DNA of 64,000 nt from Rossellomorea vietnamensis (lineage in GTDB: Bacteria > Bacillota > Bacilli > Bacillales > Bacillaceae_B), in NCBI RefSeq assembly GCF_025398035.1, contig NZ_CP104558.1:3080501-3144500 (forward strand). The letters are read 5' to 3'. The translations under genes and the position numbers were made by a program. The first letter of the stretch is position 1. Each line of letters begins with the position of its first letter. The notes below the pieces were generated by a model. That model searched no databases, was not told where the DNA came from, and saw only the letters and a program-made list of their open reading frames with translations. Positions 1-64,000 of this stretch are shown in pieces.

Positions 1-1
1 C

Positions 2-1049
<1,048 letters not shown>

Positions 1050-1050
1050 C

Positions 1051-1090
1051 AAAAAAGCTTTGGAAGCGTCCATGCTGCCAAAGCTTTTTC
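1051..1090 (+). terminator. Terminator after hutG
   Basis: AAAGCTTTGG and CCAAAGCTTT form a stem that is followed by a short T run, two bases after the hutG stop codon. It closes the hut operon. Confidence 0.75.
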
Positions 1091-1223
1091 TATGGATGAG
1101 TTCATTTTGTGCAGATAAAAGGATAGAGAATTTTTAAGAATCTGAGACACCCATACTTCCCCCTTCGTCTAATATAAGAAAACTTACAAAAATGTAAAAT
1201 AATACATTACAATTAAACGAATG

Positions 1224-1259
1224 AAGGTCCGTCCCTCAAAGCGGTGAGGGACGGACCTT
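1224..1259. repeat. Palindromic element AAGGTCCGTCCCTC / GAGGGACGGACCTT
   Basis: Two perfect 14-base arms (1224-1237 and 1246-1259) flank an 8-base spacer. One arm recurs at 8791-8804 and an 11-base core at 55482-55492, always between genes. The element is too GC-rich for the surrounding AT-rich spacer and has no T tract, so it looks like a dispersed intergenic repeat, not a normal terminator. Confidence 0.7.
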
Positions 1260-1345
1260 GCCGGGTGCGGACTAAGCGGGGGCACCCGGATGATCAAGGG
1301 GGATGGAAAGTGGAAGAAGCGTGGCAGCAGGAGAAGAGGGGAGTG

Positions 1346-1876
1346 ATGCAGATGGAGGTAAGCAGGGAAAGGGTGATTGAAGATTTGATTGATGAGTATG
1401 AGATGCAGGTGACCAAATTGGCCTACTTGTATGTGAAGGACTGGTCAGCGGCACAGGATATTACCCAAGAGGTGTTCATTAAGGCTTTCCAGGCCCTGCA
1501 TCAGTTTAATCAACATTCTTCTTACAAAACCTGGATATATCGTATCGTCATTAACCAGTGCAAGGATTATAAGTGTTCAGCTTATTTTAGAAGAAATACA
1601 GTCGTACATACATTCCATAAGATCCTGAACAAATCGACGACAGTCACTCCGGAAGAGGAATTGATGACCAATGAAGCAAATGACTCAGTCATATCCCATA
1701 TACTGGCTTTGCCTATCAAATACCGGGAAATCATTCTACTATATTATTATGAAGAACTCACCACACAGGAAATCGGCGATATGCTTGGGATCAACCCCTC
1801 TACCGTCCGGACGAGACTGGACCGTGGGAGAGAAAAACTGAAGAAAACAATGGGAGGGAGGTTATCAAATGAATAA
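1346..1876 (+). CDS. RNA polymerase sigma factor, ECF type
   Basis: This is a small sigma-70-family factor of about 176 residues. Region 2 is recognisable by the QDITQEVFIKAFQAL stretch and an aromatic KTWIYRIV segment. Region 4 is the C-terminal helix-turn-helix TTQEIGDMLGINPSTVRTRLDRGREKL. The open frame extends upstream to GTG 1244, but that part runs through the 1224-1259 palindrome and looks non-coding. ATG 1346 or ATG 1352 is preferred because an AGGAG/GAGGGG purine block sits just before them. It overlaps the next gene by 8 bases, as sigma and anti-sigma pairs commonly do. The signal it answers to cannot be read from the sequence. Confidence 0.88.
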   Translation: MQMEVSRERVIEDLIDEYEMQVTKLAYLYVKDWSAAQDITQEVFIKAFQALHQFNQHSSYKTWIYRIVINQCKDYKCSAYFRRNTVVHTFHKILNKSTTVTPEEELMTNEANDSVISHILALPIKYREIILLYYYEELTTQEIGDMLGINPSTVRTRLDRGREKLKKTMGGRLSNE

Positions 1877-3179
1877 GGACCCATTCCAAAACATCAAGAA
1901 TGAAATTGAAAAGGAAATTTTTCAGAAAACAACTCCTGTTAGTCAAAAAAGAGCCATCATGAAAAAAATCAGAAGTGAGAAACAACATAGATTTTCATTT
2001 AAGACGATATGTATAAACATTGCGGCTCCCCTATGTTTCATCGTCATCCTTTCCATTTTAACGAGCAGTTATCTGTTCCAGGATGAAAAAGTGAAAGAGA
2101 ACGAAACAGAAGAGACGGAAGATCAATTTACATTCATCCCTGTTGACAAGTTTGACGAGCAGATACAAGATGAAAAAGCCTGGACAAGGAGGTCTGCGAA
2201 CCCTGTTAAAAAAATAGAAGAAGAAAGAGAATTTAAGGAAGAAGAAGTGCAGAACGAAGAACAGAAAGAGACACCTGAAGCTGATAAAGTGGTGCCTTTA
2301 GCTCTCTTTGACTTCACAGATATTCTGAATCGTCCTGAAGTATTCAAACAGGAAGCCGGGAAAGGAACATTCATGGGAACACCTTTTACAATAGGAGATT
2401 CAATGGATGATATCCAAGCGCAATTTGAGGATAGATATGAAGTCGGCAAAGAGTATGATCGAGTGGAAAATTACCTCCTACAATATCGTGAGAAAGAAAG
2501 GAAGTTATCACAGATTCAATCCAGTATCAGCTCTGTATATACATTGAAGCAGGTCATTGAGACTCTCGGAGACCCTTATTATGCGTATGATGGCACCCGG
2601 GAGGTTTTTAACGCTAAGTATTATTATGGCGACTATATGGTGATATTGAATCTCGATGGACAAAATAAAGGGGAACCTTATACAGAGGCTGGGGTGCAAA
2701 TCATTGATCGCAGCTCATATATTACGTCCATTTCCTTATTAAAAAAGGATCGTTCTCCTGCAACGGCAAGTTCCGATGTAAAGTACCTCGGTGATGAGGA
2801 AAAAACGGTGGTTTTCCGTACAGAGTGGCTTGATGAGGCGAGAGAAGAAGTGGTGAACAATACCAAGGCGATTGAAGTCCTCTTACGATCTCAGCAGGAT
2901 CCTTTGGAATTTAACATCGTTGTTCCACAAGAAACATCCGAAAAGGAAATAAAACACATCGCTCACTCCTTCTTGAAGAAACTAACGGATGCTTCAAGTG
3001 AAGAGAAGGAAGAAGAATCCCTATGGAATACCTTCTCCTATATTGTCCATATTGAGAATGGAATAGATGGGTATTACGATACGGGGGTAAGCTATGGGAG
3101 CACGACAAATGACTCTTCTCCCATAAATCAATGGGGATATCCAGAAATTATTTGGACGGATGGTCTGAAATTACATTAA
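1869..3179 (+). CDS. Membrane-anchored DUF4309-like protein, possible anti-sigma factor
   Basis: The 436-residue product has a basic cytoplasmic N-terminus (about 45 residues), one hydrophobic span at about residues 47-70, an acidic low-complexity linker (roughly 71-145) and an extracytoplasmic domain. The FTIGDSMDDIQAQF stretch and the later TLKQVIETLGDPYYAYDG stretch resemble the paired halves of DUF4309/YjgB proteins of Bacillus. The gene starts inside the sigma factor gene, so the two are co-translated. By analogy with RsiV/YhdL-type pairs, the N-terminus could hold the sigma factor at the membrane while the outer domain senses a wall signal. The anti-sigma role is inference, since no ZAS zinc motif is present. 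Confidence 0.7.
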   Translation: MNKDPFQNIKNEIEKEIFQKTTPVSQKRAIMKKIRSEKQHRFSFKTICINIAAPLCFIVILSILTSSYLFQDEKVKENETEETEDQFTFIPVDKFDEQIQDEKAWTRRSANPVKKIEEEREFKEEEVQNEEQKETPEADKVVPLALFDFTDILNRPEVFKQEAGKGTFMGTPFTIGDSMDDIQAQFEDRYEVGKEYDRVENYLLQYREKERKLSQIQSSISSVYTLKQVIETLGDPYYAYDGTREVFNAKYYYGDYMVILNLDGQNKGEPYTEAGVQIIDRSSYITSISLLKKDRSPATASSDVKYLGDEEKTVVFRTEWLDEAREEVVNNTKAIEVLLRSQQDPLEFNIVVPQETSEKEIKHIAHSFLKKLTDASSEEKEEESLWNTFSYIVHIENGIDGYYDTGVSYGSTTNDSSPINQWGYPEIIWTDGLKLH

Positions 3180-3389
3180 TAAGTACCATTTCAATAAAGA
3201 GGGAGAGACAAAATCCTCCTATGAAATAAAATAAGGACCACTTCTGATAAAATATCATACACAATTTTATCTGTAAGAATTATTTAATTCCATTCCATCA
3301 TTTGGTTGGAAGTATCTCTCATGAGGTGTTCGAACCATTTCTTCGAGATGAATGCTGTCGGCTTATCATCCTCGATTGATCTTGCTAGC

Positions 3390-3560
3390 TAAAAAATATG
3401 AACTAAGTTATCGCACATTCAGCTAATTCAATGTTTAACTAGTAGTGACAGAATGAATTCGCGAATGTTTGTTCAGTGAAGAAAAACTGATTGATCAAGA
3501 AACAATTTTATTGATGGTACCAATATTTAAGTGAATGAATTAGTAGAGATTTAAAACTAA
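3390..3560 (+). pseudogene. Decayed IS1182-like transposase fragment
   Basis: Within the 580-base gap 3180-3763 the three forward frames carry scattered pieces that together resemble an IS1182-family transposase: YELSYRTF (3397-3420), SSDRMNSRMFVQ (3441-3476), EEKLIDQETI (3478-3507) and FIDGTNI (3507-3527), the last resembling the first DDE aspartate motif. Several stops and frame changes separate them and no inverted repeats were found. The rest of the gap is AT-rich and shows no gene. This is a weak, memory-based recognition. Confidence 0.4.
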
Positions 3561-3763
3561 TTCATATTAGAACAAGTGCGATTTTATGAAAAAATAAATA
3601 AATTTGAGTTCAGGATCATTATCTATAAATATTACTTAAGAAACCAAAACAAGAGACCCATTAAAGATATGTTGGCAATACGGATTCAGAGAGTTTCAAG
3701 GGGTCAAGAACTTTCGCTTAAAATGCTGGAGTAAGAATTAATAGAAAGAGAAAACATTTCCAA

Positions 3764-5002
3764 TTATGAGCTTTTTGCGTTTGGAATTAACTTTAGGGAT
3801 AAAGTATTGTTTTCAGTTTGCTTATTTGAATATTTTACATCCCCTAAAACCCATCCCCATAGAAGCATCAAAATGACGTTGGCTGGAAATATTTCCCATA
3901 TAACAAAGATGTTACTATAAAATGCTATAAAAAATATTAAAAGTGTAGACTTCATATTCTTACAATATAGCAATGTGAAAATTAATACAGCTAAATAGAA
4001 TAAAAACCCAATTATGCCGTAACTACTAAAAACAAAAATATATACACTATCTGAGAAAAACTGTCCATCAAAAAAGTCATAACCAAAAATATTTGTGACA
4101 GTATTAGATCCCAATCCTAACCCCCAACCAAATAAGAAGTCAAAGGAAGAGTTTAGGTTTTGTAAAATGGTATCCCAAACTGCGAAACGTGGCTCTCCTT
4201 GAATATCACGACCACTTATTAAAGGGGAGCGTGATATGAAATATATAGAGGTTAATATCAATGGAATGGATGGAATAAATAATAATCTACTTTTTTTGGT
4301 CAATTTAAATAAAAATATAAAACCCAAAATAATTACCGCACCAAGAAAAGCTGATCTTGAACCACTTATAGAGGCTCCAATCAAGCTTAATAGAATCCAT
4401 TTATTATTTTTTTTGTTATTAGTGAAATAGAATAGAAGACCACAAGAAGCGAATGTAAGTCCGAATATATTTGGGCTTGAAAACGTACCGAAAGGTCTAC
4501 TTCCAAGAATAGTTGATCCGAAAAAAGGAGGAGCATTTAATATTTGATAAATTCCAGCTACTAATTGGATTAAGAGAAAAAATTTAAGCGAATTAGCGAT
4601 TTTTTCCAATGAAACAGTATAGTTATTCGAAGCTAAAATAAATCCTGCATACGCAATAGGAGTATATTGAAAAATCCTTAGGCCGGAAATAGGGACCAGT
4701 AAAGGATACTCTTTAGAAATCATATTTGCTATTTCTAATAATGTATAGCAGAAAAAGAAAATAGTGACTGCCAAAAATGACTTAGAAGGAGATGGATATT
4801 TTTTAATCCAAAAAATCATATAGAAGACAATAATACATAATATAGCTTCTCTTAGAAATCTTAAGCCTGCTTCTTCAGAAGTATGAATGTTTGAGCCTTT
4901 CATGAGTGCCAAAGTCTGTGGCAAATAGGTAATTAATGAAACTAATATGAGAAGGGATATAAGAAAAGTAATATTCTTGTGAAATGAGAATTTAATAGAC
5001 AT
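3764..5002 (-). CDS. Wzy-like polysaccharide polymerase / O-antigen ligase family protein
   Basis: A polytopic membrane protein of about 412 residues with ten or more hydrophobic segments. A large outside loop near the C-terminal third contains GWGLGLGSNTVTN and a glycine-rich ASISGSRSAFLGA segment, features of the O-antigen ligase/polymerase (Wzy_C) family. Such proteins join lipid-linked repeat units on the outer face of the membrane. ATG 5002 is preferred because a GGAGGT lies upstream at 5015-5020; the frame itself extends to 5143. It is AT-rich like the exopolysaccharide genes at 16.8-26 kb and diverges from a beta-helix protein gene. I infer that it polymerises the polymer made by the 14-30 kb operon, which has no polymerase of its own. 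Confidence 0.75.
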   Translation of the reverse strand: MSIKFSFHKNITFLISLLILVSLITYLPQTLALMKGSNIHTSEEAGLRFLREAILCIIVFYMIFWIKKYPSPSKSFLAVTIFFFCYTLLEIANMISKEYPLLVPISGLRIFQYTPIAYAGFILASNNYTVSLEKIANSLKFFLLIQLVAGIYQILNAPPFFGSTILGSRPFGTFSSPNIFGLTFASCGLLFYFTNNKKNNKWILLSLIGASISGSRSAFLGAVIILGFIFLFKLTKKSRLLFIPSIPLILTSIYFISRSPLISGRDIQGEPRFAVWDTILQNLNSSFDFLFGWGLGLGSNTVTNIFGYDFFDGQFFSDSVYIFVFSSYGIIGFLFYLAVLIFTLLYCKNMKSTLLIFFIAFYSNIFVIWEIFPANVILMLLWGWVLGDVKYSNKQTENNTLSLKLIPNAKSS

Positions 5003-5157
5003 ATATGAAATTTTACCTCCACTTACTAAACTTAGAGAATTATACCATGCAAAAATGTAAACGTAAAATCTAAAATAATTTATGTTAGAAGTTCTTTTCG
5101 AAAATAACAATATATCATTAAAGATGATATCCTTATAATACAAAAGGTGGCTATTTT

Positions 5158-6348
5158 ATGAAGTGGTACAGTATTTTGATATTTTTTTGTTTGTTATTAT
5201 TGTTAAGTGGAATTGTAAACGAACTAGAAAATAGACTTGCTCCAAAAGTAATAGACGAGGTATATAGTGTAAAAAAATTTGGTGCTGTGGGTGATGGTAA
5301 AAACGATGACACCGAAGCTATACAAAGGACAATTGATTCTATTGACAATTCTAAAGGTGGATTAGTCTACTTTCCGACCGGAACGTATATAATTTCATCA
5401 ACTTTGTTGATATCAGAAAAAAGTAAGGTTCAAATATCGGGGGAAGGGTTCTCAAGTGTTATCCGAGCTAAAGGTACAAATGATAAGCCAATATCATTTC
5501 CGTTAATCACAGTTTCTAATCAAGGAAGTGCAAAATTTATTGCTAGTGATTTATTATTTCAAATCATTGAATCAGATTCAGATAATGCTTCAGGTATACT
5601 AACTAAAGGAAGCCTGACAGATGTGACTATTCAAAATTGTTGGTTTACTCAAACCAATATGGCTGTTAGGGGAGAATTTGTCACACTTAATTTTTCTAGA
5701 AATACAATTGAATTAAACAAAAGTGGAGGATTAGTTGTTGAAGGAGATACCTTCAGAAAAGTCATTATCGCAGATAACCATTTTTTTGCTAATAATAAAG
5801 CTCATATAAAACTAAATAATACAAACATTAATGAAAAATCGATGAATAATATAACTATTATTGGAAATCAATTTGATCAAGGTTTATCCTCAGCATATAT
5901 TGCAGGTTTCTCTCCTAGTGGAAATGCAGTTGATCTGAACAACATATCTTTATTCTCAATTAGCGGAAATAATTTTAACGGCTATACTCCAAGTACTAAT
6001 CTCATACCAGCAGAAAAACAGGATGGCCATGCTATTAAAGCTATTAATAGTGATAATTTTACTATAACAGGTAACACTTTTTCTAAATATAAGAAATCTG
6101 CCATTTATTTGGATAGTTCTTCTAACTTCAATGTGGATGGAATAGTAAATGGATTTGATGAGGTAGGTGTTGTTATAGTTAATAGTTCTGATTTTGATAT
6201 TGAAATGAATGTAAGTGATTCGAAACAGGGAGTATTAATAAAGGGTAGTAAAAGGTTTCAAGTGGACGGATTATTCAGTGGCAATACAAATAAGAATTTG
6301 CAAATTCTTAATTCAAGTCAAGGAGAAGTTAGTGTACTTCCGGATTGA
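5158..6348 (+). CDS. Exported parallel beta-helix protein (pectate lyase 3 superfamily)
   Basis: The 396-residue product starts with a hydrophobic export segment (residues 5-19) with no clear cleavage site, so it may stay anchored. It then carries the hallmark KKFGAVGDGKNDDTEAIQ of Pectate_lyase_3 / GH28-type beta-helices near residues 39-56. The rest is rich in asparagine and short repeats such as ITGNTFSKYKKSAIYL and ISGNNFNGY that form right-handed beta-helix coils. No clear catalytic triad could be assigned. Its position back-to-back with the Wzy-like gene suggests modification or cleavage of the exported polysaccharide. A structural role in polymer export is an alternative. Confidence 0.75.
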   Translation: MKWYSILIFFCLLLLLSGIVNELENRLAPKVIDEVYSVKKFGAVGDGKNDDTEAIQRTIDSIDNSKGGLVYFPTGTYIISSTLLISEKSKVQISGEGFSSVIRAKGTNDKPISFPLITVSNQGSAKFIASDLLFQIIESDSDNASGILTKGSLTDVTIQNCWFTQTNMAVRGEFVTLNFSRNTIELNKSGGLVVEGDTFRKVIIADNHFFANNKAHIKLNNTNINEKSMNNITIIGNQFDQGLSSAYIAGFSPSGNAVDLNNISLFSISGNNFNGYTPSTNLIPAEKQDGHAIKAINSDNFTITGNTFSKYKKSAIYLDSSSNFNVDGIVNGFDEVGVVIVNSSDFDIEMNVSDSKQGVLIKGSKRFQVDGLFSGNTNKNLQILNSSQGEVSVLPD

Positions 6349-6941
6349 TTAAGCACAAACATCAATAGAGGGTATAGTGTAAAAAATAAATGAAAGACTA
6401 TCAAGATAAAATGCCCCCTATTAAGTGCACAATAAAAAGAGATTACGCAGCCAATCGACTACTTGAATTGGTAAATTTTTATAGTGAGTCATGTATATGT
6501 TGATTATAAATGCTAATTTTTAAAATTTGCTGAATGATAGTCATTTGTCATTTTTTAAGGCACCACTGACTAATCAAGCGCGTTTTCCAGATATATTGAG
6601 GATTAGTTGATTGACTCGTCTTTATAGTCAACAAATAAGCCCTATTATTACTCTTAGGACTTACTTGTTCCTCATTGGATTTATTGGATATGAAGAGGCG
6701 GCGTTCTTTTGCTCTCTCCTTAATCATGCTTTAACTCAAATTAAAACAATTGTTAAAAGCCATTGTTCTCTCCACAAACAGAGGAAAGGTAGTATTAAGA
6801 ATCCCCCTTCAATCTGATTATATTAATTTGTAATTAAGAGAAATTTGTACCTCTTTATCTTACCACTCAATGGTTTGTGAAAAATTTACCAAGAACGATA
6901 GCGAAAGAACGAATGCGTTGAGAATAAAAATATTAATCGAA
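6349..6941. other. AT-rich gap with no recognised gene
   Basis: This 590-base stretch holds only short open frames on both strands (for example 6611-6817 forward), with no convincing ribosome site or familiar motif. No clear terminator hairpin was found after the beta-helix gene. Confidence 0.5.
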
Positions 6942-7262
6942 CTATTTTTTTTCCATAACCATGTCATAACCCGAATGAATTTCTTTCATCCCAATGACTT
7001 TAAGGAAATGCTGGAGTTTTTTCATACAGAGTTCTTCAAGGTCTCCGATAATATCGAACTGATCAATGACCGCACACTTATCAACTTTTGCTGCTGGAAC
7101 TAGTAGGGACTTTCGATAGGTAACACTGTTGTCCATGGAATACGTAGACACCATGGCTTCCCCGACCTTACAATTACCTTTGGAAAATTCGAACTGAAAT
7201 ACAATCGACAAATCTACATCAGAATATAGAGGATTTACTTTCATGCTTATGCTTTTCATCAT
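6942..7262 (-). CDS. Hypothetical protein, candidate target of the adjacent peptide-signalling system
   Basis: A 106-residue protein without signal peptide or membrane span, beginning MMKSISMKV and ending SGYDMVMEKK. I do not recognise its family. AAAGGGGGC just before the tandem ATG codons is a good ribosome site. A likely promoter lies upstream on the same strand: TTGAAT (complement of 7302-7307), 16 bases, then TACAAT (complement of 7280-7285). One copy of the 17-nt box found beside the PlcR-like regulator gene lies at 7391-7407, about 130 bases upstream of the start, beyond the terminator of the signal peptide gene. That makes this gene the most likely local target of the regulator. Its function is unknown. 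Confidence 0.65.
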   Translation of the reverse strand: MMKSISMKVNPLYSDVDLSIVFQFEFSKGNCKVGEAMVSTYSMDNSVTYRKSLLVPAAKVDKCAVIDQFDIIGDLEELCMKKLQHFLKVIGMKEIHSGYDMVMEKK

Positions 7263-7390
7263 GAAGCCCCCTTTCTTTTATTGTACTTTTATCCTATCAC
7301 AATTCAAAAAAGAGGGAATTTAGGCTTATGAAGCAATATTGGATATACAACTTTGATTAAGGTCTAAATATACCGTTTTTCACTCATTCT

Positions 7391-7407
7391 TATAACTCTA
7401 GGCATAT
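7391..7407 (-). promoter_or_regulatory. 17-nt box, copy 1 (candidate PlcR-like operator)
   Basis: TATAACTCTAGGCATAT is identical to 7785-7801. It is an imperfect palindrome (TAT...ATA ends) that recalls the PlcR box TATGNANNNNTNCATA but does not match it fully. It lies between the peptide gene terminator and the promoter of the 106-aa gene, 129 bases upstream of that start. Confidence 0.55.
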
Positions 7408-7430
7408 AAACAGGAAAATTCATAACAAGA

Positions 7431-7460
7431 AAAAAAGCTTCCTCAAGATGAGAAAGCCCT
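7431..7460 (-). terminator. Terminator of the signal peptide gene
   Basis: On the minus strand GCTTTCTC-ATCTT-GAGGAAGC forms a hairpin followed by a run of seven T. It ends 20 bases after the peptide stop codon and separates the peptide gene from the 106-aa gene. Confidence 0.7.
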
Positions 7461-7480
7461 ATAAAACATTGTTTAAATAC

Positions 7481-7618
7481 TTAGTATGCCCAACCAGGTA
7501 AATCTGTTTGAGGAGTAGTAACATTTGCATCTGCAGATGTACCAGCTGCACTAGTGGTTCCAGCAAATCCTAAGAGCAGGACTGAAGCTGTCAAGATTGT
7601 AAGAAAACGTCTTTTCAT
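7481..7618 (-). CDS. Exported PapR-like signalling peptide precursor
   Basis: A 45-residue precursor with a basic start (MKRRF), a hydrophobic core (LTILTASVLLLGFAG), a TSA-AG signal-peptidase site and a short tail ending QTDLPGWAY. The frame extends upstream to 7696, but the GGGAGGAAAG ribosome site places the start at ATG 7618. PapR, the quorum-sensing peptide of the Bacillus cereus group, has the same design, with an active C-terminal peptide such as ADLPFEF or SDLPFEY. Here the tail keeps the (T/S/A)DLP core. It lies divergent from a PlcR-like regulator gene and has its own terminator. I infer that it is exported, trimmed to a C-terminal peptide and re-imported by an oligopeptide permease to bind that regulator. 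Confidence 0.75.
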   Translation of the reverse strand: MKRRFLTILTASVLLLGFAGTTSAAGTSADANVTTPQTDLPGWAY

Positions 7619-7784
7619 AGGTCTTTCCTCCCTTTCTTCTTTGAAAGAAGATTCGTTATTATAATTGTAAGTAATGTTATAATTATTAAAACACATTTCC
7701 TTTGTTTGTAAAAAGGGAATGTATCCTTCTTTATTCTTATTTTACTAAGAAATTACGGTGTTTTCTACGGTATATAGACAAAAA

Positions 7785-7801
7785 TATAACTCTAGGCATA
7801 T
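7785..7801. promoter_or_regulatory. 17-nt box, copy 2 (candidate PlcR-like operator)
   Basis: Identical to 7391-7407. It ends 15 bases before the regulator start codon, touching its ribosome-site region, and lies 167 bases upstream of the peptide gene start. Binding here could activate the peptide gene and block the regulator gene at the same time. Confidence 0.55.
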
Positions 7802-7816
7802 TTAGGAGAGGGTTTA

Positions 7817-8698
7817 ATGGATTTTGGGGCAGTAGGAAGAAAGATAAAAGAGTTAAGAAAGAATAGTGGACTATCTCAAGAAGAATTGTCTGACGGAATT
7901 TGTACGCAGGCTCAAATCAGTAAGATTGAAAAGGGAGATGTTTTTCCTTATGCCTCTACATTATATCAAATTTCACAGAAGTTAGGGGTGGATGTCAACT
8001 ACTTTTTTGATATCGGTACAACCCCCAGATTGGACTATGTGCAAGAAGTTTTTAAACAACTTCAAATCATGAGAAGAAGTCTGCGATTTGAAGAAATGAT
8101 GGATATTGTACGGACAGAAGAAGTCAATCCGCTCTTCCTTCAAAATAAAAAGAATATGCAGCTGCTCCTTTGGCATAAAGGGATCTATCTTTGGGAAGTG
8201 AAGAAGGATCTTGAATCTTCCATTTCCACGTTAAGAGAAGCTTTAGAAATTACACATGTTAAGGGTAAAGTAATGTTAGAACGGGAAATTGAAATTCTCT
8301 TGACCATTGGGGGTATTTATTATAAGGAGAATAACGAAAAGGCATTGACGGTCTTTGAAGAAGCAAAAGGCCATATCCAAACGCTACCTCACATCAATGA
8401 CTATACCCTTAAGACGAGACTATACTATAACATGTCGAGGGTGTTAACGAAGTTAAGCAGGATTAATGACTCTAATAAATATTGCGAGGATGCCATTAAA
8501 TGGTGTTTAAACAAGGATAGTTTATATTTATTAGGAGAACTGCATTATCAAATCGGTTATAATTTAGAATTGTTGAATCAGCCATTGAAAGCGAAGAGCT
8601 ATATGGAAAAAGCACTGATAGTGTTTGAACTCCAGGAAGATGATAAATACATTAACTTTATCCGAAATAAAATTAAAGAGCTGTCAGAGGTTAATTAA
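7817..8698 (+). CDS. PlcR-like peptide-responsive transcriptional regulator (HTH-XRE + TPR, RRNPP family)
   Basis: The 293-residue protein begins with an XRE-type helix-turn-helix at about residues 6-60 (KIKELRKNSGLSQEELSDGI ... QISKIEKGDVFPYASTLYQI). It continues as helical TPR-type repeats to the end. This is the RRNPP architecture (Rgg, Rap, NprR, PlcR, PrgX), and the length is close to PlcR (285). In that family the TPR domain binds a small re-imported peptide that switches DNA binding. The divergent 45-aa peptide gene supplies a fitting ligand. AGGAGAGGG before ATG 7817 is the ribosome site. The family assignment is firm; that it pairs with this peptide and the two 17-nt boxes is inference from arrangement. 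Confidence 0.85.
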   Translation: MDFGAVGRKIKELRKNSGLSQEELSDGICTQAQISKIEKGDVFPYASTLYQISQKLGVDVNYFFDIGTTPRLDYVQEVFKQLQIMRRSLRFEEMMDIVRTEEVNPLFLQNKKNMQLLLWHKGIYLWEVKKDLESSISTLREALEITHVKGKVMLEREIEILLTIGGIYYKENNEKALTVFEEAKGHIQTLPHINDYTLKTRLYYNMSRVLTKLSRINDSNKYCEDAIKWCLNKDSLYLLGELHYQIGYNLELLNQPLKAKSYMEKALIVFELQEDDKYINFIRNKIKELSEVN

Positions 8699-8724
8699 AC
8701 CGTTTGCTTTTTACCAGCTGTGCG

Positions 8725-8754
8725 AAAAGAACCAGCTCCAGGCTGGTTCTTTTT
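8725..8754 (+). terminator. Terminator of the PlcR-like gene
   Basis: AAGAACCAGC-TCCA-GGCTGGTTCTT followed by T5, 27 bases after the stop codon. Confidence 0.85.
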
Positions 8755-8790
8755 CATCGTTCCATCCAATTCCACCATGTCTATCACCCA

Positions 8791-8804
8791 AAGGTCCGTC
8801 CCTC
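8791..8804. repeat. Single arm of the GGTCCGTCCCT repeat
   Basis: AAGGTCCGTCCCTC is identical to the left arm of the palindrome at 1224-1259 but has no matching right arm here. It lies between two convergent terminators. Confidence 0.6.
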
Positions 8805-8805
8805 A

Positions 8806-8833
8806 TAAAAAAAGCCGGCCACCAAGGCCGACC
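8806..8833 (-). terminator. Terminator of the LCP gene
   Basis: On the minus strand GTCGGCC-TTGGT-GGCCGGC forms a stem with one G-U pair, followed by T7, just after the LCP stop codon. Confidence 0.8.
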
Positions 8834-8840
8834 TTCCACT

Positions 8841-9773
8841 TTATTCATTCAAATCCAAATGATCCTTCAATTCACTCTGTACTTTTTGTCTTTCTTCTTC
8901 AGGCACAAGATAGTAGTAAATGCCGCCGATTTTCGTACCTTCTCCTGCGATTTGGCTTTGAGAAATACTTCCGGTTGCACTCTTATAGTTCTTTTGAATT
9001 TCCACCATTTCATCCAACGTTAGGTTGGTCTTTACGTTCTCACCGATCGCTCCGAAAATATCGCCATAGTTCCAAAGTGAAGAGACGCTGGCACCTTCTC
9101 GGATTACGGCTTCAATCACCTGGCGTTGCCGGGCCTGCCTTCCGAAGTCTCCTCTTGGATCCTCATAACGCATACGGGAATACGCAAGGGCTTCTTTCCC
9201 AGTCAGGGACAATGTGCCTTCTTTAAATGTGTACCCCTCGTAGTTGAAGGTGAATTTGTTTTGTACATTTACGCCTCCAACTGCATCTACGATATCTCTA
9301 AAGCCTTCCATGTTGATTTTGGCGTAATAATCAATTGGGATATCAAGGAAATTCTCTACAGTATCCATGGACATTTCAACCCCGCCGAAAGCATAGGCAT
9401 GGTTAATTTTATCTTCTGTTCCTTTACCCACAATTTCCACTCTTGTATCTCGGGGGATACTAAGCATTTTCGTTGATTTTTCATGAGGATTTACCGTTAC
9501 GACAATCATGGAATCGGAACGGCCCCTATCACCGGCCCTCTCATCCACTCCAAGAAGCAGAACTGAAAAGGGATGCTTTTTCTCAAATTTCACTTCTTCC
9601 GCTCGTTTATCCGATTTCGGTCGATCGATCTCTTCGTTCATCGTTTCAGCCGTTTTACTCAAGGAATGATAAATGGAATAGGCATATCCGGCCCCTGCTA
9701 CTAGAAGGAGGAGGAAGATAATGCCCACCACTTTCGGCCACTTGCGTTTTTTTTGATGTCTATCCGTTCTCAA
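8841..9773 (-). CDS. LytR-CpsA-Psr (LCP) family wall-polymer transferase
   Basis: A 310-residue type II membrane protein with a basic cytoplasmic start, a membrane span (GIIFLLLLVAGAGYAY) near residues 17-32 and an outer LCP domain. LCP marks are FSVLLLGVDERAGDRGRSDSMIVVTVNP, the SIPRDTRVEIVG loop with conserved arginine, and the later YSRMRYEDPRGDFGRQARQRQV segment. LCP enzymes move anionic or capsular polymers from lipid carriers to peptidoglycan. A TTG start at 9773 is chosen because AGGTGGG lies seven bases upstream; GTG 9785 lacks a ribosome site. Near the exopolysaccharide operon it may anchor that polymer, although teichoic acid is equally possible. Confidence 0.9.
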   Translation of the reverse strand: MRTDRHQKKRKWPKVVGIIFLLLLVAGAGYAYSIYHSLSKTAETMNEEIDRPKSDKRAEEVKFEKKHPFSVLLLGVDERAGDRGRSDSMIVVTVNPHEKSTKMLSIPRDTRVEIVGKGTEDKINHAYAFGGVEMSMDTVENFLDIPIDYYAKINMEGFRDIVDAVGGVNVQNKFTFNYEGYTFKEGTLSLTGKEALAYSRMRYEDPRGDFGRQARQRQVIEAVIREGASVSSLWNYGDIFGAIGENVKTNLTLDEMVEIQKNYKSATGSISQSQIAGEGTKIGGIYYYLVPEEERQKVQSELKDHLDLNE

Positions 9774-9931
9774 ATTGTTTCCCACCTATAATAATTTTTT
9801 TTACATATAAGAAAAATATACTAGAAAATCGTCGAAAAAGAAATACATTAGTAAAATTTTGTCTGACTATGGAAATGCATAAAGAAAATCCCAATGAATG
9901 TAAGGTTTTACACGGATGAGTTGGATTATTT

Positions 9932-9940
9932 TGGTATAAT
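9932..9940 (+). promoter_or_regulatory. Extended -10 promoter of the CAP-domain gene
   Basis: TGGTATAAT is an extended -10 element located 30 bases before the TTG start; no strong -35 is evident. Confidence 0.5.
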
Positions 9941-9970
9941 AAAAGTAGACAACCGGAGGGAGAGGATACT

Positions 9971-11716
9971 TTGATAAAAAAAGTCGGAATCACACTTTTG
10001 TTATTCAGTCTTGTATTCAGTCTGATTCAGATGGACCAGGCAAAAGCAGATACGAGTGTAGATCGAATATTTGGCGAAAGCAGATATGATACAGCTGGAA
10101 TGATTTCTCTAAGGGGATGGGATCAGGCGGAAACCGTTGTCATCGCCAGCGGGGAAACATTCCCGGACGCACTGGCAGGGGGCCCCCTTGCTTATCAATT
10201 GGATGCCCCAATCTTGCTGACCTATAAGCATCGGCTGCCCGCGGAAACAAGAAAGTTCATCAACATACTGGAAGCAAAGCAGGTATACATATTAGGCGGG
10301 GTCGGAGCGATTGACCTCTATGTGGAAAAGCAGCTAAAAGACTTAGGCTTGGAGATTACGAGAATCGGAGGAGATGACCGGTTTCAGACCGCTGCGAAAA
10401 TAGCAGACTATCTCCCTTCTGATCAAGCCATCGTGGCAAACGGCCGCAACTTCCCGGATGCACTGGCAGTGGCACCATATGCCGCAAAGAACGGCATCCC
10501 GATTGTTTTAACGGAATCGACAGACTTACCTGAAAGTACTAAAGAAATAACAGATGAAAAAGAAGACACCATCATTGTAGGAGGGAAAAGCGTGATTTCT
10601 TCACGTGTCGCAACAGATCTTCCTTCTTCAATCCGCTATGGCGGTGCCGATCGTTATGAGACTGCAAAGAATATCATAGAAGGATTGCCCCTTGGGAAGG
10701 AAACGGCCTACGTCGCTACGGGCGGTAATTTCGCCGATGCACTGGCAGGGTCTGTTCTGGCGGCTAAAGACAACGCCCCGATTCTTCTAGTGAAGAAGGA
10801 TGATATCCCTCCTTCCATTGAAAGTCTAGTAAACTCCTATCCATCGTTTTCGATCTTTGGCGGGAAAAATGCAATATCTTATAAAGTGGAAGAACAATTA
10901 GTAGGCAGTACCGAAGAGTTTCAGTTCCAGGGAGTCCATGTGGATGCGACAGAAGCATTTTTGCGTTCCGTCTTAGGAGAACCTGACCGAATCGATGAGA
11001 GCCGGTTCAACTTTGATTGGTATGTGTATAACGAAGATCCTAAAACATATATTCAATTTGGGGTATTTCACGGGATCGTGGTGGCGATGTACTCAAATTC
11101 CGATAGCTGGACGTCGCAGTCGGGTCTTAAGCTGGGCATGAACAAACCGGAAGTGCGGAGTCTCATGGATCAAATCGGTGCTGAGTATGACCAGGGAAGC
11201 GACTACGTCTATGATGAGAAGCTCATCCGTTTGTATTATGACCAGAACGACGGTGATACATTAACAGGGATTTTCATGGTCAGGCAGGACTTCACGATGA
11301 CTAACCCTGATTTCAATAAAGAAAACGTAAGAATCAGTATGGAGAAACAACTTCTCGATCAAGGCAATGCATTGCGTGCCCGTCATTTCCTCGAGCCTCT
11401 CGAGGAAGATTCAAGGGCCCGGGAAGTGGCAAGGGCCCATAGTAAAGACATGGCCATCCGAAACTTCTTCAGTCATGATAACCCCGATGGCCTCACACCC
11501 TTTCAGAGAATGGAACAGGCGGGTATCTCCTACTCATCAGCAGGGGAAAACATCGCAGCGGGTCAGTTAAATGCCATAGCCGTCCATGACGCTTGGGTGA
11601 ATTCACCCGGCCACCGCAAAAACATCCTCAGTCCCCTCTATGAAAAACTGGGAGTGGGTACATACTACGGAGGAGAGTACGGAGTGTACTACACCCAGGA
11701 CTTCTACACACCATAA
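9971..11716 (+). CDS. Secreted cell-wall protein: three CWB2 repeats plus CAP domain
   Basis: This 581-residue exported protein begins at a TTG codon with GGAGGGAGAGG upstream. A signal peptide (1-27, ending QAKADT) is followed by three cell-wall-binding type 2 repeats (about 30-120, 125-210 and 215-310). Their marks are DRIFGESRYDTA, FPDALAGGPLA, FPDALAVAPYA and FADALAGSVLA. Next come a CAP-associated N-terminal type domain (about 325-450, LGEPDRID and LKLGMNKPEVRSLM) and a C-terminal CAP/SCP domain with SHDNPDGLTPF, GENIAAG and WVNSPGHRKNIL. CWB2 repeats bind anionic wall polymers non-covalently. The role of bacterial CAP domains is poorly known. A bidirectional terminator follows. Confidence 0.92.
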   Translation: MIKKVGITLLLFSLVFSLIQMDQAKADTSVDRIFGESRYDTAGMISLRGWDQAETVVIASGETFPDALAGGPLAYQLDAPILLTYKHRLPAETRKFINILEAKQVYILGGVGAIDLYVEKQLKDLGLEITRIGGDDRFQTAAKIADYLPSDQAIVANGRNFPDALAVAPYAAKNGIPIVLTESTDLPESTKEITDEKEDTIIVGGKSVISSRVATDLPSSIRYGGADRYETAKNIIEGLPLGKETAYVATGGNFADALAGSVLAAKDNAPILLVKKDDIPPSIESLVNSYPSFSIFGGKNAISYKVEEQLVGSTEEFQFQGVHVDATEAFLRSVLGEPDRIDESRFNFDWYVYNEDPKTYIQFGVFHGIVVAMYSNSDSWTSQSGLKLGMNKPEVRSLMDQIGAEYDQGSDYVYDEKLIRLYYDQNDGDTLTGIFMVRQDFTMTNPDFNKENVRISMEKQLLDQGNALRARHFLEPLEEDSRAREVARAHSKDMAIRNFFSHDNPDGLTPFQRMEQAGISYSSAGENIAAGQLNAIAVHDAWVNSPGHRKNILSPLYEKLGVGTYYGGEYGVYYTQDFYTP

Positions 11717-11721
11717 AAAAA

Positions 11722-11755
11722 TAGATCCCGATGACATCATCGTCATCGGGATCTA
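11722..11755. terminator. Bidirectional terminator between convergent wall genes
   Basis: TAGATCCCGATGAC-ATCATC-GTCATCGGGATCTA is a perfect 14-base-pair hairpin with A-rich left and T-rich right edges. It serves the CAP gene and the LysM gene. Confidence 0.9.
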
Positions 11756-11760
11756 CTATT

Positions 11761-13020
11761 TTATAACTCATAAAATCTCTTAAAACCATCAAACTTGGAT
11801 TTCCAGTAGGAGTTACTCAGGCTGGATATTTCGACTCCATTATCCCCTGCATGTATGAATTCATTATTCCCTACATAAATGCCTAAGTGAGAAATGCCTT
11901 TTTTATATGTATTTTCAAAGAATACAATATCTCCCGGCTGAGGAGAATTCACATAATAGGAACGGCTATAATACCCTTCACTTGAAAGACGCTTGACATC
12001 CTTGGCTCCGGCTTCCTTGAAAACGTAGTAGATGAAACCACTGCAATCAAAGCCGCCAACCGAAGATCCTCCCCATACATAAGGAGTTCCTATATGAGAC
12101 GTTGCCTCACTTAATAATTTATTTACAGAGAAAGTGGATGATGAACTTGAGGCAGGAGGCTTAACGTCTTGAGCCGTCCCTTTTGTTCCCTTTACTTTTA
12201 ACACCTGTCCAACACGAAGGAAGTCGCTCGAAAGTCCGTTCAGGCTCTTCAATTCGCTTACGCTGACACCGAATGCTGCACCGATATAAGACAAGGTATC
12301 ACCGGACTTTACCGTGTATGTAGTCACTGAATGATTCTGTTGCGGTTTAGCAGGAGCGGGTGCTGGTTTGGCAGGTGCAGTCTGCGATCCTGAGTTCGAC
12401 ACTTTCAGAACTTGTCCAATAAACAGGAAATCACTTGATAAACCGTTCAGTTTTTTCAGTTCTGCTACAGTCACACCGAATTTTATCCCGATATGAGATA
12501 ACGTATCCCCTGACTTCACCGAATAGCTTGAAGTGTGAGCATCTTGAGCTGGCTTTTCAGGTGAGGGCGCAGCCGGTTTACTTGGAGCAGTCGTGGTTCC
12601 CGCTTTCGACACCTTTAATACCTGTCCTGGATAGATCAGGTGATTACGTAAACCATTCCAGCTCATTAAATCATTTAGCGTAATAGAATGAGTAGCAGCA
12701 ATCTGACCTAATGTATCCCCGGATTTGATCGTATACGTATTGGCGGACGTTTGCCCCGTAGTTTGCTTTGTCGGCTTAGATGCTTTAGGAGGTTGAGACC
12801 CGTTGGCTGCCACCTTCAATACCTGATTCGGAAAGATCATTTCCGAATGGAGCTTGTTCAAGCTCTTCAAGTTGGCGATGGTAGTGTCGTATTTAGTTGC
12901 GATCAGCCAAAGGGAGTCACCTGATTCCACCTTATGGGTGCTTGCAGCGGCATAGCTAACAAACGAAGACGAGAGAACAGCCGTAGCTGCTACAGATACT
13001 AATGTCTTTTTCACATACAC
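11761..13020 (-). CDS. LysM-NlpC/P60 peptidoglycan endopeptidase
   Basis: The 419-residue protein has a signal peptide (1-26), four LysM domains (28-70, 95-137, 165-207 and 234-276) joined by Pro/Ala/Lys linkers, and a C-terminal NlpC/P60 domain (about 300-419). The catalytic cysteine is in DCSG (Cys326), with histidines in ISHLG and FIHAG. This is the design of B. subtilis LytE/LytF/CwlS D,L-endopeptidases, which cut the D-gamma-glutamyl-meso-DAP bond of stem peptides during cell separation and elongation. Four LysM modules place it between LytE (three) and LytF (five), so no gene name is assigned. It acts outside the membrane on the wall. Confidence 0.93.
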   Translation of the reverse strand: MYVKKTLVSVAATAVLSSSFVSYAAASTHKVESGDSLWLIATKYDTTIANLKSLNKLHSEMIFPNQVLKVAANGSQPPKASKPTKQTTGQTSANTYTIKSGDTLGQIAATHSITLNDLMSWNGLRNHLIYPGQVLKVSKAGTTTAPSKPAAPSPEKPAQDAHTSSYSVKSGDTLSHIGIKFGVTVAELKKLNGLSSDFLFIGQVLKVSNSGSQTAPAKPAPAPAKPQQNHSVTTYTVKSGDTLSYIGAAFGVSVSELKSLNGLSSDFLRVGQVLKVKGTKGTAQDVKPPASSSSSTFSVNKLLSEATSHIGTPYVWGGSSVGGFDCSGFIYYVFKEAGAKDVKRLSSEGYYSRSYYVNSPQPGDIVFFENTYKKGISHLGIYVGNNEFIHAGDNGVEISSLSNSYWKSKFDGFKRFYEL

Positions 13021-13116
13021 TTCTCCTTTTTTGTCATAGTTTGATAGATGATACCGTCATTTTATCACATAATTTGGTGAGAAAAGCTAAATTATTCCTT
13101 AATTAGTAAAAAAACA

Positions 13117-13911
13117 TTACTTTTTGATCAGGAATTCAATGATCCCTTTAGCCCAAGCATGGTGACCCTTTTCGTTAGGACTGCTTACTTCATCTAAATA
13201 AGACTTGATTTCCTCATCTTCAACATCCGGCCAGTTTGACCAATGGTCGATATACGGAATGTCGTTATCCTCGGCGAATTCCTTGATCGCCGTAACTTGT
13301 GCCCTATAGTTTGCCGGCTGGTAAATGGGTTGGGGGGGAGTAAGAACAAATGAAGCCCCGGGGGATAATGTCTTTACTTCCTCGCGGATGGTTTCGATGT
13401 TCTGAAGCGTGTCTTCAATCAGAACGTTTCCGTTATCCTGGAAGACAAACGGCTCGAAGATGACCAGCCCAGGTTGTAATTCCCCGACCTCTTCATACTT
13501 TTCTTCCCGGACGAAATCAAGTGTGTTGAGGTCATAAGACAGACTTTCAACGGATATGGTGTCACCGTATTCTTCTTCTAAAGCGCTCGTCACGAGGTCA
13601 TTCCAGCCGTTCTCAACCGAATCCATTTCAGTTGAACCTAAGAGGACCACATGGAATGTTTCGCCTGCTTCAAGCTTTCCTTTATAAAGGGCACGGGCGT
13701 CTTCCGGCCAATTTCCCATCTCTGCCAGCTCTTTCTCATCGCCTTCAACGGAATCGGAATTCTCATCAGTAACCGATTTGGGCTCATCTTCTTTAGCCAC
13801 AGTATCTGATTTGACATCTGAGGTGGACGTCATAGACTTCCAGTGCAGGTTTCCGTATACAATGACACCACCACATAATATAAGTAAAAACAAAATAAAG
13901 ACCTTTTTCAT
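13117..13911 (-). CDS. Membrane-anchored SGNH/GDSL-like hydrolase
   Basis: The 264-residue protein has an N-terminal anchor (KKVFILFLLILCGGVIVYG), a Ser/Asp/Glu-rich linker and an SGNH-type domain beginning FHVVLLGSTEMDS. There, GST replaces the usual GDS motif. The C-terminal PNEKGHHAWAKGI carries the block-V-like histidine. Proteins of this kind often lie beside capsule operons and are thought to add or remove acyl groups. AGGAGG nine bases before ATG 13911 fixes the start; the longer frame to 14058 lacks a ribosome site. It diverges from the exopolysaccharide operon, so the two may be co-regulated. Because the first catalytic block is altered, activity is uncertain. Confidence 0.72.
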   Translation of the reverse strand: MKKVFILFLLILCGGVIVYGNLHWKSMTSTSDVKSDTVAKEDEPKSVTDENSDSVEGDEKELAEMGNWPEDARALYKGKLEAGETFHVVLLGSTEMDSVENGWNDLVTSALEEEYGDTISVESLSYDLNTLDFVREEKYEEVGELQPGLVIFEPFVFQDNGNVLIEDTLQNIETIREEVKTLSPGASFVLTPPQPIYQPANYRAQVTAIKEFAEDNDIPYIDHWSNWPDVEDEEIKSYLDEVSSPNEKGHHAWAKGIIEFLIKK

Positions 13912-14065
13912 TACGAACCTCCTAAAAGTAATAAACATGGAAAATGGAACCAAATCCATAGGGACCCTTCCAATAAAAAACAATCTAGTGTTTAATAGAT
14001 ATATAACAAAAGATTTCAATTCTATTAAAATTATGACAAGATTCCCTAAAAATAACAAGAACTTA

Positions 14066-14074
14066 TGATATAAT
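14066..14074 (+). promoter_or_regulatory. Extended -10 promoter of the exopolysaccharide operon
   Basis: TGATATAAT, an extended -10 element, lies 41 bases before the first operon gene; a -35 is not obvious. AGGAGG precedes the ATG at 14116. Confidence 0.5.
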
Positions 14075-14115
14075 ATGACGAGATTTTTATTTTTAAAGAA
14101 TTTTAGGAGGCTATC

Positions 14116-14862
14116 ATGGAAGAAACCATCAGTTTAAAGGAGCTCATTCAGACGCTGAAAAAGCGCATGAGTCTCATCATCATACTGACCCTAATGGCAG
14201 TATTGGTAAGTGCGGCAATCAGCTATTTCGCCCTCACGCCAATCTATCAATCGTCCACTCAATTGCTCGTGAATAAATCGAATGACGACCAACAGTCATT
14301 TAATGTAGGAGAAGTGCAAACGAACCTGCAATTAATCAATACATATAATGTCATAATGAAGAGCCCTGCTATTCTGGATATTGTTATTGATGATCTTAAG
14401 TTGGATATGACAACCGGAGCACTGAATGAAAAAGTGACGGTGCAAAGTGAAAAAGATTCACAAGTGGTTAACATCTCTGTTCAGGATGAAGATCCTAAAC
14501 AAGCGGCGGCCATCGCGAATAAAATTGCGGAAGTCTTCCAAACTGAAATTGTGAAAATCATGAACGTCGATAATGTGAGCATTCTTGCCAAGGCGGAGCT
14601 CGGGGAGAACCCTTCGCCAATTAAACCGCAGCCACTATTGAATATCGCCATAGCGCTTGTAGTGGGATTAATGGCAGGAGTAGGACTTGCCTTCTTATTA
14701 GAATTCTTGGATAACACAGTGAAAACAGAGCAAGACATAGAGAAAGGTCTCGAACTTCCTGTATTGGGAGTCATTCCAACGATTACCGATAGTGAATTTC
14801 AAAAGGTAGCTCATCGTCAGGAAAGAACGTCAAGACGCAGAGGTGAAAGTGTCGGTGTTTAA
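14116..14862 (+). CDS. Polysaccharide co-polymerase / tyrosine kinase activator (Wzz, YwqC/EpsA type)
   Basis: The 248-residue protein has two membrane spans near residues 18-40 and 174-195 around an outer loop, with FALTPIYQSSTQLLV and the proline-rich NPSPIKPQPLLN before the second span. This is the Wzz/Cap5A design. It sets chain length and activates the kinase encoded next. The kinase gene overlaps its 3' end by 20 bases, mirroring the split co-polymerase and kinase of Firmicutes (EpsA/EpsB, YwqC/YwqD, CapA/CapB). It is the first gene of the operon. Confidence 0.93.
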   Translation: MEETISLKELIQTLKKRMSLIIILTLMAVLVSAAISYFALTPIYQSSTQLLVNKSNDDQQSFNVGEVQTNLQLINTYNVIMKSPAILDIVIDDLKLDMTTGALNEKVTVQSEKDSQVVNISVQDEDPKQAAAIANKIAEVFQTEIVKIMNVDNVSILAKAELGENPSPIKPQPLLNIAIALVVGLMAGVGLAFLLEFLDNTVKTEQDIEKGLELPVLGVIPTITDSEFQKVAHRQERTSRRRGESVGV

Positions 14863-15550
14863 TAAGCAGAAGAAATCAATGAACTCAAATATACGTAAGC
14901 TAATAGCAAAAGTGAACCCGAAGTCTCCCGTCTCGGAGCAATACCGTACGATCCGTACCAATATTCAATTCTCATCCGTCGATCAGGAATACCGTTCAAT
15001 CATGGTATCATCTGCAGGACCCGGAGAAGGAAAGTCTACAACAGCAGCGAATTTAGCCGTAGTCTTTGCTCAGCAGGGTAAGACGGTACTGCTTGTGGAT
15101 GCAGATATGAGAAAGCCGACGGTTCACTATACGTTTAACTTCCCGAACACAACAGGATTGACGAATATCCTGTCGAAACAAGTGTCATTGAAGGAAGCCG
15201 TTAAAGACAGCGGGGTAGACAGGCTTCATATTCTTTCAAGCGGTCCGGTTCCACCAAATCCGGCAGAGCTTCTAAGTTCAAGAGCAATGGAGAACTTCTT
15301 TGAAGAAGCGTACCAAGAGTACGACTTGATCATATTTGATACCCCACCGGTACTGGTCGTAACCGATGCCCAAATTATGGCGAATCAGTGTCACGGAAGC
15401 ATCCTTGTTGTTTCAAGCGGGAAAACGGAAATGGAACCAGCGAAGAAAGCGAAGGAGCTTCTGCAATCAACAAAGGGAAAATTGCTAGGATGCGTACTTA
15501 ACAATAAAAAAGCTACCGAAACAGACTATTATTACTATTACGGAAATTAA
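14843..15550 (+). CDS. Bacterial tyrosine autokinase (YwqD/EpsB/CapB type)
   Basis: The 235-residue BY-kinase carries SPVSEQYRTIRTNI at the start, a Walker A SAGPGEGKST (near residue 55), Walker A' VLLVDADMRKPT, Walker B LIIFDTPP and a C-terminal tyrosine cluster DYYYYYGN that is autophosphorylated. It acts at the membrane with the co-polymerase just upstream and controls polymer assembly. The start is ambiguous: GTG 14843 opens the frame, but AGAGGTGAAAG suits GTG 14855 better. The cognate phosphatase gene follows 104 bases later. Confidence 0.93.
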   Translation: MKVSVFNKQKKSMNSNIRKLIAKVNPKSPVSEQYRTIRTNIQFSSVDQEYRSIMVSSAGPGEGKSTTAANLAVVFAQQGKTVLLVDADMRKPTVHYTFNFPNTTGLTNILSKQVSLKEAVKDSGVDRLHILSSGPVPPNPAELLSSRAMENFFEEAYQEYDLIIFDTPPVLVVTDAQIMANQCHGSILVVSSGKTEMEPAKKAKELLQSTKGKLLGCVLNNKKATETDYYYYYGN

Positions 15551-15592
15551 ATTGAATTCGACAAAATTCACCCCTTTACAAATATACCTAGT

Positions 15593-15620
15593 GATGTAAA
15601 ATTGTAGTCGATGTAAAATT
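15593..15620 (+). repeat. Paired 11-nt direct repeats in the kinase-phosphatase gap
   Basis: GATGTAAAATT occurs at 15593-15603 and 15610-15620, a spacing of 17 bases, in the 104-base gap. It could be a regulator site or chance in AT-rich DNA. Confidence 0.3.
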
Positions 15621-15654
15621 AAGTCGAAAGAACTAGAATAAGGAGGAGTTAGGA

Positions 15655-16422
15655 ATGATTGATATTCATAGCCATATTCTGCCGGGAATAGATGATGGTG
15701 CCAATACGATTTACGACAGTATCGATATGGCTAAGCAGGCTGTCTCGGAAGGAATCCATACAATCATTGCAACTCCTCATCACCGTAATGGAAAATACGA
15801 CAACGTGAAGTCGGACATCCTGTCACTTGTGAAAGAAATAAATGATCGATTTAAAGAAGAACAGATCAACCTGGAAGTTCTTCCGGGACAAGAGTGCCGC
15901 ATTTATGGTGAGATTTTAGAAGATTACCAAAAGGGAGACATCTTACCCCTAAACCTAGTATCCCAGTATCTTTTTATAGAATTCCCATCGAGTTCAGTTC
16001 CGAGATATGCGGAAAAGCTTCTATATGACATTCAGGTAGGGGGTCTGACCCCTGTCATCGTTCATCCCGAACGGAATGCCGAGCTGATCGAGCGACCGGA
16101 AAAGCTTTACAAGCTTGTACAAGGAGGAGCGGTTACGCAACTGACTGCATCAAGCCTGACAGGATACTTCGGCAAGAACATCCAGAAATTCTCACAGCAA
16201 ATGATCAACGCCAACCTGACACACTTCATCGCATCAGATGCTCATAACATACGCAATCGCACCTTCAAAATGGAAGAGGCTATGGATTATATCGAGAAAA
16301 AGTACGGAGTAGACATGGTCTATTACTTTACAGAAAACGCAGAATTGCTGGTGGATGGAAAAAATATATATAAAGAAATACCTGAATTGATTAAGAAAAA
16401 GAAGTTCCTCGGAATCTTCTAA
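15655..16422 (+). CDS. PHP-domain protein tyrosine phosphatase (YwqE/CpsB type)
   Basis: The 255-residue enzyme opens with MIDIHSHILPGIDDGA, the metal-binding start of PHP-family phosphatases. It keeps IIATPHH, PGQECRIY, VIVHPERN and IASDAHN, all metal-site blocks of YwqE, CpsB and CapC. It removes phosphate from the tyrosine tail of the kinase, letting the kinase and co-polymerase cycle. AAGGAGGAG lies eight bases before the ATG. The gene closes the regulatory first part of the operon; the structured RNA region follows before the sugar genes. Confidence 0.95.
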   Translation: MIDIHSHILPGIDDGANTIYDSIDMAKQAVSEGIHTIIATPHHRNGKYDNVKSDILSLVKEINDRFKEEQINLEVLPGQECRIYGEILEDYQKGDILPLNLVSQYLFIEFPSSSVPRYAEKLLYDIQVGGLTPVIVHPERNAELIERPEKLYKLVQGGAVTQLTASSLTGYFGKNIQKFSQQMINANLTHFIASDAHNIRNRTFKMEEAMDYIEKKYGVDMVYYFTENAELLVDGKNIYKEIPELIKKKKFLGIF

Positions 16423-16452
16423 TAAGAAAATCAAGATACAGGTAATCCTAAG

Positions 16453-16632
16453 GTACTATTGTCGTTGGTAAGTTGGAAACATAAAGTTGCACAAAGACAA
16501 CAGTAGAATTTTGGGAATGTCTCCTTACCATTATCATTGGAGGCACTCGGTCACGCCGTGGGTGAAGAGGAAACTTTACCTTAGACGCTCGTCGTCGGTG
16601 GTGAGATGTGAGGAAGGGTTAGATGCCCACAT
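16453..16632 (+). ncRNA. Candidate EAR (epsC) antitermination RNA
   Basis: A 380-base gap separates phosphatase and galU. Its first part is GC-richer than its surroundings and can fold into several helices: TACTATTGTC (16454-16463) with GACAACAGTA (16496-16505); GGTGAAG-AGGAAA-CTTTACC (16561-16580); CGG-TCACG-CCG; and ATGT(16606-)...GGG-TTAGATG-CCC-ACAT. The EAR element of Bacillales sits between early regulatory genes and downstream sugar genes of exopolysaccharide or capsule operons and lets polymerase read through terminators. The place and the fold fit, but a covariance search was not possible, so the identity is inference. Confidence 0.55.
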
Positions 16633-16667
16633 TTACTATTTTAATAAACATAAGTAAAGAAAAACAA

Positions 16668-16681
16668 TGAAAACGCTTTAT
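16668..16681 (+). promoter_or_regulatory. cre-like site in the operon gap
   Basis: TGAAAACGCTTTAT matches 12 of 14 positions of the CcpA consensus TGWAANCGNTNWCA. It lies between the structured RNA and a long hairpin; function is uncertain. Confidence 0.3.
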
Positions 16682-16708
16682 GTAATAGTTGGTTGGGGTT
16701 CCAATTGG

Positions 16709-16755
16709 ATACCTAATGAAAAAACATTTGGAAATGGTGTTTTTTCATTAGGTAT
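16709..16755 (+). terminator. Perfect 18-bp hairpin upstream of galU
   Basis: ATACCTAATGAAAAAACA (16709-16726) and TGTTTTTTCATTAGGTAT (16738-16755) pair perfectly around an 11-base loop. The stem is AT-rich and its T6 lies inside the right arm, so it is an atypical terminator. It could be the target of the upstream antitermination RNA, or a small mobile-element relic. Confidence 0.5.
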
Positions 16756-16810
16756 TTATTATGTCGTATTCTAAAACAACCTTCAACACACACTTAAGGG
16801 GGACTTGAAA

Positions 16811-17701
16811 TTGAAAAAAGTAAGAAAAGCAATTATTCCAGCAGCCGGATTAGGGACGAGGTTTTTACCTGCAACGAAAGCTATGCCTAAAGAAATGTTA
16901 CCGATTGTAGACAAACCAACTATTCAATACATAGTAGAAGAAGCAATTGCTTCTGGAATAGAAGAAATTATTATAGTAACTGGTAAAGGTAAGCGAGCGA
17001 TTGAAGATCACTTTGATTTAGCACCTGAACTAGAAAGAAACTTAGCTGAAAAAGGAAAGCTAGATTTACTAGAGAAAGTTCAACACTCAAGCAACCTAGT
17101 AAATATTCACTATATTCGGCAGAAAGAGCCGAAAGGTTTAGGACACGCTGTATGGTGTGCAAGAAACTTCATTGGAGATGAACCATTTGCAGTATTACTA
17201 GGTGATGACATCGTAGTAAGTGAGACACCATGTGTTAAGCAACTAATAAATCAATATGAAGAAACAGGATCTTCTGTAATTGGTGTACAAACAGTGGAAC
17301 CGAGCCAAACAAACCGTTACGGAATTATTGATCCAATTACAAATGAAGATAGAAGATATCAGGTAAATAACTTTGTGGAAAAGCCAGCGTTAGGTACCGC
17401 TCCTTCAAATCTAGCGATTATGGGACGTTACGTACTTACTCCAGAAATATTCGGACTACTTGAAAATCAAGAAACTGGTTCAGGAGGAGAAATTCAACTA
17501 ACGGATGCAATTCAAAAATTAAATAAATCTCAAAAAGTATATGCTTATGATTTCGTAGGCAAACGTTATGACGTCGGAGAAAAAGTTGGATTTGTCAAAA
17601 CAACAATTGATTTTGCATTACAACACGATGAAATTAGAAATTCGATCCTAGAGTATATGGGTTCCCTAGTGGAGGAAAACCAGAAATTAATAATTAAGTA
17701 A
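16811..17701 (+). CDS. galU: UTP-glucose-1-phosphate uridylyltransferase
   Basis: The 296-residue enzyme is close to B. subtilis GtaB over its whole length: [22 protein letters not shown] holds the nucleotide-binding loop, followed by [30 protein letters not shown] and [10 protein letters not shown]. It makes UDP-glucose from UTP and glucose-1-phosphate. A TTG start at 16811 is chosen because AAGGGGG lies about eight bases upstream; TTG 16805 would be too close. It lies in the operon with galE, which turns UDP-glucose into UDP-galactose, and a phosphohexomutase that supplies glucose-1-phosphate. Its DNA is noticeably more AT-rich than the phosphatase gene before it. Confidence 0.95.
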
Positions 17702-17715
17702 AGGTAGGTAAAAAT

Positions 17716-18390
17716 ATGACAAACCTAGCTGGAGAAGATTTTATAAATAGTCAATCTGGTGCGAAGATAAAAGTAAAGGACTCAAAATTATATTCATCTC
17801 AAAAAAGAATAATTGATATCATTGGAGCTTCTATAGGGTTGTTTGCACTTAGTGGGCTATTTGCACTTATTGCTCTTCTTATTAAAATTGAAGATCCGAA
17901 AGGACCAATATTCTTTACTCAAAAAAGAGTTGGCAAAAATGGTAAAGAGTTCAATATGTATAAGTTCCGGTCCATGGTGGCCGATGCAGAAGAGCGCTTG
18001 ATTGGGCTTTTGAATCAAAATGAAACGACCGGGGCCATGTTTAAAATGAAGAATGATCCCCGTGTTACAAGAATAGGAAGGTTCATTCGAAAAACAAGTA
18101 TTGATGAACTTCCTCAATTGTTTAATGTACTCAAAGGTGAAATGAGCCTAGTAGGTCCAAGACCACCATTAATTAGGGAAGTGGCTGAATATACAAACTA
18201 TGATAAGCAGCGCTTACTGGTTACACCGGGCTGCACTGGTTTATGGCAAGTGAGTGGCCGAAGTACTATTGGATTCAATGAAATGGTTGAATTGGACCTG
18301 AAGTATATAAGGAACAGAAATACATGGTTTGATATAAAGATTATCTTTAAGACAGTGTTATTATTATTTGGTTCGAAAAATGCATACTGA
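17716..18390 (+). CDS. Initiating sugar-phosphate transferase (WcaJ/EpsL type)
   Basis: The 224-residue polyprenyl-phosphate sugar-1-phosphate transferase has one N-terminal hydrophobic segment (about 36-58) and the catalytic bacterial sugar transferase core: QKRVGKNGKEFNMYKFRSM, DPRVTRIGRFIRKTSIDELP, EMSLVGPRPP and TPGCTGLWQVSGRS. It transfers the first sugar phosphate, probably glucose or galactose here, to undecaprenyl phosphate on the cytoplasmic face. This starts each repeat unit. The gene follows galU by 14 bases. Confidence 0.93.
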   Translation: MTNLAGEDFINSQSGAKIKVKDSKLYSSQKRIIDIIGASIGLFALSGLFALIALLIKIEDPKGPIFFTQKRVGKNGKEFNMYKFRSMVADAEERLIGLLNQNETTGAMFKMKNDPRVTRIGRFIRKTSIDELPQLFNVLKGEMSLVGPRPPLIREVAEYTNYDKQRLLVTPGCTGLWQVSGRSTIGFNEMVELDLKYIRNRNTWFDIKIIFKTVLLLFGSKNAY

Positions 18391-18405
18391 GTGTGGAGGT
18401 CAACA

Positions 18406-19347
18406 ATGAGAAAAGATGCTAAGATCTATGTTGCAGGGCACAGAGGATTAGTTGGTTCTGCTATTCTAAGAAAATTACAATCTGAAGGTTTTACAAATCT
18501 TCTATATAGAACGAGTAAAGAGCTGGATTTAAGAGACAAAGGTCAAGTAAGTCAATTTTTCCAAGAAGAAAAACCTGAATTCGTATTCTTAGCTGCCGCA
18601 AAAGTTGGTGGGATTGTCGCAAATAATGAATACCCTGCAGATTTCATTAGAGATAACCTTTTAATACAAACAAATGTGATCGATGCCTCTTATAGAAATA
18701 ATATTGAAAAATTATTATTCCTAGGGAGTACTTGTATCTATCCTAAGATGGCTCCTCAACCCCTAAAGGAAGATTATCTTCTTACTGGTGAATTAGAGCC
18801 TACTAATGAGCCTTATGCAATAGCTAAAATAGCAGGAATTAAAATGTGTGAATCATACAATCGTCAATATGGTACGAAATACATTTCGGCAATGCCAACA
18901 AATCTATACGGAGAAAATGATAATTTTGATTTGCAATCTTCTCACGTCCTACCAGCGTTGCTTCGTAAATTTCATGAAGCGAAAGAGACAAATGCTCCTT
19001 ATGTAGAAATGTGGGGAACAGGGACCCCTAAGCGTGAATTCTTGTATTCAGACGACTTAGCAGATGCATGTCTATTCCTGATGGAAAACTATGAAGGTAA
19101 TGAGATTGTGAACATTGGTGTTGGGGAAGACATCGCCATAAAAGAACTAGGCGAAAAAATTAAAGCTGTAGTGGGATTTGAAGGGGATATTCATTTTGAT
19201 ACCACAAAGCCAGATGGAACACCGCGTAAGTTAGTGGATGTTACCAAAATAAATTCATTAGGGTGGAAAGCATCAATAACCCTAGAAGAAGGATTGCAAA
19301 AAGCATACCAATGGTTCCTAAAAAATAAACTCAACAATACAAATTAA
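18406..19347 (+). CDS. fcl: GDP-L-fucose synthase
   Basis: The 313-residue short-chain dehydrogenase family enzyme shows the Rossmann loop [12 protein letters not shown], the [12 protein letters not shown] block, FLGSTCIYP and the catalytic YAIAKIAG. These are hallmarks of the GDP-4-keto-6-deoxymannose epimerase/reductase (Fcl/WcaG). It makes GDP-L-fucose using NADPH. TGGAGGTC precedes ATG 18406, so the frame extension to 18391 is not used. It works directly after the product of gmd, the next gene. Confidence 0.95.
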
Positions 19348-19372
19348 TTGTCGATATAGATGGAGGACTAAA

Positions 19373-20452
19373 ATGAAGAAAGCATTAATCACCGGAGTAA
19401 CAGGACAAGATGGATCATATCTAGCGGAATTCTTATTAGAAAAAGGATACGAGGTTCATGGAGTAATTCGTCGAAGTTCTTCTTATAACCAAGAACGCTT
19501 AGAAGACATTATGTCTGCTGATGAAGCAGATGCTTTAGTAAATAATCAAAATTTCCACCTTCACTATGGAGATGTAACAGATGCTTTAAATACCACCCGT
19601 TTAATTAGTGAAATCCAGCCGAATGAAATTTATAACTTAGCAGCTCAATCACATGTTCGAGTTTCATTTGATATGCCTGGTTATACTCTAGATGTTGATG
19701 CAAAAGGAACTTTAAACATTTTAGAGGCGGTACGTATTCTTGGCTTAACAGAAAAAACCCGCGTCTATCAAGCATCAACTTCAGAACTATATGGAAAAGT
19801 TCAAGAGGTTCCACAAAAAGAAACAACACCATTCTACCCAAGATCCCCATATGGAGTAGCTAAAATATATGGTTTCTGGATTACAAAGAACTATCGTGAA
19901 TCCTACAACATGTTTGCTGTAAACGGTATATTATTCAACCATGAATCAGAACGTCGTGGGGAAACTTTTGTTACACGTAAAATTAGTCTTGCAGCAGCAA
20001 GGATTGCTCAAGGGAAGCAAGAGAAGTTATCACTAGGGAATCTTGATTCGTTACGTGATTGGGGTTATGCAAAAGACTACGTGGAATGTATGTGGTTAAT
20101 CCTGCAACATGATGAACCTGAAGATTTTGTAATAGCTACTGGAGAAATGCATACTGTAAGAGAGTTTGTAGAGTTATCTTTTAAACACACTGGTATTGAA
20201 ATTGAGTGGACTGGTAATGGAGTAGAGGAAAAAGGAATTAATAAGGCTACTGGTGAAGTAATCGTAGAAGTAGATCCCAAGTTTTTCCGGCCAGCAGAAG
20301 TAGATCAATTATTAGGTGATCCTACTAAAGCAAGAGCATTGTTGGGTTGGAATCCTACTAATACTTCATTTGATGAATTAGTAAAAATAATGGTTAAATC
20401 AGATATGAAAAAGGTTGAAGATGAAAATGTGATTAAAAGAATGTTTGATTAA
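19373..20452 (+). CDS. gmd: GDP-mannose 4,6-dehydratase
   Basis: The 359-residue enzyme carries [49 protein letters not shown] and the [12 protein letters not shown] active-site block, then [16 protein letters not shown], all typical of Gmd. It converts GDP-mannose to GDP-4-keto-6-deoxymannose, the substrate of Fcl encoded upstream. GDP-mannose comes from ManC at 26.1 kb. The two genes make it very likely that the polysaccharide contains L-fucose, although 6-deoxytalose or rhamnose from the same intermediate cannot be excluded. Confidence 0.95.
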
Positions 20453-20472
20453 TTTTTAAATACAAATATGTA

Positions 20473-20505
20473 TAAAAGCACATGGAAAGCTACCATGTGC
20501 TTTTA
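20473..20505 (+). terminator. Hairpin after gmd
   Basis: AAAAGCACATGG-AAAGCTA-CCATGTGCTTTT followed by ATT lies 20 bases after the gmd stop. It may reduce read-through into the flippase gene, or be overridden by the upstream RNA element. Confidence 0.75.
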
Positions 20506-20612
20506 TTAATTAAATCTCTAATTTGCGAAAAAAATAGATTATTGGGAATAAGTAGTTACAAAAATCAATTGCAATTAATAAATTTATATTTTAGATAGGG
20601 ATTGCTTAGATA

Positions 20613-21857
20613 ATGCTTAACAAAATTAAAAAAATAATTTCTAATTATGGATTACTCGAACAGTCGCTCATATCTTTATTAAATTTTATAATAATATTCG
20701 CAAACAGTAAATTTCTATCCAATGAGGAATTTGCTGATTTTATTGTAATTTTTTCTGCGATTACATTTATATTTTTGATAGTATCGAACTTCTGTGCGAA
20801 TCCGGTATTAGTATTTTTACCAACTGAATTTAATCATTCAACTATTATGTACTTAAAATACTTGTTTAAGATTAACATAATAACTTCTACGGTCTTGTCA
20901 GTACTTGTTCTTATATTAATAAAATTATTTTTTCTTTACGAGATGATATTTTATAATGTAGCAGTTGCTGTTATATTAACAATTTTATGGTCCACTTATG
21001 AACTAATTAGAAAGCAATCTTATGCAAGGAATAAATTAGGTCGCTTGTTTGTCAGCAGTAGTATTTTAGTTATGACTTATATTATAGGTAATGTTATATT
21101 TTTGAGGAAGTTGGATCTTACACTTAGTCTTGAGATATTACTTTTTAGCTATTTATTTTCTATACTATTTTATGTTTTTTTTAGTAAAAGTATTAATAAT
21201 ATAAAAATTGAAAAAATAAGGAACCGAAATATTTTAAATTTACATTGGAATTTTTCAAAGTGGACAATTATTGGTGGCGCACTATATTGGTCATCTTTAC
21301 AAGGATATTTTATTTTACTTTCAAAAGTTCTCTTAGATGTCGAGTTAGGTGCATTAAGAACAACTTTAAACTTTTTAGGACTAATGACAATATTTTTAGT
21401 GCTTTTTGAAAATACTTATACACCATTATCCTCTACGGTGTTTGCTGAGAAAACTAAAGAAGAATTTAAAACTTATATCCGTACTCTTGGGAAAAAATAT
21501 TTTTTTCCATTAATTGGATTAGTGGTAATTGTAAGCTTATTTTCTTATATAGCATTTGATCTGTTTTTTAATGATAAATATAGTAGCTATAAATACTTAA
21601 TATTAATTTTTGGAATATATCAATTGGTATTGGGTCTGAATAGACCTTTTATTGTTGCTCTAAGAAGTATGAACAAAACTAAATATTTTTTTATAGGTAA
21701 TTTTTTGTCTGCACTGTTCACTTTAACGATAGGAATGCTTATTGCAAATAGTTATAATGTATTAGGTTCTGCTCTTAGTATATTAATATCTGCAATAATA
21801 AGTACCTTTTATTTTATTCTTTCTTTTAAAAGAGTGATCAAAAATTATACAGAATGA
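20613..21857 (+). CDS. Wzx-like polysaccharide flippase
   Basis: A very hydrophobic 414-residue protein with about twelve predicted membrane spans and low sequence similarity to anything I recall. The layout fits the polysaccharide-transport (MOP/PST) family that flips undecaprenyl-linked repeat units. No catalytic motif is expected. It is strongly AT-rich. No other flippase is seen in the locus, which supports the call. Its last four bases overlap the open frame of the pyruvyl transferase. Confidence 0.7.
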   Translation: MLNKIKKIISNYGLLEQSLISLLNFIIIFANSKFLSNEEFADFIVIFSAITFIFLIVSNFCANPVLVFLPTEFNHSTIMYLKYLFKINIITSTVLSVLVLILIKLFFLYEMIFYNVAVAVILTILWSTYELIRKQSYARNKLGRLFVSSSILVMTYIIGNVIFLRKLDLTLSLEILLFSYLFSILFYVFFSKSINNIKIEKIRNRNILNLHWNFSKWTIIGGALYWSSLQGYFILLSKVLLDVELGALRTTLNFLGLMTIFLVLFENTYTPLSSTVFAEKTKEEFKTYIRTLGKKYFFPLIGLVVIVSLFSYIAFDLFFNDKYSSYKYLILIFGIYQLVLGLNRPFIVALRSMNKTKYFFIGNFLSALFTLTIGMLIANSYNVLGSALSILISAIISTFYFILSFKRVIKNYTE

Positions 21858-21871
21858 AAGTAGGAAAAAAA

Positions 21872-23080
21872 ATGAAATTTTTATTTATTAATGCATACTC
21901 GGCAAAAAATAGAGGAGATGCAGGAATTGTAGTTGCAATGATTCACCTTATAAGAGGGATATATCCAGGGGCAGAAATAAAAGTAATGTCCTCATTTTCA
22001 GAAGAGAACCAAGGCTTTTACGAAAAATATAATGTGAATTCTGTACCAACTGTATGGCAACTAGAAGAAAATCAATCTAGTATAAAACGTTATATTAATG
22101 GAGCAAAAATATTATTTAAATCACTTTCAAAGAATTCAAAACATGCTGAGATAATAAAAGAATCTGATGTAGTAATTAGCGTTGGGGGAGGGTACCTATA
22201 TTCCTCACGAAGAGGACCTTTAGGTATAGGTTTATTAAATTCTTTATTTCATATCTGGTTAGCCCAAAAGATGTCGAAGAAAACAATTGCATTTCCACAA
22301 AGTGTAGGACCTCTTAACTATAGTATTGATAAATTGATAGTGAAAAAAGTGTTAAGAAAAGTAGACACTTTCATAAGTAGAGAAAATATAACTACAAATT
22401 TATTAGAAAATTTAGGACTGAGTAATGTAATACAAATACCTGATATTGGTTTTACGTTACCAAAAAAAGAACTAGGATCGGAATTCAAACAATTTAGAGC
22501 AGACCAAATAAATGTAGGTTTAACTTTGTTAGATTGGAGGTTTGCGAAAGAGAATAGTAGTGAAAAAGATATTGACCTTTATATAAATAAAGTATCAGAA
22601 GCATGCAACCTCCTATTAAAAGAATATAAGAATTGCCATTTTTATATCTTCCCTCAAGTCACAGTTGGAGAAAATGATAGTGACTTGATAGTTTCAAAAA
22701 AATTAAATGCAAAATTAGGAGCTACTAATAGCAGTATTGTTAATTTAGACAAAATTGAGAATTTTCCTGAATTTCTGGTTGACTTATACGGTGATATGGA
22801 CATGTTCATAGGAAGTAGAATGCATTCTACAATTTTTGCATTGGCCGGAGGAACACCTACTATAGCTCTAGCTTATCAATATAAAACAATAGGAACCTTT
22901 AAAGATATGGGCCTTGAAAAATATACACTTAAGGTAGATGATTTTTCTGTAGATGATTTATACAGAAAAATGAATGATATAGTTAAGAAACAGGACTTTC
23001 CGGTTGAAAAAGTCAGCTTTAAAATTAGAGAAATAGAAACACAGTTGAAGAATGAGATTAAAAAAATTAGGGGTTGGTGA
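21872..23080 (+). CDS. Polysaccharide pyruvyl transferase family protein
   Basis: The 402-residue protein opens MKFLFINAYSAKNRGDAGIV and carries the family marks SVGGGYLYSS, AFPQSVGPL and GSRMHSTIFALAGGTPTIALAYQYKT. This is the PF04230 fold shared by CsaB and enteric WcaK. Such enzymes add a pyruvate ketal from phosphoenolpyruvate to a sugar, adding negative charge. The frame begins at ATG 21854, but only ATG 21872 has a purine-rich site (TAGGAA) before it. The acceptor sugar is unknown. Confidence 0.88.
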   Translation: MKFLFINAYSAKNRGDAGIVVAMIHLIRGIYPGAEIKVMSSFSEENQGFYEKYNVNSVPTVWQLEENQSSIKRYINGAKILFKSLSKNSKHAEIIKESDVVISVGGGYLYSSRRGPLGIGLLNSLFHIWLAQKMSKKTIAFPQSVGPLNYSIDKLIVKKVLRKVDTFISRENITTNLLENLGLSNVIQIPDIGFTLPKKELGSEFKQFRADQINVGLTLLDWRFAKENSSEKDIDLYINKVSEACNLLLKEYKNCHFYIFPQVTVGENDSDLIVSKKLNAKLGATNSSIVNLDKIENFPEFLVDLYGDMDMFIGSRMHSTIFALAGGTPTIALAYQYKTIGTFKDMGLEKYTLKVDDFSVDDLYRKMNDIVKKQDFPVEKVSFKIREIETQLKNEIKKIRGW

Positions 23081-23088
23081 GGGATAAA

Positions 23089-24249
23089 ATGAAAAAGAAA
23101 ATATTGTATATCCAGCCATATGCAAGCCATGTTGGAGGAGTAGACTCAGTATTACTTCAACTTATTGATGGGTTGAATAAAAATATTTATGAGCCTTTTG
23201 TAGTTTTACCTAATCAGAGTCCTTATGTAGAAAAGTATCAAAAATTAGGAGCTACAGTACTATTTGAACCATTAGCGGTTTTTGGTAAACCTACTAGCTG
23301 GAAATATTATATTGAAAATTTTTATATACTAATTAAATCAATTGGTCGTTTGAAAAAAATTGTAAAAAATCATAAAATTGATCTGATACATTCCCATAAA
23401 ATGGAGTTGATGGGAGGGAATATAGTGGGTAAAATCCTTAACGTTCCTACTGTACAGACTATACATGAATTACCTAGAAATCCACTCATAGCGTATAAAG
23501 CTGTAGGATATTTAAACCATCTATTTAATGACGCTGTAATAGTTCTATGTAATCGTAGCAAATCAGTGATGGAGTGGGGGCGACTTAAGTCCAATAAAGT
23601 TAGAAAAATATATAATGGTATTAGCATAAAGGACAATAACCCATTAGGATCTAATATAAGAGAAGAGTTGAACCTTTCAAAAGAAGACAAAATTGCTATA
23701 ACGGTTGCGAGACTCTCTCCAATGAAAGGAATCGAGTTTTTATTAGACGCTGCAAACGAATTGAAGAAAGAAAACCCTAATTTAAAGTTTGTGATAATTG
23801 GTGATGTGGCTTTTGAACACGAAAAAGAATATAAAGAAGTTTTAATTAATAAATCTAAAAAATTAAATTTAGAGGGTACAGTATTTTTCTTAGGTTTGAG
23901 AAGAGATGTCCCTTCCCTACTTAATCAATCAGATATTTTTATTTTACCATCCGTTTATGATATTTTTCCTACAGTAATCCTTGAAGCAATGAGTTGTAGC
24001 ATTCCTATAGTCGGTACAGACGTCGGTGGTGTACCTGAAATGGTTAGAAATAACACAGGAATTATTGTACCCGCTTCTGATAGTAGAAAATTAGCCCAAG
24101 GGGTCAAGGAAATATTGAACAATGACTATAAATTAATGGGTAAAAATGGAAGGGAATTATTGGAAAGAGAATTCACTCAAGAAAAATATGTATCTCAGAC
24201 TGTAGAAATTTATGAAGGCCTATTAAAAATAGGTGATAGTTATGAATAA
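23089..24249 (+). CDS. Glycosyltransferase family 4
   Basis: The 386-residue GT-B enzyme shows an N-terminal HVGGVDSVLLQL loop and the C-terminal donor-binding half VARLSPMKGIEFLLDA, FFLGLRRDVPSLL, DIFILPSVYDIFPTVILEAMSC and GTDVGGVPEMV. The E-x7-E-type motif fits retaining GT4 enzymes. It should add one sugar of the repeat unit on the cytoplasmic side. GGTGAGGG before ATG 23089 decides the start. Donor and linkage cannot be read from the sequence. Confidence 0.92.
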   Translation: MKKKILYIQPYASHVGGVDSVLLQLIDGLNKNIYEPFVVLPNQSPYVEKYQKLGATVLFEPLAVFGKPTSWKYYIENFYILIKSIGRLKKIVKNHKIDLIHSHKMELMGGNIVGKILNVPTVQTIHELPRNPLIAYKAVGYLNHLFNDAVIVLCNRSKSVMEWGRLKSNKVRKIYNGISIKDNNPLGSNIREELNLSKEDKIAITVARLSPMKGIEFLLDAANELKKENPNLKFVIIGDVAFEHEKEYKEVLINKSKKLNLEGTVFFLGLRRDVPSLLNQSDIFILPSVYDIFPTVILEAMSCSIPIVGTDVGGVPEMVRNNTGIIVPASDSRKLAQGVKEILNNDYKLMGKNGRELLEREFTQEKYVSQTVEIYEGLLKIGDSYE

Positions 24250-24805
24250 AATTAATTTAAATAATTATAATCAAGACTGGTACTCTCGTGGGAAAAGTAG
24301 CTTCGTTGTATTAATTTGGTGGTTTGTTCAAGGTACTTTATTTAGATTTTCTTTGCATAATATGTTTAAATGGCGAAATTTTTTATTAAGAATGTTCGGA
24401 GCTGAAATTGAAAAAGGAGTTAAGATTCGGGCAAGCGCAAAATTTACATATCCATGGAAGGTTTCTATCGGTGAATATTCTTGGGTTGGCGATAATGTCC
24501 AATTATACAGTCTTGACGAAATTAAAATAGGGAGTAACTGTGTAATTTCACAAGAGTCTTATCTTTGTACAGGTAGTCACAATATTAAAGACCCACACTT
24601 TGGTTTAATAACTAAACCTATAATAATTATGGATGGAGCTTGGATTGCTAGTGATGTGTTTGTATATCCAGGAGTAACAGTTCATGAAATGGGAGTTGTA
24701 GCAGCACGTAGCACGGTTCTAAAAAACGTACCTGCTAACCAAGTTTATGCAGGATCACCAGCAAAATATGTTAAAAATCGATTTAAGGAAGATGAACTAT
24801 TTTGA
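24242..24805 (+). CDS. Left-handed beta-helix acetyltransferase (WcaF type)
   Basis: The 187-residue protein follows colanic-acid WcaF in layout: NYNQDWYSRGKSS, a WWFVQGTLFRFS segment, then hexapeptide repeats (VSIGEYSWVGDNV, IKIGSNCVIS) and the GSHNIKDPHF loop with the likely catalytic histidine. The end VYAGSPAKYVKNR is typical. It probably transfers acetyl from acetyl-CoA to a sugar of the repeat unit. ATG 24242 has AGGTGA upstream and overlaps the previous gene by 8 bases. Confidence 0.9.
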   Translation: MNKINLNNYNQDWYSRGKSSFVVLIWWFVQGTLFRFSLHNMFKWRNFLLRMFGAEIEKGVKIRASAKFTYPWKVSIGEYSWVGDNVQLYSLDEIKIGSNCVISQESYLCTGSHNIKDPHFGLITKPIIIMDGAWIASDVFVYPGVTVHEMGVVAARSTVLKNVPANQVYAGSPAKYVKNRFKEDELF

Positions 24806-26049
24806 GGAAAAAGAAGATAGTATTTGTAATTAATTATTTTTATCCTGACTTAGCTTCTACTGGTCAGTTACTTACTGAATTATGTTTGAATTTACAAAAG
24901 GATTTTGAGATCACTGTAATAGCGGCTCAACCAGGGTATGCTGGTGAATATTCAAATACCTCAAAAATATTTGCAAAAGATAAATTAGAGAATATTCGAG
25001 TTATTCGTTTACGTTTGCCAAATGTGGATAAAACTTCTAAGGTAAGTAGAATAAAGTACATATTTACTTATTTCATATTAGCAAATGTTGCTCTTTTAAA
25101 GGAAAATAGTATCGATGCAATTTATACTATATCTCAACCACCTGTGTTGGGCGGGTTAATAGGGTCTATAGGAAAGTTTTTTAAACGCTCAAAACATATT
25201 TACAACATTCAAGATTTTAATCCAGAACAAGCTATGGCTGTAAGCTATACGAATAAACAGTTTATTTTCAATTGGGCAAAAAAGGTAGATAAGTTGAGTT
25301 GTAGTTACTCGGATTGTGTGATTGTTGTAGGGAATGATATGAAACAAACTCTTAAAGATCGCTTTGGTTCTAATAAAACTCCAAACCACGTAGTTATTAA
25401 TAACTGGACAGATGAGGATGAAATTAAACCACTCTCTAAATATGAAACTAAAATCACACACTTTCTCAAAGATAATGAATTAGAGAATAAATTTATCATC
25501 ATGTATTCTGGTAATATTGGGCTTTATTATGACCTTGAAAATATTATTAAAATATCTCAACACTTTAAGGATTATAAAGACCTTGCCTTTGTCTTTATAG
25601 GGGAAGGTGCAGTAAAGTCTGAAATGCAGTCTTACATTAGAGAGAATAATATATCAAACGTTCATTTCTTACCTTATCAACCAAAAGAATTTATCAAATA
25701 CTCTTTAAATGCTGCTGATGTTCATTTAGTAGTCAATCAAAAAGGTATCAAAGGTGTTTCAGTTCCAAGTAAAATATACGGTGTCATGGCAGCTGGTAAA
25801 CCGATTCTTGGAGTATTGGAAAAAGATAGTGAGGCTGAAATTCTTATTTCTAAAAGTAATTCTGGCCATGTGGTAGAGCCTCAAGATTATGAAGGAATAA
25901 TTGAAAAAGTTGAATACTATTACCAAATGGATAAGGCAGACCTGAAAATTTTAGGTGACAATGGTAGAGATTATCTAGATAAATACTTAAAGAGAGATAT
26001 TTCCATTAATAAATATAGAAAAACATTACATGAGGTTATAAATTCATAA
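24802..26049 (+). CDS. Glycosyltransferase family 4 (WcaI/WbuB type)
   Basis: This 415-residue GT4 enzyme has INYFYPDLASTGQLLTEL at the N-terminus, a pattern of the WcaI/WbuB subgroup (GT4 with an additional loop), and YSGNIGLYYDLENI, FIGEGAVKSEMQ and GVSVPSKIYGVMAAGKPILGV in the donor half. The subgroup often transfers L-fucose or N-acetylfucosamine, which suits the GDP-fucose genes nearby. It starts at TTG 24802, overlapping the acetyltransferase stop by 4 bases. The fucose donor is inference. Confidence 0.88.
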   Translation: MRKKKIVFVINYFYPDLASTGQLLTELCLNLQKDFEITVIAAQPGYAGEYSNTSKIFAKDKLENIRVIRLRLPNVDKTSKVSRIKYIFTYFILANVALLKENSIDAIYTISQPPVLGGLIGSIGKFFKRSKHIYNIQDFNPEQAMAVSYTNKQFIFNWAKKVDKLSCSYSDCVIVVGNDMKQTLKDRFGSNKTPNHVVINNWTDEDEIKPLSKYETKITHFLKDNELENKFIIMYSGNIGLYYDLENIIKISQHFKDYKDLAFVFIGEGAVKSEMQSYIRENNISNVHFLPYQPKEFIKYSLNAADVHLVVNQKGIKGVSVPSKIYGVMAAGKPILGVLEKDSEAEILISKSNSGHVVEPQDYEGIIEKVEYYYQMDKADLKILGDNGRDYLDKYLKRDISINKYRKTLHEVINS

Positions 26050-26062
26050 TAAATACTTAATG

Positions 26063-26096
26063 AAAAACAGATCCACTTTTATGATCTGTTTTTTTG
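26063..26096 (+). terminator. Terminator before manC
   Basis: AAAAACAGATC-CACTTTTAT-GATCTGTTTTTTT is a strong hairpin with T tract, 19 bases upstream of the manC ribosome site. Unless antiterminated, it would cut off manC, pgcA and galE. Confidence 0.85.
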
Positions 26097-26114
26097 TGTG
26101 AAGGGAGAAACACA

Positions 26115-27503
26115 ATGAGGTTAGTATTATTATCAGGAGGATCAGGTAAGCGATTATGGCCACTTTCTAATGATACACGATCAAAACAATTTTTAAAGGT
26201 GTTAGAGGGTAAAGAAGCAAAAAGTCAATCAATGGTTCAAAGAGTATGGGGCCAACTTGAAACGGTGGGGTTAAGTGATTCTGCTGTAATCGCCACTTCA
26301 AAAATGCAGCGAGATATGATCCATAGTCAATTGGGAACAAATGTACCTTTAATTATTGAGCCTGAACGCCGTGATACATTTCCTGCAATTGCACTTGCAG
26401 CATCTTATCTATACTCAGCTGAAAACACTTCAATTGATGAAGTAATTTCAGTACTTCCAGTCGATCCATATGTAGAAGATAAGTTTTTTGATAAAGTAAG
26501 AGAGTTAGAATCAGTTCTAAAAGAAACTGATGCTGATCTCGTTCTAATGGGCGTAACTCCAACTTACCCATCCTCAAAGTACGGTTATATTGTCCCTCAC
26601 GAAAAAAGTAATAAAAAGCACTTTAAGGTAGGTAGATTTACAGAAAAGCCTAGTGAAGAGAAAGCACAATCGTTAATTGAACTTGATGCACTTTGGAACT
26701 GCGGTGTATTTGCGTTCAGGTTAGGTTATATTTTAGATGTCTTGAGAGAAAAAGGTCTTCCAATATACTATGAAGAACTTATTCAAGAATACAATCAACT
26801 TCCTAAAATTAGCTTTGATTATGAAGTAGTGGAAAATGCGAAGCATATTGTTGCACTACCATATGAGGGATATTGGAAAGACCTTGGTACCTGGAATACA
26901 TTGACCGAAGAAATGGATACTAATCAAATTGGTAAAGGAATACTTTCAGAAGATAATGTAAACACACACTTAGTAAACGAACTGGATATTCCTGTAACAG
27001 TTATAGGGGCTAAGGATCTTGTAGTAGCTGCCAGTCCTGATGGGATTCTTGTAGCGGACAAGGCATCTAGCCCTAGAATAAAGGAATACATCGGTGGAAT
27101 CACTCAGCCCCCAATGTACGAAGAGCGTATTTGGGGTTGGTCACGAGTGTTAGATTACGCTAAATATAAGGATGGGCCAGAAATGGTTACGAAGCGCATT
27201 TGCATTCATGCCGGTAAAAACTCTAGCTATCATTGTCATAATTTAAGAGATGAAGTGTGGACCATTGTTAAAGGTGAAGGTGAGCTAGCTCTAGACGATC
27301 ACTTGACACGAGTAAAAGCGGGGGATACTATTCACTTACCTGCGGGAAAAAGACATGGAATAAAGGCAATTACAGATTTGGAATTCATTGAAGTACAATC
27401 AGGAGTAACGATTACAGAAGAAGACTTTACCCGTTTGTATTTTACTTGGGAAGAGGTACTAGAAAACTTCCAAGCTTCTAAATCGAAAATGATTTCTTAT
27501 TAA
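26115..27503 (+). CDS. manC: Mannose-1-phosphate guanylyltransferase with cupin domain
   Basis: The 462-residue protein has a nucleotidyltransferase N-terminal domain (MRLVLLSGGSGKRLWPLS, then EPERRDTFPAIALA, VLPVDPYVED and FTEKPS). A C-terminal cupin domain (about residue 340 onward) carries YHCHNLRDEVWTIVKGEGEL. It makes GDP-mannose from GTP and mannose-1-phosphate. The cupin half resembles type II phosphomannose isomerases, so the protein may also interconvert fructose-6-P and mannose-6-P. AAGGGAGAA before ATG 26115 fixes the start. It supplies GDP-mannose to Gmd. Confidence 0.92.
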   Translation: MRLVLLSGGSGKRLWPLSNDTRSKQFLKVLEGKEAKSQSMVQRVWGQLETVGLSDSAVIATSKMQRDMIHSQLGTNVPLIIEPERRDTFPAIALAASYLYSAENTSIDEVISVLPVDPYVEDKFFDKVRELESVLKETDADLVLMGVTPTYPSSKYGYIVPHEKSNKKHFKVGRFTEKPSEEKAQSLIELDALWNCGVFAFRLGYILDVLREKGLPIYYEELIQEYNQLPKISFDYEVVENAKHIVALPYEGYWKDLGTWNTLTEEMDTNQIGKGILSEDNVNTHLVNELDIPVTVIGAKDLVVAASPDGILVADKASSPRIKEYIGGITQPPMYEERIWGWSRVLDYAKYKDGPEMVTKRICIHAGKNSSYHCHNLRDEVWTIVKGEGELALDDHLTRVKAGDTIHLPAGKRHGIKAITDLEFIEVQSGVTITEEDFTRLYFTWEEVLENFQASKSKMISY

Positions 27504-27535
27504 GAAAAATACTAAGTTAAGAATGGGGTGAGAAT

Positions 27536-29278
27536 ATGGATTGGAAACATAATTATACAAGATGGATTAGTTATCCTGATTTAAATAAAGATTTAAAGAA
27601 GCAATTAATAAATATAGATAATAATAAGCAAGCAATTGAAGAACTTTTTTATAAATACCTTGAATTCGGTACTGGAGGAATTCGAGGTGAGCTGGGGCCT
27701 GGAACAAACCGTCTTAATATCTATATGATCCGTAAAGCAACAGAAGGATTAGCTAGATTTATTATGGAAAAAGGAGATGGAGCTATAGAACAGGGAGTTG
27801 CCATTGCCTATGATTCCCGTCACAAATCTCCAGAATTTGCATTAGAAGTTGCAAAGACTCTTGGTAGGCATGGAATTAAGTCATACTTATTTGAGGAATT
27901 ACGTCCCACCCCAGTTCTGTCATTTGCTGTACGCCATTTAAATACTTATGCGGGGATAGTGATAACAGCTAGCCATAACCCACCCGAATACAATGGATAT
28001 AAAGTATATGGACCTGATGGAGGACAAATTCCTCCTATTATGGCTGACCAATTAATCCAATATGTAAATGGTGTGGAAAATGAACTAGATGTGGAAGTTG
28101 CTGATGAGTCTGATTTATTGAGCAATGGAACCTTAACTTATATTGGAGAAGAAGTAGATACGGCTTATCATGAAGAATTATTAACAATTCGCCAGAATGC
28201 TGATGTTATCAAAGAAGTTGCTGATTCTCTAAAGATCGTTTTCACTCCACTTCATGGGACGGCCAACCACCCAGTAAGAAAAGGTTTTAAAAAATTTGGA
28301 TTTAAGAATGTTACCGTCGTGAAAGAGCAAGAGTTACCGGACCCTAATTTCTCATCAGTAAAATCTCCTAATCCGGAAGAGCATGCAGCCTTTGAATTGG
28401 CTATTCAGTATGGTGAGAGAGAAAATGCTGATATCTTGATGGGTACAGACCCAGATGCTGATCGTTTAGGTGTTGCAGTGAAGAATGCTGAAGACAAATA
28501 TGAAGTGTTAACAGGAAATCAAATGGGAGCACTGATGCTTCATTATCTTTTAAATCAGCAAATGGCGAATGAAACATTACCTAAAAATGGAATCGTTATT
28601 AAAACAATTGTTACTTCGGAAATTGGAAGAGTGATTGCAGAAAGCTTTGGCATTCCAACTCTTGATACTCTAACTGGCTTTAAGTTCATTGGAGAGAAAA
28701 TCCAACAGTATGAAGAAAATGGTGAGTATACTTTCTTATTTGGCTATGAAGAAAGTTATGGATATCTGATTGGGGATTTTGTTCGTGATAAAGATGCTGT
28801 TCAGGCAGCTATCTTTACTGCAGAAGTTGCGGCATTTTATAAGTCACAAGGTAAGTCTTTGTATGATGGGCTAATGGAGATATTTGAACAGTATGGATAT
28901 TATAAAGAATCTCTTCAGTCTCTAACCCTTAAAGGAAAAGCGGGGGCGGAGCAAATTTCTGAAATTCTTGCAGACTTCAGAAATACACCTCCTGCAAAGA
29001 TTGCTGGTATTAAGGTGAAGTCTATTGAAGATTATAAGACGTCAGAGAGGGTGTACCTTGAAACCGGTATAAAGGAAGCAATCGACCTTCCAAAATCAAA
29101 TGTCATCAAGTATTTCTTAGAAGACGGTTCTTGGTTCTGTGTACGCCCATCAGGGACAGAGCCGAAAGCTAAGTTTTATTTTGGAGTGCAAGGCAATTCA
29201 CTGGCTCATAGCCAAGAAAAGTTAAAGAAGCTTGAAATTGGAGTAATGGATAGGGTTCATAATCTAGTGACAGTATGA
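27536..29278 (+). CDS. pgcA: Alpha-phosphohexomutase (PgcA-like phosphoglucomutase/phosphomannomutase)
   Basis: At 580 residues this matches B. subtilis PgcA (581). The order [12 protein letters not shown], the phosphoserine loop [15 protein letters not shown], the metal loop [12 protein letters not shown], the sugar-binding [12 protein letters not shown] and the phosphate-binding [13 protein letters not shown] is complete. It moves phosphate between C6 and C1 of glucose, and in this operon possibly also of mannose to feed ManC. No separate phosphomannomutase was seen in the window, which makes dual use plausible. Confidence 0.9.
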
Positions 29279-29292
29279 GAGGAGAAAGTGAC

Positions 29293-30270
29293 ATGATTCT
29301 AGTAGTTGGCGGTGCGGGGTATATTGGCAGTCACCTAGTAAAGGAATTGGTTGAGGAAAAAGAGGTAGTCGTTCTGGATAACCTATCAACCGGACACGAG
29401 AATTTGATTGATGAACGGGTTCGTTTTGTCCAAGGAGATTTAGGAAATAGAGAAACACTGGAACAACTTTTCTCAAAATATCCAATCGAAGCTGTTATGC
29501 ATTTTGCTGCTAATAGTCTAGTAGGAGAATCGGTACAGAATCCTTATAAGTATTACGACAACAACGTTTCAAATACTTTAACTCTATTAGATGTGATGCT
29601 GAAGAAGGACGTGAAGAACTTTATTTTCTCTTCTACAGCGGCTACATATGGTATTCCGGATACTGATCTCATTACAGAAGAAACTGTAACCAATCCTATA
29701 AATCCATATGGACGTTCTAAACTTATGATTGAACAGATTTTGGAGGACTTCCATCAGGCTTACGGATTAAACTATATTGTGTTAAGGTATTTCAATGCTG
29801 CTGGAGCTCATATATCGGAAGAGATTGGGGAGAATCATGATCCTGAAACACACTTAATCCCGATTGTCCTTGAACAATTATTAGGAAAACGCGAAAGTAT
29901 TTCCGTATTTGGGACAGACTATGACACTCATGATGGGACATGCATTCGAGACTACATCCACGTGACAGATTTGGCCAATGCTCATATCTTAAGCCTGAAT
30001 GCTTTATTAGAAGGGAAGCTCCAAAAAGCGACCTATAACTTAGGAAATGGTAAAGGATATTCTGTAAAAGAAATCATAGATACTTGTGAAAGAGTAACAG
30101 GTATTGAAGCGAATGTTATTCTTTCAGATAGACGTCCTGGAGACCCGGCAATACTCGTAGCTTCTTCTGAGAAGATTTATCGGGAATTAGGGTGGAAGGC
30201 TGGGTATGAGCTGGAGAATATTATCGAGAGTGCTTGGAAGTGGCACAGAAATAGTACGGTAATGGTTTAA
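29293..30270 (+). CDS. galE: UDP-glucose 4-epimerase
   Basis: The 325-residue extended short-chain dehydrogenase carries MILVVGGAGYIGSHLVKEL at its NAD site, VMHFAANSLVGES, FSSTAATYG, NPYGRSKLM with the catalytic tyrosine and lysine, and YFNAAGA. It interconverts UDP-glucose and UDP-galactose. GAGGAGAAAG before ATG 29293 sets the start, so the 29275 extension is not used. It is the last gene of the exopolysaccharide operon and is followed by a strong terminator. Confidence 0.95.
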   Translation: MILVVGGAGYIGSHLVKELVEEKEVVVLDNLSTGHENLIDERVRFVQGDLGNRETLEQLFSKYPIEAVMHFAANSLVGESVQNPYKYYDNNVSNTLTLLDVMLKKDVKNFIFSSTAATYGIPDTDLITEETVTNPINPYGRSKLMIEQILEDFHQAYGLNYIVLRYFNAAGAHISEEIGENHDPETHLIPIVLEQLLGKRESISVFGTDYDTHDGTCIRDYIHVTDLANAHILSLNALLEGKLQKATYNLGNGKGYSVKEIIDTCERVTGIEANVILSDRRPGDPAILVASSEKIYRELGWKAGYELENIIESAWKWHRNSTVMV

Positions 30271-30279
30271 CTATAATAC

Positions 30280-30323
30280 AAAAGACCTTGAAGAGCGGTA
30301 TTCCCTTCTTCAAGGTCTTTTTG
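30280..30323. terminator. Bidirectional terminator after galE
   Basis: AAAGACCTTGAAGA and TTCTTCAAGGTCTTTTT form a long stem closing the exopolysaccharide operon, and the reverse reading serves the convergent LacI gene. Confidence 0.88.
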
Positions 30324-30329
30324 TTATGT

Positions 30330-31352
30330 CTAATACACTCTCACCGGTGGTGAACTGGTAGACGCCCTCACAACCAACTGCGAAGAAATCAATATCTCCT
30401 GAAATGGCTCCCCCCGATTCTCCATTCTCCAACATAACTGCTCAACAGCTTTCTTTCCATACAGCTCCAAGTCAATATTCATCGTAGTGATCTTAGGATT
30501 GGCCAACTGTGAAAGTTGCCCATTGTCATAGCTGCATACAGAAGCATCCTGGGGGACTTTGTATCCCTGCTGCTGAAGGCACGAACTCACGAGAAACCCG
30601 AGCCCGTCATTGACACAGAACCAGGCAGTCGGTTTATCTGTCAGGTTCTGAATATAATCAAAGATGACATTTTCTTCTTCGACTGCATCGGTGAACATAT
30701 GAGGTTCAGCGGGTGTCAGCCCATGATCCCGTAGTGCATGGACATATCCTTCATATCGCTCCTGGTAGCTGGGGGAGTAGTCGACATTTCCTATATAGGC
30801 AATATTTTTGTGACCCAGGTTGATCAAATGTTCGACGGCTTTATAGGCGCCGAATCGATTATTGGTGATGATCACATCTGAGTGATTCGTTGGATGGTGG
30901 TGATCGATCATCACGGTCGGTATGCCTGTCGCAATGACTTTGTTGATGTAGTCATTGCTGATATGTGAGAGGATGATAATGCCATCAACTGATTGATTCT
31001 CGATGAAGGAAGGGAGAATGAGTTGTTTTGTAGCTTCCTTGTTGATGGACTGAATCTGCAAGGTCATCCCTCTCTGCACTGCTTCTTTTTCAATGCTTAA
31101 GAATATTTCACCAAAGAAGCTTTTCAGTGAGAAGGCCAGGTCCGATGCAATGAGCGCGATGCTTCCTTGTTTTCTTCCATTAGCTACTTGGCGGGCTTTC
31201 GGATAATCGTAGCCAAGCTCCATCGCGGCATTTTTTACTAGATCCCTTGTTTCTTCACTGACTCCGGGTTTTCCTGTTAGGGCTTGTGAGACAGAGTTCT
31301 TCGATATATTTAAACGATCGGCAATGTCTTGCATCGTTACTTTCTTTTTCAT
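30330..31352 (-). CDS. LacI-family transcriptional regulator
   Basis: The 340-residue repressor has an N-terminal helix-turn-helix (TMQDIADRLNISKNSVSQALTGKPGVSEETRDLV) and a periplasmic-binding-like sensor domain (IALIASDLAF onward, with IAYIGNVDYSPSYQERYEGY). It is transcribed with the DUF624 and ABC-transporter genes upstream and probably controls that operon and the divergent GH13-GH130 operon. Candidate operators with a GTAACGTTAC core lie at 35272-35329. The inducer is likely a mannoside or glucoside from the imported substrate. Confidence 0.92.
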   Translation of the reverse strand: MKKKVTMQDIADRLNISKNSVSQALTGKPGVSEETRDLVKNAAMELGYDYPKARQVANGRKQGSIALIASDLAFSLKSFFGEIFLSIEKEAVQRGMTLQIQSINKEATKQLILPSFIENQSVDGIIILSHISNDYINKVIATGIPTVMIDHHHPTNHSDVIITNNRFGAYKAVEHLINLGHKNIAYIGNVDYSPSYQERYEGYVHALRDHGLTPAEPHMFTDAVEEENVIFDYIQNLTDKPTAWFCVNDGLGFLVSSCLQQQGYKVPQDASVCSYDNGQLSQLANPKITTMNIDLELYGKKAVEQLCWRMENRGEPFQEILISSQLVVRASTSSPPVRVY

Positions 31353-31372
31353 CAATATTCACTCGCAATCTG

Positions 31373-32053
31373 CTAAACAATTAATTTCTTCTCTAGTTCT
31401 TGTATGATACTCTTCATGATCCACATGACCCCATAGCAAAATGGTCCGATTATAAAGAATAATGAAATAAATGGAATGATATATATTAGTATACCAGTTA
31501 CGGCTACCATACTAATAAGGATAAGGGTCGTTTTAATATTGAATAATGTATACCCATAGGCAAGTTTAAAGAGCCCTCTAAGTGGGACTTCTAAACGGGA
31601 CAGTATGGGGTATAGATATAAGGAAGATATGGCGTTTGTAATCAGGATCAAATAACATAGCGGCGTAATATAAGATCCGATTTCATGGTCTGTAAGAAAT
31701 ATGATATCTGCTGTGACGATGGACGTGATCAATAAATGGATGGTCCATGGAAGCAGGGCTTGCCGCATGTTTTCTTTCACGGCTGTGAAATAGTCTTTGG
31801 TAATTGAAATGGTCTTCTCCCGATGCAGCTTCCCCATGACACTGAATACGGCGGTCAGTGCCGGACCCAACGGCAGCAAGCTGACGAGAAGAATGCCCCA
31901 GCTGAATAGATTGGCAGGGTCCCAGAAGAGCTGTACCACCAGCCAAAATGGAATGGTAAACAGAAAGAAATAGATATTGGTCAGTAAGAACCAATACGTG
32001 AAATTAAGAATGCGGTAAAAGATATTTTCGTTCAAGTCTTTTGAGAGATTCAT
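31373..32053 (-). CDS. DUF624 (YesL-like) membrane protein
   Basis: The 226-residue protein has about five membrane spans and the family start FYRILNFTYWFLLTNIYFFLFTIPFW. DUF624 proteins accompany MalFG-type sugar ABC importers in Bacillus (for example YesL beside YesOPQ); their function is unknown. GGAG nine bases before ATG 32053 supports this start over the upstream TTG 32068. It lies between the permeases and the LacI gene, all in one direction. Confidence 0.85.
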   Translation of the reverse strand: MNLSKDLNENIFYRILNFTYWFLLTNIYFFLFTIPFWLVVQLFWDPANLFSWGILLVSLLPLGPALTAVFSVMGKLHREKTISITKDYFTAVKENMRQALLPWTIHLLITSIVTADIIFLTDHEIGSYITPLCYLILITNAISSLYLYPILSRLEVPLRGLFKLAYGYTLFNIKTTLILISMVAVTGILIYIIPFISLFFIIGPFCYGVMWIMKSIIQELEKKLIV

Positions 32054-32119
32054 ATGTGTCATCTCCAATGTAATAGAATAATAGCAGGGGTGAGGGGAAT
32101 CCCCTTCACCCCTTGTTGA

Positions 32120-32974
32120 TTACCCCTTGATGCCGGTCACGGTAATTCCTTCAACAAAGTGCTTCTGCATCGAGAAGAAGATCACGATGGTCGGAAGGAG
32201 TACGAGTAAGGATGCGGCCATCAATGGACCCCACTCCACCTTGGTCATTCCGTTGAACATGGCGAGTCCAAGCTGCAGGGTAAACTTGCTGGAATCATTT
32301 AAGTACATCAATGGACCCAATAGGTCATTCCAGGAGCCCTGGAAAGAGAATAAACCGATTGTGATGAGAGCTGGCTTCGACAATGGCAGGAAGATCTTAT
32401 AAAAAATCTGAAGCCTGTTCGCACCGTCCATGACAGCTGATTCTTCCAACTCTTTCGGTATGGACATGAAGAATTGACGCAGTAAAAAGATAAACACGGC
32501 CTGTCCCCCAAAGAAGGAAGGGACGATCAGCGGTTTGAACGTGTTGATCCAGCCAACTTCACTGAACATGATAAAGACAGGGATCATCGTGATTTCTCCA
32601 GGTAACATAATGGTTGAGAGCAGGATCACAAACCAGAAGTTCTTTCCGGGAAAGTTGAATCGTGCAAATCCATAAGCGACAAGTGCGGATACGAACACTT
32701 CGGCGAACATCCGGAATCCGGTGATGATGACGGTGTTCTTAAAGTAAAGAAAGAAAGGGATGTCCGTGACGGCCTTTTTATAGTTCTCCCATTCAAACGT
32801 TTCCGGAATCCATTTCGGAGGGATTTCAAAGATGATGTCCCCTGACTTCAAAGATGTTGAAATCATCCAGAATAATGGCAGGATGGTGGCGATGGATGCA
32901 AGGATTAAGAATAGATAGACGAATAGAGTTTCGACTTTTTTTCGTTGCTGGTTCGTCATGGTTGTAGCTGACAA
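32120..32974 (-). CDS. Sugar ABC transporter permease (MalG type)
   Basis: The 284-residue inner-membrane protein has six spans. The EAA loop is ELEESAVMDGANRLQIFYKIFLPLSKPAL, where the ATPase docks. The end FVEGITVTGIKG is typical for the CUT1 MalG half. A TTG start at 32974 is well supported by AGGAGGT eight bases upstream. It forms a heterodimer with the permease encoded just before it. Confidence 0.93.
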   Translation of the reverse strand: MSATTMTNQQRKKVETLFVYLFLILASIATILPLFWMISTSLKSGDIIFEIPPKWIPETFEWENYKKAVTDIPFFLYFKNTVIITGFRMFAEVFVSALVAYGFARFNFPGKNFWFVILLSTIMLPGEITMIPVFIMFSEVGWINTFKPLIVPSFFGGQAVFIFLLRQFFMSIPKELEESAVMDGANRLQIFYKIFLPLSKPALITIGLFSFQGSWNDLLGPLMYLNDSSKFTLQLGLAMFNGMTKVEWGPLMAASLLVLLPTIVIFFSMQKHFVEGITVTGIKG

Positions 32975-32993
32975 GGTCTTTCACCTCCTGGGT

Positions 32994-33914
32994 TTAAGAT
33001 TTTTTCTTGAATAATGTGAACTTCCGTTTCTTCTTCTGAGAGGGCTCGACTTCCCCTGCATAAAACACCCATAGGGATGAAGACTTAAAGACAAGGAGTG
33101 TCAGGAGAAGGATGATGAGAAACAGGATCCAGGCCATGGCCGTTGCGTAACCCATTTTATAATAGCTAAAGGCATTTTCATAAAGGTACACCATATAGAA
33201 TTGACCCTGGTTTCCTGCTCCTCCGATGATATAGGCATCGTTGAACTTACGGAAGGCACCGACGATTCCCATGACAAGATTGTAGAAAATGACAGGACTT
33301 AGCATCGGGATGGTGATCTTGGTGAATTTCGTCCACCAATTCGCTCCGTCGATTTCCGCCGATTCATAAAGGCTTCGGGGAATATCCTGTAGTCCGGCAA
33401 GGTAGGTGAGCATTCCGCCGCCTGCTCCCCAGATGGCCATCATAATATAGGAAGGGAGTACCCAGTTCGGGTCCCCAAGCCAGTTCGGGCCGTCAATCCC
33501 TATGTAAGAGAGTAATAGATTGATAAGACCGTATTCGGGATCAAGGATCCAGCGCCATAAGAGGGCGATGGAAACACCTGATACGACTGCCGGCATGTAG
33601 AGAGCCGTCCGGAAGAAATAGACGCCTTTTACTTTGATATTCACGATCGCTGCAATCGTCAGGGAAGACATGATTCCAAGGGGAATGGCGAATAGAGCGT
33701 AAATACATGTCACTTTAAGTGAATTCAAGAAGTTGGGATCGTTAAATAAGTCTACATAGTTTTGAAGTCCGATGAACGTTGGATCCGTAAACGAGTTCCA
33801 ATCGGTAAACCCGATATAGAATGCGAAGGAAATCGGGAAAAGGGTGAAAATGAGAAACCCGAGAATGTAGGGTGAAATAAATAATAGTCCTTCATACTTT
33901 TTAAACTTATTCAT
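32994..33914 (-). CDS. Sugar ABC transporter permease (MalF type)
   Basis: The 306-residue permease has six spans, LFISPYILGFLIFTLFPI at the start and the EAA loop SLYESAEIDGANWWTKFTKITIPMLSP. It is the CUT1 MalF-type partner of the next permease. AAGGTG nine bases before ATG 33914 favours this start over GTG 33926. No ATP-binding subunit gene is in the cluster, so it probably uses a shared MsmX-type ATPase. Confidence 0.93.
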   Translation of the reverse strand: MNKFKKYEGLLFISPYILGFLIFTLFPISFAFYIGFTDWNSFTDPTFIGLQNYVDLFNDPNFLNSLKVTCIYALFAIPLGIMSSLTIAAIVNIKVKGVYFFRTALYMPAVVSGVSIALLWRWILDPEYGLINLLLSYIGIDGPNWLGDPNWVLPSYIMMAIWGAGGGMLTYLAGLQDIPRSLYESAEIDGANWWTKFTKITIPMLSPVIFYNLVMGIVGAFRKFNDAYIIGGAGNQGQFYMVYLYENAFSYYKMGYATAMAWILFLIILLLTLLVFKSSSLWVFYAGEVEPSQKKKRKFTLFKKKS

Positions 33915-33977
33915 GTTTATCAACACCTTTGGAAAAAGAATAAGCTGATTTGCACCAGCTTATCCTCTTGAATTATG

Positions 33978-35243
33978 TTATTGGCCAATGATTTTACGTA
34001 ATGCTTCTGCTGTTTCTTTCGCAGCGTCTTCAGGAGATTTATCTCCAAGTAGAATCGGTTCGTATAGGTATTGCCAGATCGCTGTATCGATTTCAGCTTG
34101 TTTACTTTGGTTATTGTATCCTCTGGAGTATTCTGACGCCTTCTTCATCACATCAAGGGCGTATTCCTTCTCAGGACGGATGTCTGCTACGTTCTCAAGA
34201 TCTGATTTTGTAGGAGGGAGGATCTTCCACTCGTGCATGGCGTTGGTTAAATCGATTAACGCTTCTGCCGCAACGTCTTTATTCTTTGTATTGCTCGACA
34301 TGACCGTATCGGCAATCCAGCTGAATGTCGCTTGTTCAGTAGCGTGAGGAACTTCAGTCATACCGACGTCAAATGAATCACCGATCTGCTTCTCGAAGTC
34401 ATCCCCCGCACCACCGAAGAACATTCCGATCTTACCTGTTTTGAACATTTCAGGCCCCCCCGTGTTTTGAGATTGAGTCTTATCCGGAGCGACCTTATCT
34501 TTATTGATCAGCTCGTCGAACTTCTTGATTCCTTCAATGGCTTCTGGCTCATCAATTTTCACATTTCCGTCTTTATCGATGATTTCCCCACCATATGTCC
34601 AAACCCAAGTGGAAATAGGAGGCCATCCATCAATATTGGTTCCGTACTGATCCGTTTTGCCGTCGCCGTCTGTATCCTTTGTGATGGCTTTCGCAGCTTT
34701 TGAGAACTCGTCCCACGTCCAGTCTGCTTGTGGAACTTCTACGCCTTCTTTTTCAAATAAAGATTTATTGTAATACAGCATGATGGGTTGATTGATCCAA
34801 GGTAGTCCGTATAGCTTGTCCTTCATTTGTCCAATCGCTAACGGCCCTTCGAAATAATCGTCGAGATCGACTTCTTTATGATCCTTTACATATTCATCGA
34901 GAGGCGAAATCACCCCAAGTTCCGCATACATCGGTATATATTCCTGTGAAAGCCAGAAGAGGTCAGGTGCTTGTTTGGCTGACGCCATTGTCTGGATTTT
35001 CTTATAGTAGTCAGCAGGAATACTTTGAATCGTCAAGTTGTATTCATCTGTTTCTTCATTCAATTGATCTACAATCTCCTGGAACTCTTTCAATTCTGTT
35101 GCTCCAGCCCACGTCCCAACCTTTAATTCAACTGGACCGCCTTTTTCCCCGGTACTTCCTTCCTCTGAGTTTGAACAGCCTGCAACCAGTAAAGAAGACA
35201 TCAATAGTCCTGCAGTAAGCTTAGAAAACCATTTTCCCTTCAT
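33978..35243 (-). CDS. Sugar-binding lipoprotein of ABC transporter
   Basis: The 421-residue family 1 solute-binding protein starts MKGKWFSKLTAGLLMSSLLVAGC, a lipoprotein signal with lipobox LVAG-C. It continues with VELKVGTWAGATELKEFQEI and a GLPWINQPIMLYYNKSLF block typical of CUT1 binding proteins. It is lipid-anchored outside the membrane and delivers the sugar to the two permeases. The start at ATG 35243 follows a GGGGG site; the longer frame to 35294 has no signal-peptide logic. The ligand is probably an oligosaccharide suited to the divergent GH130 and GH13 enzymes. Confidence 0.92.
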   Translation of the reverse strand: MKGKWFSKLTAGLLMSSLLVAGCSNSEEGSTGEKGGPVELKVGTWAGATELKEFQEIVDQLNEETDEYNLTIQSIPADYYKKIQTMASAKQAPDLFWLSQEYIPMYAELGVISPLDEYVKDHKEVDLDDYFEGPLAIGQMKDKLYGLPWINQPIMLYYNKSLFEKEGVEVPQADWTWDEFSKAAKAITKDTDGDGKTDQYGTNIDGWPPISTWVWTYGGEIIDKDGNVKIDEPEAIEGIKKFDELINKDKVAPDKTQSQNTGGPEMFKTGKIGMFFGGAGDDFEKQIGDSFDVGMTEVPHATEQATFSWIADTVMSSNTKNKDVAAEALIDLTNAMHEWKILPPTKSDLENVADIRPEKEYALDVMKKASEYSRGYNNQSKQAEIDTAIWQYLYEPILLGDKSPEDAAKETAEALRKIIGQ

Positions 35244-35271
35244 CTCGTAACCCCCATTGTGAATTGTTTTG

Positions 35272-35281
35272 GTAGCGTTAT
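35272..35281. promoter_or_regulatory. Candidate LacI operator, weaker copy
   Basis: GTAGCGTTAT is a degenerate copy of GTAACGTTAC found 48 bases away, about 30 bases upstream of the binding-protein start. LacI-family operators usually have a central CG like this. Confidence 0.4.
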
Positions 35282-35319
35282 CATTTTTCTGCATTACAAA
35301 ATAAGTGAGTTGATATTAT

Positions 35320-35329
35320 GTAACGTTAC
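35320..35329. promoter_or_regulatory. Candidate LacI operator GTAACGTTAC
   Basis: A perfect 10-base palindrome with central CG in the 330-base gap between the divergent transporter and glycosidase operons. The rest of the gap is AT-rich promoter-like sequence without genes. Confidence 0.5.
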
Positions 35330-35573
35330 TTCTTGACATGATTATGCCATGTTAAAATCTAGTAGTCAATTGGAATTTTTAAAAAATAGTGAACTATCAA
35401 TAAGAGGTAATAGATGTATAATAGTGGTTTTCTTTTAATAGAGCGGAAGAATTCAATTGTAAAAGCTTATTGACTTAACTATATTTGTAATGTAAGAATG
35501 ACGTATATAGAATTTTTGTAATTTAAAATAATTTAATTTGTAATGTTGTTCGTTCAGAAGGGACGTGTTCTTT

Positions 35574-37184
35574 ATGAAAGGGGAATGGTGGAGGCAAGCA
35601 GTCTTCTATGAACTGTATGTGCCAAGTTTCTTCGACGGGAACGGAGATGGGGTAGGCGACTTTAAGGGAGCTCTTGAAAAATTGGATTATCTAAAGGAGC
35701 TCGGAATTGACGGTATCTGGCTGACTCCTTTTTATCCTTCTCCTAAAGTGGACAATGGATATGATATCTCGGATTATTATGGAGTTGATGAAGAGTACGG
35801 AACGATGGATGATTTTCAACTTTTCATCAAAGAAGCCCATGACCGGGGCATCAAGGTGGTGGCGGATCTCGTATTGAACCACACCTCGAGTGAGCATCCC
35901 TGGTTTCAAGAATCCCGATCTTCCAAGGATCATCCGAAGAGGGATTGGTACATATGGAAGGACCATCCGAATAATTGGGAATCCTTCTTCGGAGTCAGCG
36001 CGTGGGAGTTGGATGAAGCAACGAACCAATACTATTACCATGCCTTCGCCAAAGAGCAGGTGGATTTAAATTGGCACAATCCTGAAGTGAGGGAAGAAAT
36101 GATCCATGTGATGAAATTTTGGCTCGACCAGGGTCTGGATGGATTCAGGTTGGACGTCATCAACTTCTTGAAAGTACATCCTGACATGAAAGACAATCCA
36201 TATGATGAAGAGACAGGAGAACAAATCCATCTCCATGATAAGGATCAGGAAGGGATTCTGGATGTCATAAGGGACCTCTCCGCCATTGTGCATCAATACC
36301 CGGACAAATTCATGGTCGGGGAAGTCGGATCGGATGAACTCGATGTATTAACGACATATAGCGGAAAAGACAAACTGGATGTCGTGTTTAATTTCAACCT
36401 GGGAAGCTTAGAATCTTTCAATCTCCCGGATATGTATAAGCAACTAAGCGATATGGAAAAAGGACATTCCGAGGAACAGATCCCCACATTATTCTTTGGG
36501 AGCCATGATATGAAACGTTCACTTTCCAGGTTTGGCTGTGGTGATCGAAAGAAAGACCTGGATCGGGCTAAGCTGATCGCCACCTTGATGCTGACGGCCA
36601 AAGGAGTTCCGTTCATTTATTATGGAGAAGAGATAGGGATGGAAGACGTCACGATTCATGACATCAAGGAAATGAAGGATGTTCAAGGTAAGACCGCTTA
36701 TGAATCGGCCATCCGTGAAGGGAAGACAGAACAGGAAGCGTTGCGTGTTGCGAATGACAAAGGTAGAGATGCCTCTCGTTCTCCGATGCAGTGGAATGCT
36801 GAAAGGTATCACGGATTTTCTGAAAAGAAACCTTGGATTTTCCCGGCTGCGAATGATACGAACGTCTCTAGTCAAGAATCCGATCCCGATTCAATCCTAT
36901 CTTACTACAGAACGCTTATAGCGATTAGGAAAGAGTGGTCATCCCTTCATTCCGGGGAATATGAGGAAATGGGTATGTCCGGTCAGGTTCTTACATATGT
37001 GAAGAGTCATGATAGTGACAGAGTACTCGTTCTCTTAAATTTCAGTGAGAAATGCCTAGAAGTTAACTTGCAGAATATGATCTCGAAGGAGTCACATTTG
37101 GCCCTTTCAAGTAAGCGCTCACAATTGAAGTTTGGAAATACGATCGAATTGTTACCTTACGAGGCAATGATTATCACATTATAA
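35574..37184 (+). CDS. GH13 alpha-glucosidase (oligo-1,6-glucosidase-like)
   Basis: The 536-residue intracellular enzyme has WWRQAVFYELYVPSFFDGNGDGVGDF, VADLVLNHTSSEHPWF, the nucleophile block DGFRLDVINF, the acid/base block MVGEVGS, and the late RDASRSPMQWN block of the oligo-1,6-glucosidase / trehalose-6-phosphate hydrolase group. The usual NHD motif reads GSHD here, an atypical replacement near the third catalytic Asp, which itself is kept. ATG 35574 follows AGAAGGGA. It begins the operon with DUF1861, GH130 and a kinase. The substrate probably carries an alpha-glucosyl residue. Confidence 0.88.
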   Translation: MKGEWWRQAVFYELYVPSFFDGNGDGVGDFKGALEKLDYLKELGIDGIWLTPFYPSPKVDNGYDISDYYGVDEEYGTMDDFQLFIKEAHDRGIKVVADLVLNHTSSEHPWFQESRSSKDHPKRDWYIWKDHPNNWESFFGVSAWELDEATNQYYYHAFAKEQVDLNWHNPEVREEMIHVMKFWLDQGLDGFRLDVINFLKVHPDMKDNPYDEETGEQIHLHDKDQEGILDVIRDLSAIVHQYPDKFMVGEVGSDELDVLTTYSGKDKLDVVFNFNLGSLESFNLPDMYKQLSDMEKGHSEEQIPTLFFGSHDMKRSLSRFGCGDRKKDLDRAKLIATLMLTAKGVPFIYYGEEIGMEDVTIHDIKEMKDVQGKTAYESAIREGKTEQEALRVANDKGRDASRSPMQWNAERYHGFSEKKPWIFPAANDTNVSSQESDPDSILSYYRTLIAIRKEWSSLHSGEYEEMGMSGQVLTYVKSHDSDRVLVLLNFSEKCLEVNLQNMISKESHLALSSKRSQLKFGNTIELLPYEAMIITL

Positions 37185-37198
37185 AGGGGTTTTAGCTA

Positions 37199-38140
37199 AT
37201 GGCATTACATAAAGGAAACGTGAAAACATGTCAGGAACTAGTGAACGAGCTTCAACATAAAAAGGGGCCGGAACAGGCAGAGAAATTGGTCTTTGAAGGA
37301 GTGGAGGGTCATGACGTGTATAATATCACCGCCCCATTTCTGGACAGGGGGGAATATGTTATAGCCGGACGCGTTGAAAGAAGGGATACCGAACATTCCG
37401 AAGTCGTTTTCTTCGTGGAGAAGAATGGTGTCTGGGTTCGAAGAGAAGGTGCACCTGTTTTTGAGCTTCAAGATCCTTTTTACACGATTATTCATGGGGA
37501 ACTTCTGTTTGGAGGGGTTCAAATCTTCCCTCACCCGACGATCGAGAATGCACTGGGTTGGAGAACCGTTTTCTACAAAGGGTATTCAATTGACGAGTTA
37601 ACGGAATGTGCAAAAGGACCTGATGGAATGAAAGATATTCGGTTGGTAGAGCTTAAGGATGGCACAATCGGTGTATTAACGCGACCTCAAGGTGATAAGG
37701 GAGGCAGGGGCAAAATTGGATTTGTGAAGATCGCTTCCTTGGAAGAATTAACGACTGAGGTAATCGAGGGCGCTCCCTTACTAGTAGGTCAATTTATCGA
37801 TGATGAATGGGGAGGCGCAAATGAGGCCCACCTCCTTTCGAATGGGCTAGTTGGGATCCTCGGGCATATCGCCTCTTTCGATGAGGAAGGAAACCGACAT
37901 TATTATCCGATGGTCTTTGTCTTGAACCCGGAGACAGGGGACCATTCAGATATTCAATTGATCGGAACCCGTTCTGATTTCCTTGAAGGGGAAGCCAAAC
38001 GTCCGGATTTAGTGGACGTCGTCTTTAGCGGCGGCTTAGTCAGAAAGAGTGATGGAACCGCTCATTTCTATGCAGGGATCAGCGATGCGGAAGCCCAAAA
38101 AATCGTGGTGGAAGATCCATTTTTACAATTTGAGAAGTGA
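37199..38140 (+). CDS. DUF1861-like protein, probable beta-propeller
   Basis: The 313-residue soluble protein shows repeated beta-rich segments such as DVYNITAPFLDRGEYVIAGRVERRD, GWRTVFYKGYS and VFSGGLVRKSDGTAHFYAGISD. Together they resemble the DUF1861 family, whose members have a five-bladed propeller related in form to GH43/GH130 enzymes. No function is established to my knowledge. The gene sits 14 bases after the GH13 gene and 12 before the GH130 gene, so it should act on the same sugar. A glycosidase or phosphorylase role is guesswork. Confidence 0.65.
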   Translation: MALHKGNVKTCQELVNELQHKKGPEQAEKLVFEGVEGHDVYNITAPFLDRGEYVIAGRVERRDTEHSEVVFFVEKNGVWVRREGAPVFELQDPFYTIIHGELLFGGVQIFPHPTIENALGWRTVFYKGYSIDELTECAKGPDGMKDIRLVELKDGTIGVLTRPQGDKGGRGKIGFVKIASLEELTTEVIEGAPLLVGQFIDDEWGGANEAHLLSNGLVGILGHIASFDEEGNRHYYPMVFVLNPETGDHSDIQLIGTRSDFLEGEAKRPDLVDVVFSGGLVRKSDGTAHFYAGISDAEAQKIVVEDPFLQFEK

Positions 38141-38152
38141 GGAGCAAAGCAG

Positions 38153-39214
38153 ATGAATGTATACAGATATGAAGAAAATCCATTGATTACCCCCTTGAAT
38201 GTGAAGCCTTTTCATGAAGGATTTGAAGTGATCGGTGCTTTCAATGCGGGAGTGACGACATACAATGGTGAAACGATCCTGTTACTTCGCGTAGCAGAAA
38301 GACCCCTATCAGAAAATGATTCAATCGTGAAAGCTCCCATTTTAAATGACCAGACAGGAGAACTCGACATTCTTGAACTGGATATCAACGACCCGGCTTA
38401 TGATTTTTCCGACCCGAGAGTCATCCGATATAGTGGGAGCAGCAAATTTGCTTATTTAACCTCCTTATCTTATTTCCGAATTGCGAGAAGTAAGGATGGA
38501 CGAACCTTTTCCATCGATGAAAAGCCCTTTATCTACCCATCTACCAAGCTGGAAACCTTCGGAATCGAAGACCCGCGGATTACGAAAATAGAAGAGACTT
38601 ATTATATTTATTATAGCGCCGTATCCCCGGTGGGAGTCGGTGAGTCCATGGTGTCTACAAAGGATTTCCAAGAGGTGACCTATCATGGGATGATCTTTGC
38701 TCCGGAGAACAAAGACGTATTGATCTTTCCTGAGAAGATCAATGGAAAGTATTATGCCCTTCACCGTCCCGTTCCGAACAGTAACGGAAATCCTGAAGTC
38801 TGGATTGCTGAATCAGATAACTTATTGTACTGGGGGAACCACAAACATCTAATTGGTTTGAGAGATGGAATGTGGGATAACGGACGCATCGGTGGAGGTG
38901 CCGTTCCGATTAAGACCGACAAAGGCTGGCTTGAACTGTATCACGGGGCATCAGATGATCACCGGTATTGTATGGGCGGGGTTTTACTGGATTTGAATGA
39001 TCCTTCAAAGGTGATTGCTCGCTCCGAAACCCCGTTAGTAGAACCTGAAGCGGATTATGAAGTGAACGGATTCTTTGGAAATGTGGTCTTTTCCTGTGGT
39101 GTCCTGGTCGAAGGAGATGTCGTGAAAATGTATTATGGAGTAGCAGACACGTCCATGGCATGTGCTGAGTTAAGCTTGATGGAGATTCTGGACTCACTGA
39201 CCTACATAGAGTAA
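38153..39214 (+). CDS. GH130 beta-mannoside phosphorylase
   Basis: The 353-residue five-bladed propeller enzyme shows RYEENPLITP at the start, FNAGVTTYNGETILLLRVAERP, YDFSDPRVI, FGIEDPRITKIEETYYIYYSAVS and ELYHGASDDHRYCMG, the GH130 signature including the conserved Asp. GH130 enzymes split beta-1,2- or beta-1,4-mannosides with phosphate to give alpha-mannose-1-phosphate. The exact linkage is not readable. It follows DUF1861 in the same operon; a terminator follows. Confidence 0.88.
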   Translation: MNVYRYEENPLITPLNVKPFHEGFEVIGAFNAGVTTYNGETILLLRVAERPLSENDSIVKAPILNDQTGELDILELDINDPAYDFSDPRVIRYSGSSKFAYLTSLSYFRIARSKDGRTFSIDEKPFIYPSTKLETFGIEDPRITKIEETYYIYYSAVSPVGVGESMVSTKDFQEVTYHGMIFAPENKDVLIFPEKINGKYYALHRPVPNSNGNPEVWIAESDNLLYWGNHKHLIGLRDGMWDNGRIGGGAVPIKTDKGWLELYHGASDDHRYCMGGVLLDLNDPSKVIARSETPLVEPEADYEVNGFFGNVVFSCGVLVEGDVVKMYYGVADTSMACAELSLMEILDSLTYIE

Positions 39215-39220
39215 TCATCT

Positions 39221-39252
39221 GCCAAAATCGCATGCCGGTTTTGGCTTTTTTT
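39221..39252 (+). terminator. Terminator after the GH130 gene
   Basis: GCCAAAA-TCGCATGCCGG-TTTTGGC followed by T7, seven bases after the stop codon. Confidence 0.85.
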
Positions 39253-39267
39253 ATGGTGGATAACCAC

Positions 39268-39295
39268 TCGACTGGTTTTTGAATGGTAATATAAT
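39268..39295 (+). promoter_or_regulatory. Promoter of the ROK kinase gene
   Basis: TCGACT, 16 bases, then TATAAT, 27 bases before the start. With the preceding terminator this suggests that the kinase and the fusion gene form their own transcription unit. Confidence 0.5.
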
Positions 39296-39322
39296 AGTTG
39301 AATGTGAGAAGGAGGAATCGGC

Positions 39323-40183
39323 ATGATTATTGGAGCGATTGAAGCCGGTGGGACAAAGTTCGTCTGTGGAATCGGAAATGAGACGGGGGACATTCTGGAG
39401 CGGGTCACGATTCCTACGACGACCCCGGAAGAGACGTTAAAACAGGTAGTGGAGTTTTTCGACGGGAAGAAGATAGAAAGATTGGGTGTGGGGTCTTTCG
39501 GTCCCATCGATCTTGATCCGGAAAGCCGGGGATACGGGTCGATCACCAGCACACCAAAGCCTCATTGGAGTCATTTTAACCTGATTGGAGAGCTGAAGAA
39601 GCACTTTCCTATCCCCATTACATTTGACACAGATGTTAACGCCGCTGCACTTGGTGAAAGCGTCTGGGGAGCGGCCAAGGGCTTAGACAGCTGTCTCTAT
39701 ATAACGGTCGGTACAGGAATCGGCGTAGGAGCCCTGACGGAAGGCAAGCTCGTACATGGTCTTACTCATCCTGAAATGGGTCATATCATGGTCCGGCGAC
39801 ACCCGGATGACACATATGCAGGTGGTTGTCCTTACCATGGGGATTGTTTAGAGGGAGTGGCATCCGGACCTGCGATTGAAGCCCGATGGGGAAAGAAAGC
39901 CATTGAATTGGTAGACAACAATCAGGTATGGAAAATGGAAGCCTATTATCTCGCTCAGGCGATTGCGAATTACATTCTGATCCTATCACCGAAGAAAGTC
40001 ATTCTTGGTGGCGGGGTGATGAATCAGATGCACTTGTTCCCGCTTATAAGAGAACAGGTAACTACGATTCTGGCGGGGTATGTACACCACAAGCAAATCC
40101 TTGAAGAGATGGATACTTACATCGTACCACCTGGTCTAGGAAACAATGCAGGACTGGTCGGGGCACTGGGGTTAGTTTTATAA
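39323..40183 (+). CDS. ROK-family fructokinase/mannokinase (GmuE-like)
   Basis: The 286-residue kinase opens IIGAIEAGGTKFVCGIG (phosphate loop), has GSFGPIDLDP, TVGTGIGVGALTEGKLVHG, the metal site MGHIMVRRHPDD with CPYHGDCLEG, and the late VILGGGVMNQ. The fructokinase subgroup (ScrK, GmuE) shares the HPxD and CxxHxxC pattern. It phosphorylates fructose or mannose at C6. Followed 15 bases later by a gene that encodes mannose-6-phosphate isomerase, the pair would route free mannose to fructose-6-phosphate. Confidence 0.92.
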   Translation: MIIGAIEAGGTKFVCGIGNETGDILERVTIPTTTPEETLKQVVEFFDGKKIERLGVGSFGPIDLDPESRGYGSITSTPKPHWSHFNLIGELKKHFPIPITFDTDVNAAALGESVWGAAKGLDSCLYITVGTGIGVGALTEGKLVHGLTHPEMGHIMVRRHPDDTYAGGCPYHGDCLEGVASGPAIEARWGKKAIELVDNNQVWKMEAYYLAQAIANYILILSPKKVILGGGVMNQMHLFPLIREQVTTILAGYVHHKQILEEMDTYIVPPGLGNNAGLVGALGLVL

Positions 40184-40198
40184 GAAAGGAGGACAATG

Positions 40199-42247
40199 AT
40201 GTTGAGAATTGCTTATTATATCTCTGATTATGGCTTTGGGCATGCGACGAGAAGTTCTGCTATCATCCAAGGTCTCCTTAAGGCTTTACCACAAGTGGAA
40301 ATAGTGATGTGTAATTCGTTCGCTATGCCCTTTCTGGAACAGTATCTCTGTGATGAGCGGGTCAGGTTCCGACATGTCACCACGGATTTAGGGTATTTTC
40401 TTAAGAAAGATTCTCTGGAGCCGGATGTTGTTCGGTTAAATACAGAATATGATGCATATATGGAAAAATGGGATGAAAAGGTAGAGAAGGAAATCCGATT
40501 TCTTCAAGATGGAAAAGTGGATATGATCCTATCGGATATCGTCCCAACGGCATTTGAAGCCGGGAAAAGGGCAGGTGTCCCTTCAATTGGGATATCGAAC
40601 TTTACTTGGTATACGGCTTACGATGGATTAATCAGTGCAGAGAAGCTTGCACCTTTTAGGAAGGCATATGATGCGATGGATACCTTGATCGCCCTGGCTG
40701 GTGAGAATGAACCAGTTTGGGATGGTGAAAAATATTCCTTTGATTTCTTTTCTCGTGAAATGGATCATCATGAAGTGGAAAGAATTCGTAGGATGCTTAA
40801 TCCCGATGGGGTGAAGATCATCGTGTACTTTGGGTTGGGGATGAAAATCTCTCACAATGCCCTTGATCAGTTTGCGTTTTGGGATAATCGGAATGTCATC
40901 TATATTGTTTCTTCCAATACACATATCGAGAAAGAGAATGTCTATCGAATCCCTCCAGACTACCTGGACACTCATCACTTCATCGCTGCTGCGGATCTCG
41001 CCATTACAAAGGCTGGGTGGGGTACGGTAACTGAGGCGGTCGTCGGAAACACCCCGTTATTAATGATCGACCGTCCAACCATGAAAGAAGATCAAAATAC
41101 CATTTCCTTCTTGAAAGAACGTCACTTATGTAAGACAATCAGTGAGGAAGAGTTAAAGAGTTTAACGATTGATGATAGCTTGATCAAAGAGTTGAAGCAT
41201 CCACGTAGTGATAGTCAAAAGAATCAATTGAATGAGGTCGTGGATAAGATTCAAGAAATCATACAAGTACATATGAAAAGCAAAAATGAGGAGGCTATCA
41301 TGAACCAACCACTATTTCTACAACCCGTATTCCAGGAAAGAATCTGGGGAGGTACGGCATTAAAAGACCAATTCAATTACGATATTCCATCAGATATTAC
41401 AGGCGAATGCTGGGCTATATCCGGGCATCCGAACGGACAGAGCACCGTCATCAACGGTGAGTTTACTGGTAAGACGATTGGTGAGCTTTGGAATGACCAT
41501 CGTGAATTATTCGGTCAGCACCCGTCACCTGTATTTCCGTTGTTGACGAAAATATTGGACGCCAACGCGGATCTATCTGTGCAGGTACACCCGAATGATG
41601 ATTATGCAAAAGAGCATGAAAACGGAGAACTGGGTAAAACAGAATGCTGGTACATCATTGATTGTGATGAGGATGCCGAAATGATCTTCGGACATACTGC
41701 TCAAACAAAGGAAGAGTTCGTGTCGATGATTGAAAAAGGCGAGTGGAATGACCTGTTGCGCCGCATCCCGGTGAAACCTGGTGACTTCTTCTACGTCCCA
41801 AGCGGCACCATTCATGCCCTTTGCAAAGGGACATTGGTGTTAGAAACACAGCAAAGTTCTGATACGACGTACCGGGTGTATGATTATGATCGTAGGGATG
41901 CAGAAGGAAATACCCGTGAATTGCATATCGACAAATCCATAGAGGTGACCACGATTCCTCATAAGACTGAGGCAGTTGAACCGGTTGTGGAGAAGCGTGA
42001 AGGAGTAGAATCCACGAAGTTTGTGGAAGCGGAATACTTCACGGTGTATAAATGGAAAGTCGACGGCCATTCTTCATTCGTACAAGACCAGCCATTCCAA
42101 CTGGCAAGTGTACTGGACGGAAGCGGAGTACTGAAGGTGCACGGAGAAGAGTATTCTCTTACAAAAGGAGATCACTTCATCCTGCCTGCCGATATTGAGA
42201 CATTTGAGATTGAAGGACAGGTTGAGTTGATTGTTTCTCATGTGTAA
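40199..42247 (+). CDS. Fused glycosyltransferase (GT28/MurG-like) and mannose-6-phosphate isomerase
   Basis: A single open frame of 682 residues holds two proteins. Residues 1 to about 350 form a GT-B glycosyltransferase-like unit: ISDYGFGHATRSSAIIQGLL, DIVPTAFEAGKRAGVPSIGIS, and AADLAITKAGWGTVTEAV near the donor site. From codon 368 of the ATG 40196 frame, a complete class I ManA begins (FLQPVFQERIWGG, VQVHPNDDYA with metal ligands, KTECWYIID and GTIHALCKGTLVLETQQSSDTTYRVYD). An in-frame ATG at 41300 with GAGGAGG upstream could start ManA alone. Both units are full length without a stop between them. The ManA half converts mannose-6-P to fructose-6-P; the role of the transferase half is unknown. 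Confidence 0.85.
   Translation: MLRIAYYISDYGFGHATRSSAIIQGLLKALPQVEIVMCNSFAMPFLEQYLCDERVRFRHVTTDLGYFLKKDSLEPDVVRLNTEYDAYMEKWDEKVEKEIRFLQDGKVDMILSDIVPTAFEAGKRAGVPSIGISNFTWYTAYDGLISAEKLAPFRKAYDAMDTLIALAGENEPVWDGEKYSFDFFSREMDHHEVERIRRMLNPDGVKIIVYFGLGMKISHNALDQFAFWDNRNVIYIVSSNTHIEKENVYRIPPDYLDTHHFIAAADLAITKAGWGTVTEAVVGNTPLLMIDRPTMKEDQNTISFLKERHLCKTISEEELKSLTIDDSLIKELKHPRSDSQKNQLNEVVDKIQEIIQVHMKSKNEEAIMNQPLFLQPVFQERIWGGTALKDQFNYDIPSDITGECWAISGHPNGQSTVINGEFTGKTIGELWNDHRELFGQHPSPVFPLLTKILDANADLSVQVHPNDDYAKEHENGELGKTECWYIIDCDEDAEMIFGHTAQTKEEFVSMIEKGEWNDLLRRIPVKPGDFFYVPSGTIHALCKGTLVLETQQSSDTTYRVYDYDRRDAEGNTRELHIDKSIEVTTIPHKTEAVEPVVEKREGVESTKFVEAEYFTVYKWKVDGHSSFVQDQPFQLASVLDGSGVLKVHGEEYSLTKGDHFILPADIETFEIEGQVELIVSHV
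41289..41302 (+). promoter_or_regulatory. Internal ribosome site and start for stand-alone ManA
   Basis: GAGGAGG followed seven bases later by ATG 41300 lies in frame inside the fusion gene, exactly at the first residue of the ManA part. A 316-residue ManA could be made from it in addition to the fusion. Confidence 0.6.
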
Positions 42248-42255
42248 AGAATAAT

Positions 42256-42300
42256 AAAAAGCACGAAGCCCTCCCTTAGGGATGGAGCTTCGTGCTTTTC
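42256..42300. terminator. Terminator between the fusion gene and the RpiR gene
   Basis: AAAAGCACGAAGC and GCTTCGTGCTTTT form a 13-bp stem with A and T tracts on each side, after the fusion gene. Confidence 0.88.
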
Positions 42301-42380
42301 TTTCGTTTAAACAAACGTTTGATTGAAGAAAGGTAATCCCTATTTTATAGGGAAAATCCAACTAAACACCCGTTTAGTGA

Positions 42381-43124
42381 TCATTTCATCACTTTCTTCA
42401 AATAAAACTCAAAAATCAAATCAATCAAGATCACCATCGTTGACCTTGGCGTCAAGTCATACCCGGCAAACTGTACTTTTTGTACATCGGCACTGATCGC
42501 ATTCCTGGTGATCTTGGCTAGCGTGCTATCAGCTGAATTGGTGATCGCCAGTGAGTCCGCATTTTTATAACGGATCTTCTCAGCTGCCCCGACAATGGTC
42601 TTCGTTTCGCCGCTGGATGAAATGAAGACGATGAGGTCGTCCTGCTGTACCATATTCGGGAGCAGGTCGATGATATGTGATTCATACACGTAAGATGTTG
42701 GCTTATTCACCTGCATAAACAGTTTGCTGAAGTATTCTCCTGCCATCTTCGTCAGTCCTACGGCGACAATCATGACGCGATTCGCCTTCAATAGCTGTTC
42801 GCTGATTTTCTCCAATTCTTCCACGCGCAACGATTCCAATGTCCGATTCGTATCCTGGCGGTAACGGTCCAGCATATTGTCAGCCGGCCCCACGTTTTCA
42901 TCGATGCTCTTTAGGTTAAACTTAAACTCAGAGAAGCCGCCTAGCCCCAGCTTATGACACATGCGGATGATCGTGGTTGTGCTTACGCTGTTGCTTTCAG
43001 CCATTGCGGTCAATGACTGATTCTTCGCCGTCTCCAGATTCTCCTCTACATAATAAAGGACGTGTTTTTCAGCATGTGTTAATTCTCCGATAGAAGAAGA
43101 AAACCGATCCAATACTTTCCCCAT
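42381..43124 (-). CDS. RpiR-family regulator (HTH + SIS) of the mannosylglycerate-type operon
   Basis: The 247-residue protein has an N-terminal HTH_6 domain (LTAMAESNSVSTTTIIRMCHKLGLGGFSEFKFNL) and a SIS sugar-phosphate-binding domain (MIVAVGLTKMAGEYFSKLFM, IVFISSSGETKTIVGAAEKI). AAAGGAG lies before ATG 43124. It is divergent from the PTS-mannosidase operon and most likely senses a phosphosugar made by it, such as mannosylglycerate-6-P or mannose-6-P. E. coli uses the GntR-type MngR for the same pathway, so regulation differs here. Confidence 0.9.
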   Translation of the reverse strand: MGKVLDRFSSSIGELTHAEKHVLYYVEENLETAKNQSLTAMAESNSVSTTTIIRMCHKLGLGGFSEFKFNLKSIDENVGPADNMLDRYRQDTNRTLESLRVEELEKISEQLLKANRVMIVAVGLTKMAGEYFSKLFMQVNKPTSYVYESHIIDLLPNMVQQDDLIVFISSSGETKTIVGAAEKIRYKNADSLAITNSADSTLAKITRNAISADVQKVQFAGYDLTPRSTMVILIDLIFEFYLKKVMK

Positions 43125-43137
43125 ACGATACTCCTTT

Positions 43138-43151
43138 TGTAAACCGTTTCA
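43138..43151. promoter_or_regulatory. cre-like site upstream of the RpiR gene
   Basis: TGTAAACCGTTTCA matches the CcpA consensus except at the central G and lies 13 bases from the regulator start; a weak candidate. Confidence 0.3.
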
Positions 43152-43225
43152 TTATCTATCATTCATTATAACACTGATTCCTATGCTCTTTGGCATACTC
43201 CTTTTAAAGAAAAGGTTTTCATTCT

Positions 43226-43250
43226 GTACAATTGTACGCTCTATGTACAA
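43226..43250. promoter_or_regulatory. Candidate RpiR operator
   Basis: GTACAATTGTAC (43226-43237) is a perfect palindrome, and its right half TTGTAC pairs again with GTACAA (43245-43250) across seven bases. The cluster sits midway between the divergent RpiR and PTS genes. Confidence 0.5.
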
Positions 43251-43330
43251 AAGTCCCGATTCTTTCTGTGATATAACTACATTGTAAGGGATTTCATACA
43301 CGCATATTATTTATTGAGAGGTGAACCTCA

Positions 43331-45283
43331 TTGGAATTAAGACAAATGACAGATGAACAACTAGTCATATTTGATATTGAATCAAACACGAAACAAGAAG
43401 TTCTTGAAACAATGGTTGATGCATTGTTTCAACAGGACGTTTTAACATCGAAGGAAGAATTTTTACAGGCGGTCCTTGAGAGGGAAGAGATTTCTCCTAC
43501 GGGGCTTGAGGCTGGACTTGCCATTCCTCATGGGAAAAGTAAAGCTGTGAAGAAAGCGAAGTTTGCTGTCGCGAGGCTTCGAAACAGCCTCGATACGTGG
43601 GAAAGCATAGATCCGATGAACAAAGTGCAGCTCGTGTTCTTGCTTGCCATTCCGGATTCGGAGGCTGGATCGACCCATTTGAGCGTCCTGTCTGAACTGA
43701 GTACAAGACTGATGGACAAGGGCTATATCGATAACTTGATGAACGCTTCTTCTCCTTCAGAGTTCTTAACATTATTGGATCAAAAAGAAGATGTGATCGA
43801 GACCCCGCAAGAGTATACCAAAACAGTACTGGCGATTACGGCGTGTGCTGCGGGTATTGCCCACACGTATATGTCTGCTGAAGCTCTGGAGAAGGCAGGG
43901 CGAGAGCTGGGTGTTCGCGTTCTTACGGAGAAACAGGGTGCAAATGGAATTGAAGACGAGCACCGCGGGGCGATCTTGAAAGAAGCGGATGCCGTTGTAT
44001 TTGCGACTGACATTGCGCCTAAGAATAAAGAGCGCTTTGCTGGTAAGCCTTACGTGCAGACGCGTGTGGCCGAACCGTTAAAGCACGCTAAGGATATCAT
44101 CAACCGTGCATTGACGAATCCTGATGGAACTGTAACGGGAGACAGCAGTGAAGACGAAGTTTCCTCGAGTGGAAGTAAACAGGGGCTTATGTCTGAGATC
44201 ACACAGGCCGTCATGACTGGTATTTCGTATATGATTCCGGTGCTTGTGGCAGCGGGTCTTATGATGGGGATTGCAAAGCTCGCCGCCATGCCGCTCGGGC
44301 TTGTTGATACCATCAATGATATTAAATATGCTACATCTTCAAATGAGCTATTGGTCATTCTTCATCATCTCGATAAGTTCGGTGGGATGATCTTTAAATT
44401 CATGTACCCGATCTTCGGTGCATTTGTGGCATACGCCATCGCCGATCGTGTCGGACTCGTGTCCGGATTTATCGGAGGGGTATTCGCAGCCGGTCTTCAC
44501 TATACGTTCTGGGGAATTGAAGGCGGAATTCCATCAGGTTTCCTCGGAGCCTTGATCCTTGGACTGACAGCAGGTTATGTGTCTAAATTCTTAAATGAAA
44601 AAATCAAGCTGAATAAAAATCTGATCGCGATGAAGCCGATGCTCATCATTCCAGCGATTTCCGTGTTAACGATTTTCTTCTTGAATTTTTATATTGTGGA
44701 TCCTGTATTCGGAGGACTAAATGCGCTTCTTAGTGACTGGATCACAGCGGCACAAGGTGCAGGGAATGTCGTACTGGCAAGTATCATCGCTGCAGCTACA
44801 GCCTTTGACTTAGGTGGACCGATTAATAAAGCAGCCGGTGCCATTGCCATCGGACTTGCAGCAGATCAAATCTATCCGTTGACTGCCCGCGTATTGGCGA
44901 TTGTCATCCCGCCGATCGGATTGGGACTGGCAACGGTTATCGATAAGTATGTTGTGGGTCGCCGTGTGTTCGATGCGAACCTGCGTGTGGCAGGAAATAC
45001 GTCATTATTACTAGGATTTATCGCCATCAGTGAGGGTGCGATACCATTCATGCTTCGGAACCCATTGATCACGATTCCGATCAACATCATCGGAGCGATT
45101 TTAGGATCTGTAACAGCAGTTGTTCTGGGAGCTGTTCAGTGGTATCCACTTCCGGCTGTTTGGGGATGGCCGCTTGTTGAAAACATTTGGGCATATCTCA
45201 TTGGACTTGCCGTCGGGGTATTGTTCATCGCTTTCGCAAACATTTTCATCCGCTTTGCCATTTTGAAAAAGAACGAAAAATAA
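43331..45283 (+). CDS. PTS EIIABC, MngA-like (2-O-alpha-mannosyl-D-glycerate type)
   Basis: The 650-residue fructose-family permease reads EIIA (about 1-150, active histidine in LAIPHGKSKAVKKAKFAVARL), EIIB (about 165-260, active cysteine in AITACAAGIAHTYMSAEAL followed by EKQGANGIEDE) and EIIC (about 285-650, multi-span, with AFDLGGPINKAAGA and SEGAIPFMLRNPL). The same order and length are seen in E. coli MngA (658). TTG 43331 has GAGGTG eight bases upstream. It imports and phosphorylates its sugar with PEP/HPr; the GH38 gene downstream points to mannosylglycerate. A fructose or other mannoside substrate is the main alternative. Confidence 0.88.
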   Translation: MELRQMTDEQLVIFDIESNTKQEVLETMVDALFQQDVLTSKEEFLQAVLEREEISPTGLEAGLAIPHGKSKAVKKAKFAVARLRNSLDTWESIDPMNKVQLVFLLAIPDSEAGSTHLSVLSELSTRLMDKGYIDNLMNASSPSEFLTLLDQKEDVIETPQEYTKTVLAITACAAGIAHTYMSAEALEKAGRELGVRVLTEKQGANGIEDEHRGAILKEADAVVFATDIAPKNKERFAGKPYVQTRVAEPLKHAKDIINRALTNPDGTVTGDSSEDEVSSSGSKQGLMSEITQAVMTGISYMIPVLVAAGLMMGIAKLAAMPLGLVDTINDIKYATSSNELLVILHHLDKFGGMIFKFMYPIFGAFVAYAIADRVGLVSGFIGGVFAAGLHYTFWGIEGGIPSGFLGALILGLTAGYVSKFLNEKIKLNKNLIAMKPMLIIPAISVLTIFFLNFYIVDPVFGGLNALLSDWITAAQGAGNVVLASIIAAATAFDLGGPINKAAGAIAIGLAADQIYPLTARVLAIVIPPIGLGLATVIDKYVVGRRVFDANLRVAGNTSLLLGFIAISEGAIPFMLRNPLITIPINIIGAILGSVTAVVLGAVQWYPLPAVWGWPLVENIWAYLIGLAVGVLFIAFANIFIRFAILKKNEK

Positions 45284-45297
45284 TCATAAAAAGGGGG

Positions 45298-45317
45298 CCG
45301 GGTCGTCAATGATCCGG
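45298..45317 (+). terminator. Intercistronic hairpin between PTS and mannosidase genes
   Basis: CCGGGTC-GTCAAT-GATCCGG forms a 7-bp stem without a strong T tract. It more likely protects or processes the mRNA than ends transcription. Confidence 0.4.
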
Positions 45318-45349
45318 AACCCTTTACCTATTATTTGGAGGGAACATCC

Positions 45350-47989
45350 ATGAAAAAGCGCGTTTATGTCGTACCTCATTCCCACTGGGATCGTGAATGG
45401 TATTTTACAATAGAAGATTCGAATGTGTTACTTGCAGAAAACCTGGATCATCTCTTGGATGTCCTGGAAACAGACGAAGACTATACGGGCTATGTATTTG
45501 ATGCCCAGGCAAGCATCGTAGAAGAATATCTGAAGGTCCGCCCTGAAAACAGGGACCGAATGAAGCAGCTTGTGGAAAGAAAGAAGCTGTTTATCGGACC
45601 GTGGTATACGCAGACGGATTCCCTACTTGTCAATAAAGAATCCATCACTCGTAACCTCCTATACGGAACGAAGATTTCAAAGAGCTTCGGTCACAGCATG
45701 AACTGCGGGTATTTGCCGGATATTTTCGGACAGAATCAGTATCTTCCTTCTATTTTTAAAGGTTTCGGGATTGATAACAGTGTGCTGCAGCGCGGGATTT
45801 ATACGGATCAGTTAAAGGGTGATTTGAACTTCACATGGAAATCCCCTGATGGCGAAACGGTGAATGCCAACAATATTTACTTCGGTTATGGACCGGGGAA
45901 ATTTCTTGAGGCTTCAGAGGCGTATAAGGAAGAACGACTGTTTCCGATTCTGGAGAAGCTTGCTGATATGAATCAGAATAGTGATCTTCTCTTACTTCCG
46001 GCAGGCGGGGATCAGGTGCTTGTCCGTGAGCATTTCCCTGAGACCATCAAGAAGCTCAATGAGGACTCCGAGGACTATGAGTTTGTCCTTTCCGACTATG
46101 AAACGTTCATGAAGGATGCGTGGGAAAATGGGTCTGATTTCACAAATGTGATCGAAGGCGAACTGACGGCGACCCAGAAGTCCCGCATTCATAACACGAT
46201 TCGTTCCCAGCGCTATGATATTAAGAAAGCCAATTATGAAGTCGAACATAAAATCCTGAATATACTGGAGCCATTGGCTGTCATCGGTCAATCTCTCGGT
46301 CTGCGTTACCCGCAAGCGTGGTTGGACGGAATGTGGAAGGAACTCTTTGATGTCCATGCCCATGATAGCATCGGCGGATGTAACTCAGATGATACCAATC
46401 GTGATATCGTCCAGCGACTGGAAAAGGTGAACCGGATCGCAGACGGGCTCCTGAATATCTTAAAGAAACAAATGACAGAAGCGATCAGTAGGAAACTCGG
46501 TAATGACTCCATTTTTGTCTTCTTTAATACGAATGCGTCTACTTTTTCCGGAACGGTTGAGGCTATCCTGTTTACGAAGTCTGACCAATTCAACGTGAAG
46601 AAACGTGATGGAGAGCATCTAGCGATCGAAGCCATTGACCAGGAATATATCAGCGGTGGCAAGAAAATCGTGGTCACAGCAGAAGGTGAGAAGCAGGTAG
46701 AAGTGCCGGGTTATTACCGTACCGTCGTGATGGCAGATGTGAGGGATGTTGCTGGATTAGGGTATGAGACGTACCTCGTGGAAGAAATGAACGATGGGTT
46801 GAATAAGCTTGAAGAGAGCGGTACTCAGACCGTTGAAAATGAACACGTTAAAGTGGAATTTGCCCAAGGGAACCTCACTTTGACGGAGAAAGACAATGGC
46901 ACTGTAATCTCCAATCTGCTTCGTTTTGAAAATGTAGGAGATGCGGGAGATTCTTATGACTTCTCTCCTTTGGAAGGGGATCAACCTCTCTGGATGGAAA
47001 AGGGTGAACTGCTTTCTGTTGAAGCAGGCGTGCTATCACAGAAAATCATGGTGAAGCATGAGGCACTTGTTCCAGGGAATCTGGAGGACCGTCAGGGGGA
47101 AATCAACAGTGAATCATTGGTAATCATCACAACGATTGAACTTCGAAAACAGGAGAAGTTCGTTCGGGTCCAGCATACGATCAACAATGCAGTGGAAGAT
47201 CACCGTGTACGGGTTCGATTGAATACTGGAGTGAAGCAGCCTCAAACTACGTTTGCCGATCAGGGCTTCGGGCTGATTGAGCGGAGTGTGGACAATCCGT
47301 ATATGACGGGGTGGAAAGAGAATGGTTTTGCGGAAGCGCCGGTACCGATTTATAGTCTTGAGAACTTTGCCGGGGTTTCGACCGACTCTCATACATTTGC
47401 TGCCGTTACTAGAGGGATCAAGGAGTATGAAGTGGTGAAGGAGACAGGAGAACTTGCTCTTACTCTATTCAGAAGCGTCGGTTTGTTAGGGAAAGATGAT
47501 CTTATGTGGCGTCCGGGAAGAGCATCGGGTATTAACAATAAAGTTGTCTACACCCCTGACGCGCAGATGAAGCAGAAGATGGTGTTTGAATATGCACTTT
47601 ATGTCGGGGATGCAGAGCCTGTGGAGATGTTCGGGCTGACGGATCAATACGTTGATCGACATGCTTCTTATCAGAAACAAAACTTAAATACCTTTGAAGA
47701 GCGGTTGGAGCGTTTTGAGATTCCTTATCCGGTGAAGGAGATGGATGACCAGGTTTCATTATTGGAAATGGACAATCCTTCTATTGTGATGAGCAGCTGC
47801 AAGCGGGCCTATGATGACAAGTCGATGGTTGTTCGTTTGTTCAACCCGACGGAAACCGTTCAAACCGTGACGTTGAAACACAAATTCAGTAAGGTGTCCA
47901 TCACGAATCTGGCAGAGGAATATCAAGAGGATGCTGAAACGGAGATTGAAGTCAATCCGCAGGGCTACCTTACATTAAAACTATCTTAA
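45350..47989 (+). CDS. GH38 alpha-mannosidase, MngB-like
   Basis: The 879-residue cytoplasmic enzyme matches E. coli MngB (877) in length and blocks: VPHSHWDREWYFTIEDSNVL (zinc His and Asp), VFDAQASIVEEYLKV, GPWYTQTDSLLVNKESITRNLLYG, GYLPDIFGQNQYLP with the likely nucleophile Asp, and DVHAHDSIGGCNSDDTNRD with a further zinc ligand. MngB hydrolyses 2-O-(6-phospho-alpha-mannosyl)-D-glycerate to mannose-6-P and glycerate. GGAGGGAAC before ATG 45350 sets the start. The PTS gene before it and glycerate kinase after it support this substrate. Confidence 0.9.
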   Translation: MKKRVYVVPHSHWDREWYFTIEDSNVLLAENLDHLLDVLETDEDYTGYVFDAQASIVEEYLKVRPENRDRMKQLVERKKLFIGPWYTQTDSLLVNKESITRNLLYGTKISKSFGHSMNCGYLPDIFGQNQYLPSIFKGFGIDNSVLQRGIYTDQLKGDLNFTWKSPDGETVNANNIYFGYGPGKFLEASEAYKEERLFPILEKLADMNQNSDLLLLPAGGDQVLVREHFPETIKKLNEDSEDYEFVLSDYETFMKDAWENGSDFTNVIEGELTATQKSRIHNTIRSQRYDIKKANYEVEHKILNILEPLAVIGQSLGLRYPQAWLDGMWKELFDVHAHDSIGGCNSDDTNRDIVQRLEKVNRIADGLLNILKKQMTEAISRKLGNDSIFVFFNTNASTFSGTVEAILFTKSDQFNVKKRDGEHLAIEAIDQEYISGGKKIVVTAEGEKQVEVPGYYRTVVMADVRDVAGLGYETYLVEEMNDGLNKLEESGTQTVENEHVKVEFAQGNLTLTEKDNGTVISNLLRFENVGDAGDSYDFSPLEGDQPLWMEKGELLSVEAGVLSQKIMVKHEALVPGNLEDRQGEINSESLVIITTIELRKQEKFVRVQHTINNAVEDHRVRVRLNTGVKQPQTTFADQGFGLIERSVDNPYMTGWKENGFAEAPVPIYSLENFAGVSTDSHTFAAVTRGIKEYEVVKETGELALTLFRSVGLLGKDDLMWRPGRASGINNKVVYTPDAQMKQKMVFEYALYVGDAEPVEMFGLTDQYVDRHASYQKQNLNTFEERLERFEIPYPVKEMDDQVSLLEMDNPSIVMSSCKRAYDDKSMVVRLFNPTETVQTVTLKHKFSKVSITNLAEEYQEDAETEIEVNPQGYLTLKLS

Positions 47990-48001
47990 GAAGGTGAAAA
48001 G

Positions 48002-49693
48002 ATGACAAAGCAAGAATTAGTACAAAATGTAGAAAAGAGATTGCGAACGATTTACGGGGATGATTTCAAAGAGGAGTTCCTGACTTCTTTTACGGAGCTT
48101 TTGGATAAATGGAGCCGCTACTCTTGGGAAAGTGCAGCACCCGTGTCAGAAGAAAACGTGTATCTCATCACATATGGTGACAGTATTTATGAAGAGGGCA
48201 AGCCCACGCTTTCCTCTCTTCACACCTTCTTAAATGAAAAGGTGAAGGGTTCTGTTACGGATGTCCACTTGCTGCCGATGTTTCCTTATACGTCCGATGA
48301 TGGATTCTCTGTCGTGGACTATCGTCAAGTGGATGAGAAGCTCGGTGATTGGTCGAACATTGAAGAGCTGTCTCAGGATTACCGCTTAATGTTTGATTTT
48401 GTAGCCAATCATATTTCGAAATCGAGTGAATGGTTCCAAGGGTATCTAAAGGGTGAAGAGAGATATCAGGAATACTTCGTTCCGAAAGATCCTTCTTTTG
48501 ACACGAGTGCCGTGGTCCGTCCCCGCACTTCGCCTTTGTATCATGAATACGAAGGAAGTGACGGCGTGAAAACGGCTTGGACGACCTTCAGTGAAGACCA
48601 GGTTGACTTGAATTTCCGCCACTTCCCGGTATTAGAGGAAACAACGGATATATTACTGGAGTATGCAAGTAAAGGCGGGACAAGCATTCGCCTGGATGCC
48701 ATCGGGTTCATCTGGAAGGAATCAGGCACCACTTCCATCCATTTGCCACAGGCACATGAAATCATCAAGCTGTGGAGAGAGGTCATGGACTACTTCAAGC
48801 CGAATACGCAGATCATCACGGAAACCAATGTCCCTCATCAAGAGAACATCAGCTATTTCGGTGATGGAACGGATGAAGCCAATATGGTTTATCAATTCTC
48901 CCTGCCTCCATTGGTGCTGTTTTCACTGACGACGCACAATGGTGAAAAGCTGACGGAATGGGCGAAAACGATTGATACTGTTTCGGATACTGCAACCTAT
49001 TTCAATTTCCTTGCAAGCCATGATGGAATCGGGATGCGTCCGACTGAAGGGATCCTGACCGAGGACGACAAACAGCTGCTTGTGAATAAAGTGAAAGAAA
49101 ACGGCGGTCGTGTTTCGTATAAGGCCAATAGTGACGGCAGCCAGTCTGTCTATGAACTGAACATCAACTATTCGGCAGCCCTGGTCAATCAAGGCGAGGA
49201 TACGACGGAAGAACTTGAAGTGAAGAAGATGCTGGCTGCACATTCCATCCTGTTATCGTTTGTGGGAGTCCCGGCTATTTATTATCATTCTTTACTTGGT
49301 TCTCATAATGATGAAGCCGGTGTTGAAGCATCTGGCATCAACCGCCGGATCAATCGTGAGAAGCTGGAGCTTGGCAGTATCCTAGAGGAATTACAGACGG
49401 ATTCACGTCGCAAAGGGATTTTCGAAGGCTTGCAGGAAATGATTTCGATCCGTCAGAAGGAATCAGCTTTTTCTCCGTACGCAGGACAGGAAGTGTTGGA
49501 ACTTGGTGGGAATGTATTCGGACTGAAGCGATTCAATGAGGAAACAGGAGAAAGCATCTTGTTTGTCGTCAATCTGGATGCGAAGTCTGTTGAAGTGAAC
49601 CTGCCCCACTCAGGAGTTGATCTCGTGAGCGGGAAAGAAGTAAGTGAAGTTGTGGAATTACGTCCATATGAATTTATGTGGGTAAAACAATAG
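48002..49693 (+). CDS. GH13_18 sugar phosphorylase, probable glucosylglycerate phosphorylase
   Basis: The 563-residue enzyme belongs to the sucrose-phosphorylase-like branch of GH13. It shows LITYGDSIYEEGKPTLSSLHTFL, VHLLPMFPYTSDDGFSVVDYRQV, MFDFVANHISKSSEWF, the nucleophile block SIRLDAIGFIWKESGT, the acid/base ITETNVPH and FLASHDGIGMRPTEG. This branch includes sucrose, sucrose-6'-P, glucosylglycerol and glucosylglycerate (E. coli YcjM) phosphorylases, which give glucose-1-P. Its place between a MngB-like mannosidase and glycerate kinase favours glucosylglycerate or its 6-phosphate. That choice is inference. Confidence 0.82.
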   Translation: MTKQELVQNVEKRLRTIYGDDFKEEFLTSFTELLDKWSRYSWESAAPVSEENVYLITYGDSIYEEGKPTLSSLHTFLNEKVKGSVTDVHLLPMFPYTSDDGFSVVDYRQVDEKLGDWSNIEELSQDYRLMFDFVANHISKSSEWFQGYLKGEERYQEYFVPKDPSFDTSAVVRPRTSPLYHEYEGSDGVKTAWTTFSEDQVDLNFRHFPVLEETTDILLEYASKGGTSIRLDAIGFIWKESGTTSIHLPQAHEIIKLWREVMDYFKPNTQIITETNVPHQENISYFGDGTDEANMVYQFSLPPLVLFSLTTHNGEKLTEWAKTIDTVSDTATYFNFLASHDGIGMRPTEGILTEDDKQLLVNKVKENGGRVSYKANSDGSQSVYELNINYSAALVNQGEDTTEELEVKKMLAAHSILLSFVGVPAIYYHSLLGSHNDEAGVEASGINRRINREKLELGSILEELQTDSRRKGIFEGLQEMISIRQKESAFSPYAGQEVLELGGNVFGLKRFNEETGESILFVVNLDAKSVEVNLPHSGVDLVSGKEVSEVVELRPYEFMWVKQ

Positions 49694-49701
49694 ATGAATG
49701 G

Positions 49702-49741
49702 AGATGTCAGTCGCTTTGTCAGGCTTCTGGCATCTTTTTAT
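49702..49741 (+). terminator. Weak terminator before the glycerate kinase gene
   Basis: GATGTCAG and CTGGCATC pair (one G-U) and are followed by T5. It would attenuate but need not stop read-through into the kinase gene. Confidence 0.5.
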
Positions 49742-49756
49742 AGGAGCGTGTAGGAG

Positions 49757-50884
49757 ATGAATGTTTTAATAGCATCGGATTCTTATAAGGATTCATTATC
49801 TGCCTTTGAAGTGGGGGAAGCAGCGCGGAAGGGGATTCTATCTGCCTGCCCATCCGCTTATGTAGAAAACTCTCCTATGGCGGATGGTGGAGAGGGGACC
49901 CTGGATGCCCTGCTCACTTGCCTTGATGGAGAAGAGAAAGAAGTAGAGGTCCATGATCCGTTAATGAATCTTGTTGTTGCCCGATATGTTGTTCTGAACG
50001 GGGACACGGCGTTTATCGAGAGTGCGAGAAGCAGTGGACTTCCCCTTGTTCCGTTTGAGAAGCGGGACCCGATGAAGGCGAATACGTATGGCTTGGGTGA
50101 ACAGATCAAGGATGCTGTTCAGAACGGATATCGTAAAATCGTCATTTCCCTTGGGGGTAGCGCGACGAATGATGGTGGCGCCGGGATGCTGCAGGCTTTG
50201 GGATGGACGTTTTATGATGGGGATGGAGCCGAGCTCGGTGTGGAAGGGAATCCGATGCTTCACGCGGCTTCGTTTTCTGATCGTGAACGGTTACCCGGAC
50301 TGGAGGAATGCTCGTTTACGATTGCGAGTGACGTCACGAATCCTTTTTATGGAGAGAAAGGTGCTGCTCATATTTTTGGCAGGCAGAAGGGGGCCACAAC
50401 TGAAGGGGTTCTTGAGCTTGATGCCGGGTTGGTGAGGCTTGCGTCCCTATTTAAAGAAGCATATGGTGTTGACGTTCAAAAGGTAGCCGGATCTGGAGCT
50501 GCCGGAGGACTCGGTGGAAGTATCGTGGCCGCTTTAAATGGTGATCTTCAATCAGGCGTGGACACGATTATAGAACTTACGGGGTTGGAAGAGAAAGTAA
50601 TGGAGTCGGATATTGTTTTTACCGGTGAAGGAAGTCTCGATCAGCAATCATTAATGGGGAAAGTACCTGTTGGGGTTGCGCGACTTGCGAAGAAGCACGG
50701 TAAGAGAGTGATCGGGCTTGCGGGTCGGATCGATACGGATTTGGCTGAGGTGAATCAGTATCTCGATGCGGTGTTTTCGATTCAGACGGAATGCCGGTCG
50801 CTGGAGGAAGCCTTGAGGAGTGAGGTTACGAGTGAACAGATCCGGGTGACGGTGGAGCAGGTTGTGCGATTATTGAAGAAATAA
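49757..50884 (+). CDS. Glycerate kinase (GlxK/GarK family)
   Basis: The 375-residue kinase carries NVLIASDSYKDSLSAFEVGEAARKGI, the MADGGEGTLDAL loop, SLGGSATNDGGAGMLQALG, ITFTGEGSLDQQS-like IVFTGEGSLDQQSLMGK and VIGLAGRID, all marks of the GlxK/GarK glycerate kinase family. Members of this family phosphorylate D-glycerate, mostly to 2-phosphoglycerate, using ATP. It ends the operon and disposes of glycerate set free by the mannosidase and the phosphorylase, which explains why it sits here. Confidence 0.93.
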   Translation: MNVLIASDSYKDSLSAFEVGEAARKGILSACPSAYVENSPMADGGEGTLDALLTCLDGEEKEVEVHDPLMNLVVARYVVLNGDTAFIESARSSGLPLVPFEKRDPMKANTYGLGEQIKDAVQNGYRKIVISLGGSATNDGGAGMLQALGWTFYDGDGAELGVEGNPMLHAASFSDRERLPGLEECSFTIASDVTNPFYGEKGAAHIFGRQKGATTEGVLELDAGLVRLASLFKEAYGVDVQKVAGSGAAGGLGGSIVAALNGDLQSGVDTIIELTGLEEKVMESDIVFTGEGSLDQQSLMGKVPVGVARLAKKHGKRVIGLAGRIDTDLAEVNQYLDAVFSIQTECRSLEEALRSEVTSEQIRVTVEQVVRLLKK

Positions 50885-51003
50885 GTTGGACAGGGTGTTG
50901 ACCTCGTCTTTTTCCCATATTTCAGGTCGCATTTTCTTTATTTAGGTTAGAAGCCCATCTTGGGGGGGGAAACTTGGACTAAGTAAATCAATATTTTTAA
51001 ATG

Positions 51004-51126
51004 AATCATGCGAGAATTGGCTATAATCGAGCGGGAAATCAAAAAATCATGCCTCTTTTCGAAAGATTACACCCTGTATCCAACTAATCATGCGAGATTC
51101 GAGATATTCATGCCAAGGTGTCGAAA
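51004..51126. repeat. Degenerate tandem array with a 20-21 nt unit
   Basis: Six units begin at 51004, 51025, 51045, 51066, 51086 and 51106 with AATCATGC, AATCGAGC, AATCATGC, ATTACACC, AATCATGC and ATTCATGC. AATCATGCGAGA is exact at units 1 and 5. Unit length is 20-21 bases, two helical turns. The array lies in the 393-base gap between the glycerate kinase and sucrose genes. The rest of the gap holds no convincing gene; the open frame 51008-51286 runs through the array. Confidence 0.6.
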
Positions 51127-51186
51127 AATCTCCAGCTCACTATTCATTTATAAAATCTCGGAACAAGTAAGCGATCAAAATAAAAA

Positions 51187-51220
51187 AGAGACGAAGGGTT
51201 TCTTCCCTTCGTCTTTATGT
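51187..51220 (-). terminator. Terminator of the sucrose operon
   Basis: Minus-strand AAAGACGAAGGG-AAGAAA-CCCTTCGTCTCTTTTTTA is a hairpin plus T run, about 60 bases after the sacA stop codon. Confidence 0.8.
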
Positions 51221-51277
51221 GTACCCGTTCCTACGTCCCAACGATCTAAATCATACCAGTGGGGGGAAGACATTTAT

Positions 51278-52768
51278 CTAAAGTGAGTTCGTACTCTTCA
51301 TTTGATGGATCGCGTAGCTGCAGGTTAGTTCTTTATCGGTGAACAGTTTGACTCCGGTTGATTGCTCTATGGGGAAGACCCTTGTTGTAAAGACCACTTC
51401 ACCGTCATTGATAAAAATTTCGGCGATGCTTCTGTCACAGAATACCTGTAGTTTAACGCTGTCCCCGATGCTGAGCTCAGCACTTCGCACCAAACCATTT
51501 TGCTTATCAAATGAGGAATGGAAATTCTCGCGATTCAACGTCACCGTTTGGTTCGAACGATCAAATGCTAAGACAAGTCCCTCTGTTTCCGATGAGAAGA
51601 GTTCCAGCCCGAAAGAGTCTGCTCCATGGGATTCGATGGATGCTTCCAACTCAAATGAACGGAAACCGGAATGGAGATTGGTTGAGTCTTTATCCAACGT
51701 CAGGCTCCCTGAATGTGATTTGCTTCGAAGCTGCTTCAATTCAGTAGCCGGCTTTTGAACGAGAAGGCCGTTCACGATATCAAGCTTCCTGGGAAGTGTA
51801 AGGCAGTGGGCCCAATCCTCTTTGTCGGTTGGATATTCCACTTCGGCCATACCGGCCCAGCCGAACATTAACCGTTCATGGCTTTTTCCTTCGAATGTTT
51901 GAGGAGCATAAAAGTCGAAGCCCTTGTCCAATTCCTGATAATCGGTCACGTCGAATGTAAGGTTTTCGATGTCCAGTTTGCCAAGTGCGTATATCACATT
52001 GTAAAGATTTTGATAGTCGTGGTGTTTGGCTTCAAGCCCCTGTGGTGAGACTACGAGCACGTCTTGACCATTGATCTTAAAGTAATCAGGGCACTCCAGC
52101 ATATAGCAGGATTCCGGTAAATCCAGGTCCAGTCTCAACTCTCCCTTAAAGGACCAGTCCAGGGCATCCTTCGATTCATATACAATGATCGCTCCGGTTT
52201 TATCTTCGCGTTGAGCCCCGAGCATCATGTAATATATGTTCCCTTTTTTAAACACTTTGGGGTCACGGACATGACCGGTGTATCCAGCCGGGACACCCTC
52301 GATGATCGGATTATGATCATATTTCCGGACTTGTCCATCCTTTTCCATGATGGCAAGACACTGATTGGCCGATCGTTCTTCTGCGCTGTATTTTATATTA
52401 CCGGTATAGTAAAGGTACAACTTACCATCCACTTCTATGGAAGCTCCGGAATAGGCACCGTGTGATTCATAATCCTCAATAGGGACAAGGGCTGTGGGCT
52501 GCTGTTCCCACTCTACCAGATTATCGGACTTCACATGGGCCCAGTGCTTCATCCCGTGGTATGATCCGAACGGAAACCACTGGTAGAAGACATGATACGT
52601 ACCATTGAAGTAGGCAAGACCATTGGGATCATTTAAGAGACCGTGTTCCGGATGGATATGGAAAGCGGGTTTCCAAATGGATGCTGCCACTTTTTCTTTA
52701 AGGATTTCCAACTCGTTTGCTTCTGCTTCGTGGAGGGTTTTATATTTCGGTTCGGTATATTTTGTCAT
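51278..52768 (-). CDS. sacA: Sucrose-6-phosphate hydrolase (GH32)
   Basis: The 496-residue GH32 enzyme shows AFHIHPEHGLLNDPNGLAYF with the nucleophile Asp, HVFYQWFPFG, GHVRDPKVFKKG (RDP motif) and MLECPDYFKI with the acid/base Glu, followed by a C-terminal beta-sandwich. It cleaves sucrose-6-phosphate, delivered by the PTS encoded just upstream, to glucose-6-P and fructose. AAAGGA ten bases before ATG 52768 decides the start; the frame to 52831 is not needed. The 88-base gap to sacP suggests one operon. It may also act on small fructans. Confidence 0.93.
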   Translation of the reverse strand: MTKYTEPKYKTLHEAEANELEILKEKVAASIWKPAFHIHPEHGLLNDPNGLAYFNGTYHVFYQWFPFGSYHGMKHWAHVKSDNLVEWEQQPTALVPIEDYESHGAYSGASIEVDGKLYLYYTGNIKYSAEERSANQCLAIMEKDGQVRKYDHNPIIEGVPAGYTGHVRDPKVFKKGNIYYMMLGAQREDKTGAIIVYESKDALDWSFKGELRLDLDLPESCYMLECPDYFKINGQDVLVVSPQGLEAKHHDYQNLYNVIYALGKLDIENLTFDVTDYQELDKGFDFYAPQTFEGKSHERLMFGWAGMAEVEYPTDKEDWAHCLTLPRKLDIVNGLLVQKPATELKQLRSKSHSGSLTLDKDSTNLHSGFRSFELEASIESHGADSFGLELFSSETEGLVLAFDRSNQTVTLNRENFHSSFDKQNGLVRSAELSIGDSVKLQVFCDRSIAEIFINDGEVVFTTRVFPIEQSTGVKLFTDKELTCSYAIHQMKSTNSL

Positions 52769-52856
52769 AATGGATAAATCCTTTCGTGTAGGGTTCGTTA
52801 CGTGTATGAAAGAAAAGCAGGTGAGGGCCATTCACCTGCTTTTCTATAGTGTTTGT

Positions 52857-54260
52857 CTACTTTCCAGTTTCAAGATTTTTCTTATCCGAATATCCGAACA
52901 TCCAGGTAAGGACGAAGGCTACTCCGATTGCTACAAGGTTAATGAATAGATATTGAAGGATTTGCCCATTTAAATATAGCAACATACCGGGAATAACCGT
53001 AATGGCCATCCCTGTTGCTTTCAATCCCATGAGAGATGCAATGAAACCTCCGGCCGCTCCGCCGATAAGCCCCATGATGAACGGTTTTCCGTAGCGTAGA
53101 TTGACTCCGAAGATAGCTGGCTCCGTGATCCCTAAGAATGCTGAGAGGGAAGAAGGAAGAGCCAGTGCTTTCAGTTTTTTGGACTTGGTCTTTAATCCAA
53201 CTGCCAAAGCTGCGCCGCCCTGTGCTGCAATCGAGCAAGTAATGATCGCATTATAGGGATTGTTTCCGAATTTGGCAAGAAGCTGAATTTCCAAGAGATT
53301 AAAGATGTGGTGAATCCCGGTTACAACGATAATTTGGTTGATCCCGCCAATAATAAGTCCGCTAATGCCAAAAGGCCATTCCAGAACAGCCACTGTTCCA
53401 TCAAGGATTACATTTTCCAGACTGTGGAATATAGGTCCGATCACGAACAGTGCGAGAGTGATCATAATCAATAACGTAAGAAAGGGTGTGATAATTAAAT
53501 CCAGTGCTTCCGGGGTCCATTTCCGTATTTGTCTCTCAAGCTTTGCCCCTAGAATACCGGCGATGAAAGCTGGAAGGACGGAACCCTGGTACCCTACTAC
53601 AGGTATAAATCCAAGAAACTCAAGTGGCTGGACGTCCCCTCCTGCAACCCCCCAGGCATTTGGCAACGCTGGACTCACAAGCATCAGTCCAAGGACCATT
53701 CCAACGATCGGTGTCCCGCCGAATACTCTGAAGGTCGACCAGGCGACGAGGGCGGGTAAGAAGATAAATGCTGTGTCTGTAAGGATCTGGGTGAATAAAA
53801 TGAAATTCTGTGATATATCATCCGGTGTCATGCCGAAGATCGCTAAAATCTGTTCTTGTAGTACGAGTCCCCGTAATCCCATGAACAGACCGGTTGCGAC
53901 AAGGACGGGTATAATCGGTACAAACACATCTCCAAATGTACGAATGGCACGTTGAAAACCGTTTCCGCTTTTTACAGCTTCTTTCGATTGTTCAGCCTTT
54001 GTGGATCCTGCGACTCCTAATTGCCTCACTTCTTCATAAATGCGATTAACCGTGCCGGTTCCTAATATAATTTGATATTGACCGGAGTTGAAAAATGCTC
54101 CCTTTACTTTTTCCGTATTTTCAATGGCAGCTTGGTCGATTTTCTCTTTATCTTTTACCATGATTCGTAAACGGGTGGCGCAATGGGCAACGGAAAGGAT
54201 GTTCTCTTCACCGCCGACACCTGATAGAATGTCTTCTGCAATCTTTCTGTTATCAGACAT
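52857..54260 (-). CDS. sacP: PTS sucrose EIIBC
   Basis: The 467-residue permease has an EIIB domain (1-85, active Cys in SVAHCATRLRIMVKD) and a multi-span EIIC domain (about 110-450) with GITEPAIFGVNLRYGKPF. The length and order match B. subtilis SacP; no EIIA domain is attached, so a separate EIIA(Glc) would phosphorylate it. AAGGAGGAG lies before ATG 54260. The first of three TGTAATCGATTACA operators lies 23 bases upstream of the start. Confidence 0.92.
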   Translation of the reverse strand: MSDNRKIAEDILSGVGGEENILSVAHCATRLRIMVKDKEKIDQAAIENTEKVKGAFFNSGQYQIILGTGTVNRIYEEVRQLGVAGSTKAEQSKEAVKSGNGFQRAIRTFGDVFVPIIPVLVATGLFMGLRGLVLQEQILAIFGMTPDDISQNFILFTQILTDTAFIFLPALVAWSTFRVFGGTPIVGMVLGLMLVSPALPNAWGVAGGDVQPLEFLGFIPVVGYQGSVLPAFIAGILGAKLERQIRKWTPEALDLIITPFLTLLIMITLALFVIGPIFHSLENVILDGTVAVLEWPFGISGLIIGGINQIIVVTGIHHIFNLLEIQLLAKFGNNPYNAIITCSIAAQGGAALAVGLKTKSKKLKALALPSSLSAFLGITEPAIFGVNLRYGKPFIMGLIGGAAGGFIASLMGLKATGMAITVIPGMLLYLNGQILQYLFINLVAIGVAFVLTWMFGYSDKKNLETGK

Positions 54261-54282
54261 GATTTCTCCTCCTTCTTTTGTG

Positions 54283-54296
54283 TGTAATCGATTACA
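54283..54296. promoter_or_regulatory. LacI-type operator TGTAATCGATTACA, copy 1
   Basis: A perfect 14-base palindrome near the sacP start. Binding here would block the sacPA operon. Confidence 0.75.
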
Positions 54297-54361
54297 TATT
54301 TCAGAAAATTAATAGTATCAGCAGATTGATGCCGATACCATGGAAATGAATAAACATGATG

Positions 54362-54375
54362 TGTAATCGATTACA
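54362..54375. promoter_or_regulatory. LacI-type operator TGTAATCGATTACA, copy 2
   Basis: An identical palindrome 79 bases from copy 1 and 34 from copy 3, mid-gap. Confidence 0.75.
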
Positions 54376-54392
54376 TACGTACAGGAAAAACG

Positions 54393-54412
54393 TTGTGTAA
54401 TCGATTACACAA
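54393..54412. promoter_or_regulatory. LacI-type operator, copy 3 (20-bp perfect palindrome)
   Basis: TTGTGTAATCGATTACACAA extends the 14-base core to 20 bases. It sits immediately after the LacI gene end, at its 3' side. Confidence 0.75.
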
Positions 54413-54414
54413 AA

Positions 54415-55404
54415 TTATACACTATCTTTTTTTACTAGTCTATAGTCCAATACCATTTTATCGTTCGGTATGTCTTCTTGATTGATCTGAGCCAGGATCA
54501 TATTGGCTGCTTCCTGTCCGGCTTTATGATAATGGAAGTCAACAGTGGTGAGGGAGGGAGTGACATATTGAGAGAGCTCGGAAGCACCTACTCCAGCCAA
54601 TGCAATGTCTTTAGGTATCCGCAACCCAGCCTGCTTGATATAATTCATGGCTCCGATGGCAAGACGATCCGTCACAGCAAATACCGCTGTGGGTCGCTTT
54701 TTGGAATGTTCCATGATGTTCTGCATCGCCTGATAACCGGACTCCACATCGAAAACAGCCGTTTGAATCCAATGCTCCTCGATCCGGAGTCCATGCTCTT
54801 CCATCGCTGACAAGTAGCCTTGTTTTCTTAACACTCCTACTGCCCTGTCCGATTCACTCACTCCGATGAAGGCAATCTTCTCATGCTTCTTTTCGATGAA
54901 GTATTCGATCATGTCCTTTGAAGCCATCATCTCATTAAAGGCAACGGAAGGCGTGTCGGGGAGGTCCTGCCCAACGACCACTACCGGAATCTTCAACTTT
55001 TGAACTTCATCCATCAATGGTCCGCTCGTATTCGTAGCCGAAAGGACGATTCCTTCAACATCCCTGCTTTTTAGCAGTCTGATAAACTCGATCTCTTTAG
55101 AAGCATTTAAATTGGTGTTGGCGAGTAAAATTTGATAACCCTTCTCGGCAAAGACCTGATCCAGCCCATTCACCATCCGGCTCGTCGTTTCTGAACCGAG
55201 TTTCGGCAAGACGACCCCAATCACCTTCGTTTTCTTCGTCCGCAGTGACTTCGCATTCTCACTTGGAACATATCCTGTTTCTTCTATTACTTTCAGAATT
55301 CGATCTCGTGCCTCTTCACTTACATACCCTGAATCATTCAACATTCTGGATACTGTTGCGCTTGATACTTGGGCTCTTCTGGCCACTTCCTTGATTGTGA
55401 TCAA
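54415..55404 (-). CDS. LacI-family regulator of sucrose genes
   Basis: The 329-residue repressor has TIKEVARRAQVSSATVSRMLNDSGYVSEEARDRI at the N-terminus and a sugar-binding domain (VIGVVLPKLGSETTSRMVNGL, VEGIVLSATN). The TTG start at 55404 follows AGGAGG with seven bases spacing. It is transcribed in the same direction as sacPA, upstream of it, and the three identical operators lie between its stop and sacP. B. subtilis controls sacPA by antitermination (SacT), so a ScrR-like repressor design is used here instead. Confidence 0.92.
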   Translation of the reverse strand: MITIKEVARRAQVSSATVSRMLNDSGYVSEEARDRILKVIEETGYVPSENAKSLRTKKTKVIGVVLPKLGSETTSRMVNGLDQVFAEKGYQILLANTNLNASKEIEFIRLLKSRDVEGIVLSATNTSGPLMDEVQKLKIPVVVVGQDLPDTPSVAFNEMMASKDMIEYFIEKKHEKIAFIGVSESDRAVGVLRKQGYLSAMEEHGLRIEEHWIQTAVFDVESGYQAMQNIMEHSKKRPTAVFAVTDRLAIGAMNYIKQAGLRIPKDIALAGVGASELSQYVTPSLTTVDFHYHKAGQEAANMILAQINQEDIPNDKMVLDYRLVKKDSV

Positions 55405-55481
55405 TCAAAATCCTCCTTGTTCGTTCTGGATCATGTCATTATTTTACCTTATGGGAGTCAATTTTAGAAGGTTAGTGGGGA

Positions 55482-55492
55482 GGTCCGTCCCT
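55482..55492. repeat. Core of the GGTCCGTCCCT repeat
   Basis: An 11-base copy of the arm seen at 1224-1259 and 8791-8804, between the LacI gene and the esterase gene. The remaining 330-base gap shows no gene. Confidence 0.45.
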
Positions 55493-55692
55493 GGGTTACT
55501 TTTCAAATTATAAAAAGGTAAGTTAATAGGATTATTAGTACTAAGGTTAAAGGATCAATTAGCGATCGGAAATCTGGAGATTAGCTTACGTCCTTAATGT
55601 TCTGTATTGGTTTAAAAGGAAGAGTGGTATCCCTATTGATTAATTTTGGAGTAATAATCCACCAAAAAAATAAAAAATGGAGAACATATTCA

Positions 55693-55706
55693 CAAAAGCG
55701 CTTTCA
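55693..55706. promoter_or_regulatory. cre-like site upstream of the esterase operon
   Basis: CAAAAGCGCTTTCA matches the CcpA consensus at 12 of 14 positions and lies 36 bases before the esterase start, as expected for catabolite repression of a sugar operon. Confidence 0.45.
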
Positions 55707-55741
55707 TATGCTAGGATAGAACCTAATAGGGGAACCTACTC

Positions 55742-56518
55742 TTGGAAAGGGGGAGAATACGGTCATTGAATGCAAGCTTGGAAGAATGCGTGATTACCAG
55801 CCGGTATTTACGCCGTGATCAACGATACTACATCCATGAGTACAAAAGGGGTCATGAAGAGACAGTCGATGTTTTATTTGTTCAGGATGGAATGGATTAT
55901 GTGGAGCATGGAGAGATTCTCCCGACACTTGAAACGATTCTGGAAAACACGAAATCTCATCATGTGGTACTGGTGCTCGTACCTCCGTCCAGTTCAGAAG
56001 AACGCTATCATTTTTATCATCCAAAGGGGAAGCAACATGAAAGCTACGTCCAATTCTTTAATAAGGAACTTCTTCGGGACATACGTCGTCGATTTACCAG
56101 TAATGGCAAGACGCTTCGCAAAATAGGGTTGTTAGGGGATTCTCTTGGTGCAGCAGTCTCTATGGGTATAGCTTGTGATTCTCCTGAGTCGTGGTCACAC
56201 ATGCTACTACAATCCGGTGCCTTTACAGATTTTCACGGGGTAAAAGTTCGCAATCTTCAAAAAACAGATTGGTTTGTGTATCAAGTAGTAGGCCGTGGGG
56301 AAGAGTCCGTTATCTATCCACTTACCGGAGAAACTCTACCAATCTTATCTTTCAACCGGATTCTTCATAACCAACTTCAATCTATCACAGATACTATTAC
56401 ATACTGCGAAGAAGACGAGCAGCACCTGTGGGATTTTTGGAGAAGGGACTTGCCGCGGGCATTGAACTATTTTATTGATACGAATACAAAAGGGGAAAGG
56501 GATGAACACAATGTTTAA
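55742..56518 (+). CDS. Alpha/beta-hydrolase of the esterase D / YjcH-like family
   Basis: The 258-residue protein carries DVLFVQDGMDYVEHGEI and VLVLVPPSSSEERYHFYHP. The nucleophile elbow is GLLGDSLGAAVSMG (G-D-S-L-G), where the serine is predicted to be catalytic. The TTG 55742 start has AGGGGA eight bases upstream; TTG 55766 is an alternative. Similar esterases sit in siderophore and glycan loci. As the first gene before a sugar ABC operon it may remove acyl groups from the imported glycan, but it has no signal peptide, so it would act inside the cell. Confidence 0.78.
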   Translation: MERGRIRSLNASLEECVITSRYLRRDQRYYIHEYKRGHEETVDVLFVQDGMDYVEHGEILPTLETILENTKSHHVVLVLVPPSSSEERYHFYHPKGKQHESYVQFFNKELLRDIRRRFTSNGKTLRKIGLLGDSLGAAVSMGIACDSPESWSHMLLQSGAFTDFHGVKVRNLQKTDWFVYQVVGRGEESVIYPLTGETLPILSFNRILHNQLQSITDTITYCEEDEQHLWDFWRRDLPRALNYFIDTNTKGERDEHNV

Positions 56519-57818
56519 AAATGGAAAGTTTCTATTAACGCTTATGTTGATGTTTGCTATGCTATTTACAGCTGCCTGTAACAGCAGCAAATCAAGCTCT
56601 ACTGGGGAACAAAAAGAAGGAACCAAAGAGGATCCGGTCGAGATTGAATTCTGGACGATGCAATTATCTCCAACTTTTGATGATTACTTAAATGGGGTCA
56701 TCGCTGACTTTGAAAAGGAAAACCCAAACGTGAAAGTGAAATGGGTGGACATTCCTTGGGGGGATATGGAGACGAAGATCCTTTCAGCCGTCGCATCCAA
56801 AACGGCTCCTGACGTGGCGAACCTGAATCCACAATTCGCAGCGAAACTTGCCGAGCTTGATGCGCTTGTCGATATGGATGAAATGGTTCCGGAAGATGTG
56901 AAGAGTAAGTACTTCGAGAACATCTGGTCTTCCAACACATTCGACGGAAAGACGTTCGGTATTCCTTGGTACCTGTCTTCTCAGGTAACGATGTATAACT
57001 CGGATATCTTCAAGGAAGCGGGACTTGATCCGGAGAAGGCACCAGCTACATTCGAAGAATTATCAGATGTCGCAAAAACGATCAAAGACAAAACGGGTAA
57101 ATACGCGTTCTTCCCGGCTCTTGATGGAAGTCACCTTCTTGAAACGATGGTCATGATGGGCGTGGATTTAACGAATGAAGATATGACGAAAGCAACGTTC
57201 AACACGCCTGAAGGGAAAGAAGCATTCAACTTCTTCGTAGACCTTTACAAGAATGATTTGATTCCACGTGAAGTATTGACGGAAGGACACTCTAAAGCTG
57301 TCGATTTGTATCAAGCGGGTGAAATCGCGATCCTGCCTTCAGGTCCACAATTCCTGACGATCGTCGAAGAAAATGCTCCTGATATTTTAAAAGCGACAAG
57401 AACAGCTCCAATCATCACGGGTGACACAAACAAGAAAAACGTAGCGGCTATGAACGTCGTGGTGCCTAAGCAATCTGAGCACCAAAAGGCAGCTGTGGAC
57501 TTCTCCATCTTCTTGACGAATGCAGAGAACCAGGTTGAATTTGATAAACAGACAGCGATCCTTCCATCGATTGAAACGGCTCTTGATGATCCGTACTTCA
57601 GTGAAGAGCCTGCGGATGCGACACCTATTGATAAAGCCCGCATCGTATCGGCTGGTCAATTGAAGGACAGTGAAGTGCTGATCCCACCAATGAAGAACTT
57701 TGAAGAGCTGCGTACAGCGATGAACGAAGCCCTTCATGCAGCGATGCTTGGGGATATGACAGTGGACGAAGCATTAGATCAGGCTGAAATGAAATGGAAC
57801 GAAACGCTATCTAAATAA
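56502..57818 (+). CDS. Sugar-binding lipoprotein of ABC transporter
   Basis: The 438-residue family 1 solute-binding protein has a lipoprotein signal MFKNGKFLLTLMLMFAMLFTAAC with lipobox FTAA-C. The mature part is EIEFWTMQLSPTFDDYLNGV and LPSGPQFLTIVEENAP, typical of CUT1 binders. AAAGGGGAAAGGG precedes ATG 56502; ATG 56511 is a second choice. It overlaps the esterase by 17 bases. Its two permeases are encoded 2.5 kb downstream, after the metabolic genes, an unusual split. Confidence 0.92.
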   Translation: MNTMFKNGKFLLTLMLMFAMLFTAACNSSKSSSTGEQKEGTKEDPVEIEFWTMQLSPTFDDYLNGVIADFEKENPNVKVKWVDIPWGDMETKILSAVASKTAPDVANLNPQFAAKLAELDALVDMDEMVPEDVKSKYFENIWSSNTFDGKTFGIPWYLSSQVTMYNSDIFKEAGLDPEKAPATFEELSDVAKTIKDKTGKYAFFPALDGSHLLETMVMMGVDLTNEDMTKATFNTPEGKEAFNFFVDLYKNDLIPREVLTEGHSKAVDLYQAGEIAILPSGPQFLTIVEENAPDILKATRTAPIITGDTNKKNVAAMNVVVPKQSEHQKAAVDFSIFLTNAENQVEFDKQTAILPSIETALDDPYFSEEPADATPIDKARIVSAGQLKDSEVLIPPMKNFEELRTAMNEALHAAMLGDMTVDEALDQAEMKWNETLSK

Positions 57819-57828
57819 GGGAATGACG

Positions 57829-57851
57829 GAAAGGGAGTATATCTCCCTTTC
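57829..57851 (+). terminator. Hairpin after the binding-protein gene
   Basis: GAAAGGGAG-TATAT-CTCCCTTTC forms a 9-bp stem with a weak T tail. Such hairpins often raise binding-protein mRNA over the rest of an operon. Confidence 0.6.
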
Positions 57852-57882
57852 TGCATTTCAATGAAAGTACGGTGAAGACAGG

Positions 57883-58629
57883 ATGATCAGCAAGGAAATC
57901 GTTTTTGAACAATTAAAGGGAAAGCTTGTGGTGTCATGCCAGGCCCTTGAGCATGAACCGTTGCACGGGGCGGATGTAATGGGGAAAATGGCGAAGGCAG
58001 CTTACGTCGGCGGTGCGTCGGGGATCCGGGCAAACAGTGCGGTTGATATTATGGCCATTAAAGAGTACGTGGATTTACCGATCATTGGATTGGTGAAGAG
58101 GGATTACCCGGGAAGTGATGTCTACATAACGGCTACCACGAAGGAAGCTGATGAACTGATCAGAGCAGGGGTGGACATGATTGCTATCGACGCGACAACG
58201 CGAACACGTCCAAACGGTGAGTCACTGGAAAGCTTGATCGCTTATCTGAAGTCAAAAGGACAAACGATCATGGCAGATGTATCCACCTATGAAGAAGCCA
58301 TCAACGCTGTGGAACTGGGCGTTGACTGTGTCAGCACCACCATGTCGGGGTACACGCCGTATTCGCCTCAGCAATGTGAACCTGATTTTACATTATTGAA
58401 AAGATTGGTTGAGACTATCAAGATTCCGGTGTTTGCCGAAGGGCGGATTTCGACTCCCGAAGAAGTGTGTCAGGCATTGGATATGGGAGCTCATACCGTT
58501 GTGGTTGGTTCGGCCATCACAAGGCCGCAGGAAATCACGAAACGGTTTGTACAATCCATCCAGAATAAAGGAGGTAATCAAGATGCAGGCACAAACGGCA
58601 TCAAAGAGCAAATTAGGAGGATTAATTAA
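57883..58629 (+). CDS. nanE: N-acetylmannosamine-6-phosphate 2-epimerase
   Basis: The 248-residue TIM-barrel enzyme shows LVVSCQALEHEPLHGADVMGKMAKAA, GGASGIRANSAVDI, PIIGLVKRDYPGSDVYITAT, DMIAIDATTRTRP, IMADVSTYEEA and VFAEGRISTPEE, the full NanE pattern with catalytic Lys and Glu. It turns ManNAc-6-P into GlcNAc-6-P. It overlaps the RpiR gene by 47 bases. No nanA lyase is seen in the window, so the source of ManNAc may be a ManNAc-containing glycan instead of sialic acid. Confidence 0.93.
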   Translation: MISKEIVFEQLKGKLVVSCQALEHEPLHGADVMGKMAKAAYVGGASGIRANSAVDIMAIKEYVDLPIIGLVKRDYPGSDVYITATTKEADELIRAGVDMIAIDATTRTRPNGESLESLIAYLKSKGQTIMADVSTYEEAINAVELGVDCVSTTMSGYTPYSPQQCEPDFTLLKRLVETIKIPVFAEGRISTPEEVCQALDMGAHTVVVGSAITRPQEITKRFVQSIQNKGGNQDAGTNGIKEQIRRIN

Positions 58630-59437
58630 CAGCTATTATCCTTCCCTCACAAAGTCTGAACAGAAAGTGGCGACGGTTGTGTTGGAACAGATGGAGAAGG
58701 CACTCTATTACTCGGTGACAGATCTTGCCGATGTAGCGGAAGTGGGGGAAACGACGGTGCTGCGCTTCTGTCGTAAGATTGGCATGAAGGGATATCAGGA
58801 ATTTAAATTGGCCATGGCGAAGGATTTATCCTCTATGTCTCAAGAAGAAGAGTCCGATCCGAGCAAGCCAACGGGCTTTATTCAATCCATTGCTGCTTAT
58901 ACAAAGAACGCGGTAGATGAAACCGTGAATAAGCTGGATGAAGAAACGCTGGAGGAAGCGATCAGACTTCTTTCGGGAGCAAAATCCATCCATTTCTTTG
59001 GAGTCGGGACTTCAGGATTGACGGCATTGGATGCGAAGAATCGTTTCCTTCGGATCGGATACCGGTCGGATGCGGTCATCGATCCCCACATCCAATCCAT
59101 GACGGCTGCCACTGTGAAAGAAGGGGATGTGGTGGTTGGATTGAGTATCTCGGGAAGTACGAAGGACACGATCGATTCCCTGACACTGGCCAAAGAAAAC
59201 GGAGCAAGCGTCATTGCCATCACGTACTATGCCCGTTCACCGATTACGAAGCTTGCCGATGCCGTTCTGTTAAGCGGCGGGAAGGAATCTCCGCTTGAAG
59301 GTGGATCCATGATCGCGAAGATTTCACAGCTTTTCGTCATCGATCTGTTATGCACCGGACTTGCCCTTCACAATAAAGAGTTCTCCCTTGGCATGAAGGA
59401 GAAAACCGCAAGAGCCGTTGTAGATAAAATCTATTAA
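58583..59437 (+). CDS. RpiR-family regulator (HTH + SIS)
   Basis: The 284-residue regulator starts at ATG 58583 behind AAAGGAGGT; the longer frame from 58409 lies inside nanE. It has an HTH_6 domain (SLTKSEQKVATVVLEQ ... VAEVGETTVLRFCRKIGMKGYQEFKLAM) and a SIS domain (SIHFFGVGTSGLTALDAKNRFLRIG, VVGLSISGSTKDTIDSL). RpiR proteins in sialic acid and amino-sugar operons bind phosphosugars such as ManNAc-6-P or GlcNAc-6-P. It is encoded inside the operon it probably controls. Confidence 0.92.
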   Translation: MQAQTASKSKLGGLINSYYPSLTKSEQKVATVVLEQMEKALYYSVTDLADVAEVGETTVLRFCRKIGMKGYQEFKLAMAKDLSSMSQEEESDPSKPTGFIQSIAAYTKNAVDETVNKLDEETLEEAIRLLSGAKSIHFFGVGTSGLTALDAKNRFLRIGYRSDAVIDPHIQSMTAATVKEGDVVVGLSISGSTKDTIDSLTLAKENGASVIAITYYARSPITKLADAVLLSGGKESPLEGGSMIAKISQLFVIDLLCTGLALHNKEFSLGMKEKTARAVVDKIY

Positions 59438-59457
59438 ACTGGTAAGCAGGTGAAACG

Positions 59458-60366
59458 ATGAAGGTCATAGGAATCGATGTCGGTGGTACCGGGGTCAAAG
59501 GGGCGATTGTCCATCGGGATGGCACGATCCTCCATCAGGAAACGGTCCCCACCGATATCTCGAACGGGAGAGAGGGAATCCTCGGCTCCATCTTTCAAGT
59601 GATTGATCTATTAATGAAGAAAGACGGCACGATTTCAGGAATCGGGATTGGCACGGCAGGTCGTGTGGATCCGGTGAAAGGGACCGTCGTTTATGCAACC
59701 GATAACCTGCCATCGTGGCAGGGAACCCATGTGAAAGAAGAAATCGAAACGCGCTACGGACTGCCATGTGCCGTCGACAATGATGCGAATGTCGCTCTCC
59801 TTGGAGAGCTTTGGAAGTGGGAAGGAAACCCCGAATCAGCGATCATGTTGACCCTTGGGACCGGAGTCGGGGGAGCGAACGCCATACAAGGTGAGGTCTT
59901 GCACGGCCATCACCATCAAAGTGGGGAATGGGGACATGTCGTGCTCGTTCCAAATGGAAAGCCATGCAATTGCGGGAAGAAGGGCTGCCTGGAGCAGTAT
60001 CTGTCGGGTACGGCACTGGTGCAGGACGTTTTCACCGAAACGAAATCTTCTTTCGCGCATGGCTCAGAGATTTTTGAAGAATATTCAAATGGAAATCAAC
60101 AGGTCAAGAGGGTGGTTGACCGTTATCTGGATTATTTGGCCATCGCCGCGTACAACATCTCTGTGAGCGTCGATCCGGAAGTCCTCTTCATCGGGGGAGG
60201 GGTCATTGACTCCAAGGACCATTGGTGGGCCGACTTCCAGGTTAAATTGAAGGAATATTTTGTTAATACAAGCATTTACCCTGCATTACTGGGAAATCAG
60301 GCGGGAATGCTTGGAGCTGCCAAGCTCGTATTTCAAGCGATGGAGAAAAGAGGGGAGTCCGTATGA
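59458..60366 (+). CDS. ROK-family sugar kinase, probable N-acetylmannosamine kinase
   Basis: The 302-residue kinase reads MKVIGIDVGGTGVKGAIVHRDG (phosphate loop), IGIGTAGRVDP, AVDNDANVALLGELW (catalytic Asp), TLGTGVGGANAIQG and the zinc cluster HVVLVPNGKPCNCGKKGCLEQYLSG. Next to nanE, it most likely makes ManNAc-6-P from ManNAc and ATP (NanK role). A glucokinase or general hexosamine kinase cannot be excluded. Its end overlaps the permease gene by 4 bases. Confidence 0.88.
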   Translation: MKVIGIDVGGTGVKGAIVHRDGTILHQETVPTDISNGREGILGSIFQVIDLLMKKDGTISGIGIGTAGRVDPVKGTVVYATDNLPSWQGTHVKEEIETRYGLPCAVDNDANVALLGELWKWEGNPESAIMLTLGTGVGGANAIQGEVLHGHHHQSGEWGHVVLVPNGKPCNCGKKGCLEQYLSGTALVQDVFTETKSSFAHGSEIFEEYSNGNQQVKRVVDRYLDYLAIAAYNISVSVDPEVLFIGGGVIDSKDHWWADFQVKLKEYFVNTSIYPALLGNQAGMLGAAKLVFQAMEKRGESV

Positions 60367-61238
60367 GAAATCATCCGTTAACACCATTTCTGTTTTTGAT
60401 ACCTGGTGTCATCATCCTGGGTGCGTTCATCTTTTATCCCATGCTCAATGCCATCTGGCTGAGCTTCACCAATTACAATATCGTCACCGATGCTGAATTC
60501 ATCGGACTTGAAAACTACAAAGGGCTGTTCGCTGATGACCTGTTCTGGAAAGTGCTCGGGCAGACCTTATTATATCTGGTCATCGTCGTTCCGGCACTCG
60601 TGATCCTGCCGATTTTCCTTGCAATCCTTGTGAACCAGCAGGTGAAGGGGATCGGGTTCTTCCGTTCCGCCTATTATGTACCGGTCGTCACCTCCATGGT
60701 CGTGGTGGGGATTGCGTGGAAATGGGTTTACGCCGATAAAGGAATTCTGAATTACATATTGGAATCACTTGGTTTAATCAACGAACCTGTGAACTGGCTG
60801 ACCTCGACGTCGACATCGATTTTTGCCGTCATGGTCGTCACCATCTGGAAGGGACTCGGCTATTATATGGTCATTTACCTGGCGGGACTGCAGTCGATTT
60901 CAGATGATCTTTATGAAGCAGCGGACATTGACGGAGCAAGCAAATGGAAACAGATTTGGCATATTACCATTCCTTTATTAATGCCTTCCATTATGATTGT
61001 CACCATCATGTCATCGATTTCCGCCATGAAGGTATTCGAAGAAATCTACGTCATGACCGGCGGAGGACCGCTGAACAGCTCGAAAACACTCGTCTTCTAC
61101 ATTTATGAAGAAGCCTTCGATAAGCTGCAAATGGGCTATGCCAGTGCGGCGGGCGTCGTATTATTCATCATCACATTGATCTTCTCTGTCATTAATATCA
61201 AGTTCATGAGCAAAAAAGAATCTGCGATAAAGGGGTGA
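60363..61238 (+). CDS. Sugar ABC transporter permease (MalF type)
   Basis: The 291-residue permease has six spans, starting PLTPFLFLIPGVIILGAFIFYP, with the EAA loop DLYEAADIDGASKWKQIWHITIPLLMPS. It is the MalF-type half of the importer whose binding protein is encoded at 56.5 kb, coupled by an ATGA overlap with the kinase gene. No ATPase gene is present, so a shared MsmX-like ATPase is expected. Confidence 0.94.
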   Translation: MRNHPLTPFLFLIPGVIILGAFIFYPMLNAIWLSFTNYNIVTDAEFIGLENYKGLFADDLFWKVLGQTLLYLVIVVPALVILPIFLAILVNQQVKGIGFFRSAYYVPVVTSMVVVGIAWKWVYADKGILNYILESLGLINEPVNWLTSTSTSIFAVMVVTIWKGLGYYMVIYLAGLQSISDDLYEAADIDGASKWKQIWHITIPLLMPSIMIVTIMSSISAMKVFEEIYVMTGGGPLNSSKTLVFYIYEEAFDKLQMGYASAAGVVLFIITLIFSVINIKFMSKKESAIKG

Positions 61239-61244
61239 TTCTCC

Positions 61245-62138
61245 ATGAGTTCTCCTTCTCTTGGAACCAGTAACGAACATTCAACCGAACTAACTGTCAA
61301 AAAGCCGATAAACGTAAAAAAGGTAGGGAAAGTCGTTCTTCAATATGCAACACTACTTTTCGTCACACTCATCATGGTCGGTCCATTCCTATGGCTCCTG
61401 GCCACGTCGCTCAAATCGGGCAGCGAGAATATCTTCTCGTACCCGCCTCAGTTCATCCCCGAAAAAATCACGTTCGGTAACTACGTGGAAGTGATGGATT
61501 TCTTCCCGTTCTGGCGTTACCTGTTTAATAGTGTTGTCGTATCCGTGGTGACGGTGATCTTGAATATCGTCTTCTGTTCACTGGCCGCCTACCCGCTCGC
61601 CCGCATGAACTTCCGCGGGAAAAACATCGTCTTCGTCCTCATTCTCAGTACGATGATGGTACCGTTTCAGCTCCTGATGATTCCAATTTACCTATTGGCA
61701 TTGGACCTAGGACTGCAAAACACCTATGCAGGATTGATCCTGCCCCACGCCACCACGGCTTTCGGGATTTTCCTGATGCGTCAGGCATTCCTCACGATCC
61801 CGTATGAGCTCGATGAATCAGCCCGTATGGATGGAGCCAATGCGTTTCAAATTTGGTGGAGAGTCCTCATGCCACTCGTTAAACCATCACTCGTCACATT
61901 GGCCATTTTTACGTTCATGATGGCATGGGGTGATTTCCTCTGGCCGCTCATCATCTTGAACGATACGAGTATGTACACACTGCCACTCGGCGTCAACACC
62001 CTCGCCGGTTCGTTCTCGGCTAACTGGAGATACATCGCGGCAGGATCGATCATCTCGATTCTTCCAATCATCATCATCTTCTCCATCCTGCAGCGCCACT
62101 TCATTGCAGGTGCCATGAAAGGGGCGGTGAAAGGATAA
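61245..62138 (+). CDS. Sugar ABC transporter permease (MalG type)
   Basis: The 297-residue permease has an extended polar start of about 30 residues, six spans and the EAA loop ELDESARMDGANAFQIWWRVLMPLVKPS, ending HFIAGAMKGAVKG. It pairs with the permease six bases upstream. Its TAA stop shares one base with the next ATG (TAATG), so translation is likely coupled to the mannosidase. Confidence 0.94.
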   Translation: MSSPSLGTSNEHSTELTVKKPINVKKVGKVVLQYATLLFVTLIMVGPFLWLLATSLKSGSENIFSYPPQFIPEKITFGNYVEVMDFFPFWRYLFNSVVVSVVTVILNIVFCSLAAYPLARMNFRGKNIVFVLILSTMMVPFQLLMIPIYLLALDLGLQNTYAGLILPHATTAFGIFLMRQAFLTIPYELDESARMDGANAFQIWWRVLMPLVKPSLVTLAIFTFMMAWGDFLWPLIILNDTSMYTLPLGVNTLAGSFSANWRYIAAGSIISILPIIIIFSILQRHFIAGAMKGAVKG

Positions 62139-64000
62139 TGAGCAAGAAAATGACGTGTCATATCGTCTTCCAGACCCACTGGGACAGGGAGTGGTACTTA
62201 CCATTTGAAGTATTCCGCCACCGGCTCGTACAGGTGATGGACCGGATTGTGTCGGGTCTTGAAAAGGGAGAGTTGGAGCAATTTGTCCTGGATGGCCAGA
62301 TGGCTGCCCTGGAGGATTATTTTGAGGTTTGCGAAGAGAGCCTGAAGGAAAAAGTCCTTCATTTCATAGAAGAAAAGAAAATCATCATCGGTCCTTGGTA
62401 TGTCTTGGCCGATGAGTTTCTTGTGAGCGGAGAATCCCTGATCCGGAATATGGAGATGGGACTGAAGATCGCCGGTCGATATGGAGAGACCCAGAAGGTC
62501 GGGTACTTACCGGATACATTCGGTCACGTAAGTCAGATGCCTCAGCTGTTACAGAGATTTGGGATTGATAACGCCATTTTGTGGCGGGGAATCAAGCCCG
62601 AAACGTCTGAGTTTCATTGGGAAGCGCCGAACGGGTCCAGCGTTTTCACGGCCTTTTTGCCAGAAGGGTATTATCAGCCCCTTTTGAATGAAGACCATCC
62701 AGAAGAGCAGTTGACGTCCTATGTGGAGAAGGTCACACCGTATGCGACAACGTCTCAGCTGTTGTTGACGAATGGCGGGGATCATCTGATGCCGAAGCAC
62801 GGAAATCTGATGAAGCAGATCCATGAGCTTCAAGGGGAAGTGGAGTTTGTGTCCAGCACCTATGAAGCGTTTCTGAAGAGCGTTCAGGCCGAAATCCCGG
62901 CTGACTTGCCTGTGTTTGTCGGGGAGATGAGAAGCAATGAGCATATTTATGTTCTTCCCAATGTCCTTTCGGCAAGAAGCTATCTCAAGGTTCAAAATCA
63001 GGAGATGGAGGATGAGTTGACGGGCTACACGGAACCACTGGCGACACTTGCCGGGCAAGAGAAGTATCCTCTTCGTTACCTGGAGGAATCCTGGAAGCTT
63101 CTACTCTTGAATCATCCTCACGACAGTATTTGTGGCTGCAGCATTGATGAGGTCCATAAGGAAATGGAGACGAGAACGATGATGCTCAGGCAGAGGCTTT
63201 CGTCCATACAGAAGGGATCGCTCACTCATCTCGGCGTTCAGGATCCAATGTTTTCAGGAGCAGGACGGAGAAAGCCGTTTGATGATAACAGCGTATTTAC
63301 GGTCTTCAATCCTCATCCAAGGCCGTTCACCGGCTGGATGTCGGGGGAGATTTGGCTCGAGAAAGAAAGATCGTTCCGTTTACAGGACGAGAACGGGAAG
63401 CTTCTTACCCCTGTGATCAAGAATAAGCGGAAGGGTAGACATTTTGCTTCTCCTTTGGACGCGTTCCCGGATTTTAAAGAGGGGACATTTTATGAGCTGG
63501 ACTTTTATGTGGAGGATCTTGCTGCCACTTCACTCGCTGCTTTTACAGTCGTGGAGGGAAGCTATGAAGAAATCCTTGAGTCACAGGACAGCGTGATTGA
63601 AAACGAATATTATTCTATCGAACTGGACGAGGATGGAACCCTTTCACTACTTGAAAAAGAAACGGGCAAGCATCATCAGGGGTTGCATCGGTTCTACAGC
63701 ACCTTAGACGCTGGTGACGAGTATAACTACTCCCCGCCAGTGAACGATGTGAAGACGGTAGCTGAGCTTGAGGGCACAGGAAAGGTCCGGAGAGCGTCAG
63801 GCGTTCAAGAGTTATCGTATGATCTGAAGCTTGTCACACCGTCAGGGTTGAATGGGGATCGAACCGGTCCTTCAGAAGAAACGGTTATAACGACTGTAGA
63901 GATCACTCTTACTGTAAAAGAAAAAGATCGGAAAATCGATGTATCGTATGTGATCGATAATCGCTCGAGGGACCAGCGGTTACGTGTTCAATATCCGTTG
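62138..64000 (+). CDS. GH38 alpha-mannosidase (3' end outside window)
   Basis: The frame runs from ATG 62138 to the window end (621 codons) without a stop. It shows THWDREWYLPFEVFRHRLVQ (zinc His and Asp), FVLDGQMAALEDYFEV, IIGPWYVLADEFLVSGESLIRNM, GYLPDTFGHVSQMPQ with the likely nucleophile Asp, and LNHPHDSICGCSIDEVHKE with another zinc ligand. It differs clearly from the MngB-like enzyme at 45.3 kb, so the two should have different substrates. Here the ABC import and the NanE/ROK genes suggest trimming of alpha-mannosides from a glycan inside the cell. Confidence 0.92.
   Translation, partial: MSKKMTCHIVFQTHWDREWYLPFEVFRHRLVQVMDRIVSGLEKGELEQFVLDGQMAALEDYFEVCEESLKEKVLHFIEEKKIIIGPWYVLADEFLVSGESLIRNMEMGLKIAGRYGETQKVGYLPDTFGHVSQMPQLLQRFGIDNAILWRGIKPETSEFHWEAPNGSSVFTAFLPEGYYQPLLNEDHPEEQLTSYVEKVTPYATTSQLLLTNGGDHLMPKHGNLMKQIHELQGEVEFVSSTYEAFLKSVQAEIPADLPVFVGEMRSNEHIYVLPNVLSARSYLKVQNQEMEDELTGYTEPLATLAGQEKYPLRYLEESWKLLLLNHPHDSICGCSIDEVHKEMETRTMMLRQRLSSIQKGSLTHLGVQDPMFSGAGRRKPFDDNSVFTVFNPHPRPFTGWMSGEIWLEKERSFRLQDENGKLLTPVIKNKRKGRHFASPLDAFPDFKEGTFYELDFYVEDLAATSLAAFTVVEGSYEEILESQDSVIENEYYSIELDEDGTLSLLEKETGKHHQGLHRFYSTLDAGDEYNYSPPVNDVKTVAELEGTGKVRRASGVQELSYDLKLVTPSGLNGDRTGPSEETVITTVEITLTVKEKDRKIDVSYVIDNRSRDQRLRVQYPL

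Follow-up and report, generated by a model that had tools for sequence, protein, structure and literature searches.

A candidate PlcR/PapR-like signalling module with a fixed core and a fast-changing signal in Rossellomorea

The gene pair and its surroundings

The window considered here is the whole stretch of 64,000 nucleotides of Rossellomorea vietnamensis DNA that was analysed; the host genome is a single contig of 4.52 Mb. Among named relatives, which place it in Rossellomorea, Bacillus sp. RO3 gives the best match (92 percent). The window contains a small gene encoding a PapR-like precursor and, divergent from it, a gene encoding a PlcR-like regulator (Table 1). An initial annotation, made from the sequence alone, had reported a 45-aa export-type precursor ending in QTDLPGWAY next to an HTH-TPR regulator, paired boxes and a terminator, and all these features are indeed present. 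The export-type start was judged from the sequence pattern. The mature signal, with its ends, is predicted to be about DLPGWAY.

Table 1. Features of the candidate module (positions in the window, except in the last line)
Feature	Position	Strand	Description
106-aa gene	6942..7262	-	predicted target via box 2; small alpha/beta protein
Box 2	7391..7406	+	predicted operator; 16-mer identical to box 1; 128 nt before start of the 106-aa gene
Terminator-like stem-loop	7434..7460	-	12 pairs followed by a T run; between peptide stop and box 2
Propeptide gene	7481..7618	-	45 aa, MKRRFLTIL...PQTDLPGWAY; export-type N-terminus; PapR-like
Precursor amino-acid sequence	7618-7481	-	MKRRFLTILTASVLLLGFAGTTSAAGTSADANVTTPQTDLPGWAY
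Predicted signal core	7484..7504	-	DLPGWAY, last 7 codons, C-terminal of the propeptide gene
Box 1	7785..7800	+	TATAACTCTAGGCATA; 16 nt before regulator start, 166 nt before peptide start; predicted shared operator
Receptor (regulator) gene	7817..8698	+	293 aa; N-terminal HTH and TPR (RNPP_C); PlcR-like
Probable recognition-helix segment	7904..7924	+	TQAQISK of the HTH
NprX-like export-type peptide	L162:2021-2137	-	38 aa; follows the NprR-like gene; tail EEEFPPFSTKL

The regulator belongs to the Pfam family RNPP_C (E 1.6e-13, 51.1 bits with a cut-off of 26.5) and also matches HTH_3/HTH_19 and TPR_8. Its size and domains are those of RRNPP regulators (about 250-500 aa, TPR, HTH). The top sequence match in the PDB is PlcR (E 1.6e-17). 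The AlphaFold model of the regulator, built from 21 sequences, has pLDDT 88.9, and a Foldseek search with this model retrieves the PlcR-PapR7-DNA complex first (E 6.0e-12). PlcR chains occupy ranks 1-5 with TM-scores of 0.61-0.68 by query and rmsd of 8-12 A; we read this large rmsd as suggesting that the domains match better than their relative placement. ComR, Rgg2 and PrgX are among the other matches.

The region 7200-8850 contains three terminator-like sites, compared to 1.1 (sd 1.0) in shuffled sequences. The promoter scan of the locus produced no excess (6 vs 5.7 in shuffles).

The module was also said to lie beside surface-polymer genes. Indeed, the neighbours at 3764-6348 and 8841-13020 encode Wzy_C O-antigen-ligase-like, pectate-lyase-like, LCP, CWB2-CAP and LysM-NlpC/P60 proteins. 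The link is weak, however: of 50 loci, many with just 1.5 kb of flank, 19 gave a match to the LCP-family neighbour, and the LCP gene of the window has no box upstream. In another locus (L116:4690-5630) the LCP-family gene adjoining the receptor matches as three contiguous pieces and looks frameshifted.

Conservation of the pair and diversity of the tails

The receptor was found in 35 of 36 Rossellomorea genomes with identity of at least 61 percent. The only genome without a match, G017, is 84 percent complete. All 55 orthologous loci, namely 35 from the genus and 20 named ones that in part repeat the same strains, contain a divergent export-type peptide with an LP tail, whose start is 183-205 nt from the receptor start. 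Thus, the adjacent conserved short propeptide of exported type, characteristic of RRNPP systems, is found at 55/55 loci, and a separate script recovered it at 35/35 genus loci. The pairing of peptide and receptor exceeds chance. Absence of the peptide gene next to regulator orthologues, which would have spoken against the initial annotation, was not observed at any of the 35 genus loci.

The tail is a core of 6-7 residues containing LP and usually ending in an aromatic residue or His; the linker preceding it varies and gains or loses residues. LP is present in 55/55 tails and [DE]LP in 52/55, the exceptions being TLPGKAY (once) and PLPPVY (twice). There are 32 distinct ends if the last eight residues are considered, and 24 distinct cores counted from the residue preceding LP onward, e.g. 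DLPGWAY, ELPDNPY, ELPTTQH, ELPNAY, ELPSVY, ELPSLF, ELPPML. Hence DLPGWAY, initially described as a new peptide tail, does differ from PapR, but it is no lone variant, being one of at least 24 cores. Residing on one conserved scaffold, these 24 cores form a natural series for the study of co-change in peptide-receptor specificity.

Outside the genus, the receptor (E <= 1e-85) was found in 25 genomes from eight genera when 397 genomes sampled from the order were searched; 16 additional matches come from the genus itself. A divergent export-type peptide with LP is present at 21 of these 25 loci. No LP-containing peptide was found at the other four: three have no candidate, and one has a repeated motif without LP. 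At L244 (G058:C2:233130-236984) the precursor next to an orthologous receptor has five copies of IPFPPRML and no LP, perhaps owing to a replacement of the signal core. In the precursors of L230 and L233 the core is internal.

More distant relatives of the receptor are encoded in 46 plasmid and 5 phage records, with the best identity of 42.8 percent. The annotation of the two plasmid loci inspected contains no peptide.

Candidate operators and predicted regulon

The 16-mer TATAACTCTAGGCATA occurs exactly twice in the 4.52-Mb genome, as boxes 1 and 2. The corresponding consensus, the PlcR-type palindrome TATAAYTNTAGGMATA, is located 16-23 nt upstream of the receptor start at all 42 distinct loci (40 exact, two with one mismatch). 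Box 2 (at most 2 mismatches) was found beyond the peptide stop at 38 of the 42, and 37 of these 38 second boxes are 123-150 nt upstream of a homologue of the 106-aa gene. At 21/25 loci from other genera, box 1 is present with at most one mismatch; at the remaining four (L246-L249, all from one genus) it is missing within 60 nt even if 2 mismatches are allowed.

As a background control, 21 genomes with the receptor were compared to 20 receptor-free ones, taken as the first 20 in the list that gave no match. An exact box was found in 20 of the former and in 2 of the latter. The former figure largely reflects the box of the locus itself, and therefore it is the latter one that is informative.

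The R. vietnamensis genome has three exact consensus boxes, and diverged boxes would escape an exact search. These three sites adjoin both genes of the pair, the 106-aa gene, an NprR-like gene and, divergent from it, a gene of 342 aa. The regulon is thus predicted to be small. Candidate sites beyond these three were rejected for now, as the search with one mismatch yielded five sites, the same as the reversed control. Similarly, allowing up to three mismatches from TATAACTCTAGGCATA produced 20 sites compared to 58 in the control, and no larger regulon emerged.

The 106-aa protein does not belong to any Pfam family. Its model (pLDDT 80.6) is weakly GNAT-like, with the best Foldseek E of 0.02.

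A related 16-mer, TATTCATCTAGGCATA, has three exact copies in the genome (G000:C1:3193142, 3478503 and 4120259; loci L022, L023, L026). One of them precedes a gene taken by eye for degS.

The third box and an NprR-NprX-like pair

The sole further exact consensus match in the genome precedes a gene encoding a 418-aa HTH-TPR protein, whose nearest PDB relative is NprR (E 1.1e-9). This gene is followed by an NprX-like peptide gene (Table 1). Among 30 NprR-like homologues that were read, 28 are followed by an export-type peptide, mostly with the motif EE[ED]FPP[FY]S. On the other side of the third box, at a distance of 113 nt, starts the divergent 342-aa gene, which could be the target instead.

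Of 34 genus genomes with the NprR-like gene, 32 have an exact box 84-195 nt before it (28 of 30 loci read, and four more from coordinates). The two exceptions among the 30 are G017, with one mismatch, and a locus cut by a contig end. This is analogous to the situation in the B. cereus group, where a PlcR box is described in the nprR promoter region and PlcR-PapR is described as activating nprR-nprX (PMC7793685, PMC4147580, PMC4873490).

Outside the genus, 21 of the 25 receptor genomes were tested for this link (G184, G208, G233 and G299 being left out). An NprR-like gene (E <= 1e-40) was found in two of them, and neither has a nearby box. Beyond the genus there is thus no support for an ancient PlcR-NprR cascade shared by descent with B. 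cereus. Accordingly, we treat the cascade as a feature of the genus; this connection may have evolved on two occasions, or it may have disappeared elsewhere.

Proposed mechanism

The gene pair, its conservation, the selection on the tail described below and the positions of the boxes are seen at the sequence level. They make it very probable that the locus is a PlcR/PapR-like quorum-sensing module of the RRNPP type, in which the released tail binds the regulator, and the boxes control the pair itself, the 106-aa gene and the NprR-NprX-like pair. By analogy with characterized systems we infer export, processing, import, binding and the sign of regulation as follows. The precursor would be exported and its tail, about DLPGWAY, trimmed free. 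The tail would be re-imported by an oligopeptide permease and bind in the TPR groove of the divergent regulator. Then a dimer of the regulator would bind the palindromic 16-bp boxes. Firstly, box 1, situated between both genes, is the probable shared operator and would raise transcription of the peptide gene; as it directly precedes the ribosome-binding site of the regulator, it may lower the regulator's own transcription. Secondly, box 2 would drive the 106-aa gene. Finally, the third box, outside the window, would drive the NprR-NprX-like second pair, leading to a two-step cascade. This link offers a test of such a cascade.

The position of box 1, 16-23 nt before the receptor start at 42/42 distinct loci, is apt for blocking. 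Instead of activating as PlcR does, the regulator might be a repressor that is relieved by the peptide, like TprA by PhrA. The TprA/PhrA pair, described as an apparent orthologue of PlcR/PapR, consists of a repressor and an antagonist (PMC4873490). However, box 2 and the nprR box are at activator-like distances from their genes (84-195 nt upstream), and B. cereus nprR, with the PlcR box in its promoter region, is described as positively controlled by PlcR (PMC7793685). Hence we consider repression doubtful, and activation of the PlcR type remains the preferred mode.

A somewhat less probable possibility, and in our opinion an unlikely one, is that the NprR-like protein, by binding the third box, acts on its own gene. 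The box is indeed tied to that gene, being present in 32 of the 34 genomes, and in two genomes without an NprR-like gene (G014 and G029, E <= 1e-60) the only exact box is the one at the receptor. On the other hand, the letters of this box are those of box 1 in several members of the genus, TATAATTATAGGAATA, and genomes that lack the NprR-like gene still have box 1. In addition, the nprR-like site has a mismatch in G017, where no receptor was found; this is a single case from a genome that is 84 percent complete. Binding of the PlcR-like regulator to all three boxes thus remains the favoured assignment.

Multi-copy precursors and selection on the signal

Nine of the 35 genus precursors contain 3-5 identical copies of the core. 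Outside the genus, the precursor of L248 has eight copies. At L250 (G354:C1:2932858-2936715) two tandem propeptide genes accompany one receptor; one encodes ELPSIH once, and the second encodes ELPPIH six times and ELPSIH once.

Codons were compared between the copies in 12 multi-copy genes, several of which come from close species. The 426 codon pairs include 207 synonymous differences and no amino-acid differences, where the copies were located by [EP]LP, and hence only the last three residues are independent of that choice. This set does not include multi-copy genes beyond the 55 loci, nor L114-L118, which are duplicates of strains, nor L124, a near-twin. Outside the 12-gene set, copies differing in one residue were observed in L240 (one ELPGVY, three ELPGVH) and in L250.

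The same tendency is seen in the window precursor. When the window is compared to its closest relative, one synonymous and no amino-acid differences are found in the final seven codons, whereas the other 38 codons have 11 synonymous and 11 amino-acid differences. A change of an amino acid in the tail was observed in one of ten close pairs compared (L030/L031). Thus the signal core is apparently held by selection within precursors, and drift of the C-terminal residues, which would have spoken against a signal, is not what the copies of the 12 genes reveal. The repeated precursors offer a test of signal dose.

That the small ORF might be an exported bacteriocin-like or cell-surface peptide, incidentally neighbouring the regulator, is highly improbable, as the very weak NCBIfam match to JUQZ_fam_ocin (E 0.028, 14.7 bits with a cut-off of 40) is opposed by the retention of the 6-7 residue LP core in the tail while the linker changes, by the preservation of this core in repeated copies, and by the PlcR-like receptor adjoining the peptide at 55/55 loci.

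Receptor residues

The segment TQAQISK is, as we assume from general HTH anatomy, the recognition helix. The HTH positions Q31, A32, Q33, S35 and K36 are invariant in 40/40 orthologues, which parallels the near-constancy of the box.

In B. cereus PlcR, the residues Lys89, Gln237 and Tyr275 are described as contacting Glu6 of PapR (PMC6568020). They align with Leu89, Glu241 and Tyr278 of the window receptor. Among the 40 orthologues, position 89 is L/M/V in 27, position 241 is E in 37, and position 278 is Y/F in 32. These altered contacts fit tails without glutamate at the corresponding place, such as that of the window. The tails ELPNEY of L046 and L091, unlike the window tail, do contain a glutamate in the position equivalent to Glu6 of PapR.

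Of 11 receptors with LPT peptides, eight have His at position 205 (Asn201 of PlcR) and three keep Asn; none of the 29 other receptors has His there. Since only two lineages stand behind this association, we consider it a lead.

Comparison with known systems

In several respects the pair resembles PlcR/PapR, a system best known for switching virulence in the B. cereus group. Both receptors are HTH-TPR proteins of about 290 aa with 27 percent identity (75/279 aligned residues). The precursors are of similar size, PapR being reported as 48 aa (PMC4147580), and have a D/E-L-P core in the C-terminal tail, PapR7 being given as ADLPFEF (PMC6568020). The operators are 16-bp palindromes with TAT...ATA ends and also precede the nprR-like gene. 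In both cases there are multiple variants of the signal, B. cereus being described as having four specificity groups (PMC4147580).

However, while the pair is PlcR/PapR-like, as initially annotated, strict membership in PlcR/PapR does not follow, although fold and sequence both put PlcR first. The gene order is different: in B. thuringiensis papR is described as lying 70 bp downstream of plcR (PMC4147580), whereas here the genes are divergent at 55/55 loci. The PlcR box is reported as TATGnAnnnnTnCATA (PMC2464732), and here it is TATAAYTNTAGGMATA, with the fixed G4, A6 and T11 changed. The window tail lacks PapR Glu6, and two of the PlcR residues contacting it are replaced (K89 by L/M/V in 27/40 orthologues, Q237 by E in 37/40). 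The PlcR regulon is described as comprising 45 genes (PMC4147580), compared to three exact boxes in this genome. Multi-copy precursors, at 9/35 genus loci, are a further difference. Nor can the tree place PlcR reliably: its branch has a length of 3.98 and is joined to another long row, and the program warns that this join may be false.

PlcRa/PapRa of B. cereus is similar in having a receptor of the PlcR fold, an exported precursor encoded upstream of the receptor gene, and a tail, CSIPYEY, whose core contains P (PMC3519770). The difference is that PapRa7 is described as internal in its precursor, with one pherotype suggested (PMC4147580), whereas here the signal is C-terminal at 55/55 loci and varies between species. 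The second pair, a 418-aa HTH-TPR protein nearest to NprR followed by a 38-aa export-type peptide, resembles NprR/NprX, but its tail is EEEFPPFSTKL in place of SKPDIVG given for B. thuringiensis (PMC4147580).

Several identical copies per precursor are a feature shared with the repeated-propeptide systems of the Rap-Phr, PlcR, NprR and AimR subfamilies. Up to six copies are described for these, with repeats in 3 of 15 atypically large PlcR-type precursors (mBio 2022, PMC9765709), and up to eight signal copies are reported for Phr (PLoS Biol 2024, PMC11343458). In addition, RRNPP_detector lists many candidate clusters (PMC10075063). The kind of system and repeated precursors are thus already known, and the pair considered here appears to be a variant with a fixed core and a fast-changing signal.

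The word Rossellomorea is absent from the main texts of PMC9765709 and PMC10075063. A literature search found no paper with the tails ELPSVY, ELPPVY, ELPPIY or DLPGWAY, and none on quorum sensing in Rossellomorea, judged by title and the start of the abstract; as supplementary tables, e.g. the RRNPP_detector data, were beyond its reach, this absence is weak evidence. The present analysis extends a pair related to PlcR/PapR to 35 of 36 genomes of another genus and to eight further genera of the order sample.

Paralogues without a recognisable peptide gene

The genome contains two further receptors, 51 and 49 percent identical to the regulator; these two paralogues are located at G000:C1:3261153-3262025 and 3398555-3399430. 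In the tree, 35 genus orthologues form one group (support 91/97, below the star of the program) and 21 paralogues another (support 100/99). None of the 38 paralogues from the 15 regions examined, a subset of the genus, has an export-type [DE]LP ORF within 800 nt on either side; the same script recovers the peptide at 35/35 orthologues. No peptide was found at the second receptor copies in other genera either (L251 and L252).

HTH position 33 is L in 33/38 paralogues versus Q in 40/40 orthologues. At the same time, the residues Y204, R208, Y244 and E251 are retained in 35-37 of the 38. Peptide-free paralogues with retained TPR residues and a changed helix are as expected of receptors listening without speaking, for which the term "eavesdropper" is used among RRNPP receptors (PMC9765709). 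A tentative interpretation, to which we assign a limited probability, is that one fast-evolving ELP/DLP pheromone addresses both the cognate receptor and the clade of paralogues, and is read out at different DNA sites. If true, this would mean one signal and many listeners within one cell.

Some paralogues are clustered. Locus L094 (G012:C1:3713556-3724415) contains a tandem row of seven near-complete PlcR-like paralogues and fragments, and L095 (G011:C10:91985-100572) contains five tandem PlcR-like paralogues; in both rows there is no exported [DE]LP peptide between the paralogues.
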